From assembly GCA_012728995.1 (NCBI GenBank), contig JAAYEB010000473.1, positions 1-45,449 of the forward strand: a stretch of DNA of 45,449 nt, read 5' to 3'. The notes beneath the pieces are model-generated. The model was not told where the DNA came from and did no database searches. It saw nothing but the letters and a program-made list of their open reading frames with translations. Shown here piece after piece: positions 1 through 45,449 of this stretch. Every line of letters starts with the position of its first letter. The stretch's first letter is position 1. The stretch is from Fibrobacter sp. Its GTDB lineage: Bacteria; Fibrobacterota; Chitinivibrionia; Chitinivibrionales; Chitinispirillaceae. A program made the position numbers and the translations under genes.

Positions 1-420
1 ATCAGGGAATTTGCCAATCAGAATCCCACTACCTGGCTGGGCACCGGTGCTGGCGATCAGCCCCATTTACGTGCAATGGCAATGTGGTTTGCCGATGAAA
101 GTGGATTTTACTATCACACCGGTACGCAGAAAAGGCTTTTTGAACAGTTAAAGAATAACCCCAAAGTGGAACTGGGTTTTTTTAATCCCGGTGATGGCAT
201 GGGATCGATGCAGATGGTACGTGTCACCGGAAAAATCGAACAAATTAACGATCAATCCCTGAAAGAGAAGCTTCTTGAAGATCGCCCGTGGCTTCATGAT
301 GTCTTCAAGGCTTTTCCAGAGGGAGAATTATTCATTTTCCGGATTGCGCATGGAGAAGCACAGTACTGGGATATGTCGCTTAATTGCAGGGAAAAAAATA
401 CTCCGCCTGTCGTGTTCTAG
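1..420 (+). CDS. Pyridoxamine-5'-phosphate-oxidase-like FMN-binding split-barrel protein (5' partial)
   Basis: The reading frame is open from the first base, so the N-terminus lies outside the window and the in-frame ATG at 76 is internal. The visible 139 residues carry the pattern of the general-stress/PPOX-like family: TWLGTGAGDQPHLRAM, then a hydrophobic strand, then FYYHTGTQKRLFEQLKNNP and a VTGKIEQI strand. Members bind FMN or F420 in a split beta-barrel and are small cytoplasmic oxidoreductases or flavin-storage proteins; the substrate cannot be told from sequence. The protein ends at a TAG at 418-420, followed closely by a strong hairpin at 439-456. The family is fairly secure, the specific function is not. 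Confidence 0.8.
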   Translation: MREFANQNPTTWLGTGAGDQPHLRAMAMWFADESGFYYHTGTQKRLFEQLKNNPKVELGFFNPGDGMGSMQMVRVTGKIEQINDQSLKEKLLEDRPWLHDVFKAFPEGELFIFRIAHGEAQYWDMSLNCREKNTPPVVF

Positions 421-438
421 ACAGATGATAATCCGAAC

Positions 439-456
439 GGCTGCACTTGTGCAGCC
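439..456 (+). terminator. GC-rich hairpin after the PPOX-like gene
   Basis: GGCTGCAC and GTGCAGCC form a perfect 8-bp stem 19 bases after the stop codon. No T-tract follows, so it is either a weak terminator or an mRNA 3'-end stabiliser. Confidence 0.4.
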
Positions 457-820
457 TTGCACTAAGCTTCAGATCGACCCGATATCCTTTTTCTATGGAC
501 ATCAGAAAGGAAAAAACAAAGTGCAACCAGGAAAACCAATATCAGATTAATAGCAGCGAAAATGAAGACAAGTGAAAGCAAAAAAAACGTTTTTGGTAAT
601 ATCTCACTGGCCTGATAATTATGCTTGCCTGGAGAGTATAGTGGATTAATGATTTATAATTATTAATTCTTCCATTCTATGTGTGAACTTGTGTATGTAA
701 TACATTATAATGAATAGTTAGTAGTTGATATAATATTAGTTATAAATAAAAATTTGAAAAATAACAATAAATATTTCTTTTTATTGAATACGAAATTATA
801 TTATTAATGAGATTCTGTAA

Positions 821-904
821 TTTCTATACAACGCGAAAAAAAATGAGAAGTTTCAGAATTTTGCATAACGGAAATGAGAGCTGAAGAGCTTTACTCTTTC
901 TGCT
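821..904 (+). repeat. Dispersed repeat, copy A (inverted relative to copy B at 12299-12386)
   Basis: This 84-nt stretch matches the reverse complement of 12299-12386 over nearly its whole length, with a few substitutions and 1-3 nt indels. Shared blocks include CTATACAACGCGAAAAAAA, TTTTGCATAACGGAA, GAGAGCTGA and GAGCTTTACTCTT. It carries no convincing ORF. It could be a small non-autonomous mobile element or the conserved end of a decayed larger one. Confidence 0.75.
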
Positions 905-1125
905 AAATTTTCCACTTGATTGAATCAAAAGGTTTTTCAAGCCAGTATATGTGCTTGAAAAAACCTGTGAAGTTATTAAAAGGTAAGAATGTACTTTGTA
1001 TTGCTCATAGAAGCATAATTGAATGAAATAGTGCATTCCGATTCCAACATTTAACTTCACAAAATTATAGCAACATAGCCCTGAACTGTTAAATGTATAA
1101 ATGGGATAAGATTGCTATTTTCGTC

Positions 1126-1150
1126 AAAAAAAGCGTGGGTGACACCCACG
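1126..1150 (-). terminator. Rho-independent terminator, minus strand
   Basis: Read on the minus strand, CGTGGGT-GTC-ACCCACG forms a perfect 7-bp stem, followed by C and seven Ts. No minus-strand gene is recognisable immediately upstream (1150-1720), so what it terminates is unknown; an untranslated RNA is possible. Confidence 0.55.
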
Positions 1151-1765
1151 GGGGTAGGGTGTAGCTGGTAATAAATTGATTTTTTTTAGGTCTTTACGAC
1201 ATTTTAATGGGTACCCGCATAAAACTCTGATGTCTCTCCTTTTTGTATGAATTTTAAATAGTGCTTGCGTTAGTCGCATTCAAAATTTCTACATGCTAAA
1301 TAGATTCTCGAAATAAAGTATGCTGTATAATAATGTAAAGTGATTAAAGTAGATATGTTTGTGATGTACAAAATAATTGCTTTATAAAGATTAAACATTA
1401 ATTGTATTCTGATTATTAATTAGCTTCAGAAAAGCTCATTTGATATAATTGACAAAATACACTTCAGTTAAGATTCTTTATCTACAGGATTTTAAGCAGG
1501 TTTTTGGTAAAATTACACACCATCAAGCAGTTGGCTGAGCATCAAAACTGTTACCGTTATTTAGTCCACGATGCCTTGCCTCATGAAACATTGTTGTATA
1601 GAAAGGAGTATCTTATATCAGATTATAATGTGAAATGATTGAAAGTTGTACTCTAAGCTATTTGGGTATCCGTATCTGCATAATCATGTATTATATATTT
1701 GTAAAATTATATAATAAAACATGAAATGCATATGTAAAACATTAATTTCATCGAAAGGAAATAGT

Positions 1766-3892
1766 ATGAAATGCTTGAATGCCTTTTTGGCAATATGTAC
1801 TGTCTCGTTGGTAATCAGCAGTTCTGTTTCAGCAGAGAAGTATTACAGCTTTGATAAGGCAAAAACGCTTACCTTGAAAGAATCTGTGGTATTGGTCGAA
1901 ATGAAAGACAAGTATGCAAAACTGAATATGGGAGATGTTAGCGGCTCGGTGGAACGCATAGAAGATTACGGAAAAAGGTTCTTAAGGGTTCATTTGCAGC
2001 CAGGCAAGAGAGATAAAGCCGTAAAAAAAATTAAAGAATTAAACAACGTCAAAATGGTTTTCCCTGTTTACCAAAATGACGGAGGACTGGAAATGGCGTT
2101 GACCGATCGCATTGTGGTTACCTTCAAGAATGATTACTCGGCTGAAGCTATTAATAACCTGATTTCAACCAACGATCTGAAAGTCATAAGTCAAAGAGGT
2201 AAACGGTATGTGTTTGAGGTATTGAATAACACCAGTGCTCTTGATATGGCAAACAAGGTAATGGAACAGGGAAATGCGGTTTACTCTCATCCTGATTTTA
2301 TTTGTGAAATAACCAAATTTGCCCATATTCCCAATGATGAATATTTCGGATGGCAATGGAATTTCCACAATGTGGGTCAGACACTACCCAATGAAGGTCA
2401 TGTGTGTACTAATGATGCTGATATCGATGCACCTGAAGCATGGGACATTACCTTGGGATCAAATGAGATTATAGTTGCCGTTTTGGACGAAGGAGTAACC
2501 AGTGATCACCCGGATCTGCCCAACACAAGACAAATCAGACTGAAAGGAAGTAATTTTGGCGCCGGTGATCCTGATGATCCCAGCCCCACTGGAAGTTCTA
2601 ATCATGGCAATTCATGCGCTGGACTGGTAGGCGCTACACAGGACAATAATCAGGGTGTTACCGGTGTTGCCCCAAATGTACGCATCATGCCCATTAGATT
2701 GATTTGTGTTGGCGTATCAAATGCCGATATTGCCGATGCATTTTATCTTGTTGCAGATTCCGGTGCTGATGTGATCTCTAATAGCTGGGGCTACACATAT
2801 TCAACCGAAAACGATACTGATTTTGTACCAGATGTCGTAACTGCAATCGACTCGGTAACCAGATACGGAAGAAATGGAAAAGGTAGTGTTGTTGTTTTTG
2901 CTACTGGAAATACTGCTCATCATGAAAACGGAAGACCAGGACATGTCATGTTTCCGGCTAATGCTCTTGGAAATCGTATAATAACTGTCGGTGCCTCAAA
3001 TAGAATGGACACTATTGCCAATTACAGCCCTATTAGCCCAAGAGTTGATTTGGTTGCACCTTCTCACCATGCTTATCCAATACAAATACCTGGAGAAGAC
3101 TTTGAAATATGGACAATAGATATTCCAGGTGATCCTGGGTATAACTTTTTAGGTGGTGACACGTTGCCAAGTATCGGAACAAACAATCTCTCCTACACAG
3201 GTCGCTTTGGAGGCACTTCCGCCGCATGTCCCCAAGTAGCTGGAGTCGCGGCATTACTTCTTTCACTTGATTCCAATCTGACACCCCTGGAAGTATATGA
3301 TACATTGACCGGAACTGCCGATAAAGTTGGTGGATATACTTACACCGACGGCAGATGTGATCAAATGGGATTTGGCAGACTCAATGCTTTTTCTGCAGTA
3401 TCATCTTTGTTACCTGAAGGTAATGATGTGTTTGGTTTCGAAGATGCCGGTTTATGGCATTTCATTTTCGGATCAGGAGGTACTCTTTCCAATGATACTA
3501 ATCATACAGAAGGTTTGGCTTCGATGAGTGTTGGTGGAAACGGCTGGCAGCAGTTTCAGAGTATCGATATGAATACCGTGGATATAAATGAGACATCCTC
3601 AACCATCAACCTTGACTTTTTCGTTGGCAGCACACAACCTGATTCTAACTATGTAGGTGATGTCCAGTTTTATATCAATTGCCCATCAGCTGGAATCTAC
3701 AATCAATGGATTGGAATCGTACTGCTTACTACATTACCACATGATGTATTTTCAACCATTTCATTTACATTACCGACGAATGTGCTGAATGTGCTTGCAG
3801 GTTCTCATAATGATTTCTCTATCTCTTTTTCTTTGAACACTAACCATGGAAGTGGACCGTATTACTTTGATAATTTGAGGTTTGTTCCATAA
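1766..3892 (+). CDS. Secreted subtilisin-family (S8) serine protease with C-terminal beta-sandwich
   Basis: A 708-residue exported protease. The start at 1766 is preferred over the in-frame ATG at 1721: a GAAAGGA box lies just upstream, and MKCLNAFLAICTVSLVISS...VSA is a typical signal peptide. Residues of about 25-190 form a propeptide-like region. The catalytic domain shows Asp241 in VLDEGV, His280 in SNHGNSCAG, oxyanion Asn in FATGNTAHH and Ser485 in GGTSAACPQVAG, so all triad residues are intact. The last 130 or so residues (FGFEDAGLWHF ... YYFDNLRFVP) look like a jelly-roll substrate- or surface-binding domain. It is probably an extracellular or surface proteinase. The gene stands alone, with a perfect hairpin 16 bases after its stop codon. 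Confidence 0.93.
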   Translation: MKCLNAFLAICTVSLVISSSVSAEKYYSFDKAKTLTLKESVVLVEMKDKYAKLNMGDVSGSVERIEDYGKRFLRVHLQPGKRDKAVKKIKELNNVKMVFPVYQNDGGLEMALTDRIVVTFKNDYSAEAINNLISTNDLKVISQRGKRYVFEVLNNTSALDMANKVMEQGNAVYSHPDFICEITKFAHIPNDEYFGWQWNFHNVGQTLPNEGHVCTNDADIDAPEAWDITLGSNEIIVAVLDEGVTSDHPDLPNTRQIRLKGSNFGAGDPDDPSPTGSSNHGNSCAGLVGATQDNNQGVTGVAPNVRIMPIRLICVGVSNADIADAFYLVADSGADVISNSWGYTYSTENDTDFVPDVVTAIDSVTRYGRNGKGSVVVFATGNTAHHENGRPGHVMFPANALGNRIITVGASNRMDTIANYSPISPRVDLVAPSHHAYPIQIPGEDFEIWTIDIPGDPGYNFLGGDTLPSIGTNNLSYTGRFGGTSAACPQVAGVAALLLSLDSNLTPLEVYDTLTGTADKVGGYTYTDGRCDQMGFGRLNAFSAVSSLLPEGNDVFGFEDAGLWHFIFGSGGTLSNDTNHTEGLASMSVGGNGWQQFQSIDMNTVDINETSSTINLDFFVGSTQPDSNYVGDVQFYINCPSAGIYNQWIGIVLLTTLPHDVFSTISFTLPTNVLNVLAGSHNDFSISFSLNTNHGSGPYYFDNLRFVP

Positions 3893-3908
3893 TGTGAATG
3901 TCATTAAT

Positions 3909-3932
3909 CCAGGGTAAATTTGTTTACCCTGG
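3909..3932 (+). terminator. Hairpin downstream of the S8 protease
   Basis: CCAGGGTAAA-TTTG-TTTACCCTGG is a perfect 10-bp stem with a 4-nt loop just after the protease stop codon. The following bases are A-rich rather than T-rich, so termination may not be purely intrinsic. Confidence 0.6.
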
Positions 3933-4021
3933 AAAATCAATAGTCAGGACCTCTTGCATCCCAAAGTACTCTTTGCATTCCCATATGTCTTCCTATCATG
4001 ACTACCTTTCCTCTGCAGTAG

Positions 4022-4099
4022 TCTGCTACGGAAGGGAGACTTATGGGTGGCGAACAGGCATCAGGATTAGCAACAAAAAAAACGGATAGAAGAAAGTAA
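4022..4099 (+). pseudogene. Possible decayed fragment of an acyl-CoA carboxylase beta subunit
   Basis: One frame reads MGGEQASGLATKK before a stop at 4097-4099. MGGEQA followed by a small-residue/LAT stretch is a hallmark near the C-terminus of biotin-dependent acyl-CoA carboxyltransferases. A stop codon (4019-4021) lies just upstream in frame and no wider similarity is visible. The match is short, so chance cannot be excluded. Confidence 0.2.
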
Positions 4100-4118
4100 T
4101 GGGATAATTCAAATTAAT

Positions 4119-4141
4119 ACCACTGAAAAGTGGTTTTTTTT
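4119..4141 (+). terminator. Rho-independent terminator
   Basis: ACCACT-GAAA-AGTGGT followed by a run of Ts is a textbook GNRA-loop terminator on the plus strand. It faces the convergent dikinase-like gene ending at 4217 and may stop read-through from the protease side. Confidence 0.8.
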
Positions 4142-4216
4142 ATGGAAGCAAAAACCTTGTAAATAAACAAGACAAGCTTATGTCTTACTTCATTGTATAC
4201 TCTATAGCCATCATTA

Positions 4217-6187
4217 TTATTTATAAGGTCTCGCCTGTTTAATATAAAGTTTTCTATTGGGTGAATCGAATTTAAACTCCACATCCATGGCAAAAGCTGG
4301 AAATGATGCTTTTTGCCATCCATTGTATACATTAAGATAAAACCACGTTTTGATAGTCATAAGATATTTTGCCAGTTGCACAATCTCTGATTCGCTCAGT
4401 ACGGTTTTCCCGGCAGTAACATTCGAACGTGACAGGTATTCGATTACCGGTTCCTCGAATGGATTTTCATATGTTGTATGAAAAATCAATTGATCGCTGG
4501 TAAAGCCAACAGGAGGAGTAACCACACTGATCTCCCCCTGTTGTACATCGATAGTAAGCCCCCAAATGGAAGAATTGTATATATTACTGGTAATGGCTAC
4601 CCCGTTAGCTTCTTCATCTGGAAACGACCGATGGGCAAGAATTCCCATTGCAACATGGTGATGGTCTATCCTGAAGTATTCCCGTTCTTCGAAGGCACGG
4701 AAATTCCAAAGGCTTGCCCAGACTGATTTGATAGCCTTTTCAACAGACTTTTCAGATTTGTCCAGATGTCCTGTAAAAGAATCATATAAACCAGCACCAT
4801 TAAATTCTTCAAGATCTTCGGCATTGGTCGATGAACGGAATCGGATCCTTTTGTATTTACTCAATTCCCTTATAAGATTAAGAACAATACCCAAAAACAC
4901 CGGATCGATAGGCGCTGCGATTATCGCGGCACGCAACGTCTCCAGACGATCTTTGCGAATTTTAGTATCAGTTTTGAAAACACTATCGGAAAGCATGGAG
5001 AGAACATCACTATCCAGCCCATTTCTTGTCATATGATCCCGATAATAGTAAAATGGAATAGCAAAAGCGCCTTCGGGAAGCGGTATGGGCCCGGGATCAG
5101 AAACATTTATCTTTTCCAGTTCGCCTAAATTGGCCGCCTTGGCTCCTACCAGAGAAATATCACTATGAGAGATCTGTGCTATAGGAAAAAGGCCTGCTGT
5201 TGTGTCATTACAAGGTAAGATTACCTGATCACGCTGTTCCCGTAAAGCCCAGAAATCCTGCGCTTCAACAAGATCAGCTTCCCTAAGGGTAAAGGTGTCG
5301 GCTGCTACTTCAAAATAGACCAGTTTTCCCTCCAGTGCTCCAATGATGGGATCATTCCATGCTGAGCGTAGTGCCATGTTGGGAGTCCCACGATTGCGGC
5401 TCAGAATATTGATATGTGAAAGAGGCGACTGGAATTCTGTTGTAACGATACCGGCGACAACCGAAATATCATTGGGAACTCCGTTTGTCAATACAATGGT
5501 ATGCCTGCTTAAATATGTACTCTCAACATTTCCGACAGATACCCTGGCCAGATATCCGTAAGCTTCCGCCCTATTGACAGCCTGGTAATTCTGACCCGCA
5601 TAAATCTGTTCGGAAGTTACTTTAGGAATATTCAAGGATTCTGTTCTCTGATCGAGCGCAGGTGAAGTGGGCAGAAATTTCAATTTTTCCCGGTGATAAA
5701 AACGGTTCTGCACCTGTCGAAATACCATCGCTATTGCCTCTGCCGTTATTTTGTCACCTGGAACAAACTCCAGCGTATACAGGTCAGGAGAACGATAATG
5801 ATTTATAGATGCAAGATAATAAAGCCGATCACTTTCGTTTGAGTATTGCTCACGGTTAAAACTTTCCTGTGTTTTGGAATAACCAAGCTGCAGACGGCAA
5901 AATGTGTAATGAAGTTCATATTTTTTGGAATCTGTAAAATACAGCGAATCACCTTTTATATCATAGACAATCTTAAGAGCACCTACATCCCCATAGATAA
6001 GCGAAAGCGGTTCTCCCTCCAAACGCCTGAAATCACTGTCACAATTTACAGAGAATAGATAGTCAATACTATCGGTTCCATTCCAGGAACAGGGTAATTC
6101 TTTCTCTGAGCTGAGTGGGTGTTCGCAAAAAAGCATTCCTGAAATAACAATCCCCAAAAAAAGAGTAAACGGAAGGCGATAATTCAA
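4217..6187 (-). CDS. Exported PEP-synthase/glucan-water-dikinase-like protein (phosphohistidine + ATP-grasp domains)
   Basis: A 656-residue protein starting at TTG (6187-6185), which overlaps the TGA of the upstream gene. This start gives an N-terminal hydrophobic segment (LPFTLFLGIVISGML) typical of a signal peptide or anchor. Residues 205-295 are a PEP-utiliser mobile domain with the phospho-accepting His258 in SPLSHINILSRNRGTP. Residues 345-656 are a PPDK_N-type ATP-grasp domain with LVGAKAANLGEL, RSSTNAEDLEEF and the terminal YIKQARP strand. The order His domain then ATP domain matches glucan water dikinases and is reversed relative to PEP synthase. No PEP/pyruvate-binding barrel is present. 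Residues 30-200 are not recognised. It is last in a five-gene operon of exported proteins. The oddity is an apparently ATP-using enzyme behind a signal sequence; the substrate is unknown. Confidence 0.8.
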   Translation of the reverse strand: MNYRLPFTLFLGIVISGMLFCEHPLSSEKELPCSWNGTDSIDYLFSVNCDSDFRRLEGEPLSLIYGDVGALKIVYDIKGDSLYFTDSKKYELHYTFCRLQLGYSKTQESFNREQYSNESDRLYYLASINHYRSPDLYTLEFVPGDKITAEAIAMVFRQVQNRFYHREKLKFLPTSPALDQRTESLNIPKVTSEQIYAGQNYQAVNRAEAYGYLARVSVGNVESTYLSRHTIVLTNGVPNDISVVAGIVTTEFQSPLSHINILSRNRGTPNMALRSAWNDPIIGALEGKLVYFEVAADTFTLREADLVEAQDFWALREQRDQVILPCNDTTAGLFPIAQISHSDISLVGAKAANLGELEKINVSDPGPIPLPEGAFAIPFYYYRDHMTRNGLDSDVLSMLSDSVFKTDTKIRKDRLETLRAAIIAAPIDPVFLGIVLNLIRELSKYKRIRFRSSTNAEDLEEFNGAGLYDSFTGHLDKSEKSVEKAIKSVWASLWNFRAFEEREYFRIDHHHVAMGILAHRSFPDEEANGVAITSNIYNSSIWGLTIDVQQGEISVVTPPVGFTSDQLIFHTTYENPFEEPVIEYLSRSNVTAGKTVLSESEIVQLAKYLMTIKTWFYLNVYNGWQKASFPAFAMDVEFKFDSPNRKLYIKQARPYK

Positions 6188-7167
6188 GGTGCAACCCCAT
6201 TTCCCTGAAAAATCCCGGAAAATGTAGCGACTAAACGGTTTTCCTGATAAAAAGCCGCGAGGTACATACCGGGTGAAGTATGGTATGAAAGTGGTAGTAG
6301 AGCCGGAAAAACAGACAAGCCCCACTGTCCGATTTTTCTGCCCTGGCCATTGAACAATACCACCCGGGAGGGTATGTTTTTGGACTTGTCTTTACTATCG
6401 TTTCGGTAGACCATGATCCCGTTATTATTTGGGCAACAGATAAAACCTACACCCGAAGTTGATTTATTTCGTAAACGGTAAACATCTATCGAAGGATGAC
6501 AGAATATTCCAAAGTCAAATGGATACCCGGTAGAGGCAATTTTTACTGAGGCATAATTTTTTGATTTTTGAAGCGGAATATATTTAGGATGGCGATAGAC
6601 AAAGCGTAACAATGAGCGGGTAGAATCGATGGTTAGTGAATCATCAGCATACCATTGATGAAAACCTGTATACGGAAAAGGATCTCTATAGAGTCGGTAT
6701 ACACCAGGTTGTCGAAGCGAATCGGGAATCAGGGGTGAAGAGAAGGGTATGGTAACCGTTAATATGTGGTTAAAGTAGAGAAACCCTGCATCAAAGGAGA
6801 AATGCAGTACCGGAATCGCAGTCAATCCTGCTGGATTTATGGAATCGCTGATGGTAACAGTAAAACGATCGTAGCCAAACAGGTAGGTTGGAGGAATTAG
6901 ATCGGTAAAAGTAACGGTAAACATGCAGGTATCTACCATTTCAAATCTCTCTATATTCTCACCACTCAGAGACCAGTTGTGTACAATTGTTGAAGATTTT
7001 TTTGCGTAAACGCTATATATAAACAAATGTATTATACAGATGACTATCAGGGCAGAAACAGAGTGTTTGTCGTCACGAGTAAACAGATAGCGGATACACC
7101 CTTTATCTTTGCCGTAGTTGTTTCTTTTCACTATCTCTTCTCTTTTTGTTACCATCAGTATTTTCAC
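6184..7167 (-). CDS. Hypothetical exported/anchored protein with C-terminal sorting-like domain
   Basis: A 327-residue protein not recognised as a named family. A basic N-terminus is followed by one hydrophobic segment at about residues 39-55 (ALIVICIIHLFIYSVYA), ending in a signal-peptidase-like AxA. The body is beta-rich, with DRFTVTISDSINPAG and alternating hydrophobic strands. The end (RVVLFNGQGRKIGQWGL ... SPGMYLAAFYQENRLVATFSG) resembles the FlgD/type-IX-like C-terminal sorting domain common in FCB-group exported proteins. It lies 7 nt downstream of the SUMF1-like gene, and its TGA overlaps the next gene's TTG start, so the genes are translationally coupled. The long hydrophilic stretch before the hydrophobic segment could mean the true start is further downstream. 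Confidence 0.65.
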   Translation of the reverse strand: MKILMVTKREEIVKRNNYGKDKGCIRYLFTRDDKHSVSALIVICIIHLFIYSVYAKKSSTIVHNWSLSGENIERFEMVDTCMFTVTFTDLIPPTYLFGYDRFTVTISDSINPAGLTAIPVLHFSFDAGFLYFNHILTVTIPFSSPLIPDSLRQPGVYRLYRDPFPYTGFHQWYADDSLTIDSTRSLLRFVYRHPKYIPLQKSKNYASVKIASTGYPFDFGIFCHPSIDVYRLRNKSTSGVGFICCPNNNGIMVYRNDSKDKSKNIPSRVVLFNGQGRKIGQWGLSVFPALLPLSYHTSPGMYLAAFYQENRLVATFSGIFQGNGVAP

Positions 7168-7174
7168 AAGTGAT

Positions 7175-8353
7175 TTACTCCGAAATCGTTCTTACACATC
7201 GAAACGCCTGTGGGTGACGTGCAGATGAAAAATTGGGCATTCGCCTTGAAGAATAGATATCTTTTGCATTCGAACGGAAAAAGCCGCCACGCTGTACACG
7301 AAACGGATCGTCAGATAGTTCATTTGCCGGATAGCTGGCCGGACCGGTTGGATCAAACAAAGGGGCAATTTCATAATAATTGCTATCATACCAGTCCTGG
7401 GTTATTTCAAGCATCAAGCCGTAAAGGTCGTAAAGACCAAACAGGTTGGGTTTTTTTTCAGCCACTCCATGAATGGTGTCATCAAAGTTCGTCCAATACC
7501 AGGCGAAATCTCCAAGACGAGATGAATCATTTCCAAAATAAAATCGGGTCATCGATCCAGCACGACATGCATATTCCCACTCGGCCTCGGTGGGAAGACG
7601 CCAGCCGTTTTTAGACATATCGCATACCACATGCAGGTAATCCCGATAATTTTCAGACTTTTCGGGCAGTTCGGAATAGCATGTATCGAGACCATCCAGT
7701 ATACTACGCCAGTTACAATACCGTATAGCCCAGTGATAAAAGCAGTTGTCGATGGGGTGGTTTTTTTTATAGTAGTGCATGCCAAGATGTTCGGGAATCC
7801 AGTCGGGCTTGAATTGCAGAAACTGTGCAGCAGTAATTTCAGTAGTATCCATCCAGAAGTCATAAGTAAAAGCTGTCTGGTGCACTGGTCGTTCATCTTC
7901 AAAACCATTTTTCGATCCCATAAGGTAAGAATAGCCACGGGCGGGAATTCTTCTGGAGTGATCACTGGTCTCAAGCTTGTCCCATACGGTTACTTTTGCG
8001 ACACAGTTGTCACCATGCTGTCCTTGAACCGTAAATGGTATCGAATGAGTACCAGGTGTCAATTTCATGAAAAAATTGCTCTGAAACGGTACCATCCAGC
8101 TACTACCACCATCAGAGGAAATCTGAATGGAGACAATAAGGGAATCGTTGTCTTCATCGGCAAGATGACACACTATTACTCCGATACATGAATCAGGAAA
8201 CACAGTTATCGTTTCCTGATTTACTGAAACCGACAATACCCGAGGTGAGCCGGAATAAATATCCGGTGCAATACATAGCAATAGCACCGTAACAATGGCT
8301 GATACCCAGGCAGCAGTTCCTCCTGATCCGGTCATTCGATGCATGTCCGTCAT
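7175..8353 (-). CDS. Exported formylglycine-generating-enzyme-like (SUMF1/FGE-sulfatase) domain protein, probably non-catalytic
   Basis: The start at 8353 (MTDMHRMTG) is preferred because GGAG lies 6-7 nt upstream; an in-frame ATG at 8371 lacks a ribosome-binding site. A hydrophobic signal segment (AWVSAIVTVLLLCIAP) precedes a beta-sandwich stretch (residues 35-130) and a SUMF1 domain. The domain is recognisable from GSKNGFEDERPVHQ, NGWRLPTEAEWEYACRAG, NLFGLYDLYGLMLEITQDWYD and RVQRGGFFRS. True FGEs carry two active-site cysteines in the C-terminal CxxRYxC-type segment; here that region (SARHPQAFRCVR) keeps only one Cys, and GNVWEW is altered to GLMLEI. A binding or structural role is therefore more likely than sulfatase activation. 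It is the third gene of the exported-protein operon. Confidence 0.85.
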   Translation of the reverse strand: MTDMHRMTGSGGTAAWVSAIVTVLLLCIAPDIYSGSPRVLSVSVNQETITVFPDSCIGVIVCHLADEDNDSLIVSIQISSDGGSSWMVPFQSNFFMKLTPGTHSIPFTVQGQHGDNCVAKVTVWDKLETSDHSRRIPARGYSYLMGSKNGFEDERPVHQTAFTYDFWMDTTEITAAQFLQFKPDWIPEHLGMHYYKKNHPIDNCFYHWAIRYCNWRSILDGLDTCYSELPEKSENYRDYLHVVCDMSKNGWRLPTEAEWEYACRAGSMTRFYFGNDSSRLGDFAWYWTNFDDTIHGVAEKKPNLFGLYDLYGLMLEITQDWYDSNYYEIAPLFDPTGPASYPANELSDDPFRVQRGGFFRSNAKDIYSSRRMPNFSSARHPQAFRCVRTISE

Positions 8354-8375
8354 CGGTTTACTCCATTTCATTTTT

Positions 8376-8780
8376 TTACGGTTCTACAATGATCGGCAAG
8401 GTTGAACGTTTTTTACCGCATTCAAAGATTACCAGATAACATCCGGTGCCACATCGTTTTCCGTTTTGCCCCTCTGGAGTCCAGCACCACATTCCATGGT
8501 GTATTTTAACAGGTGCGTGAAGTTTTTGCCCCCTGATTGAATAGACTTGTGCGGTTATGTTGTTTTCCGGCTGTTGGATAGAAAAAATGAATCGTCGATG
8601 CTTCCGAAGAACTGAAATATGAAATATTCCCTTGTTTAAACCGCTATTGGTGGGTTTGAAAATCGGCTCAATATCTCCCAGTGAAAATTGGTTGCTCACT
8701 TTGAAATCAGATCCTGCATCTGGACTTACTGCCAAAAGAAGCGCAATAATTATCCCGAAAAACAATTTATGTATAATCAT
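8376..8780 (-). CDS. Small exported protein consisting mainly of a FlgD/type-IX-like C-terminal domain
   Basis: 134 residues. A signal peptide (MIIHKLFFGIIIALLLAVSPDAG) is followed by a 35-residue linker and then one beta-sandwich domain. That domain has the signatures VYSIRGQKL, W-TPEGQNGKRCGTGCYLVIFE and a final strand TLPIIVEP. This is the usual layout of sorting or FlgD-like Ig domains that normally end large secreted enzymes, but here it is almost the whole protein. It may be a remnant of a larger gene or a stand-alone surface adaptor. It sits between a secreted hypothetical and the SUMF1-like gene in the same direction. Confidence 0.65.
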   Translation of the reverse strand: MIIHKLFFGIIIALLLAVSPDAGSDFKVSNQFSLGDIEPIFKPTNSGLNKGIFHISVLRKHRRFIFSIQQPENNITAQVYSIRGQKLHAPVKIHHGMWCWTPEGQNGKRCGTGCYLVIFECGKKRSTLPIIVEP

Positions 8781-8829
8781 TATTTTTGTTCCTTTATGGA
8801 TGGATTGTATACAAAAATAATTAGAAACC

Positions 8830-8845
8830 CTGATTCCGAAATCAG
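8830..8845 (-). terminator. Weak terminator-like hairpin
   Basis: CTGATT and AATCAG pair around a CCGA loop. On the minus strand a T-rich stretch follows after about 10 nt. It lies just after the gene ending at 8870 and may partly insulate it from the next gene. Confidence 0.3.
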
Positions 8846-8869
8846 TAAAAGTGCTTAGATCTGGCTTTT

Positions 8870-10063
8870 CTATTCCCTTGTTATGATTAAAGGTTTAATA
8901 TTACCCTGATTGCCCTTTACTATAAAAATTCCCTGTGCGCTTCCGCCAGGATGTCGACGGTTTTTGCCGGATAATCCTTGATGGTTTTTATAAATCAATC
9001 TTCCGCTTATATCGTAGATTCCAGGTAAACGTCTTTCTTTTGCCGCAAAATTATTTCTTCTTCCCATAGCGATAGAGGTAGAAAGGCAATTGATGCGCTG
9101 GAAATATATTTTCTCAGTTTTAAGCGGATACTTAATATCCTTAAACAAATCTATCAGAGTGTCAAAAAAAGCATTATATATCGCAATATCATAACTGCTG
9201 TCTTTTTCCAGGTTATGCAATTTAAGGGAATAGTAAACGGTATCTGTAGCATTACAGGCTACCTGAGCAGTATCAACGAAATAAATCCGTAAAACTTTGG
9301 CTATAGGGTTAAAAGAGGAGGACACCATATATTTGGTACAGGAAGGCCGTGGCATTCTGATGGTAACCAGACCGCTATCCCCATGCAAATATGTAAAATT
9401 AAATTCAGCACCTCCGGTGGGTGCGCAGACAGTATCTACCCAGGTCGCCTGTGGCTTGGGGATTATATTATAACTCTGCAGCATTGCGAAGGTGTCCAGT
9501 ATACAATAAGGAGTTTCACAACCTAAAATGCCATTCCAGCCTATGGCAATGCAACCAACTCCCGGTGAAGCAATAACAGACTGAGAACCTCCGCTTGGGT
9601 GCCCCCAGGAAAGCGGATAAGTATATATCCGGGAAAATGTTCCTGCCGGTGTTGTAAGGGGATGGTCCTCTGCAATTGCACAATGAGGACCCCACAACGT
9701 ATTGGAAAGATCTCTACTCAGGGGTTTGTTAAAATACCCAAGGCTGTCATGGAAAATAATCTCAAATGAATCGATATATGTATAACCGCTGGTATTGTTT
9801 TTCTCAATAAAGATTAACGAATCTTTGTGTGGTGATGCTACGGTATATTCCCTTGTTCCTCCGGTCTTAAGAGCAAATGTCCAGGAATTACCAATGCTGA
9901 CAGGAAAAAGATCGGGAACAACCTTTTCTGCGAAAAGTATTTTTCCACAAGCTATGATTAAAAAAATGACTTTAAAAGAAACCGGTAAAAAAGAAAACTT
10001 AGGGGTTGTTGCATATTCTTTACTACGAGTAAACATGGTCATAATAATTTTCTGCCTTTCCAT
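8870..10063 (-). CDS. Hypothetical exported protein with C-terminal sorting-like domain
   Basis: 397 residues, with a signal peptide around residues 25-45 (VSFKVIFLIIACGKILFAEK). The central region contains VVPDLFPVSIGNSWTF and PAGTFSRIYTYPLSWGHPSGG, a pattern I associate with uncharacterised secreted proteins of Fibrobacterota-type genomes but cannot name. The end (GIYDISGRLIYKNH ... GIFIVKGNQGNIKPLIITRE) is a typical FlgD/type-IX-like C-terminal domain. The start is uncertain: ATG at 10063, or the ATG 27 nt downstream (MFTRSKEYAT). It is the first gene of the five-gene minus-strand cluster, so the operon promoter should lie in 10064-10200. Confidence 0.65.
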   Translation of the reverse strand: MERQKIIMTMFTRSKEYATTPKFSFLPVSFKVIFLIIACGKILFAEKVVPDLFPVSIGNSWTFALKTGGTREYTVASPHKDSLIFIEKNNTSGYTYIDSFEIIFHDSLGYFNKPLSRDLSNTLWGPHCAIAEDHPLTTPAGTFSRIYTYPLSWGHPSGGSQSVIASPGVGCIAIGWNGILGCETPYCILDTFAMLQSYNIIPKPQATWVDTVCAPTGGAEFNFTYLHGDSGLVTIRMPRPSCTKYMVSSSFNPIAKVLRIYFVDTAQVACNATDTVYYSLKLHNLEKDSSYDIAIYNAFFDTLIDLFKDIKYPLKTEKIYFQRINCLSTSIAMGRRNNFAAKERRLPGIYDISGRLIYKNHQGLSGKNRRHPGGSAQGIFIVKGNQGNIKPLIITRE

Positions 10064-10333
10064 GAAATAACACCATAGCTAATCTTATATATATAATATA
10101 GTATACATTTAAATTAAATGATACCTAAATCGGAAAAATATTATAAAAAATTGATTTAATTATATAAATCAATTTATTTGAAAAAATGTTTCAGGATAAA
10201 CAGTAAAAAGCTGATAGCATTACATAAGTTTACATTACTTACCAGGTTAATGAAAATTTGATTATGTATTTATCAATAGTTAATACAGTTATCCTTCTGA
10301 TTAATCAGATTCATGCTAATTATTTTCAGCAGA
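10064..10333. other. AT-rich intergenic region upstream of the exported-protein operon
   Basis: About 80% A+T by eye. It should contain the minus-strand promoter for the five-gene cluster. No gene is seen. Confidence 0.5.
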
Positions 10334-10539
10334 TCAATACGGGATTGTTACCCCTTTCAAGGCTGATTCATCTTTACTGCTTTTGCGCAGATGTCTGTAT
10401 CGATTTTCTATCATGGACAGAATGCCGATCCCATCAAGATATCGCAGCATGAAGGCTAAACCATCTCGGTTGAAAAGTGTGTCATTGGTAATTCAACACA
10501 GTTGAACTTGTTTTCGTTTCTGTCGGAAACTATCTTCAT
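10334..10539 (-). pseudogene. Decayed N-terminal gene fragment, possibly a transposase
   Basis: On the minus strand an ATG (10539) with a good AGGTGA box opens MKIVSDRNENKFNCVELPM..., which stops at 10456-10458. Shifting frame just before that stop restores coding-like sequence, LAFMLRYLDGIGILSMIENR, which runs to a TGA at 10334-10336. One frameshift therefore splits an otherwise continuous 65-residue N-terminus. The layout (short N-terminal domain mentioning YLD-IG-L-IE) is reminiscent of IS transposase N-termini, but I cannot assign a family. The rest of the gene is missing. Confidence 0.4.
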
Positions 10540-10655
10540 CTTATCACCTTTTGAGTGTCGTTGTATGTTTGTAACTATATTAGTTTTTTCATCTATAAAT
10601 TACTGCATGTAATATCTTAAAAGGTGCTTTTTATTGTAAACATATCGTATCATCT

Positions 10656-10787
10656 ATGTCAAATTTAAATATGCGCAAGGCTATAGGGTTTGCTATTTTG
10701 TTTCTGGCCATCGCTGCTTCTCTAACGGTTAATAATCAACGATTGGTCATAAAATTGAAGGTAGAGATTAGGCAATTTTTATCATAA
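10656..10787 (+). CDS. Putative 43-residue single-pass membrane peptide
   Basis: A short ORF reads MSNLNMRKAIGFAILFLAIA followed by a basic tail ending VEIRQFLS. One hydrophobic helix with Arg/Lys on both sides suggests a small inner-membrane protein. No clear Shine-Dalgarno is seen and the neighbourhood contains decayed genes, so it may equally be a fragment. It ends 24 nt before the lipoprotein gene. Confidence 0.25.
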   Translation: MSNLNMRKAIGFAILFLAIAASLTVNNQRLVIKLKVEIRQFLS

Positions 10788-10811
10788 TGTATTATGTAGA
10801 GGGGTATTCCC

Positions 10812-11156
10812 ATAAAAAAGAAAGTTGCATTGATACTTCTTACCATAGGTTTTTATATTCTTTCATGTGATCACCAAACTGATAACTTTTTTAAAGTAAA
10901 AGTTATTGGAAAGGGTATGGATTGTGGAGATACTTACCTTGTCGAATTTCAGGACAAATTTAAAGAAATGTATCAGATTGTTGGAAATAAGCACTGGAAT
11001 ATCTTTTATGCTGATAGTCTCCCAAAAAAATTTAAAAAAAAAGGTATTATTATTTTTATAAAATTCAGAAATCCCCGAAAAAACGAAATTGGCCCTTGCA
11101 CATCCATGGGCCCTGCATATCCCCATATAATAATAACATATGTTAAAAGAGAATAA
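10812..11156 (+). CDS. Small lipoprotein with non-canonical (AUA) apparent start
   Basis: The N-terminus reads xKKKVALILLTIGFYILSC, a complete lipoprotein signal: three lysines, a hydrophobic core and an ILSC lipobox with Cys19 as the lipid site. The codon where Met is expected is ATA (10812-10814), 7 nt after a strong GAGGGG box. The first canonical alternative, TTG at 10830, would remove the basic n-region. The mature part is about 95 residues, rich in Lys and Phe, with VKVIGKGMDCGDTYLVEF, and has no recognised family. The gene may be silenced by an ATG-to-ATA change, or may truly use AUA. Confidence 0.55.
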   Translation: MKKKVALILLTIGFYILSCDHQTDNFFKVKVIGKGMDCGDTYLVEFQDKFKEMYQIVGNKHWNIFYADSLPKKFKKKGIIIFIKFRNPRKNEIGPCTSMGPAYPHIIITYVKRE

Positions 11157-11394
11157 CAATATAATTGAATATGTAAAATTTCACATCTGTCAAAAATAAC
11201 CTTAAATCAGATTAAGAATTTCACTCAATTACCAGCATACTTAAAAATAATTCAATGATATCCTGACATGACAATAGATCAAACTGCTTTTTGTTAATGA
11301 TTCAATTTTTTACCATAAACAGTAATACAAGCATTATCATTGTTATGTGTCATAAAAGCCTCTAACCGTATGAGAAGATACTAATCTCAATTGC
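11157..11394. other. AT-rich intergenic region
   Basis: No gene or clear signal is seen. It lies between the plus-strand lipoprotein gene and the short minus-strand ORF downstream of the NusG paralogue. Confidence 0.5.
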
Positions 11395-11526
11395 TTATAT
11401 GATTGGACGTACACGTACAAAGCGATTAATGAAAGAGAATGATTTAGTAACTGTAACGTATCGTCCATTTATCAGAACGACCGAATCGGATAAAAACAGC
11501 ACAGCATTTCCGGATCTGGTAAACAA
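11395..11526 (-). CDS. Putative 43-residue ORF downstream of the NusG paralogue
   Basis: Twenty nt after the NusG-paralogue stop codon, an AGGAAAGG box precedes either ATG (11533; 19 codons only) or, in another frame, TTG at 11526. The TTG frame gives LFTRSGNAVLFLSDSVVLIN-GRYVTVTKS and a basic end RFVRVRPII. The beta-like alternation and basic tail look protein-like, but no family is recognised. The two competing frames after one good ribosome-binding site may indicate a frameshifted gene. Confidence 0.25.
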   Translation of the reverse strand: MFTRSGNAVLFLSDSVVLINGRYVTVTKSFSFINRFVRVRPII

Positions 11527-11545
11527 TTCATCTTTACCTTTCCTT

Positions 11546-12100
11546 TTAATTTACCTGATTGTTGATTACGATTGAACTGTAGTTAATTTTTATATGCCCC
11601 AATCCATCAACTGATAATATTAATACCAGTCCGTTTTGAATTTGAGTGATATTACCAGATATTCCGGCTAACAGCCCACTTGCGATTCTGACCGAATCTC
11701 CCACCTTGTAATTCATTTCAGTAACAGGTTCTATTTGAAAACCAGCATTTCTTGCTCTGCATATTTGATGCAGTTGTTCTTTGAAACGTTTTTGTGCCTG
11801 AACCGGCAGAATCGTAACAACTCTATTCTGCTTCAGAAAAGTGTAAGGGTCTTCGGTGATAAATGGCACATACGTTGGAAAAAGAACCAGGTATGATTTT
11901 CTGAATTTTCCATCAGACCGGCTTGTCCGTTTTTCAAAGAATGGAAGATAATAATCGGTTTCTTGCTCCAACAGGTCAAACGCAAAAACCTTTTCCTGCC
12001 GTGGTTTGACTTTGGCTATCCACCAGGTACCTTCTTTTTCAAGAATAGAACAATCGAAAGGCTTGGAAGGCGGGTTGTTTTTTGCTGCTAAAACTGGCAT
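11546..12100 (-). CDS. NusG-family specialised transcription antiterminator (RfaH/UpxY-like)
   Basis: 184 residues in two modules. The NGN domain (residues 25-115) has WWIAKVKPRQEKVFAFDLLE and the YLPFFE and LVLFPTYVPF strands. The C-terminal KOW domain (residues 128-180) has YKVGDSVRIASGLLAGISGNI. These proteins bind RNA polymerase and promote read-through of particular, often polysaccharide or surface, operons. This is a paralogue rather than housekeeping NusG: the length and KRTSRSDGKFRKSYL insertion fit UpxY/RfaH-like members, and no secE or rplK neighbours are present. The start at 12100 follows AGAGGAG at ideal spacing. Upstream is a perfect 19-bp palindrome. Unusually, no long surface-polysaccharide operon follows; the sequence downstream is short and decayed. 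Confidence 0.88.
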   Translation of the reverse strand: MPVLAAKNNPPSKPFDCSILEKEGTWWIAKVKPRQEKVFAFDLLEQETDYYLPFFEKRTSRSDGKFRKSYLVLFPTYVPFITEDPYTFLKQNRVVTILPVQAQKRFKEQLHQICRARNAGFQIEPVTEMNYKVGDSVRIASGLLAGISGNITQIQNGLVLILSVDGLGHIKINYSSIVINNQVN

Positions 12101-12157
12101 AAAAACTCCTCTAAATTTGGATCAAATCCGGATATAGCCTTGCACCCCTTCTTCTGA

Positions 12158-12176
12158 AGAGATAAAATTTATCTCT
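12158..12176. promoter_or_regulatory. Perfect palindrome upstream of the NusG paralogue
   Basis: AGAGATAAA-A-TTTATCTCT is an exact 9-1-9 inverted repeat 58 nt upstream of the start codon. With a single central base it is more likely an operator for a dimeric repressor than an RNA hairpin. The cognate regulator is not visible in the window. Confidence 0.45.
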
Positions 12177-12298
12177 AAATCAGAATGTTTATCCGATAGC
12201 ACAACAAGTGGTTATTTGCATTATACATTTGTATTGCAAACGACCCCCTGTGAGTTTCAGGCAGCTACTCCAGATAGTTCAACAATGAGGAAAAAGTA

Positions 12299-12386
12299 AG
12301 CAGAAGAGTAAAGCTCATTCAGCTCTCAGATTCCGTTATGCAAAATTATTCCGAAAACTTCCCATTTTTTTCGCGTTGTATAGAAG
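12299..12386 (-). repeat. Dispersed repeat, copy B (inverted relative to copy A at 821-904)
   Basis: The reverse complement matches 821-904, including GAGCTTTACTC, GCATAACGGAA and ATACAACGCGAA. The 12-mer TTCGCGTTGTAT from this repeat occurs a third time in the hairpin loop at 12582-12593. Confidence 0.75.
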
Positions 12387-12555
12387 TTTTAGAATTGTAA
12401 TATTTTACGATTATTCGATAATCCTTTTTTAATGATGAGAAAAGTATTATTTTATACATATTCCCCAATAAATTATTGTAGAATATATACTTTAAAATAT
12501 CACATTCCATTTTAAATATAATTTCCTTATACGTTCATGTTCTCATGAGCCGTAT

Positions 12556-12632
12556 ATGCAACAGGAAGAGGGGTCAGTCAATTCGCGTTGTATGCCCCTC
12601 TCTCCTGCATTTTGTTACCTGAATGGTAACAA
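12556..12632. ncRNA. Candidate structured element: long stem-loop plus second hairpin
   Basis: ATGCA (12556-12560) pairs with TGCAT (12606-12610). GGA then AGAGGGG (12564-12573) pairs with CCCCTCT then TCC (12595-12605), with one bulged C. This gives about 15 bp closing a 21-nt loop. Immediately after, TTGTTACC-TGAAT-GGTAACAA (12612-12632) forms a perfect 8-bp hairpin followed by a pyrimidine run. Preceding bases (CATGAGCCGTAT) recall group II intron sequence, but no intron or maturase is seen. It could be a small RNA with its terminator, or a mobile-element remnant. Confidence 0.4.
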
Positions 12633-13146
12633 TTTCTCTTCGCAAGTTTCTTTGCGGATATTGGTATAAAGAACATGTCTGCACAGCCTGGTTATATAAC
12701 CAGTCAGATAAGAAACAAATTAATATAAAGCACTTTCTGTGAAATTGCTATTCTTGCAGCTCACTCGTCTTCATTTCAATATTAATAATTTTTATATTTG
12801 CTGACATAATTAAACAGACAGCATATTTATTAAACCAATTCATAAATAATATATAAAAATTCAAATAATCCAGCCCTCTTATCTGTGATAAAATTAATAA
12901 ATTGAAACGTTTAATTTTTAAAGCTTATAATAATATAATATTCGGAAAACACTACACAATATATTTTTTAAATTACCATTAAAAAAAAATTAATTCTGTA
13001 TTGGATTAAAATAAATTGTAAATAAAAATTAATGTTTTGATTTTTCAAAAATAATATTTGATTTATTCTCAAGCTACTAATTCACTTTTTACCTGGGACT
13101 GGCTTGAGTATGAGTTTGACTCTTTCATTACTGAACAATAAATAAA
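12633..13146. other. Very AT-rich gene-free region
   Basis: Long A/T runs, especially 12780-13080. No ORF, RNA gene or clear promoter can be supported. Confidence 0.6.
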
Positions 13147-14649
13147 TCAGTGGATTTGAAACAGAAGCAGTTCTTTATTCAGTTCGGTTGTAGCTTTAAG
13201 TACGTAAGTTCCTTTTGGCAGGGATGCAGGAATTCTGGAAAAAAAAGCATTCCCATTTGTTTTCCAAACCTTTTTCCCATTGAGTGAGAATATATTTAAT
13301 TGTACGTTTTCTTTGATTGAGGAGCAGTCTATATAGGATCCGTAAAAATTGATTTTTGGCTTATTTTGCTGTTGTTGGGATGCCTTTGTGTTAATCGCAA
13401 GCTCATAACGGGTTTTAATAAAATCAGAAACACCAACAATTTGATTTTTATCTGATCTGGTTACTACATGAAAAGTTAGTTCGCTACTCATGTCCAGGAA
13501 ATTTTCTGTAATATTTTCAATTGAATCACTAACGTCAAAGGCACTGATATGGGTAAGCTCATTTTTTCTGTTTGTACTTAAAATGTGAATGTTATTACAA
13601 TACAAGTGGAATGTTACGTTTGTAGCTGGATCATCCAGAATGAAATCATAGTAAGTTACAGGCAATTCGTAGTATGAAGTCATTTCAATTCTGGATATTT
13701 TAATCAACTCAGAGAGCTGTCTCATTACTAAGCTGTTATTATAAGCTGTCGAAAAGAGGAGGTTGTTATGGGAGTAAATGAACATGCCCGGTGCAGGACT
13801 CATTCCCGTACTCAAAAGTTTCCAGGTAATACCATCATCAATCGAAAAGAAAATGTGATAATTTGTTGCTGCAAAAACTATACTTCGGCTTTCGTTTAAT
13901 GATATGAAGCTTGATGAATTTTCAATTTCTGTGAATGAGTGTACCCAGGTAGAACCATCATCATCTGACATAAATATTCTGCCATCTTCCGTTCCTGCGA
14001 AAATATTATGATTGTTTGATACCATACAAGTTACCGGAGAAGGAACTAGTAAGGTTGATATCCATTCATTATTGGAATTTTCCATGAAAAAAATACCTTG
14101 TTCACGTGTTGCTGCAAAGATCCTGTTTTTGCAGACGGTAAATGCTGTTACGGTAGTTTGAGTTGGGGATACAGGTATACCGATACTGCAATTTTCCCAG
14201 TTTAATCCGTGATCACTGGAAGTGAAAATTCCGAGATCAGATACACCAGCAAAAAGTTTACCTTTGTATACGGCAAGTGAATGTATGGAGTCTGATTGAA
14301 AGTCTGTATTGATTGAAGTACATGTGGTTTCGCTGGTGTAACGGAAAATTCCTTTGGTAGTTCCAACAAAAATGTTTGAATCAATTGCAGCAATACATAA
14401 TACATCTACACATGAATCGATCAAAGGTGTCCAATATTCACCGCTGTCAGAAACATATAAACCATTATCTGTGCCAGCGTATAGTTTTCCATTACATTCG
14501 ATCATTGAATTAACTGTAAAATTATGGTTTGTTATTGTCCATTCGGCATGTGCCTTTGGTGGAAATATAAAGGCCGACAGGACTAATAAAAATGGAGATA
14601 AATATGTGCGAATTCGGCACCAATAAATACTATCAATAATTGTAACCAT
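13147..14649 (-). CDS. Secreted BNR/sialidase-like beta-propeller protein with C-terminal sorting-like domain
   Basis: 500 residues. The signal peptide (LSPFLLVLSAFIFPPKAHA-EW) precedes a propeller built of BNR/Asp-box repeats: LYVSDSGEYWTPL, IFTSSDHGLNWENCS, IFMSDDDGSTWVHS and IFFSIDDGITWKLL. Each follows strands of the type NGKLYAGTDNG, alternating every 40-50 residues through to about residue 315. A beta-sandwich stretch follows, then a C-terminal FlgD/type-IX-like domain (VQLNIFSLNGKKVWKTNG ... PKGTYVLKATT). BNR propellers of this open type act in carbohydrate or protein binding; no sialidase catalytic residues are evident. The gene is monocistronic in an otherwise sparse region. Confidence 0.8.
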   Translation of the reverse strand: MVTIIDSIYWCRIRTYLSPFLLVLSAFIFPPKAHAEWTITNHNFTVNSMIECNGKLYAGTDNGLYVSDSGEYWTPLIDSCVDVLCIAAIDSNIFVGTTKGIFRYTSETTCTSINTDFQSDSIHSLAVYKGKLFAGVSDLGIFTSSDHGLNWENCSIGIPVSPTQTTVTAFTVCKNRIFAATREQGIFFMENSNNEWISTLLVPSPVTCMVSNNHNIFAGTEDGRIFMSDDDGSTWVHSFTEIENSSSFISLNESRSIVFAATNYHIFFSIDDGITWKLLSTGMSPAPGMFIYSHNNLLFSTAYNNSLVMRQLSELIKISRIEMTSYYELPVTYYDFILDDPATNVTFHLYCNNIHILSTNRKNELTHISAFDVSDSIENITENFLDMSSELTFHVVTRSDKNQIVGVSDFIKTRYELAINTKASQQQQNKPKINFYGSYIDCSSIKENVQLNIFSLNGKKVWKTNGNAFFSRIPASLPKGTYVLKATTELNKELLLFQIH

Positions 14650-14896
14650 ATTGTCATCTTTTCAATAAAGTGATAAAAACTTGTGTGATTAAATCGCCTG
14701 ATTAAATTTTATTAAACTACAATATAATCAATAAAATATTATTTGTGATCAATATATAAATGACGTATTGTAAAAATTCCTTTTAAAAGGAAAATGAATA
14801 GCTATTGATTATATCAAAATTATCATCTTACATGCCTATAGAACGTATTCGACCTAAAAATCAAACAGTTTTTTATTCATTTCACAAAATATTTTA
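14650..14896. other. AT-rich upstream region of the BNR protein gene
   Basis: Presumably holds the minus-strand promoter of the BNR protein gene. Nothing specific is recognisable. Confidence 0.4.
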
Positions 14897-15085
14897 TTAA
14901 TTCTTCTTATCTTTCTGCAGAATGATAATGTACATAAACCCTTTTAACCAGGTCAACCTTTCTGTTAAGACATTTTCGATATCAGTAGCGATTTCGTACC
15001 CTTCAGTGGCCCTCAATCCACCATCAATTCCTACAGTTAAAATTAATAACCAGATACAGTCCAAACCGGTGCTGAAGAAAGCTCT
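14897..15085 (-). pseudogene. C-terminal gene fragment, possibly a cation-diffusion-facilitator transporter
   Basis: The minus-strand frame between stops at 15086-15088 and 14897-14899 has no start codon but reads like protein: LDCIWLLILTVGIDGGL, then EGYEIATDIENVLTERL and WLKGFMYI. The IDG-L-EG-EIA-IE arrangement is reminiscent of the cytoplasmic tail of CDF metal exporters. With no 5' part present it is a relic at best. Confidence 0.3.
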
Positions 15086-15175
15086 TCAACTTTAATATAA
15101 ATGAAAAGTAATCATTTGGTGAAATAAATTATAAATTGATTGGAATTCGATTTAAATTAATTCAGTAAAAACTTA

Positions 15176-15931
15176 TTAATGTGTACTCTTTTCTGAAGCA
15201 ATGATACCTGCACCCAAAGCGATAACTGTTTGCGGATTATCCGGTACTACAACATCCGTTTCAAGTTCCTGCTGTAATAAAACTTTCAGTGCAGGGTTTA
15301 ACGCTCCACCGCCAACAAGATATACAGGAAAGTTTAATGACGATATTCTTTTGTACATACTGGTGATTTTCTTTATGGCACTATAATGAACTGCCAAAGC
15401 AATATCTTCAGGAGATTCGTCTCGATTCAGAAGACCGATCACTTCCGATTCGGCGAAAACAGTGCATAGAGAACTGATTATAATCTTTTTTTTACCTTTA
15501 AGGGCTGCATTGCCGAATTCTTCAATTTTATACCCCAGTTTTTGAGCCATTATTTCAAGAAATTTACCTGTTCCTGCAGCACAACGGTCATTCATCTCAA
15601 ATTTGGCTATTTTGCCGTTTGTATCCAGTGCAATTGTTTTCAGGTCTTGTGCTCCAATGTCAATTATTGACCTGACATCATTTGAAAGAAATCGCGAACC
15701 GCATGCACATGCCTTGATTTCTGTCACTGAAGGAATCCCCTCTTTTTCGAGAAGATGTCGCCCGTAACCTGTAGCAACTGTTGGAATTTGCTCATGTTTT
15801 TCAATAAGTTTTCGGGCAATGCGGGAAGGTCGGGAAGTAGCATCAACTACTTCCCATTGCTCAATTTTATAATCGTTCAATAAAACTGTTTTGATTGTTC
15901 TTGAACCGATGTCGATACCAAGGCTTTTCAT
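15176..15931 (-). CDS. ATP-dependent activase of a 2-hydroxyacyl-CoA dehydratase/double-cubane reductase (HgdC/BadF family)
   Basis: 251 residues of the ASKHA-fold BadF/BadG/HgdC family. Phosphate-binding loops GIDIGSRTIKTVLL (residue 5 on) and DIGAQDLKTI (91 on), and the adenosine motif VYLVGGGALNPAL, are intact. Cys117 in NDRCAAGTGKFLE and Cys156 in SLCTVFAESEV are the two cysteines that hold the [4Fe-4S] cluster shared between the two subunits of the dimer. Such proteins hydrolyse ATP to push one low-potential electron into the partner enzyme. The gene begins 1 nt after the stop codon of its partner, implying coupled translation. It is the last gene of the yedF-selD operon. The length is normal for stand-alone activases. 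Confidence 0.93.
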   Translation of the reverse strand: MKSLGIDIGSRTIKTVLLNDYKIEQWEVVDATSRPSRIARKLIEKHEQIPTVATGYGRHLLEKEGIPSVTEIKACACGSRFLSNDVRSIIDIGAQDLKTIALDTNGKIAKFEMNDRCAAGTGKFLEIMAQKLGYKIEEFGNAALKGKKKIIISSLCTVFAESEVIGLLNRDESPEDIALAVHYSAIKKITSMYKRISSLNFPVYLVGGGALNPALKVLLQQELETDVVVPDNPQTVIALGAGIIASEKSTH

Positions 15932-15932
15932 G

Positions 15933-17222
15933 TCAGTCGTTTATCCTTTCGATAAACGCCTCAATGCGTGTTTTCAATTGACCGTTATCTTCCTGGCTGT
16001 AATCGGTTTCTATGCGGAGTGTGGGTATACCACTGTTTTCCAGCTCTTTTTCAATGTTAAAAGATTCCATAAGGTAAGGAGCGCAGAAATTAAGACTATA
16101 TAAAATTATTCCATCTGCCTTGTATTTTTCAGCCATTTCCTTGATATGCTCAAGTCGTTGAGAATTGGGAGTAAAAATTGCGCAGTCGATTTGCAGGTAT
16201 CTGTCAACAATGGCATCCATGAGTTCATTAACAGTTTCTCCTTCTGTGGATACCTCACCCTGAAAACCACGTTCACCGACACAAGATTCTTCACCAACAA
16301 TAACAGCATTCATGCCTTCAATAATGGAGGGAACTTTCCAGTTGGGAACAGCCATAGGGCACCCTGATAAAAGGACTCTGGTTGTGCCAGTTGGGTACAC
16401 ACCTGAATTTTCAGTAATCCTTGTTTCGAGCTCGTCGCAGATTTTGTTAACAGATTCCGTAAATCTTACAGGATTATCATAGAAATAAACCTGGTTTATT
16501 AGTAAACTGTCAAGACCGCTGACTGGTGCTGGGTCTGCGTGACGCAATTGGGCAAGTCGTTGAACCGCAGCTCTTTTATTGTTTACAATAGTAATCGCTT
16601 TTTTCAAAGATTCGATGGTTATGGTTTTTCCGCTCAATTCTTCAAGCTTTGCCATGAGTTTCAGGTATTCACTTTTCAACAATACTCTTCCTTCGGCGGT
16701 TTTCATCTGAGGCATGTCCATAGCATAAAAGTTGGGGACAAGGTTGTTCAGTATTTCGTAGGCTTTCTTTTTTCCGTCACAGGTATTTTCGCCAATGACC
16801 ATATCGCATGCTTCAAGATATGGGCAGACCTGACCGATCTTGAAACCAAAAGTCGATTTAATAAGAGCACAGGTATTTCTCGGGAGGATTTTTTCAACCT
16901 CTTCAAGCGCAAAATCGGCTCCGGCGCAAAGACCTACCATGACACCATCAACGGCAATAACCAGTTCTTCGGGCACAAAGGTGCAATAAGTTCCAATAAT
17001 TTTGCGTCCATCACGTTTGGCATCCATGAGTTCCTTTATCCTGAGGCCGTGAACTTCCGACATGACAAAATCAAAATAAGCCATACCTTCAGGACGATTT
17101 TTCTGTTTCATGAAAATATCACTATACGATTGCGAAAGAACTCCAAGAAGTTCATCATGAGCTTCGAGATTCAAACCAAGTTCATTCCACATTGGACGAT
17201 AATCAACAGTTGCTTCGGACAT
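15933..17222 (-). CDS. 2-hydroxyacyl-CoA dehydratase-family protein, likely double-cubane-cluster-type reductase
   Basis: 429 residues of the HgdB/BcrB-C/FldC superfamily. Cysteines in conserved surroundings are C80 (YCTFVPEEL), C99 (GLCAGAD), C118, C133 and C139 (QVCPYLEACD), C148 (GENTCDGKKK), C288 (LSGCPMAVPNW), C314 (GEESCVG), C347 and C380. A single subunit of this length paired with a single activase, and no CoA-transferase or dehydrogenase nearby, matches stand-alone double-cubane-cluster proteins. Those use ATP-driven electrons to reduce small molecules such as acetylene or azide. They differ from the two-subunit acyl-CoA dehydratases. The cluster type cannot be proved from sequence. 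Co-transcription with yedF and selD suggests a sulfur- or selenium-linked substrate or cluster. No in-frame UGA is present. Confidence 0.88.
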   Translation of the reverse strand: MSEATVDYRPMWNELGLNLEAHDELLGVLSQSYSDIFMKQKNRPEGMAYFDFVMSEVHGLRIKELMDAKRDGRKIIGTYCTFVPEELVIAVDGVMVGLCAGADFALEEVEKILPRNTCALIKSTFGFKIGQVCPYLEACDMVIGENTCDGKKKAYEILNNLVPNFYAMDMPQMKTAEGRVLLKSEYLKLMAKLEELSGKTITIESLKKAITIVNNKRAAVQRLAQLRHADPAPVSGLDSLLINQVYFYDNPVRFTESVNKICDELETRITENSGVYPTGTTRVLLSGCPMAVPNWKVPSIIEGMNAVIVGEESCVGERGFQGEVSTEGETVNELMDAIVDRYLQIDCAIFTPNSQRLEHIKEMAEKYKADGIILYSLNFCAPYLMESFNIEKELENSGIPTLRIETDYSQEDNGQLKTRIEAFIERIND

Positions 17223-17293
17223 ACAAGCCGCCTTTCTTTGAAATAATTAGCTTCAGTAAGCAGTTTCCTGTTTAACCATATTTTATTCAATTG

Positions 17294-18334
17294 TTACTTG
17301 CAAATATATAGCATGTGTGATTTCTTTTTTTCAACCCTTCCGATTATGGCAGCTTGTAAATTATCGTGTTCATGAAGATCTCGAAGAGCTGATTCCACGT
17401 TTTCTTCGGAAACCGCGAACAGCAACCCACCGGAAGTCTGTGGATCAAAAAGGAGCATTTTCAGGTTGTAGTCCATACCGTTTTCAAAATTGCAGTGTTC
17501 TTCCGCAAAACGCTGATTACGAAATGACGCTCCCGGGATACAACCCATTTCAACAAGCCGGTAAGCATCATCAAGTAACGGTACATCTTTAGCAAAGATC
17601 CGGAAACTCACATTACTTGCCTTTGCCATTTTCATTGCATGCCCAAGCAGGCTGAATCCGGTTATGTCTGTGGCAGATCGCACTTTGTGTTTTTTCATCA
17701 CTTCAGCTCCAGCACTGTTCAGTTGTTTCATCGATTCCAATGCCTGGCGATATCCATTCTCGGTGCCTTCTTCAATGCGGTGTCCGGCTACAATTGCACC
17801 AGTTCCAATTGCTTTCGTAAGTATCAAAAAATCACCAGCCCGGGCAGCGGCATTGGTTGTCAAATCATCAGGATGAACTATTCCGGTAACCGCAAGACCA
17901 TACTTTGGCGGGTAATCATCAATTGTGTGGCCGCCAACTATGACTGCTCCTGATTCATTCACCTTATCAATACCACCCCGCAGAATCTCTTTTAGAACGT
18001 CAAGCCCGATACGGTTCTGTGGAAACATAACAATGTTCAGTGCATTAATTGGTTTTCCTCCCATTGCATACACATCACTTAAAGAATTTGCGGCAGCTAT
18101 TTGCCCGAACTCATATGGATCAGAGCAAATCGGAGGAAAAAAATCGGTTGTTTGTATCAGGGCAATATCATCTGTCAGTTTCCATACACCGGCATCATCG
18201 TGTGTGTTAATATCAACAAGAAGTCTTTCATGTTTTGTATGCGTCAGTCCGGCAAGGGCATCAGTCAACTGGTCTGGCGGCAGTTTCGCGGAACAACCGC
18301 CGTATTCTACTGTTTTTAGCAGGTCAAATGACAT
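17294..18334 (-). CDS. selD: Selenide, water dikinase (selenophosphate synthetase)
   Basis: 346 residues, the full family length. It makes selenophosphate, the selenium donor, from selenide and ATP. The N-terminal catalytic segment reads YGGCSAKLPP with Cys14 (Cys form, not Sec) and Lys17. Metal and ATP residues are seen in DDAGVWKL, TTDFFPPI, VGGHTIDDYPPKYGLAVTG and DITGFSLLGHAMKMA, and the C-terminal PQTSGGLLFAVS is intact. It is preceded by yedF (16 nt gap) and followed by the dehydratase-family gene. No selA, selB or tRNA-Sec is in the window, so the selenium may serve selenocysteine made elsewhere, a selenium cofactor, or the neighbouring reductase. Confidence 0.97.
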   Translation of the reverse strand: MSFDLLKTVEYGGCSAKLPPDQLTDALAGLTHTKHERLLVDINTHDDAGVWKLTDDIALIQTTDFFPPICSDPYEFGQIAAANSLSDVYAMGGKPINALNIVMFPQNRIGLDVLKEILRGGIDKVNESGAVIVGGHTIDDYPPKYGLAVTGIVHPDDLTTNAAARAGDFLILTKAIGTGAIVAGHRIEEGTENGYRQALESMKQLNSAGAEVMKKHKVRSATDITGFSLLGHAMKMAKASNVSFRIFAKDVPLLDDAYRLVEMGCIPGASFRNQRFAEEHCNFENGMDYNLKMLLFDPQTSGGLLFAVSEENVESALRDLHEHDNLQAAIIGRVEKKKSHMLYICK

Positions 18335-18350
18335 CGTACAGTTTTCCTTT

Positions 18351-18950
18351 TCAGAGTTGAATTATATGTCCGGCTTCAGTCATTGTTTCGAGAATAGTGT
18401 ACATGTTCGAAACGGTTCCAACCGCTATCTCTTCCATTTTTTCGAAATGGTTTGCACATGTTCCGCAAACAAGAATGGTAACACCTTTTTTCTCAAGAGT
18501 TTTCAATGTTTCCACAAGTGGAGAGTCTGCACATGTAAGGAAAATTCCGCCATTATAGAAAACAAGGTGTGAAGGCAATGGGGTCACTTCATCAATAATG
18601 TTGATTAAAGCCTGAACCAGAATCTCTCCAAGCTCATCTGAACCCTGTCCCATTTTATTTTTTGAAAAGACGATAATATGATTTTTGGGAGGTGCTGTGC
18701 AGTATGAAGCTGCATCTGGCTGAACAAGCGTCTGGTCCTTTTTTTTGACCGTAATTGTGAAAACATCGCCCTGCTGTGTACTTTCCGGTTTCATGCCATT
18801 ATCGGAAAGGAATCGGATTACATTCTCACAAGAGGTTACATTGTCGATAATAATACTCAATTGTTCGCCAGGTGAGATCTCGGAAAGTGCTTTTTTGGTC
18901 ATTATAAGTGGTTTAGGACAAGCCTGCCCTTTTGCGTCAACGGTTTTCAT
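18351..18950 (-). CDS. yedF: Selenium-metabolism sulfurtransferase-like protein YedF
   Basis: 199 residues in two modules. Residues 1-70 are a TusA-like domain with the CPxP motif at Cys11 (GQACPKPLI). Residues 90-199 are a DsrE-like domain with HLVFYNGGIFLTCADS, LEKKGVTILVCGTCANHF and a GTVSNMYTILETM end. This fusion is the recognised selenium-associated YedF type, usually found beside selD. The CGTC cysteines and Cys11 are candidates for carrying persulfide or selenide. It is the first gene of the operon yedF-selD-dehydratase-activase, so the promoter should lie in the 495-bp divergent region with the TonB receptor gene. Confidence 0.93.
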   Translation of the reverse strand: MKTVDAKGQACPKPLIMTKKALSEISPGEQLSIIIDNVTSCENVIRFLSDNGMKPESTQQGDVFTITVKKKDQTLVQPDAASYCTAPPKNHIIVFSKNKMGQGSDELGEILVQALINIIDEVTPLPSHLVFYNGGIFLTCADSPLVETLKTLEKKGVTILVCGTCANHFEKMEEIAVGTVSNMYTILETMTEAGHIIQL

Positions 18951-19379
18951 AATATTGATTTCCTTTCAATTTCAGGAAGTAAATACACAAAAAAACTGTT
19001 ATTACACCAATTTTCAAACTGGTGAAATTGTACCTGTAGAAAAAAGTTATGGCTGTTCTGGGGATTTGAAGCTTTAAGAAAAGGAATAAAAGAAAGTTCT
19101 GAAAAGGAAAAAAGGTAACGTTTGGAGTGTGGAAAAACCTGGAGGAGATGTTTCATTAGTATAATCCTTACATGTTCAGATATTACCAGACCGGTCTTAT
19201 CTTATAATGTGTTGCTTTCAGGCAACTCCTTTTTGATTATTTCGTGTTTAAAGATGCTTAATAAATCAAAATTAATTCATGAGCATACATTTCACACATA
19301 AAAAACGAATTTTGTGTATTTCAAGATACTGCTCTGAATATGTTCATCATTAACCGATAAAACATTTTTTTCACGCATC
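18951..19379. promoter_or_regulatory. Divergent intergenic region between the yedF-selD and TonB-receptor operons
   Basis: Holds the promoters of two divergent operons. Apart from the inverted repeat at 19380-19406 I see no riboswitch-like fold or further gene. Confidence 0.45.
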
Positions 19380-19406
19380 GTAACACAATAATTATATTCG
19401 TGTTAC
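19380..19406. promoter_or_regulatory. Inverted repeat (candidate metalloregulator operator)
   Basis: GTAACAC, 13 nt, then GTGTTAC: two perfect 7-nt half-sites in an AT-rich setting, 40 nt upstream of the receptor start codon. The long fixed spacer is of the kind bound by ribbon-helix-helix metal sensors such as NikR, and TTAC/GTAA-type half-sites have been discussed for NikR in delta-proteobacteria. The half-site orientation should be compared before naming it. No regulator gene is in the window. Confidence 0.5.
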
Positions 19407-19445
19407 TATGGATTTTGAGTCTCACTCTTAAACGAAGAGAGTATT

Positions 19446-21596
19446 TTGTTTTTCTGTTATCACAAACTACACTACGTATTCATGATAACGGGGCTTTTGG
19501 TAATAGCCGTGATAGCTAAAGATTCCACAGATCTTGTTGAATTGCAGCCAATGACAGTAACCAGACAACGCATTATAGAGTATGATTGTCTCGATTCTTC
19601 CCTGATTTATCGTGCCAGTGAATCAAATTCCATAGATGGATTACTAACAAATGTTGCTGGTATTGATGTTAAACGAAGTTCACCTTTTTCGGGAAAAGGC
19701 AAAAGTGTAACATTACGTGGATTTGACGAATCCCGTTTTCTGATACTTCTTGATGGACGGCAGCTTAACGGTGCAGGTGTTATGGGAGGAGATTATGTAG
19801 ACTGGTCTTCATTATCAACCGATAATATTCAAAAAATTGAAGTGATAAGAGGTCCAAAATCAGCCGAGTTTGGTAATACCTTTGGTGGTGTGATAAATAT
19901 TGTTGCCAGAACCGGTAAAGATCTTCCGGAAAAGACTTCTGTGTCGGTATCGTATGGTGTTTTTTCTCCCGAACATTCACAGGATATTTATGAAAAAAGA
20001 AAAACAAATGTTTCACTTGCACACAGGTCACATATCGGGAATTTCGCGACAATTGATTTGTATGTGTCACATGCAGAAGGCAAACCATTCCTTCGTAATA
20101 ATTATCATGAAAGCACCAACTTTGGTGGTAATCTGTCTCTTCATTTACCTTTAGACATAGAATTTGCAGCCGGACTGCGCACTGCAATCCAGGACCGGGG
20201 ATTCGCGATTGAGAATCATTCAGGGAATACAGATTACAAAAAAAACTACCCGGAATCCAACGGCAGTGCCGGGGGAGGGCCGGGCATTGCATGGAAAGGC
20301 GGAGAGTTCTATTTCGGTGACCGGAGCTATTGGAAAAACATCCGGACTCAGACCGATTTTTCTCTTTCTAAAATGTTTGATAATGTGAATTTAACGGGGC
20401 GTATATTTCTCAACGATCAAAACCGGACAGAATATTTCTACGCGATTACCGATACCAGCAATCTTGTCCTTGAGCGGTTTGCAAAACCGGAAGACAATAC
20501 CTGGGGATGGAACATCAAGGCTGATCAGAATCTTGGAAAAGGTAATACCGTTAAATATGGTATGGAAGGGCTCAGTTTGCAGTACAATAATACAGATATC
20601 CGGCATGTTGATACTTCATACTTTTTGAGTCTTCCGTCTGATGGTTCACAAAAGACGATTCGCGCTTCAAATCTGTACTCTGCTTACCTGCAAAGTGAGT
20701 TATCTCTCATGGAAAGACTGGAATTGACACCTGGTGTGAGATATGACTACTATTTTGGGAATAAACGGGATTCTACGGTTGACGAAACCAGATTGCAAGG
20801 CATAAGTCCAAATGCAGGTGTAACACTGAAAACATGGAAAGGTGCCGTGGTGTCCATTAACGGTTCTTACCGCTATCGTTTCCCTTCATGCCCTGAGCTG
20901 TACTGGTATTATGACGGGCATTCATTTATTGGCAGGAAAGAACTCTCACCCGAACGCGCCAGACAACTGGACATAGGTTTTTCCCAGGAACTGCCCGAAA
21001 AAGGAGCCTTTAAGGGTACGTTCAGAATAGAGGGTTATCATTATATTGTAAATGACTATATAAGAACTGTATTTGGCGGGCGTCCGGTTGCACCTGTTCA
21101 GCCAAAAGCCAGTCGTCTCATTTACAACATAGACAAAGTTAAATTCACAGGTTTTGAACTTGAAACAAAAATTGCCCTTTTTGACAATCTGAATTTACAG
21201 GCAAATTACACGTATCAAATTACACATAAAACCGGTGATTTGTACGACAGCAGTACAATATACAGTAACAGATTACCTGAACTCCCCGAACATAAAGCCA
21301 ACGCTGGTATGGATTATACCTTTAATAATGGTTTATCTGCCGGGGTTGCAATGCGCTTTGTTGGAGAACGGGAAGTAATACAGGAAAGTTTTTCAATCAG
21401 CGGGGCAGGATATAAAAAAGTTGATGCATTTATGACAATGCGCCTGTACGGAACATACCCGGTTTATTCCTCAGATGCTTTTGCTGCCAGAATCAGGTTT
21501 GGTATCGACAACCTTTTTAATAGCGACTACGAAGAAGAACCAGGTATTGCGATGCCGGGGATAACTACTACAGGTGCGGTAGAAATTATATTTTAA
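19446..21596 (+). CDS. TonB-dependent outer-membrane receptor
   Basis: 716 residues from a TTG start, chosen because GAAGAGAG lies just upstream and because it supplies the n-region of the signal peptide (MFFCYHKLHYVFMITGLLVIAVIA). A TonB-box-like stretch (ELQPMTVTR) follows, then a plug domain: SIDGLLTNVAGIDVKR, SVTLRGFDESRFLILLDGR, IEVIRGPKSAEFGNTFGGVINI. The rest is a 22-strand-type barrel, with repeated aromatic girdles and a final Phe (VEIIF). It imports a scarce chelate, siderophore or cofactor using TonB energy. The downstream methyltransferase, FmdE protein and BtuFCD-type importer suggest one complete uptake route. The ligand cannot be read from sequence. Confidence 0.95.
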   Translation: MFFCYHKLHYVFMITGLLVIAVIAKDSTDLVELQPMTVTRQRIIEYDCLDSSLIYRASESNSIDGLLTNVAGIDVKRSSPFSGKGKSVTLRGFDESRFLILLDGRQLNGAGVMGGDYVDWSSLSTDNIQKIEVIRGPKSAEFGNTFGGVINIVARTGKDLPEKTSVSVSYGVFSPEHSQDIYEKRKTNVSLAHRSHIGNFATIDLYVSHAEGKPFLRNNYHESTNFGGNLSLHLPLDIEFAAGLRTAIQDRGFAIENHSGNTDYKKNYPESNGSAGGGPGIAWKGGEFYFGDRSYWKNIRTQTDFSLSKMFDNVNLTGRIFLNDQNRTEYFYAITDTSNLVLERFAKPEDNTWGWNIKADQNLGKGNTVKYGMEGLSLQYNNTDIRHVDTSYFLSLPSDGSQKTIRASNLYSAYLQSELSLMERLELTPGVRYDYYFGNKRDSTVDETRLQGISPNAGVTLKTWKGAVVSINGSYRYRFPSCPELYWYYDGHSFIGRKELSPERARQLDIGFSQELPEKGAFKGTFRIEGYHYIVNDYIRTVFGGRPVAPVQPKASRLIYNIDKVKFTGFELETKIALFDNLNLQANYTYQITHKTGDLYDSSTIYSNRLPELPEHKANAGMDYTFNNGLSAGVAMRFVGEREVIQESFSISGAGYKKVDAFMTMRLYGTYPVYSSDAFAARIRFGIDNLFNSDYEEEPGIAMPGITTTGAVEIIF

Positions 21597-21743
21597 AACT
21601 GTAACTACTCATGATAAATGGGTGAACAGGTTTATTTAGACATTAATTTGCAGGACAAAAATATTAAAAGCAGCAACTCAGAAAAAGCGCGCCTGGGAAA
21701 CTGTTTCGAAGCTTATTTTGGCAAAATTCAACAGGGATTGAAT

Positions 21744-22610
21744 ATGATTGAGAAAATGAATGTTTCAAATCCGGAATACTGGATAGAGCAATGGAACAAC
21801 CTGAATGCTGCCAATACTGTAATTTCAGGATACAGCACCCAAGCAACATGGAATGCCATGGCTGCAAATTACTGTAAGCATAATGATAAAAATGACAATG
21901 ATAAACGCATCAAAGAGGTGATATCAAAGCTTGAAAATGCAGGCTTCTGTTTCAAAAACTCCAGGATACTTGATGCAGGGTGCGGACCGGGGTATTATGC
22001 AAAAGCTTTTGCAGAAAGAGGCGCAAATGTTGTGTGCATTGATATTTCTGAAAAAATGATCCAGAGATTAAAAGATGAATTGCCAGAATCAATTCAAGAG
22101 CGCGTAACTGCATTCGCAGCGGATTGGCGTTCGCTAAACCTTGTCGAAAAAAGATTTATTTCTGCTTTTGATCTCGTTTTTGCCAACATGACACCTGCAG
22201 TAACAACTCATGAAACATTATTTAAGCTTATCAAGGCAAGCAGAAAATTATGCTGGTTTAGTGGGTGGGTTGGACCTCGCAAAAACTCTCTTCACGAACA
22301 GATTGTCCAGACCGTGAAACCCGAAAGGCCTTATACTTTTGTGGGGAATTTCATGGTTGCGCTTAACCTGCTGGTTACATCAGGATTCTATCCTGATTGC
22401 AGTTTCACACCTGTTCAATGGACACAAAACAAAACTGTCGAAGAACTGCTGGATTTCTATTCTGTATTTTTATCTGAAAATTCAAGGCCTGTACCTGATA
22501 AAATACGAAATATAATTGAAGAATGCTTGAGACAACATGCCCGAAATGGTGTTGTTCAAAACTCTGTTAAGGGATGTACTGGTCGGATGTTATGGTCTGT
22601 TCAGCAATAA
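21744..22610 (+). CDS. Class I SAM-dependent methyltransferase in metal/cofactor uptake operon
   Basis: 288 residues if started at ATG 21744, which has AGGGA seven nt upstream. An in-frame ATG at 21618 lacks a ribosome-binding site and would add 42 unusual residues. NPEYWIEQWNNLNAA opens the domain. Motif I is ILDAGCGPGYYAKAFAERGA, motif II is VVCIDISEKM, and FDLVFANMTPAV corresponds to motif IV. Methyltransferases of this type recur in operons with TonB receptors, FmdE-like proteins and FecCD/BtuCD importers. They may modify the imported chelate or a metallophore, but the substrate is unknown. The 147-nt gap after the receptor gene has no terminator. Confidence 0.88.
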   Translation: MIEKMNVSNPEYWIEQWNNLNAANTVISGYSTQATWNAMAANYCKHNDKNDNDKRIKEVISKLENAGFCFKNSRILDAGCGPGYYAKAFAERGANVVCIDISEKMIQRLKDELPESIQERVTAFAADWRSLNLVEKRFISAFDLVFANMTPAVTTHETLFKLIKASRKLCWFSGWVGPRKNSLHEQIVQTVKPERPYTFVGNFMVALNLLVTSGFYPDCSFTPVQWTQNKTVEELLDFYSVFLSENSRPVPDKIRNIIEECLRQHARNGVVQNSVKGCTGRMLWSVQQ

Positions 22611-22626
22611 TACTGGGGGTATATGG

Positions 22627-23358
22627 GTGATACAAATTACTGACAATTTACTTAATCCACGGAAAAAAATTCAGGAACTCCTGTTGAAAAAAGATACTGC
22701 ACAGGTTCTGGAAATGGCTGGAATGTTACACGGGCATTATTGTGTCGGACTTGCACTTGGTGTAAAAGCTGTTGAGGTCGGTTTTACCAGGCTTGGAATT
22801 TCAGACAACACAGGTATGGAAGAAATCATGGCAGTTGTTGAATGTAACAACTGTTTTGTTGACGGTATTCAATTCGCGTCCGGTTGTTCTCTTGGCAATA
22901 ACGCACTGGTTTACAAGGATCTTGGAAAAACTGCAGTTACATTTTATCGGAGGGGATCTGATGAAGCGGTTCGGTTGTGTGTTAAATCGTTTGAAATAAA
23001 AACCGGAAGCAAAGAGGAGCAAAAGGAAGCTCAGGAATTGTTCGACAAGGCGGTTAAACGCAGGGAAAAGCTTTCCGTTGTTGAAAGCAAACGTTTGAAA
23101 GTGCTGTCGATACAGCGTTCGTTTGCTGTAATCAGACAGCCGGATGAGGATGTTTTCACTATATCAGAATGTGATGTACCAGGGTTGTCATTTGCACCCA
23201 TATTCGATTCGCAGGAATGCTGTGTATGCGCTGAAAAGGTAATGGAGACTAAAGCCGGATTTCGAAACGGAAAACCGATTTGCAGAACATGTTCACAGGA
23301 AGAGTTTCACATGGTGCTTGGATCCGGCATAACTTCAGGAAATGCAGTACGGGTATGA
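22627..23358 (+). CDS. FmdE-family protein with C-terminal zinc ribbon
   Basis: 243 residues from GTG 22627, preceded by a G-rich box (CTGGGGG); an upstream ATG extension would overlap the methyltransferase and is implausible. The FmdE domain shows His35 and Cys39 in HGHYCVGLALGVKA, then ECNNCFVDGIQFASGCSLGN and the GK-AVTFYRR strand. The C-terminus carries a four-Cys zinc-binding motif (CCVCAEKV ... CRTC). FmdE was first seen with molybdenum formylmethanofuran dehydrogenase; bacterial copies sit beside metal importers and may act as metal-binding chaperones or sensors. Its stop codon overlaps the ATG of the next gene (ATGA), so the two are coupled. Confidence 0.85.
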   Translation: MIQITDNLLNPRKKIQELLLKKDTAQVLEMAGMLHGHYCVGLALGVKAVEVGFTRLGISDNTGMEEIMAVVECNNCFVDGIQFASGCSLGNNALVYKDLGKTAVTFYRRGSDEAVRLCVKSFEIKTGSKEEQKEAQELFDKAVKRREKLSVVESKRLKVLSIQRSFAVIRQPDEDVFTISECDVPGLSFAPIFDSQECCVCAEKVMETKAGFRNGKPICRTCSQEEFHMVLGSGITSGNAVRV

Positions 23359-24452
23359 AACTGCGCTTTCCAGGATACTTGCTGGTGCTGGTAGTATTTC
23401 TGCTGACTGGATGTGTGAGCCAGAAGGCAGATGACAACACAAACAGAAAAACAGTTTGCGATACGCTTATGGATGCTGCCGGCAGGACAGTATGCATACC
23501 TGCGCGGGTAAACCGGGTTATCTCACCTTTTACAATGTATACACGTTTGATAGCAGCATTGGGCGGGTGTGATAAACTGGCTGGAATTTCTCACACCTGT
23601 CTTCTGCCTGAAGAGTTATACGGATGCAATGGAGTGCTTGGGCAGTTGCCGGATATCGGACCTTTTGGAGCAAATATTGAATTAATAGCTTCATTGAATC
23701 CCGACCTCATTTTCGCATCGCAATCCGATATAGGGACATTCACAAGCAAAACTGATGCTTCTGTTGTGGCTGTTTCATTTTCAGATAATTTATCCATGCT
23801 GGAAATGTTCAACCGGCAAATTGATATTATCGGCAAAGCGCTTCGGCTGGAAAAGCAGGCTGACAGTCTTAAAACTTTTATCTCTTCTGTATTGGAACCG
23901 GTGATTACTGTTACATCAAATATTCCCGACACTGCCCGACCACGTGTATATTTTGCCTGGACAAGCTGGACAGGGGATATTCTTAATACTGTATGTGAAT
24001 TTGATCCGATAGAACTTGCCGGTGGCATAAATGTTGCCCGTGAAGCCACTAACTTTTCAAAAGGGGAACGGGGTATTCTGGTCTCAAGGGAACATATTCT
24101 TAACTGGAATCCTGAGTTCATATTTATTTCCAGATATCAACCTCAGAAATGGCATCAGAACGGAACAACTTCTCCGATTCCGGTGACTATACAAAATGTA
24201 ATTGACAAGCGATTTCTGCAAACTGTTGATGCTGTTAAGAACAAAAATGTTTTTTATACAACAGCTTTTTGCAACTGGTGGCCTCATCAGCGTGCACTCG
24301 TACAGATTTTATACATGGCAAAGCTTTTTCACCCCGGGCTTTTTGCTGATCTGGATGTTGAGGAACAGGGGAATAAAATTTTCAAACGGTTTTATGGAGA
24401 AGACAGTCTTTATACGACTATGGCAGAAGAACTGGAACTATACCGCTGGTAA
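23355..24452 (+). CDS. Periplasmic metal/cofactor-binding lipoprotein of a BtuF/FecB-type ABC importer
   Basis: 365 residues, starting at the ATG that overlaps the fmdE-like stop codon. MKLRFPGYLLVLVVFLLTGC is a lipoprotein signal with Cys20 as lipid site. The mature part has the helical-backbone fold of cluster A-II binding proteins: DAAGRTVCIPARVNRVI, then GANIELIASLNPDLIFAS and REHILNWNPEFIFIS. It delivers its ligand to the permease encoded next. Sequence does not separate siderophore, corrinoid, haem or nickel/cobalt chelate binding. Trp- and Arg-rich loops (WTSWTGDILN, FCNWWPHQRALVQ) may line the pocket. Confidence 0.9.
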   Translation: MKLRFPGYLLVLVVFLLTGCVSQKADDNTNRKTVCDTLMDAAGRTVCIPARVNRVISPFTMYTRLIAALGGCDKLAGISHTCLLPEELYGCNGVLGQLPDIGPFGANIELIASLNPDLIFASQSDIGTFTSKTDASVVAVSFSDNLSMLEMFNRQIDIIGKALRLEKQADSLKTFISSVLEPVITVTSNIPDTARPRVYFAWTSWTGDILNTVCEFDPIELAGGINVAREATNFSKGERGILVSREHILNWNPEFIFISRYQPQKWHQNGTTSPIPVTIQNVIDKRFLQTVDAVKNKNVFYTTAFCNWWPHQRALVQILYMAKLFHPGLFADLDVEEQGNKIFKRFYGEDSLYTTMAEELELYRW

Positions 24453-24457
24453 CAGAT

Positions 24458-25516
24458 ATGAAATCCCGAATTATACAATTAAAGTATCGTAAAGCGATCG
24501 CACGAAAATCAGTTTTTATTTTTCTGTTATTGATTGTTGGGTTCATATTGGGTATTACCGGGCTTGGTATTGGACCGATCAAGTACAGTTTCAGTGATAT
24601 CGTTGGGGTGTTGACAAACAGTTTTTTGAATACCGGATCTGAGGTTGCACCAACCGCACAGATGGTAATTTTTAATATCAGACTGCCCAGAATAATACTT
24701 GCCCTGCTTTGTGGATTTGGTCTTGCCATTACAGGTATGCAAATGCAAATCATATTAAGAAACCCTCTTGCGAGTCCATTTACGCTTGGAGTTTCTTCGG
24801 GCGCAGCATTTGGAGCTGGTCTGGCGATTATTTCCGGCATCACTGTTATTGGTGGAAAATACATGCTTGTCGGAAACGCGTTTGTTTTTTCACTGCTGCC
24901 ATGTCTTGTTGTCTTTTTTCTTTCCCGCATAGGCAGTTGTGGACATGGTATGCTTATACTCGCAGGTATTGCCATGAATTTTATCTTTTCTTCTTTTTCA
25001 ACACTCTTGAGTTATTTTTCAAATTCAGAAGAACTCAAAGCCCTTTCCCTATGGACAATGGGTAATCTGGGACGCGCTTCATGGGATGATATCGTGTCAT
25101 TGTCAATAATACTTCTGATTACGGTTCCGTTACTTTTCATGCAGAACCAGAAGCTGAATGTGCTTAATGCCGGTGATGAAAGCGCAAAGGGGCTGGGGGT
25201 GAATGTGGAAAGAACACGAATTGTCGTACTTGTGCTCACCTCCCTTGTATCTGCTTCAATTATATGCTTTACCGGTATGATTGGATTTGTCGGGCTTGTA
25301 TCTCCTCATATTGTGCGGCTTCTTATTGGTAATGACGCTCGATATCTTATGCCGGCATCAGGGCTTTTCGGTGCTGTATTTCTTCTTGGTTCTGATGTAA
25401 TGGCATTGAAAATTATAGAACCAGCGGTACTGCCCGCAGGAATAATTACCTCTTTTACAGGTTGCCCGATACTTCTTTATCTGATAATTAAAAAACAGAA
25501 GGACAGGGTATGGTAG
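24458..25516 (+). CDS. FecCD/BtuC-type ABC transporter permease
   Basis: 352 residues, with about ten hydrophobic helices after a basic N-terminus (KSRIIQLKYRKAIARK). Family markers are LPRIILALLCGFGLAITG, NPLASPFTLGVSSGAAFGAG, the coupling-helix region LGVNVERTR, GMIGFVGLVSPHIVRLL and PAGIITSFTGCPI. It forms the inner-membrane channel of the importer, working with the preceding lipoprotein and the following ATPase. The start lies 5 nt after the binding-protein stop codon, and its end overlaps the ATPase gene by 7 nt. Confidence 0.95.
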   Translation: MKSRIIQLKYRKAIARKSVFIFLLLIVGFILGITGLGIGPIKYSFSDIVGVLTNSFLNTGSEVAPTAQMVIFNIRLPRIILALLCGFGLAITGMQMQIILRNPLASPFTLGVSSGAAFGAGLAIISGITVIGGKYMLVGNAFVFSLLPCLVVFFLSRIGSCGHGMLILAGIAMNFIFSSFSTLLSYFSNSEELKALSLWTMGNLGRASWDDIVSLSIILLITVPLLFMQNQKLNVLNAGDESAKGLGVNVERTRIVVLVLTSLVSASIICFTGMIGFVGLVSPHIVRLLIGNDARYLMPASGLFGAVFLLGSDVMALKIIEPAVLPAGIITSFTGCPILLYLIIKKQKDRVW

Positions 25517-26301
25517 ACCTGAAAATAAATGGCCTTTCCTTTAAATATGAAAAACATCCCGTATTCACTGATGTAAATTGTATCATCAGCAAAGGCGAAG
25601 TCGTTTCTGTTGTGGGTAAAAATGGAGCAGGTAAATCGACACTCCTTAAATGCATCAATCACATTTTAAAACCAGTTAAAGGGAATGTGTATATAAATGA
25701 TAAAATTGTTGCCGCATTGCCACAGTTGGAGCGGGCAAAAAAAATAGGGTATCTTTCACAGCAAAGTGAATATCTATTCCCGACAACAGTGTTTGATGTT
25801 GTACTTACGGGGAGATTTCCTCATTCACCTGTCCGGTACACAAGACAGGATGAAGAGATTGTGGCACGTATTCTTGCAGATATGGAATTGTCCGAATTTT
25901 CGCAAAGGTATTTTAGCCATCTCAGCGGTGGTGAACAGCAGCAGGTTTTGATTGCGCGTGCTCTTGCCCAGGGTGCAGATGTACTTCTTTTTGATGAACC
26001 CACTAACAATCTGGACTTAAAGCATCAATTGCAGATTATGCGCCTCATACGAACTGTTGCACAAGAAAAACAAATAACATCAATACAGGCTATCCATGAC
26101 CTGAATCTTGCAGCAGCTTTTTCCGACAAAATTATCTTGATGCATAAAGGTCGTATATTTAAAATGGGTGTACCTCTGGATGTCTTGACCAGAGAAATAA
26201 TACTTGAATGTTTTGATGTTCACGTGAAAATATACAATCATGGTGGTACACCACATATTGTAATGCTTGAATCATCTGAAACAAGACCAGTTGAAAACTG
26301 A
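25510..26301 (+). CDS. ABC importer ATPase (FecE/BtuD type)
   Basis: 263 residues. Walker A is GKNGAGKSTLLKCI (from residue 36), the Q-loop lies in GYLSQQSEYLFP, the signature is LSGGEQQQVLIARAL, Walker B is VLLFDEPTNNLD and the H-loop is IQAIHDLNLA. It powers the permease encoded just upstream. A 7-nt overlap with the permease gene indicates coupled synthesis. It is the last recognisable transporter gene of the operon; small Cys-rich ORFs follow within 200 nt. Confidence 0.96.
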   Translation: MVDLKINGLSFKYEKHPVFTDVNCIISKGEVVSVVGKNGAGKSTLLKCINHILKPVKGNVYINDKIVAALPQLERAKKIGYLSQQSEYLFPTTVFDVVLTGRFPHSPVRYTRQDEEIVARILADMELSEFSQRYFSHLSGGEQQQVLIARALAQGADVLLFDEPTNNLDLKHQLQIMRLIRTVAQEKQITSIQAIHDLNLAAAFSDKIILMHKGRIFKMGVPLDVLTREIILECFDVHVKIYNHGGTPHIVMLESSETRPVEN

Positions 26302-26394
26302 TCTGGCAGTTGTTTGCAAATCCACTTTTTATAATTGATTAACGGGGAGCAGAAAAGGCTGTGCAGCAGAAGGATCCACTTTTGGGAGGTCAAA

Positions 26395-26466
26395 ATGTTC
26401 AGGTTTTGGCAAATACATTGCATCTATTGCAAACTGTTATGCAGCTGCAGAAAAAACATACCATAA
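26395..26466 (+). CDS. Putative 23-residue Cys-rich microprotein
   Basis: MFRFWQIHCIYCKLLCSCRK then NIP. Its ATG is preceded by GGGAGGT at 5 nt, among the best ribosome-binding sites in the window. Four cysteines (C9, C12, C16, C18) and His8 in 23 residues could bind a metal. It sits between the ABC ATPase gene and another Cys-containing small protein, 9 nt before the latter, so it is probably translated with the uptake operon. A leader-peptide role is also possible. Confidence 0.45.
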   Translation: MFRFWQIHCIYCKLLCSCRKNIP

Positions 26467-26475
26467 GGTTATAGT

Positions 26476-26694
26476 ATGAAAAGAACTAAAGAGTGTAAGT
26501 GGTATCAATTTTGCCCGATTAAAAGATATTACGAAAAAGGTTTAATCAATGTTGAATGGGTGAGGGATTATTGTCATGGAACGAAAAAGTGTGTACGATA
26601 TATAATGGAAGAACGAGGGGAACCTCATCCGGACTGGATGATGCCTGATGGCACACTGGATCTGAATCTGCGGCTGACCATAAGAGACTTTTAA
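26476..26694 (+). CDS. Small conserved Cys-containing protein (72 aa)
   Basis: A compact protein with CKWYQFCPIKRYYEKG, then YCHGTKKCVRYIMEERGEPH and PDWMMPDG. The CxxxxxC ... YCxxxxxC arrangement and the RYxMEERGExHPDWMxPDG tail recur in small uncharacterised proteins of anaerobes, sometimes as a domain near uracil-DNA glycosylase-like proteins. Four Cys suggest an Fe-S or zinc site. It starts 9 nt after the 23-residue ORF and probably belongs to the same transcript. No enzymatic role can be assigned. Confidence 0.7.
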   Translation: MKRTKECKWYQFCPIKRYYEKGLINVEWVRDYCHGTKKCVRYIMEERGEPHPDWMMPDGTLDLNLRLTIRDF

Positions 26695-26791
26695 AGAGTA
26701 GAAATGGCCTTTTTTATACTTCATTTCAACATCACCATAATTTATATTTTGCCAAGAAGTACGAAAAAAACAACAATTGGAGTTTTAATTT

Positions 26792-27301
26792 ATGCATCAT
26801 ATTGATTACATGGCTGTTTCTGAAAAAGTCATACAACAGATTCGAAAAGGCGCATTTCTCACAGTACAGGCTGGAGATGATTTAAACGTTATGACAATTG
26901 GATGGGCATCATTGGGTTTTTTGTGGGGCAGGGATATGATGACAATAATGGTGCGAAAATCCCGCCATACATACGGAATAATTGAACGTGCATCAGAATT
27001 CACCGTAAGTGTTCCCATGACTGATATGTCTAAAGCATTGAATATTTGTGGTACGGAATCCGGTAAAGACATAGATAAATTTAAAAAATGTAACCTTGAG
27101 ATATTTCCGGGTCAAAAAGTGACTACACCAATTATTAATACTCCCGGTATTCACTTTGAATGTAAAATTGTTTATAAATCTGAAATGGACCCTTCACTTC
27201 TGATTGAATCCTATAAACATCTGTACCCGTTAAAAGATTATCATTCTATCTATTACGGTGAAATTAAATACTGTTACTCTACAATTGATGAAAAAGGATA
27301 A
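26792..27301 (+). CDS. Flavin reductase-like FMN-binding split-barrel protein
   Basis: 169 residues. AFLTVQAGDDLNVMTIGWASLGFLWGRDMMTIMVRKSRHTYGIIE is the N-terminal half of a flavin-reductase domain (cited here only to locate it at residues 21-65). FTVSVPMTD, the ICGTESGKDIDKFKK helix and IHFECKIVYK follow. It is probably an FMN-dependent NAD(P)H oxidoreductase; anaerobes have many of unknown partner. The start is supported by GGAG at 10 nt. It converges on the pseudopilin gene with only 29 nt between stop codons. Confidence 0.88.
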   Translation: MHHIDYMAVSEKVIQQIRKGAFLTVQAGDDLNVMTIGWASLGFLWGRDMMTIMVRKSRHTYGIIERASEFTVSVPMTDMSKALNICGTESGKDIDKFKKCNLEIFPGQKVTTPIINTPGIHFECKIVYKSEMDPSLLIESYKHLYPLKDYHSIYYGEIKYCYSTIDEKG

Positions 27302-27330
27302 AAAGGTTAATCCTGGAATCTAAAATTTCG

Positions 27331-27843
27331 TTACCAGAATGATTGAGTTTGCTCTTTTGGCTTTGTCGACCGGATAATTCTTTCAATTGTTACAGTATCT
27401 CTCTCGTTGTGCAAAAAAACAATTGATAATTCGAGAAAGAGGTGCTGTGATTCATTGATCATGTTTTCATCAATATCCCTGAGTTTGAAAGAATGTACCT
27501 TTAATCCTTTATTGGAAAATCGGATTGCCGATCTGTTATATATCAAAGAATCACTGTCATAAAGGTATTTATTGGTATCGCCTGAAGTGGATATGAATGT
27601 TATTGATTGAGGATCCCATTCGGTAATTTCTGAAGATTTGTTGATACTGGAAAAAATTCCCTGAGCTGCACGATGAGCTTCCTGTTCAAATCGTGCATGT
27701 CTGGCATGGGTATAAACATGTTTATTAAGAAAATTCCAGAAATAGTATACAGAACTAATAACAATTGATGACAGTGCGAGTGCTGTTATAAGTTCTATAA
27801 CTGTAAAACCACGTTTGCAGCAAAGAGAGAGCTTTTTTACCAT
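27331..27843 (-). CDS. Prepilin-type pseudopilin (GspJ-like)
   Basis: 170 residues. The class III signal RGFTVIELITALALSSIVI has the cleavage Gly, the +5 Glu and a hydrophobic helix, so it is processed by a prepilin peptidase and assembled at the tip of a pseudopilus. The size and position after a GspI-like gene fit the GspJ role. Its ATG overlaps the end of the preceding gene by 7 nt. It is the last gene of the secretion operon. Confidence 0.8.
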   Translation of the reverse strand: MVKKLSLCCKRGFTVIELITALALSSIVISSVYYFWNFLNKHVYTHARHARFEQEAHRAAQGIFSSINKSSEITEWDPQSITFISTSGDTNKYLYDSDSLIYNRSAIRFSNKGLKVHSFKLRDIDENMINESQHLFLELSIVFLHNERDTVTIERIIRSTKPKEQTQSFW

Positions 27844-28244
27844 GAATACCCCTGAATCATTCTAAAGCGAACAGGTTTTTGGGGGCTGGATTTAGCTGTT
27901 ATAACCAGCTCTATTTCCACAAGAGATGTTGATCTGTCCTGGGGTATACTGCCCCAGAAAAATTGCTCGGGTACTAAAATATTCCTTTGTACCTCAAATG
28001 CTTTTCCGTTTACGATTGCTGTATAGTTGCTGTCATTTATTGTTTCCTGTTTTGAAGCAATGTTACTGATACGTCCAAACTCATTTTCAGCCACAAGACG
28101 AGCGTTAAGGACCATTGAAGACCTGGATCTGATTCTGTCTGCAGAACCGGTGGCTTTAAGAAGTGCAGCTGTAATACAGCTGAAGATGAAAACAGCTACA
28201 AGTACTTCAAGAACAGTAAATCCGTTTTCATGTTCAAGTTTCAA
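27837..28244 (-). CDS. Prepilin-type pseudopilin (GspI-like)
   Basis: 135 residues with the prepilin motif NGFTVLEVLVAVFIFSCITAA, Glu at +5. The short length and the VAENEFGRI segment fit the GspI minor pseudopilin, which forms the tip complex with GspJ and GspK. It overlaps both neighbours by a few bases, indicating translational coupling. Confidence 0.8.
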   Translation of the reverse strand: MKLEHENGFTVLEVLVAVFIFSCITAALLKATGSADRIRSRSSMVLNARLVAENEFGRISNIASKQETINDSNYTAIVNGKAFEVQRNILVPEQFFWGSIPQDRSTSLVEIELVITAKSSPQKPVRFRMIQGYSW

Positions 28245-29653
28245 AATCCGTCCTCCTTCCAGTCTATTATTGAAGGAATTCCGGAGTAGAAGGGAATACG
28301 GTATTCATTGATAGTTCCAAGAACCGAAAGCTTGCCTGGCAAAGAGTTTTTATGATCCTCAATGGCTGCTCCGGATGAATCTACCGGAGTAGTGGATGTC
28401 AATGCCGATGCAGCAGCATCACAGTCTATAACTTGTGATGCAAGCACAAGCCCCTGCATTTTACCACGATGGCATATTTTTCCATTTGCCCATAATATAC
28501 CGGTAATAACTACTCCATGATCAGTTTTTATGCCGCCTGGATTCGATAATGCCATACATACTCCGTCAATACTGGCTTCATCTCCCAGAAATATGGAGTA
28601 GGGGAGTGTGTCTGTCGTATTTAAAGACGATCCGGAAGAAACCAGAGTACTTTTACCATGAACTGCAGCGTTACCATATACAGTTATGCTCGATTTTGCG
28701 AGAGCATCTCCCTTGAACCTGCAGAAATCACCCATGAAAATACGGCTTTGAGAATACAGTGATGAGTTATTAATTTCTGTTTTGTCCAGTATCCTTATTT
28801 CGCCGGCTGCAATAAAACTTATACCGTCAATGTTGACATCACCGGTAAATTGAACATCACCCCGAACAATTATCTCCTTGCAGTCTTTCCATTTTAGAGG
28901 TACATAAGATCCGTCTAAAAGTAAAGATCCATTAACAGTATCGGAAACTTTTTTGAGGTCAACTGAAGACATGATTGTAAGCGGCGGGTCAATAAGTATA
29001 CTGTCAATTTCAGCGAGCTTGTAATCATAATCGGCTACAAGATTCTGGAGAATTGGAGATTGAGCATCATTTCCCTTTTCTTTATGAACCCGTATGCCGT
29101 CCGGTTCCGGGCCTTCCCATTCAAAATCGGAATGATAAACAAGGACTGTATCTGGAAATGCCGGTAATTTGCTGCCAAGTTTCGCTTCAACCACGCGCTC
29201 AACATCCCTGTATCGTCCTGTTGATCGTAACAGGAGGAAACTGCCCGACGGTTCAATAGATACCTCGCAGTTGCCAAAAGAATCGGATGTAAAAAGATCC
29301 AGTTCCGATGGTTCGGAACCAATATTATCACTGATTGTTATTGAATCACCGTCAAACATGCCACTGCTGAAAAGTGAATCGAGCGTTGAAATCGTTTTCA
29401 GAGTATCGGCCTGAAGCGAGGAGTCTACGTATACGGCAAATCCTTTGTAAATACCGGAACGGGCGTTAAGAAGAGCCTGGTATGCTGAGGGGGAACGCAG
29501 TGATGGTTTGGCTAAACTCATCTGGTGCAGAATGTAAGAGAAAACCGTAATAAATGCGATAGATGAAAAAAACAGAACAAGCGGCAGAACACTTCCACGG
29601 TTTGCTTTATTCTTAACCTTTACAATTTCATTCTCCTTCAACAGAAAGTTCAT
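28241..29653 (-). CDS. PilX/GspK-position membrane protein with polymer-forming-like beta-helix
   Basis: 470 residues from ATG 29653. The N-terminus is basic and followed by one helix (GSVLPLVLFFSSIAFITVFSYIL) and QALLNARSGIYKGF, as in PilX-type pilus assembly proteins. The second half (CKEIIVRGDVQFTGDVNIDG, SFIAAGEIRILDKTEINN, SSITVYGNAAVHGKS) is a right-handed beta-helix like bactofilin/polymer-forming domains. The start is debatable: an ATT at 29626-29624 lies 6 nt after a perfect AAGGAG and 1 nt after the upstream stop codon. It occupies the GspK slot of the operon but is not a clear GspK homologue. Confidence 0.65.
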   Translation of the reverse strand: MNFLLKENEIVKVKNKANRGSVLPLVLFFSSIAFITVFSYILHQMSLAKPSLRSPSAYQALLNARSGIYKGFAVYVDSSLQADTLKTISTLDSLFSSGMFDGDSITISDNIGSEPSELDLFTSDSFGNCEVSIEPSGSFLLLRSTGRYRDVERVVEAKLGSKLPAFPDTVLVYHSDFEWEGPEPDGIRVHKEKGNDAQSPILQNLVADYDYKLAEIDSILIDPPLTIMSSVDLKKVSDTVNGSLLLDGSYVPLKWKDCKEIIVRGDVQFTGDVNIDGISFIAAGEIRILDKTEINNSSLYSQSRIFMGDFCRFKGDALAKSSITVYGNAAVHGKSTLVSSGSSLNTTDTLPYSIFLGDEASIDGVCMALSNPGGIKTDHGVVITGILWANGKICHRGKMQGLVLASQVIDCDAAASALTSTTPVDSSGAAIEDHKNSLPGKLSVLGTINEYRIPFYSGIPSIIDWKEDGF

Positions 29654-30116
29654 AAGTACCCCGGAGATCCCTGAGTGTAACCCGATTTTCACTTATGCTG
29701 ATAATTTTCTGATCCTGTACAGTTTCTCCAATACTGCGAATATAGGTTTCACCCCTCTGATCTTCAAGTATGGCAAGAGGTTTCTCTTTGATAAGAATTC
29801 CTTTGAGAAAAAGTTGCGTGCGTTGCGGTAAAGGTGAAGACTTTCCGCTGCTTTTCTTCTGTTTCTGAATAAAATTGCGAAAAGGATTCTCGAAATCTCC
29901 TGTATATGTAAAACTGGAATCATTTGTTTTGTAAGCAAGTGCCCGTTCTATCAATTCAAAATTATTTGATTTTAGTGGAGAAAATTCATTTCTGATATTT
30001 TTGTTACCTTTTTTTAATCCAGAAGGAATTTGGTCAATCATGGAGAATCCTGAGTACAGAAGCAAACAGGCTGCTGCAAGCATCAGGTAGGATATTGTGC
30101 TTTTGTCACTGTTCAT
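29628..30116 (-). CDS. PilP/GspC-like inner-membrane secretion protein
   Basis: 162 residues. It starts at the ATG overlapping the upstream TGA (ATGA, after GGGG). A single N-terminal helix (YLMLAAACLLLYSGFSMI) and a Lys/Asn-rich linker precede the periplasmic HR-type beta domain: LFLKGILIKEKPLAILED, TYIRSIGETVQDQKIISI, ENRVTLRDLRGTYEL. Such proteins link the inner-membrane platform to the secretin. The order after PilO-like and PilN-like genes is typical. Confidence 0.75.
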   Translation of the reverse strand: MNSDKSTISYLMLAAACLLLYSGFSMIDQIPSGLKKGNKNIRNEFSPLKSNNFELIERALAYKTNDSSFTYTGDFENPFRNFIQKQKKSSGKSSPLPQRTQLFLKGILIKEKPLAILEDQRGETYIRSIGETVQDQKIISISENRVTLRDLRGTYELSVEGE

Positions 30117-30670
30117 TTTTCCCCCATGGAAGGAATATAGCATGTAACCAGAATCCTTGTTTCCAGTTTTCCTATAGTGGTTGATTCCATTGCAAGACGC
30201 TCAACTTTGAACATGTGCGGAAGTTTTTCTATCGAAGAAACAAATTGACCGAGTGCATGATAATTGGTTGTCAGATTAATAACAACAGGACAAAGAATAA
30301 AATCCGAAGTTCTGGTTTCATTTTGCGGCTGCATCTTTACAAATTGAATATCAGATACTTTAGCTTTGCCTATGAGTGTTTCAAGATAGAAAGAGAGGTC
30401 TTCTGAGCCGGATGCGGCGGCAGACAAGGCTTCAAGACGCCCGCTTAATATTTTGTTCTTCTTTTCAATCTCCTGCTTTATTTTTGAATAGCCGTTTTTT
30501 GATGAAATCAGATCATGGTAAGTGGTCAGTTTATGACTGCTGTGGTTCATTTTATGGTATGAAGGCAATACAAAATGGATTAAACCTGCAATACTTATAA
30601 ATATTGCAAGACAGACAATAAATATTGTAAAAGATTCCCGTTTCAGGGATTCAATAATTTTAACATGCAT
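30113..30670 (-). CDS. PilO/GspM-like inner-membrane platform protein
   Basis: About 185 residues (start ATG 30670; another in-frame ATG at 30688 is possible). A transmembrane helix (FTIFIVCLAIFISIAGLIHF), a coiled-coil stretch (YSKIKQEIEKKNKILSGRLEAL) and a ferredoxin-like periplasmic domain (VVINLTTNYHALGQFVSSIE, ILVTCYIP) match PilO. It is expected to pair with the PilN-like protein. The start overlaps the end of the preceding gene. Confidence 0.8.
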   Translation of the reverse strand: MHVKIIESLKRESFTIFIVCLAIFISIAGLIHFVLPSYHKMNHSSHKLTTYHDLISSKNGYSKIKQEIEKKNKILSGRLEALSAAASGSEDLSFYLETLIGKAKVSDIQFVKMQPQNETRTSDFILCPVVINLTTNYHALGQFVSSIEKLPHMFKVERLAMESTTIGKLETRILVTCYIPSMGEK

Positions 30671-31863
30671 ATTATTCTGAACCTGCATAAATTCTGCTGC
30701 TTTTCATCACGTTCCATGGATGACAGTGATGTATGTGTAATTAAATCCGATGAATTAAGTTTCTTTATAAGATCTGTTACAATAATTTCACTCTCTGCCC
30801 ATCCTGCCAAAGCTACCCTGATTTTGTCGTTCGTATCTGACAGAGGTTCAGAACCAAGTTTTTCAAAATAAAGTTTGTCCGGCCTGATACTCCCAAGTAA
30901 GTACAAAAAACGTCCCCAGGCAGTGGGGCTTGAAGAGATCTTGCTGATTCTTAACAGTTTATCTGAAAGTTTCTCGCCTTCACTGATAATCCCCCTGATT
31001 TCGCTGTCATTGGCCAGAATACTACGATATTCCTTTTCGTATTCATCAGCTTTTATCTCATACCGGTTATTGAGTAACAGAAAAATCCCCCCTGTAAGTG
31101 CAATAGTTATTATTGATAATGCACAAACAGCAAGAGAAGCTGAACGATATTTTCTGAATCTGCTTGCTTCTGTCGGACCACCTATCTGAGGTATCGTATT
31201 ATCCATTCCACAAAAAGCTAAACCCATAGCCTTGATATCTGAAGGCTCATTAACAGGTAAAGAAATGTTCCTGATTGAATAACTGTTATCTATGTCAAAT
31301 TTTTGATCATTGAAAAGGTAAACAGTTTCGGGTAAATCTGAACCGTAAACATTTTCCCAGTAATGCCTGATACGTTTTAGAAATAGATTAACCGAATAAG
31401 AATCCGGAACGACAAATACAGAGGCCAGTTTTTTATTAATGATTACAGCTATTTTGTTGATTTTATTTTCTGAAAATGCCGACAAAAATGACTCTGATTT
31501 ATCCGTACCCATATAAAGAGGAAGTGTACACATGAAAACATCATCCGGATATATTCCAAGAAGATTGTTTTGAAGAATCTCCTTATGGATTTCGAGGCCA
31601 AAATTCTGAGTACATGCAAGAAAACCGGCATCCGATTTTGCAAATGCAAATCCTTCCTGTTCGGAAGGCATTTCTCGAACCCAGTTACAGCACACACCTA
31701 AATGGATTCCGCTGCTTTTAAAAACTCCCGTATATCTCTGGTCCCAGGCAAGCTTTTTACAGCCAAGAAATTTCCATCCTGAAGCTGATTGTCCTGCTGT
31801 AGCCTGAATGTAAGATCCATCATCGGATGGGACCATGCCTCTCATTTTTTTCATAAATATCAT
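30643..31863 (-). CDS. GspL/PilM-PilN-like assembly protein
   Basis: 406 residues. The N-terminal 230 or so residues form a degenerate actin-like cytoplasmic domain (PilM/GspL position). A membrane helix at about 240-260 (SLAVCALSIITIALTGGIFLLL) follows, then a coiled coil (IKADEYEKEYRSILANDSEI) and a PilN-type domain (WGRFLYLLGSIRPDKLYFEK, IRVALAGWAESEIIVTDLIK). A single chain thus seems to combine the PilM and PilN roles, as in GspL. The ATG overlaps the secretin stop codon; ATG 31854 is an alternative. Confidence 0.75.
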   Translation of the reverse strand: MIFMKKMRGMVPSDDGSYIQATAGQSASGWKFLGCKKLAWDQRYTGVFKSSGIHLGVCCNWVREMPSEQEGFAFAKSDAGFLACTQNFGLEIHKEILQNNLLGIYPDDVFMCTLPLYMGTDKSESFLSAFSENKINKIAVIINKKLASVFVVPDSYSVNLFLKRIRHYWENVYGSDLPETVYLFNDQKFDIDNSYSIRNISLPVNEPSDIKAMGLAFCGMDNTIPQIGGPTEASRFRKYRSASLAVCALSIITIALTGGIFLLLNNRYEIKADEYEKEYRSILANDSEIRGIISEGEKLSDKLLRISKISSSPTAWGRFLYLLGSIRPDKLYFEKLGSEPLSDTNDKIRVALAGWAESEIIVTDLIKKLNSSDLITHTSLSSMERDEKQQNLCRFRIICMLKLLNP

Positions 31864-34073
31864 CTCTTTGATGAATCCTGTGGAGCCATAAAACGTCTGT
31901 AATTTCTTTTATTAATTACTTCGGTTGTATCCTGTGAATTTTCTGTGTTGTTGACCGGCAGAGCTTTTTCATTCTTTTCTTCAATGACAGCCGCTTCTTC
32001 ATGCTTTCCTTTTGTATCTTCTTTATCGGATGCTTTCTGCTTTTTTCCTGTTTTTTTTGTTTTTTCATCATCTTCAATCTGCTTTTGAGATTCATCATCA
32101 TGCAGACTGTCGATAATCTCTTCTTTACCGTTATCTTTATTTATCCTTTTCTTGATTCTCTGAACACCCCTGTATATTTGACGTTCTATAAAATCTTTGT
32201 TGTGAATATCATACTTTTCAAGTTCCCTTTCAAGGTCTACATGATCATCTTTGGTAACTATATGGGGAGTAATGAAGACTACAAGATTGGATTTAATCCT
32301 GTTTTTGCCTGAATGACGAAACAGTGCTCCGATTATTGGAAGATTACCCAGAAACGGAATCTTGTAATTAAACTCTGTTTCCTGGTTTTTGATTAACCCT
32401 CCCAGCACAAGTGTTTCTCCATCATTTAACCGAACCGTCGTAGTTATCGACCTTGTCGAGACATTAGGATATCCCTCGTTATTGGTCTTTTCTGAATTGG
32501 ATACATTTGGAGTAACTTCAGCTGTTATCTGTCCACTTTGTGAAATCCAGGGGACGATATCAAGCTGTATACCGAATTTAATAGGTTGAAAACGGGAAGT
32601 GTAGTTTTCCCCAACTCCTGTAACTATTTTAAAATATTGTGTTTCACTGACGTCTATTGAAGCCTTGTTTCCATTGAGAGTCAGGATGGATGGCTGTGCA
32701 AGTACTTTGGCTTTATCCTGAGATTCCAGAAACCGCAAAACTGTAAAAAAATCATCCGGAAGCTGATCTACAAAACCGGTAGAATTAAAAATATTCTTCA
32801 CTATTTTTTTTATGAATTTACCACTCATTCCAAGTTCAAATGTCTGGCTTCCACCATATCTGTTCGATTGAGGAAAAGGTGTATAGTTATACGAACTGTC
32901 TATAAGCCGGTTATCTTTTCCGGCCCTTGCCCCGAACTCCTTATCAATATTGTTTTTGAATTCAACCACAACAGCGTCAATACGAACCTGTGGAGTAGGA
33001 ATATCAATTGTATTGAGAAACTCCTGTGCAGCAACAATATCCTCGGATGTTCCGGATATAAGAAGCGCGTTCTGTTCCTTTATTACACGAACATTGCTCG
33101 CCGGTATATCTTTTGGAAGAATTGAAGGAATGTTGTCTGCTTTTATATGACGCAGATGGATGAGTTCCGATTTTGAAAGTGCTTGTCCTGAAGGGGTTGC
33201 AGTATTTCTGTCTCCTATGAGAATGACATTGTTTTTTTGTACAAAGGTAAATCTGGTACCTCCAAGTAAAAGTGCCAGTGCCTCTGTTAATGGTGCATTA
33301 TTCAGTTTGGCATTTACTTCACTTTTAATGCTTCCGTAAGTGATAATTTCTATATCACTTCTTTCGGCTATTGCCTTTATTACATCTTCAAGATCCCCAC
33401 TGGATACATCTAAAGAAACCATACCGTTATTGTAATCAACAAAGAAACGACCCTGTGAAGATCCACCGGAGAATCGTGGTACAGGTGATGAAGACGACAG
33501 AGGTTCAGTACCGGAGAGTACCTGGTAAATATTGTTTCGTCTTATAACTTTAAACCCGTTGCTTTCAAGAAGCACTCTCAATCCTTCATAGAGATTCACC
33601 TGATACAATTTACCTGATATTTTCCCCTCAACTTTTGTATCAGGTACAATACTGACAGCCGTTTTGGATGACAGTTCTTTAAGAAAATCTTTTACATCAA
33701 CATTCTGTATATCAACGGTCAAATTACCGTCAGAATACCGTATCATCGATTTCTGCTCATCTCTTGCTTTCTGTATTTTGTAAACGCTGCCTTCTTTTAC
33801 TACCTCCAGACCATTTGATTCGGCAATACTGCGCAGCCCTTCCATTATCGGAACATCTACCAGATGTAAAGTAACTTTCCCGGACACATCCTGATCAAGG
33901 AGTATGTTTATATTGTAACCCCTCGAAATCATCCGGATAACATCCCTTATATCCGTATCCTTGACATCGATTGAAAGCGTCTGTTCATTCTGAACAGTTT
34001 CATTTTCCTGAGCGGTTAAATAAAACGTGAAAAGTGTCAGTAATAAAAGAAAACAAAAACTTCTTATTTGCAT
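31860..34073 (-). CDS. gspD: Outer-membrane secretin (GspD/PilQ family) with long charged tail
   Basis: 737 residues. After a signal peptide (IRSFCFLLLLTLFTFYLTA) come three tandem N0/STN-like repeats of about 70 residues, starting LSIDVKDTDIRDVIRMIS, LTVDIQNVDVKDFLKELS and VSLDVSSGDLEDVIKAIA. A secretin_N domain (LIHLRHIKADNIPSILP) and the pore domain follow: LAQPSILTLNGNKASI, GIQLDIVPWIS, TTTVRLNDGETLVLGGLIK and PFLGNLPIIGALFR. The last 120 or so residues are a K/E/D-rich low-complexity tail, unusual for secretins. It forms the outer-membrane gate of the secretion or pilus machine. A GAGG box precedes the start. Confidence 0.95.
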   Translation of the reverse strand: MQIRSFCFLLLLTLFTFYLTAQENETVQNEQTLSIDVKDTDIRDVIRMISRGYNINILLDQDVSGKVTLHLVDVPIMEGLRSIAESNGLEVVKEGSVYKIQKARDEQKSMIRYSDGNLTVDIQNVDVKDFLKELSSKTAVSIVPDTKVEGKISGKLYQVNLYEGLRVLLESNGFKVIRRNNIYQVLSGTEPLSSSSPVPRFSGGSSQGRFFVDYNNGMVSLDVSSGDLEDVIKAIAERSDIEIITYGSIKSEVNAKLNNAPLTEALALLLGGTRFTFVQKNNVILIGDRNTATPSGQALSKSELIHLRHIKADNIPSILPKDIPASNVRVIKEQNALLISGTSEDIVAAQEFLNTIDIPTPQVRIDAVVVEFKNNIDKEFGARAGKDNRLIDSSYNYTPFPQSNRYGGSQTFELGMSGKFIKKIVKNIFNSTGFVDQLPDDFFTVLRFLESQDKAKVLAQPSILTLNGNKASIDVSETQYFKIVTGVGENYTSRFQPIKFGIQLDIVPWISQSGQITAEVTPNVSNSEKTNNEGYPNVSTRSITTTVRLNDGETLVLGGLIKNQETEFNYKIPFLGNLPIIGALFRHSGKNRIKSNLVVFITPHIVTKDDHVDLERELEKYDIHNKDFIERQIYRGVQRIKKRINKDNGKEEIIDSLHDDESQKQIEDDEKTKKTGKKQKASDKEDTKGKHEEAAVIEEKNEKALPVNNTENSQDTTEVINKRNYRRFMAPQDSSKR

Positions 34074-34129
34074 TTAATACCTCAATTTATTAAGACAGCA
34101 GGAGTTATGAAACTGCACCCATAACCTGT

Positions 34130-35839
34130 TCAAGGTGCAGCTATGATATCCTCAACAAGCACAACACGTAAAAGTTCCTCAGGTGTTGTCATACCCTGTT
34201 CTATTTTCATTATTCCATCCTGAATCAGTGTTTTAAAACCGGTTTCCCGCAAGGTTTTCCGAATCACTGATTCCGGTATATTATCAGCAATTAAACTGCG
34301 TAGATTCTCGTTGACTGTAACAATTTCAAAAATGCCAATTCTTCCTTTATATCCCGTATAGTTGCATTTATCACATCCCTGGGCACTGTAAGCTTTAGGA
34401 AGAGAATATGCTCCAAGAAGAGATTTCCACTTTATTTGTATATCCTCAGAAATCTCCGATTCTTTTTTACAATGCGGACAAAGTACCCTGACCAGACGTT
34501 GGGCAACGATTCCTACAAGGGATGAAGAGATTAAAAAGCCTGGAATGCCCAGATCCCGCAATCTGGTGATCGCCGAGACTGCATCGTTTGTATGAAGAGT
34601 TGACAGTACGAGATGCCCTGTCTGTGAGGCCTGTACTGCAATCTGGGCGGTTTCTTTATCACGTATTTCACCAACCAGAATTACATCCGGGTCCTGCCGG
34701 AGGATTGAACGTAAAGCAGCTGCAAACGTAACACCCGCTTTTTCATTAATCTGAACCTGGTTGATCCCTTCAAGTTTATATTCAATAGGATTTTCGATTG
34801 TCGTAATATTGATCGCCTTATGTCTGATTTTATTCAAACATGCAAAAAGAGTGGAACTCTTTCCGCTTCCCGTTGGACCTGTAACAAAAATCATTCCCTG
34901 GGGTTTATTAATAAGTTCGGTCATGATTTTCTGTTCGGATGGTGAAATCCCAAGATTAGCTATATCCAAGAGTTTAATATCATGTTTAAGTACGCGAATA
35001 ACAGTTTTTTCTCCGAAGTGTGTTGGAAGAGTTGATACACGAAAATCAAACAACTGCCCGTTAATAGTGTGCCTGATACGTCCGTCCTGTGGAATCCTTT
35101 TTTCTGCTATGTCCAGATCTGCAAGTATCTTGATCCTGGAAGTCAGAGGAGAAAACATCCATTTTGTTACTTCCGTATACTGTTTCAGCATCCCATCAAT
35201 ACGGAATCTCACTACTGCAATATGTTCAGACGGTTCTACATGAATATCAGAAGCACCCAATTTAATTGCTTCATTAAAAATCAACGAAACCATCTGAACT
35301 ACCGGTTCAGCTTCTGTGCGTTCACGAATCTCATCTTCCGAAAGTGAATCATCAATCTGCAATTGACGTTCATACTCGCGTGTGATTTTCCCCGCGAATT
35401 GTTTGAACATTGTATCACCCTTAAAGAGCTTACTGCGCATGAGTTCTATTTCGGACGGAGTAGTGAGTACGATCTTGATCTTGCGATCTATTGTCAATTG
35501 AACCTGCATTAAAATATCCAGGTCAAAGGGATCGCAGACTGCCAGACGAAGTGTATCAGGATCGCCTATAAGAGGAAGACACTGATTTTCTTTGAAAAAT
35601 TCGGATGAAAACTCTCTCATGATATCTATACTTACAACGCTTTCAAGAGAAGGAAAAAACTCCATGTCAAATTGAGACGCCAGAGCTTTGTATATGACCT
35701 TTTCCGGAATGCCATAATTGACAGTGAGAATTTCACCGATCCTTACACCTTTTTCAGCACTGTCACGAGCTGCATTGTCAAGTGTTGGATCGTCTGTATC
35801 ATAAATGCGCTTAAGTATATCACCCAGTTTTGGTATCAT
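34130..35839 (-). CDS. gspE: Type II secretion/type IV pilus assembly ATPase (GspE/PilB)
   Basis: 569 residues from ATG 35839; an in-frame TTG at 35881 is less likely. The N-terminal MshEN-type domain (residues 1-140) is followed by the motor: GASDIHVEPSE, Walker A GPTGSGKSSTLF (residues 321-332), Asp box and Walker B ILRQDPDVILVGEIRD, His box STLHTNDA. A tetra-Cys zinc motif has CPHC (454, 457) and CDKC (489, 492). It drives pseudopilus growth from the cytoplasm. It is first in an eight-gene operon; pilC/gspF and a major pilin gene are not adjacent. Confidence 0.96.
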   Translation of the reverse strand: MIPKLGDILKRIYDTDDPTLDNAARDSAEKGVRIGEILTVNYGIPEKVIYKALASQFDMEFFPSLESVVSIDIMREFSSEFFKENQCLPLIGDPDTLRLAVCDPFDLDILMQVQLTIDRKIKIVLTTPSEIELMRSKLFKGDTMFKQFAGKITREYERQLQIDDSLSEDEIRERTEAEPVVQMVSLIFNEAIKLGASDIHVEPSEHIAVVRFRIDGMLKQYTEVTKWMFSPLTSRIKILADLDIAEKRIPQDGRIRHTINGQLFDFRVSTLPTHFGEKTVIRVLKHDIKLLDIANLGISPSEQKIMTELINKPQGMIFVTGPTGSGKSSTLFACLNKIRHKAINITTIENPIEYKLEGINQVQINEKAGVTFAAALRSILRQDPDVILVGEIRDKETAQIAVQASQTGHLVLSTLHTNDAVSAITRLRDLGIPGFLISSSLVGIVAQRLVRVLCPHCKKESEISEDIQIKWKSLLGAYSLPKAYSAQGCDKCNYTGYKGRIGIFEIVTVNENLRSLIADNIPESVIRKTLRETGFKTLIQDGIMKIEQGMTTPEELLRVVLVEDIIAAP

Positions 35840-36273
35840 ACCGAAAGACTTTGTCAAGAAAAAAGAGTTAAGCTGAAACAAAAATAAATGTTATATGCCA
35901 AATTCTGAAAATAACATATTGTTTAACTGTTGTCATAAATTATTACTGAAATAAAGAAGATTAATTAAAGTTTGAGTTGGAAAGCAATAACGCACAAAAC
36001 CAAATTCATGGATACAAAGTTGGTTTTATCTACCTGATGAGTATTTCCCTGAAACCTGATAAATCTACTCAAAAAGAGGTAATTTGTTATATCGGCAAAA
36101 TAAATTCATCTAAAACGCAGGGCTGGTAATAAAATCTGAGACTGCAAAATATTCAATATTGAAGTTATGTTCACGTCTGTTTCATAGAACATGAGCCTGT
36201 ATAAAGGTTTGTTTGGGATTTAATCTGAAATTAGCTGTACAGGAAATGTAGATGTTAAAGTAAAAATGAAGGA
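35840..36273. other. Intergenic region upstream of the secretion operon
   Basis: AT-rich; presumably contains the minus-strand promoter of the gspE operon. No gene, tRNA or strong hairpin is seen. Confidence 0.45.
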
Positions 36274-37050
36274 TTAACGTCGTTTTCTGTTAATTCGATC
36301 GGAAATCTGAGCAGATCTGATAAAATAAATGTTGATAAACATCTTTAACGTTTCATCAAGTTTAGTTATATAAAACACCTCAGGATTTCGGTTATTTTTT
36401 GTGAGTTCATTTTTTTGCCACTGTTCAATTTGATAAATAAGTTCATTGGTAATAATTCTCAGTTTGACACAGTAATCATCGGTTTTTCGCCAGTGATTAA
36501 TCCTTATATCACTTTTTGGAGATTTTAAGGATACATCAAAATCTTTTTCTGATACCAGAGATTCTTTTGAAAGAAAATCCAGTGAATTTTTCGCAGTACA
36601 GACAAGGAAATGAAAACCTCTCAGAAATTTTGGAAAAAATGAATCAAGATAGAGACATCGCTCCCATTTTTCATTTTTCAAGTTATCTTCAAACTCCTTG
36701 AGAGTTGAAACAAAGCTTTTGCACACCAGATTTATCTGTTTAGCTTCAAAATCCGACAGATAATAAGCTTTTTCGAAAGATTCTCTGTATGTGGTTCTTT
36801 CTCTTCCTTTTCTGGTGTTTTTAATATAAGAATCATCTGTTGGCGTGATAATTACATAATCATTGTCGTTATCGAAACTGATCCTTACATATTCAGGCAT
36901 TTGTGAATCGTCAGGAAAGTATAAAGAAATTTTTGCGAGATTTATTTTAAAAGATTCTCTTGGCATAAGTGTTTTAGTACTTTTGGGGTAAGCAGGATTG
37001 AAGGAAGAAAAGAGAAAAATTATAATAATCGATTTAAAAAATAAGAGCAT
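36274..37050 (-). CDS. Hypothetical exported protein
   Basis: 258 residues, family not recognised. A signal peptide (LLFFKSIIIIFLFSSFNPAYP) is followed by a mixed alpha/beta region with SLYFPDDSQMPEYVRISFD, DYVIITPTDDSYIKNTRKG and several amphipathic helices. The protein is Lys/Glu-rich and ends in a basic NRKRR. It is flanked by gaps of over 150 nt on both sides, so probably monocistronic. Confidence 0.6.
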   Translation of the reverse strand: MLLFFKSIIIIFLFSSFNPAYPKSTKTLMPRESFKINLAKISLYFPDDSQMPEYVRISFDNDNDYVIITPTDDSYIKNTRKGRERTTYRESFEKAYYLSDFEAKQINLVCKSFVSTLKEFEDNLKNEKWERCLYLDSFFPKFLRGFHFLVCTAKNSLDFLSKESLVSEKDFDVSLKSPKSDIRINHWRKTDDYCVKLRIITNELIYQIEQWQKNELTKNNRNPEVFYITKLDETLKMFINIYFIRSAQISDRINRKRR

Positions 37051-37186
37051 AGCTTCATTTCCGGCATTTTGCTAATCATATATTCAAATTTAATGATATA
37101 AATTAGGAATGAGTTCTGCAACAGGTATTTGATTAATATTTGAGATTAGAAAATAGGGGGGGGCTGGAAGCTGATTTTGAATATAA

Positions 37187-37214
37187 AAAGAAAAAGGCAG
37201 ATTTGATCTGCCTT
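37187..37214 (-). terminator. Rho-independent terminator after the fusA-ATPase operon
   Basis: On the minus strand AAGGCAGAT-CAA-ATCTGCCTT forms a 9-bp stem followed by TTTCTTTTT. It overlaps the ATPase stop codon (37213-37215). Confidence 0.85.
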
Positions 37215-37923
37215 ACTGTTTTTTTTCTGCAATAAGTAAAATCTGTGGATCGAGTTTTAAATGAAGAGTTTTTGATGGTAACTGATCGTGATCCTTAATC
37301 AGTTTCAGTTGAACATAATCCTCTTTTGCTTCAAGGTGAATCAAAATTGAGATATGATCAATAAAATCTTTCAGAATGACAGGAAACCCGTTATCATCAA
37401 AAAACTGTTTTTCTCTTGGCAGTGTGGTACTGAACCAGATTTCAACCTGCAGTTCCCGGGCAAATTTTTTAAAACAGCCGAGTTCTTCCTTAGTGATTTT
37501 ACTAAAATCATATCCGTCGATCATTATAAGATCGGCCGAAAAACGTGCATCGCGAATCATCGAATTGATACTTTTGAGAACCTGTTCAGTAGTAACATTA
37601 TCCTGCTTAAAATTCATTATAACCCGGTTTTTTGTTATTTCATCATGAATATCCATCGCGTTGTCGAGTTTATATCTGCGCGCTATTTCCTGAAAGATAT
37701 CCTCATACCAGGAAACTATATGAGTCGTATCATCCGCAAAAGAAACATGAATAACATGTTTTGCCTGGAATAGTTTATCTGTAGCAATATGAACCAGGCA
37801 TGCAGTTTTCCCGACACCCTTTCTGGCAGTAATCACACCAATATTGCCATTACCAACTCCGCCTTGTGTTGATTTTTCCAGAATCCTCAACGGGCTTCTG
37901 GTTATAAGCTCTTTTTTAATCAT
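37213..37923 (-). CDS. RecA/KaiC-like P-loop ATPase coupled to EF-G gene
   Basis: 236 residues. Walker A is ITARKGVGKTACL (about residues 31-43) and Walker B is ADLIMIDGYDFSK. Later strands VEIWFSTTLPRE and HISILIHLEAKEDYVQLKLI complete a RecA-like fold without a recognisable DNA-binding or KaiC tandem domain. It is probably a soluble cytoplasmic ATPase of unknown target. It begins 12 nt after the EF-G stop codon with a strong AAAGGAG box, so the two are co-transcribed. Confidence 0.7.
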   Translation of the reverse strand: MIKKELITRSPLRILEKSTQGGVGNGNIGVITARKGVGKTACLVHIATDKLFQAKHVIHVSFADDTTHIVSWYEDIFQEIARRYKLDNAMDIHDEITKNRVIMNFKQDNVTTEQVLKSINSMIRDARFSADLIMIDGYDFSKITKEELGCFKKFARELQVEIWFSTTLPREKQFFDDNGFPVILKDFIDHISILIHLEAKEDYVQLKLIKDHDQLPSKTLHLKLDPQILLIAEKKQ

Positions 37924-37935
37924 TGAGAGACTCCT

Positions 37936-40026
37936 TTATTTTTTAGAATCGGCTTTCTTTTTCTCTTCGAACTCTTTTTTGAGCTGCAGTGCAATTGAAT
38001 TTGGAACTTTTCCATATTTAAGAAATTCCATAGTAAACTCTGCCTTACCCTGAGTCAGAGAGCGAAGCACCGTTGAATATCCAAACATTTCACTAAGTGG
38101 CACCTCTGCTTCGATTCTGGTAAAATTACTCTCTTCATTAGTACTTATTATAATACCACGGCGCTGGTTAATGCTACCAAGAATATTTCCCTGAAATTCA
38201 GATGGCCCTTCAATGGAAACTTTCATTACAGGTTCAAGTATTTGCGGTCTGGCTTTTTCATATGCCTGCCAGAATGCGCCAATCGCAGCCTGTTGAAATG
38301 CAATGTCAGATGAATCCACAGGATGATAGTTTCCGTCATTGATTGTCAGTTTAACATTAACAATCGGAAAACCTATTACCTTGCCTTTGTTAAGGCATGC
38401 CCTGAATCCCTTGTCGCATGATGGTATATATTCATTGGGAATTACACCACCTTTAATATTGTCAACAAAATCGTATTCATTTTCCGGATTCGGTTCGAGG
38501 ATACCTGCAACCCGGCCATACTGACCGGCTCCACCAGTCTGTTTTTTGTGCGAATAATCAAAATTTGCAGTCTGAGTAACAGTTTCTCTATATGCAACCT
38601 GCGGCTTTCCTGTTTCCAGCTCTACCTTGTATTCGCGGCGCATCCGCTCAATGTAAACATCAAGGTGAAGTTCTCCCATTCCACGTATAATGGTTTCATT
38701 AGACTCCTGATCTACATATGTTTTGAATGTAGGATCCTCTTTAGTGAACCTGTTCAAAGCTTTCGAAAGATTATCCGCAGATTTTTTGTCTTTTGGGTGA
38801 ATAGCCAGTGAAATGACCGGTTCCGGGACATACATGGTACTCATGGTATAAGGCATGTTGTTTTCTGTAAATGTGTCTCCCGATGCACAGTCGACACCAA
38901 ACAGCGCAACAATATCTCCACACCCGGCTTCAGAAATGTCTTCCATCGAATCTGAATGCATACGTATAAGGCGTCCGACCTTGAACTTCTTGCCTGTCCT
39001 TGTATTAAAAAGCTCAGATCCCTTTTTTATCATTCCCTGATAAATCCTTATATATGTAAGCTGCCCGTACTGTCCATCCTCAAGTTTAAAAGCCAGAGCA
39101 ATGGCAGGCCTGGAATCATCTGGCACAATCGGAACCTTTTCCTCGTTTTTACTTGTATCAAGAGCATGGTATTTGATTTCTGAAGGATTCGGGAGGTAAT
39201 TCAATACACCATCAAGTAGAGGCTGTATTCCCTTGTTTTTATATGCTGATCCCATAAAAACAGGTGTAAGTTCCAGAGAAAGTGTTCCCGCACGAATTGC
39301 GCACCGAATCTGCTCTTCAGTCTCTTTACCTTCCAGGTATGCTTCTGCCAGTTCATCTGAATACATGGAAACAGCATCAAGCAGCTCTTCACGTTTATTC
39401 TGAGCTTCTTCAAGAAGTTCAGAAGGTATTTCACGAACCACAAGTTCATCACCGCTTGGACCTTCAAAGTAATAAGCTTTCATTGTAACAAGATCTACAA
39501 CTCCCTCAAGCTTCTCTTCGAGACCTATGGGAATCTGAACCATGATTGCATTGTGGCCAAGTTTTTCGCGGAGCTGGTCTTTTACACGATAGGGATTGGC
39601 TCCGGAACGGTCACATTTATTAACAAAAGCAATCCTGGGGACGCAGTACCGTTTTAACTGCCGATCCACTGTAATAGATTGCGATTGAACACCACCTACA
39701 GAACACAGCACCAAAATCGCTCCATCAAGTACGCGAAGTGCTCTTTCCACTTCTATGGTAAAGTCAACGTGTCCGGGAGTATCGATTACATTGATCGGAT
39801 GATCTTTCCACGTTACATTGGTTGCAGCTGAAGCGATTGTGATTCCACGTTCCCGCTCAAGTTCCATCGAGTCCATTGTGGCCCCGACACCATCCTTACC
39901 TTTTACTTCATGAATCGCATGGATTTTTTTACTGTAGTACAGGATTCGCTCGGTAAGAGTCGTTTTTCCTGAATCAATATGTGCGCTGATTCCTATATTG
40001 CGCATTTTTGCGATATCTTTCGCCAT
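37936..40026 (-). CDS. fusA: Translation elongation factor G, mitochondrial/spirochaete-planctomycete EFG1-like
   Basis: 696 residues, full length. It catalyses ribosome translocation using GTP. G1 is [10 protein letters not shown]3 is DTPGHVDF and G4 is NKCD; the domain IV tip and the C-terminal [15 protein letters not shown] are intact. The switch I region reads [20 protein letters not shown] and later [17 protein letters not shown]. These features match mitochondrial EFG1 and the spdEFG class more than the canonical bacterial EF-G (which has RTHKIGEVHDGAATMDWM-type sequence). The gene lies away from the str operon (no rpsL, rpsG or tuf). It is co-transcribed with a P-loop ATPase. Confidence 0.96.
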
Positions 40027-40527
40027 AAACTACTAAACCTCTCACATTAAAATAATAGCGTTTCTGTACAAAAACATAATACTATCGCCAAGGTGTCATA
40101 ACATTAAAAATTAAATTGCCATTCACATGAATAAGGAGACCTGTCTGGAAGGATTCATCCCATTTTTCCAAAAATTTGCCTGATACCTGGAAAATATCCC
40201 GGAAAAGTTGGTAAATAGCCTGAAGATCACCTCAGCGGCCACGAAATATAATTTCTGTCGAAAACGATGTCTATTGAAAAAAAATGGAAAAATTCCAAAA
40301 AGTGTCCGATAAAAATTGATGAAATTGCAATCCGGTGCGTTTTTCAGACATTTTAAAAATGCTGGCATAGAAAAATAACATACACAAAAAAACTCCTGAT
40401 TGGATATACTCACACTACAAAAAGCAACCGGACACACCGAATTATTCTCATTATTACAGGGTGAATATCTGCAACAAAGTATTATATTTTTAATCCCACG
40501 TAATTACGACTTAGGGAGCTCAAAGTT
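40027..40527. other. Divergent intergenic region (fusA / glycosyltransferase)
   Basis: 500 nt containing the promoters of fusA (minus) and the glycosyltransferase gene (plus). Frames open here have phenylalanine/cysteine-rich, non-protein-like translations and are not called. Confidence 0.5.
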
Positions 40528-41589
40528 GTGCATATTCTTTATTTTGTAACAGCTCATGGATATGGTCATGGAGTACGTACCTGCGCAATAACAAATGCTT
40601 TTTCCTCAGATATTAAACTTACACTAAAAACAGCTCTTCCAGAGATTTTTTTTTCTGAAGAACTTAAAAGGAATTTTTCGTATCAGTTTTCAGAATTTGA
40701 TTGTGGCTGTGTTCAACTGGACAGTATGAGTATAAATATAGAAAAAACATTTCATAAATATGCCAAAATGGCAGATAAAAACCGTCAAATACTCCAGCAG
40801 GAATCCGACTGGTGTATAAGCAACAGGGTAGATTGTATTGTCAGCGACATAACCCCATTCGCATTTCAAATCGCAAAAAACGCCAATATACCGTCTGTTG
40901 CCGTATCAAACTTTACATGGTATGATATTTACAGTGAATACGACTGCAGGTGGTTTAAACCATATCTTGATGAAATCCATGAGCAGTATCTCATGAGTGA
41001 TAATCTTTTTGCGCTTCAACCCGCAGGTGAAATGAAATACATGAAAAACAGAAAGGATATCCCTGTTGTTGCACGAACTGCAAAAAACGTAAGGGACAGT
41101 TTAAATAAAAAACTCAATATTGATAATGCAAAGAAACTTGGATTAATCTATGTTGGTAATTATGGAATAAACGGTCCAGACTGGAAAAAACTTGAACAGT
41201 TTACAGAATGGGAATTTGTCGGTGTCTACCCGCTTGGCCAGAATGTAGAAAATTATCATCTGGTAGAAAAAGGTGCCTTTTCATTTCAGAATCTCAGCGC
41301 AAGTGTCGATGTAGTGATAAGTAAAGTTGGTTACGGTATTCTTTCGGAGTGTCTTGTCAATGGGACACCCTTGATCTATCCATCAAGAGAAAACTTTTCA
41401 GAGTATGAAGTCCTTCAAAAAGCAATCAGGAGATGGGGAGGCGGGTATTATATTCAAACTGAAAGTTTCTATTCCCTTAACTGGAATGAACATCTTCAGG
41501 CAGTATTGAACTGCAAAAAACCGCAACCGGTAAAACAGAACGGTGCAGAGTATTGCGCGTTTGAGATAGAAAAGATTGCAAAACTTTAA
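40528..41589 (+). CDS. Glycosyltransferase-like protein (GT-B fold, MurG/GT28-like)
   Basis: 353 residues from GTG 40528, with GGGAG nine nt upstream. The N-terminal loop YFVTAHGYGHGVRTCAI is the donor- or acceptor-loop signature of GT-B enzymes such as MurG-like transferases and the arabinokinase-linked 'ITGHGxGHxxR' group. DCIVSDITPFAFQIAKNANI resembles the first Rossmann domain. The C-terminal domain has DVVISKVGYGILSECLVNGTP then LIYPSRENFSEYEVL, the usual nucleotide-sugar site. It probably transfers a sugar in the cytoplasm; the acceptor is unknown. No glycan operon surrounds it. Confidence 0.85.
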   Translation: MHILYFVTAHGYGHGVRTCAITNAFSSDIKLTLKTALPEIFFSEELKRNFSYQFSEFDCGCVQLDSMSINIEKTFHKYAKMADKNRQILQQESDWCISNRVDCIVSDITPFAFQIAKNANIPSVAVSNFTWYDIYSEYDCRWFKPYLDEIHEQYLMSDNLFALQPAGEMKYMKNRKDIPVVARTAKNVRDSLNKKLNIDNAKKLGLIYVGNYGINGPDWKKLEQFTEWEFVGVYPLGQNVENYHLVEKGAFSFQNLSASVDVVISKVGYGILSECLVNGTPLIYPSRENFSEYEVLQKAIRRWGGGYYIQTESFYSLNWNEHLQAVLNCKKPQPVKQNGAEYCAFEIEKIAKL

Positions 41590-41610
41590 TATAAAAAAAT
41601 AGATATTATG

Positions 41611-41689
41611 TTACGCCAGACGCAGCGTGGCCTGCTAACTCTCTTTGTGATGGAGGTGGTGACGGTTTCCACGAGCAGGCGTAGAAACC
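41611..41689. ncRNA. Candidate structured RNA or DNA element with pseudoknot potential
   Basis: GGTTTC (41664-41669) pairs with GAAACC (41684-41689). The loop between them contains AGCAGGC (41674-41680), perfectly complementary to GCCTGCT (41630-41636) upstream. The two helices cross, so an H-type pseudoknot is possible. The stretch is much more GC-rich than its surroundings and has no plausible ORF. No known family is recognised. Confidence 0.4.
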
Positions 41690-41785
41690 AAACTACGAAT
41701 AAAATATCCACTGATAATACAGTTAATCGTTAATGAATGTAATTTCTTTTTGATTCTAAATTTGCAGGTGAGTTCACAATCGCAG

Positions 41786-41905
41786 AGCGTTTTTCTTTCT
41801 AAATCCATTATCAGACAGGAAAATTATAATTTTTCATTTGAACTCTCTGCCGGGTTCGCTCACCTAAAAATCTGGTTGTCGCAAAACCGTGTGAAGAAAA
41901 ACGCT
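41786..41905. repeat. Long-spaced perfect inverted repeat
   Basis: AGCGTTTTTCTT (41786-41797) and AAGAAAAACGCT (41894-41905) are exact 12-nt complements 96 nt apart. A second pair, GGTGAG near 41767 and CTCACC near 41860, crosses it. The region has no gene and may be an element remnant. Confidence 0.45.
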
Positions 41906-42102
41906 TGAAGGATAAGTGATAGACTGCCATTAAAGTGTAATTATATACAGAACTGTATAACTTAATCCGATTTCCTGGAATACAGAAACATTGTATCACC
42001 AGATATTCTGAATAGAGTATATTACTAAATTGCACCCGTTTATAACTTTAAAAAGATCCTGAGATAGAGAACAGGTAAACTTATCTATTATAGTATGAAA
42101 AT

Positions 42103-42127
42103 GGCATGTCTTTTGCAAGCACATGCC
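42103..42127 (+). promoter_or_regulatory. Hairpin in the leader of the small membrane protein gene
   Basis: GGCATGT and ACATGCC pair around an 11-nt loop, 172 nt before the start of the next gene. No known riboswitch is recognised. Confidence 0.3.
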
Positions 42128-42298
42128 TCTCCGATAAAATGATTAATCCTGAACGGAGTAACCGGAGTTGCCTGGAGAAGCGGAAAAAAAACAGCAATTT
42201 ACTATAGAAAAGAGACCATGCCACTTGCCAGGGGTAAACAACCCAAAGAAGAGAGATGGAAACAAGTGATATTATTTATAACTGTCTAAGAGGTATTT

Positions 42299-42724
42299 AT
42301 GAAAAAGACATTTTTGGTTTTAGTTATGGTATTATTTATAGCCGGAAAATCTTCAGGGAAAATCTATTCCTGGAAGGGTGGTTTGCATGTTGCCACTGCA
42401 CCATTGATTGCAGGCAGTGGCATTTATTCATCCATAAGCACTCTGAAAAATACTGATAACCGGTTTTCGCGGGCTGCAGCCATTACCGATCTTGCAGTTC
42501 TTGGTTTACAGGCTGGAGGAGGACTGGTAATATTGATCAGTAATGATAATCTTCCTCCAGTGATAAGAACAATCCACAGGATAATAGGTATGGGAGTAAT
42601 TGCATCAGGTGTTTGGTTGAGCATTGCAAACAGTGTAGACGACAGGGTGCCACCTGAAGCCCGGTATGCTGCTTATGGGCATAGCGCTCTGGCAACTGCA
42701 CCTTTGTTACTTTTTTCTTTCTGA
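42299..42724 (+). CDS. Small hypothetical membrane protein
   Basis: 141 residues. A basic start and hydrophobic segment (KKTFLVLVMVLFIAGKSSG) form a signal peptide or first helix. Three more hydrophobic segments follow: GGLHVATAPLIAGSGIYSSI, AITDLAVLGLQAGGGLVILI and IIGMGVIASGVWLSIANSV. The pattern of conserved-looking His and Gly residues in helices (KGGLHVAT, TIHRIIGMG, YGHSALATAP) could hint at cofactor contact, but no family is recognised. An AAGAGG box supports the start. Confidence 0.65.
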   Translation: MKKTFLVLVMVLFIAGKSSGKIYSWKGGLHVATAPLIAGSGIYSSISTLKNTDNRFSRAAAITDLAVLGLQAGGGLVILISNDNLPPVIRTIHRIIGMGVIASGVWLSIANSVDDRVPPEARYAAYGHSALATAPLLLFSF

Positions 42725-42901
42725 ACAGGTATTGATTACAAGTGCGATTAGTGATTCTGAAAATTGGCCATCTCTTATAATGTTCTGGGGCGTAAATTAC
42801 GTTTTACCGAGCGTATGTGAAGGCAAAATGCACCAAAGGTCAAAAGAGCACGTGATGCCGCTATACGTCCTGCCAGGTAAAGTATCCGGCTGAAAGATAA
42901 A

Positions 42902-43744
42902 CTAAAACAGCTTTGCCGCCAGCGTTATCTCTTCACTGTTTTCACGAAAAACATCTCCCTTAACAGTAGAATATTTTTCTGCTATTGCAAATCCTGCTTT
43001 TTTCAATTCATTTTCGATTTCTTTATCTGTAAAATATTTGTGCCACATTTCAATGTTATACGTGTGTTTTTCTTCAATGACAATATGTCTTCTGAATGTT
43101 AATCCTTCTTCTTCATACTTGTACAATATTTCAAATTCAAAATGGGGGTTTGGGCTGAAAAATCCACCTTTTTTATGAAATACACAATTTGTCATCTCTT
43201 CAATTTTCTTGAAATTATGGATTGTAGGGATATCGAATAAAAATAAACCGCCATCTTTCAGATACGTTTTGATGTTTGCCAATAGACTTTTTCTTTGATC
43301 TGTTTTTAGCGCGTGAAAATCCAGATATATCAAATAGACAAAATCGAATTTTTCTTCTGTTTTCCATTCAAGATAACTCTCATTTATGTAATTGACCTTT
43401 AAGCTTTTTTCATTCACTTTTTTCCTGGCATAATCCAGTGATCTTTTTGATATATCAACTCCTGTAACGTTTGCTCCCGTTTCAGCGATTATTGATGAGT
43501 ATAAACCGGGGCCGCAGCCTAAATCTAAAACCTTTTTCCCTCTGGTCAAATTGAATTTTGAAATCATCCAGTTTGCGGATTCAGTAATAAGGGCATGGTT
43601 TCTCGATGCAGCATCTATTCGCGGATTCAAATGGAGTTCAAGCATATTCTTTGAAATATGCTCATCCGTCCATATCCTCGAATATGTGTCATTACTTGCG
43701 TACGGCTTTGGTCTTTCAAAAAAAACATTTAACTTTGTAAACAT
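42902..43744 (-). CDS. Class I SAM-dependent methyltransferase
   Basis: 280 residues from ATG 43744, which has AGGA at 7 nt; an upstream in-frame ATG at 43789 lacks one. Motif I is KVLDLGCGPGLYSSIIAETGA, broken here as GPGLYSS after DLGCG (residues about 75-90), motif II is VTGVDISKRSLDYA, and FDFVYLIYLDFHAL with DGGLFLFDIPT are motifs IV and V. The N-terminal YASNDTYSRIWTDEHISKNM and the C-terminal Glu/His-rich sheet (RRHIVIEEKHTYNIEMWHKY) fit small-molecule methyltransferases of anaerobes. Substrate unknown; monocistronic. Confidence 0.87.
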   Translation of the reverse strand: MFTKLNVFFERPKPYASNDTYSRIWTDEHISKNMLELHLNPRIDAASRNHALITESANWMISKFNLTRGKKVLDLGCGPGLYSSIIAETGANVTGVDISKRSLDYARKKVNEKSLKVNYINESYLEWKTEEKFDFVYLIYLDFHALKTDQRKSLLANIKTYLKDGGLFLFDIPTIHNFKKIEEMTNCVFHKKGGFFSPNPHFEFEILYKYEEEGLTFRRHIVIEEKHTYNIEMWHKYFTDKEIENELKKAGFAIAEKYSTVKGDVFRENSEEITLAAKLF

Positions 43745-44090
43745 ATTTGTTCCTGAACAATTAGATTTCCATAGATTCCAACTGCCCATCCTCCTGTAAG
43801 TAAGCAGCAGACATTATTTGAGTTCAAGATTCTGATAATCAATAGCGAATAAATAATAATAAGTTAACCTGGTAGTTTGCTTTTCTAATGCATTCATCAG
43901 CTGATTTCTTCTATCAAGCCGGTTTATTACCTCTGCAACTAATCTTTCCTTCAAACTAAAAACACCATTTCGGTAATGTAAACGAGTGGTCTTGCTACTT
44001 TAACTGGCCTTCCTGTAATTATATTCAATTTCAAGCATAAAACTGCCACCTTTTGCCCCCAATTCAGAATGATTTAATTTAATTTGTTAC
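43745..44090. other. Intergenic region
   Basis: No gene is seen. It contains the minus-strand promoter of the methyltransferase gene at its left end. Confidence 0.45.
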
Positions 44091-44116
44091 CAGGGATATT
44101 GCTTGCAGATATCCTG
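44091..44116 (-). terminator. Hairpin after the glutathione peroxidase gene
   Basis: CAGG-G-ATAT and ATATCCTG pair with one bulged G. No clean T-tract follows on the minus strand, so it is a weak terminator at most. Confidence 0.3.
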
Positions 44117-44127
44117 AAATCCATTCC

Positions 44128-44694
44128 TTATTCCTCACTGGCAAGTGCATCCTCAATAGCTTCAATAATAACAGGATCCTGTGGTTCAACACGGCTGCCG
44201 AACCGGTTTATAATCTTTCCTTTACGCGATATAAGAAACTTGTTGAAATTCCATGTTATTTTTCCGGAATATCCGGGATTCGTGTTTTTATCCGTAAGAA
44301 ATGAATAGAGTGGATGTTGATCTTTGCCGCCTCTAACCTTGATTTTGGAAAACATCGGAAACGTTACTCCATAATTGAGTTTACAGAATTGAGCAATCTC
44401 TTCATTGGTTCCTGGCTCCTGGCGCAAAAAGTCGTTTGATGGAAAACCCAGGATAACAAATCCTTTCTCATTATACTTTTCAAAAAGATGCTGCAAGCCG
44501 TCATACTGCCCGGTAAAACCGCATTTGCTTGCGACATTAACAATCAAAAGTACTTTGCCTTCATATTTTCCTATGGTTGTTTCTTCTCCGGAGATTGTTG
44601 TAACCTTGATACTGTAGATTGAATCCATAGTGTCTCCTCCAGCCAGGGTTAAATAGATCATAACGGCAGCTGCTGTTTTAAAGATTGTGTTCAT
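44128..44694 (-). CDS. Exported cysteine-type glutathione peroxidase
   Basis: 188 residues with a start strongly supported by AGGAG at 7 nt. This start adds a signal-like segment (FKTAAAVMIYLTLAGG) before the thioredoxin-fold peroxidase, so the enzyme is probably periplasmic. Catalytic tetrad: Cys58 in VASKCGFTGQY, Gln92 in RQEPGTNEE, Trp148 and Asn149 in ITWNFNKF. Cys104 is positioned as resolving Cys, indicating a thioredoxin-dependent Cys-GPx, not a selenoprotein. It detoxifies peroxides. Monocistronic, with no in-frame UGA despite a selD gene in the same window. Confidence 0.95.
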   Translation of the reverse strand: MNTIFKTAAAVMIYLTLAGGDTMDSIYSIKVTTISGEETTIGKYEGKVLLIVNVASKCGFTGQYDGLQHLFEKYNEKGFVILGFPSNDFLRQEPGTNEEIAQFCKLNYGVTFPMFSKIKVRGGKDQHPLYSFLTDKNTNPGYSGKITWNFNKFLISRKGKIINRFGSRVEPQDPVIIEAIEDALASEE

Positions 44695-44776
44695 AACATT
44701 CTCCTCTCAGAGAGCAGACCTTTTTAATGAATATAGAATTTTCGTATAGTAATGAGGGGCAATTTTTTTATTCGAA

Positions 44777-44908
44777 ATGTTTATTGCGGGGTACCCACAC
44801 TGCACTATCTGTGCTACAGTGATTATCATGTGCGTATTGGTGAAACTGCTGCAAATGCAAGGCGTGAGAAAAAAGATGCGCAAGAAGATGCACAGACGAA
44901 TGAAATGA
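44777..44908 (+). CDS. Putative 43-residue single-pass membrane protein
   Basis: MFIAGYPHCTICATVIIMCV continues through LVKLLQMQG into a strongly basic, Met-rich tail (VRKKMRKKMHRRMK). One transmembrane helix with a positive cytoplasmic end is typical of small membrane proteins. A strong plus-strand terminator follows 52 nt later. There is no good ribosome-binding site. An overlapping frame (IGETAANARREKKDAQEDAQ, to a stop at 44929-44931) also looks protein-like, so the true frame is uncertain. Confidence 0.3.
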   Translation: MFIAGYPHCTICATVIIMCVLVKLLQMQGVRKKMRKKMHRRMK

Positions 44909-44960
44909 ATGAAGAAATGATCGATGCATAAGGTATAACCGCTTATGCGTCAATTAGCAC

Positions 44961-44992
44961 AGGCCGGGTTTGCTGCAGCCCGGCCTTTTTTT
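44961..44992 (+). terminator. Strong rho-independent terminator
   Basis: AGGCCGGG and CCCGGCCT make an 8-bp GC-rich stem around a 10-nt loop, followed directly by a run of seven Ts. It ends whatever small plus-strand transcript covers 44777-44931. Confidence 0.9.
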
Positions 44993-45010
44993 GTATCATT
45001 GCCTTTTATC

Positions 45011-45172
45011 AGCCAAAAGAGCCGCCCGACAATGAATACAGCCGGTTAGAATCAATACCAAAGCCTCAAAATCAGTATCAAAGCTTCAAAAAACGACGAC
45101 AAAGCTTCAAAAATCGAGATCAACCGTCCAAAAATTCACAATCAGCCGGCCTAATTCAGTATCAAAGTCTGA
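45011..45172 (-). repeat. Degenerate ~21-nt repeat array, inverted orientation
   Basis: The cores AGCC/AGCT (one AACC) fall at 45020, 45040, 45062, 45082, 45103, 45123, 45144 and 45166: steps of 20, 22, 20, 21, 20, 21 and 22 nt. An additional AGCC lies at 45011. Read on the minus strand each unit is roughly GGCT or GCTT followed by TTGAT-TTTTT-like sequence. No coding frame spans it. Confidence 0.75.
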
Positions 45173-45173
45173 T

Positions 45174-45345
45174 TTTGGCCGGCTCTCATTGAATTTACGC
45201 CGGCTCAATTAGAAAAAACGGGCTTTGAAGTCGATTTTTCGCCGGCTCACCACGTTTTTTTTCCGGCTATACCTGAAAATCGAAGGCTTTGTTTGCCAAA
45301 AAACACCGGCTGAATTTGAAAAACAACCGGCTGAATTTGAGGTTT
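45174..45345 (+). repeat. Degenerate ~21-nt repeat array, direct orientation
   Basis: GGCT cores fall at 45181, 45202, 45221, 45244, 45265, 45285, 45308 and 45329, steps of 19-23 nt, each followed by T/A-rich sequence such as GAATTTGAAAAAC. The junction with the opposite array carries AGCCGGCC (45144-45151) and GGCCGGCT (45177-45184), an exact 8-nt inverted repeat around 25 nt. Confidence 0.8.
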
Positions 45346-45372
45346 ACACAAAATTTTCAGCACTTTCATATC

Positions 45373-45449
45373 TTACGTCAGAGGGTTCATACCCCTACCT
45401 TAAAACGATTTTTGTTTACCTCAGAGGGTTTGTACCCCTACGTTAAAAC
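45373..45449 (+). repeat. 43-nt tandem repeat, truncated by the window edge
   Basis: TTACGTCAGAGGGTTCATAC... (from 45373) recurs as TTACCTCAGAGGGTTTGTAC... (from 45416). Period 43 nt; the second copy runs out of the window after 34 nt. Each unit has a GGGT-NNNN-ACCC mini-hairpin in which only the loop varies. Confidence 0.85.

Follow-up and report, generated by a model that had tools for sequence, protein, structure and literature searches.

The window, a stretch of 45,449 nucleotides from Fibrobacter sp., carries a four-gene operon on its minus strand that reads 5′-yedF-selD-dccp-activase-3′ with spacers of 16, 71, and 1 nt (Table 1). All four open reading frames are complete and intact and start with ATG, and each product passes the curated NCBIfam cut-off of its family: YedF with 200.6 bits (cut-off 110), SelD with 379.8 bits (cut-off 125), the double-cubane cluster protein (DCCP) with 467.7 bits in the equivalog model for double-cubane-cluster-containing anaerobic reductases (cut-off 350), and the activase with 211.1 bits (cut-off 125.4). 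The motifs are intact as well (CPKP and CGTC in YedF, GGCSAK in SelD, DRCAAGTG and SSLCTVFAESE in the activase). With curated cut-offs passed and active motifs present, YedF and SelD are what a selenium supply operon calls for, and the set of four genes is far from a chance neighbourhood. A scan for promoters and terminators gave nothing better than shuffled sequences. Divergent from the operon and about 0.5 kb from yedF lies a putative uptake cluster (window 19446-26301) with genes for a TonB-dependent receptor, a SAM methyltransferase, an FmdE-domain protein, a Peripla_BP_2 binding protein, a FecCD permease, and an ABC ATPase.

Table 1. Genes of the operon and candidate selenocysteine forms of DCCP in two relatives
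Feature	Position	Strand	Description
yedF	18351..18950	minus	199 aa; two-domain TusA (CPKP, C11) + DsrE (CGTC, C162) carrier, selenium metabolism; TIGR03527, PF01206 + PF02635
selD	17294..18334	minus	346 aa; selenide, water dikinase, Cys form (GGCSAK); TIGR00476; PDB 2yye, E 1.7e-67
dccp	15933..17222	minus	429 aa; double-cubane cluster protein, HGD-D family; NF040772; PDB 6eno/7yyl
activase / DCCP reductase	15176..15931	minus	251 aa; BadF/BcrA-type ATPase, motif Cys C117 + C156; TIGR00241; PDB 4eht, 1hux, 7yyl_E
candidate Sec-DCCP, G024	L051:10652-11935		TGA at C133
candidate Sec-DCCP, G030	L053:4516-5799	minus	TGA at C133

The whole length of DCCP of the window can be aligned with its counterpart in Carboxydothermus hydrogenoformans (PDB 6eno/7yyl; E ~1e-133, 46% identity over the alignment). 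Six of its 11 cysteines (C80, C118, C148, C314, C347, and C380) are invariant in an alignment of 11 homologs and map onto Cys36, 73, 100, 263, 293, and 327 of BzdN, which are the ligands of the [8Fe-9S] cluster according to a 2025 structure paper (PMC11971306). The cysteine of a CPY motif, C133, is a further conserved one beyond the six predicted ligands. A single HGD-D subunit followed directly by one activase gene is the architecture of DCCPs, and the Carboxydothermus DCCP and its reductase share it, together with the six ligand cysteines; this comparison is at the protein level, whereas dccp of the window shares its operon with selD and yedF. BzdN of the class I benzoyl-CoA reductase (PDB 8s02) has the six ligands at equal alignment positions but is a heterodimeric CoA-ester enzyme on a long branch outside the DCCP group.

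The fold of HGD-D and the activase family are common to acyl-CoA dehydratases and aryl-CoA reductases, and DCCP of the window might be a component of such an enzyme that has its neighbours by chance. We consider this hardly credible, since the protein is a single subunit that matches the DCCP equivalog, the models for HadC, BzdN, and BcrC remain far under their cut-offs (HadC with 123.4 bits versus 700), and the flanks of dccp hold no gene for an acyl-CoA dehydratase, a CoA-transferase, or a second HgdA/HgdB subunit. In a maximum-likelihood tree, whose outgroup branches are long and whose root is unsure, it falls into a supported group of long-form DCCPs with 7yyl, apart from HadC, BzdN, and MbdN. 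A 2-hydroxyacyl-CoA dehydratase was rejected on the same evidence (only one HGD-D gene, no adjoining CoA genes, the HadC score, and the tree). By all sequence tests applied, the reductase of the window is a DCCP, with the [8Fe-9S] cluster predicted from its ligands. Hence, the original prediction of a single-subunit double-cubane reductase/activase pair without acyl-CoA pathway genes nearby agrees with the equivalog match, the alignment with 6eno/7yyl, the six cysteines, and the phylogeny, and its coordinates, strand, spacers, and four gene identities were correct by open reading frame check and NCBIfam.

Other forms of the family were seen in the surveyed loci. A second, shorter, YjiM-like DCCP lies in tandem with the long one or one gene away (L107:12225-13313, L114:8610-9698, and L132:11884-13014), and short and long forms separate on the tree. 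Furthermore, some proteins of 866-900 aa are fusions that contain two HGD-D domains (L051:5134-7734, L052:4227-6827, and L054:1735-4434); their genes adjoin a third, single HGD-D gene of ~366 aa, followed in L054 by an activase gene and selD.

The link of dccp with selenium genes extends well beyond the window. We scanned genome contigs of many phyla outside the Clostridia with a DCCP alignment and obtained 80 DCCP loci. As strict selenium markers we counted full two-domain YedF, SelD, SelA, SelB, YedE (TIGR04112, two members checked), and verified LysR regulators of NF040786. The 1.206 Mb around the 80 DCCP genes hold 44 such genes, compared to ~1.8 expected under the assumption that each occurs once per 4.1 Mb genome, and they are spread over 24 of the loci. 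The activase is present in most of the 80 loci and usually lies directly downstream. Recurrent partners of DCCP are SelD, YedF, YedE, SelB, Sec-lyase-like proteins, and the selenium LysR regulator, in arrangements such as selA-selB-SclA-like-yedF-selD-DCCP-activase (L129, Bacteroidales), YedE-TusA-DCCP-second DCCP-activase-selB-selD-yedF (L107), selB-DCCP-activase-yedF-YedE-selD (L069), DCCP-selD-yedF (L127), and DCCP-activase-selD-yedF (L086). Three more genomes of the phylum of the host are linked, with DCCP-activase-yedF (G027), yedF-SclA-like-DCCP-activase (G041), and DCCP-activase-selD (G026). Linked loci are scattered on the DCCP tree (14 changes, at least 11 of them forced), and therefore, linkage is not one block inherited in close relatives but requires repeated assembly or repeated loss. 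In the DNA examined around the other 56 DCCP genes, no strict selenium marker was found; the pair of DCCP and activase is separated from yedF and selD in four relatives (L047-L050), and E. coli yjiML has no adjoining selenium genes. ABC transporter genes, which lie near many DCCP loci, were left aside; the single one scanned encodes a phosphate PstB. Linkage elsewhere, the check that the original prediction had asked for, was thus found; the link itself, which it had called unusual, is real and recurs in many phyla but is neither unusual nor unreported.

Selenium has an ordinary use in the host (genome of 4.97 Mb, 97.65% complete). SelA is encoded on contig C92 (C92:39627-40991) with SelB adjoining, and the gene for tRNA-Sec lies at C92:41068-41160, so that a known use of selenophosphate exists in the same genome and selD implies no new selenium trait. 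A search of the whole genome found no SelD above the cut-off other than that of the window. An orphan selD was rejected because selC, selA, and selB are present, and the selenium-dependent molybdenum hydroxylase trait because YqeB had no match in the host genome. Of the markers whose absence the original prediction had named for its survey of genomes, YqeB is indeed missing, but selA and selB are there, and the pointer to genomes without these two genes does not apply to this host.

These genes bear on the idea, also raised at the outset, that DCCP receives selenium from YedF and SelD, for instance at the position of the bridging sulfide, and thereby becomes a selenium-dependent reductase. Gene order and linkage with selD-yedF would suit such a selenium-containing cluster, as would the exceptional place of the bridging atom in the double cubane, but the ligands are the ones known from an [8Fe-9S] cluster, which contains sulfur, the neighbours are a general selenium supply set, and a second use of selD is needless where the host SelD already serves selenocysteine. 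We regard a selenium-containing cluster as very improbable; a reductase of selenium species fits the context better.

DCCP and SelD also occur together at the level of genomes. Among 61 genomes of the phylum of the host, SelD was found in 13 of 13 with DCCP (ten score above the cut-off and two slightly below, and one is split between two contigs) versus 3 of 48 without (Fisher p = 8.5e-11, uncorrected for ancestry). In other phyla, 46 of the 50 genomes behind the DCCP loci have SelD; the share in sequenced bacteria is 33.7% (PMC5029168). Within the Acidobacteriota, SelD is present in all nine DCCP genomes versus 188 of 288 others (p = 0.03, again uncorrected for ancestry). Since most Acidobacteriota with SelD (188 of 197) are without DCCP, the latter is dispensable for selenium use in general. 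Among 14 control genomes, E. coli and M. jannaschii alone passed the cut-off for DCCP, and the same two alone passed that for SelD; in the Bacteroidota, DCCP is too rare (1 of 296 genomes) for a co-occurrence test. All of these tests ignore shared ancestry and anaerobic lifestyle, and some genomes are incomplete; DCCP and selenocysteine might each be favoured by an anaerobic lifestyle without sharing a pathway. Some SelD matches of the Acidobacteriota lie within open frames of ~770-810 aa and are possibly SelD fusion proteins (G489:C5:7748-8671, G600:C13:114307-115233, and G474:C475:12039-12962).

SelA occurs in most DCCP genomes. In six with SelD and DCCP it was not found (G087, G089, and G091 of the Bacteroidota, G026, G102, and G105); in G087, selD is preceded by yedF and by genes for a Sec-lyase-like protein and a Se/S carrier. 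Because SelD and DCCP persist in these genomes, DCCP tracks SelD more closely than SelA, which points to supply at the level of SelD over insertion of selenocysteine. In Ancylomarina and Labilibaculum, which have DCCP and gave no SelA match, a half-length YedF with only the DsrE domain adjoins selD (L156:7564-7908 and L157:7231-7572).

Two further explanations compete with a role in selenium supply. The pair of DCCP and activase could re-reduce over-oxidised selenoenzymes or a maturation intermediate and so act as a low-potential helper of selenocysteine enzymes. ATP-driven electron transfer at low potential is indeed the known chemistry of the family, and the frequency of SelA among DCCP genomes is in line with such a function. 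Yet DCCP is kept in SelD-containing genomes where SelA was not found, and no selenoprotein gene recurs among the commonest neighbour clusters, a weak argument because calling of open reading frames breaks at TGA. Electron delivery or repair is, in our opinion, quite unlikely. Somewhat better placed, but still rather unlikely, is co-regulation, in which DCCP belongs to a selenium regulon and serves the anaerobic metabolism that uses selenoproteins (detoxification or reduction of small molecules or methyl-sulfur compounds) and does not handle selenium itself. Acetylene, azide, and hydrazine are substrates of DCCP, whose biological function was called unknown in 2025 (PMC11971306); many DCCP loci are unlinked to selenium genes; and one differential-expression table lists E. 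coli yjiM/yjiL together with genes for formate hydrogenlyase, all with changes of the same sign (PMC9068703). However, the linked genes are for selenium handling (YedF, YedE, SelD, and LysR_Se) and not for selenoproteins, and here, too, the retention of DCCP with SelD where SelA was not found speaks against it.

In each of two relatives (G024 and G030), a DCCP gene has an in-frame TGA exactly at the position of C133 and may encode a selenocysteine form of the protein (Table 1). The flanking motif matches 101 more times in the DCCP loci, in some cases to one gene in two overlapping loci, and always with a cysteine at this position. The two genes differ 3′ of the TGA mostly at third codon positions (62, 34, and 177 differences at first, second, and third positions over 297 codons), and hence this part looks translated and under purifying selection. 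SelA is present in both genomes. A SECIS-like fold behind the TGA scores near shuffled sequences (z about −0.2 and −1.4), and therefore, the assignment rests on the position of the TGA and on conservation at the codon level. The TGA suggests that C133 is redox active or close to the reaction site. Word searches of the deep-Sep paper and of a 2026 review did not find a selenocysteine-containing DCCP.

The association of DCCP with selenium genes is real and conserved, and it has already been noted provisionally. In a STRING table of Lin et al. (2015, PMC5322559), the partners of YedF in Slackia heliotrinireducens include an HGD subunit and a CoA activase; in the passages found, the pair is neither pursued nor named a double-cubane protein. 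The selD-yedF-SclA-DUF3343-YedE neighbourhoods described there have the YedF and SelD families in common with the operon of the window. In the Type 1 mlp gene clusters (PMC10418091), DCCP and its reductase (DCCPR) are drawn among genes for methyl-selenium metabolism, in a figure that has "selenium metabolism (putative)" as one class; unlike these clusters, the operon of the window has no corrinoid methyltransferase genes. Our literature search found no paper that tests the function of the gene link. New here are its breadth and statistics, its persistence in SelD-containing genomes in which SelA was not found, and the DCCP genes of two relatives that may encode a selenocysteine form.

Activases of the BadF/BcrA type use the hydrolysis of ATP to transfer electrons at very low potential. 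Since the steady neighbours of DCCP handle selenium at or before SelD, we propose it as a reductase of selenium compounds. In our model, yedF-selD-dccp-activase would be one selenium supply operon. By ATP hydrolysis, the activase would drive electrons of low potential into the [8Fe-9S] cluster. With these, DCCP would reduce a selenium compound, such as methylated or elemental selenium or an organic selenide, and the product would be selenide or reduced selenium bound to a protein. YedF would carry the reduced selenium, SelD would convert it to selenophosphate, and SelA, tRNA-Sec, and SelB would use the latter for the synthesis of selenoproteins. That DCCP has a role in selenium metabolism is likely. 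Our best single guess at that role, and a tentative one, is that the pair uses ATP to reduce a selenium compound and so provides SelD with selenide. The wider view, in which DCCP and activase are a dedicated and widespread ATP-driven selenium reductase that provides SelD with selenide from a source that is hard to reduce, with C133 replaced by selenocysteine in some lineages, is a possibility to which we give less credence.

In sum, the recurrence of the pairing across many bacterial phyla suggests that an orphan reductase works in selenium supply. The supply of selenide to SelD is poorly understood, and the recurrent linkage ties this question to the function of DCCP. To our knowledge, the double-cubane [8Fe-9S] cluster is among very few large iron-sulfur clusters outside nitrogenase-type enzymes; a dedicated selenium reductase, if true, would be the first physiological function for a double-cubane cluster protein.
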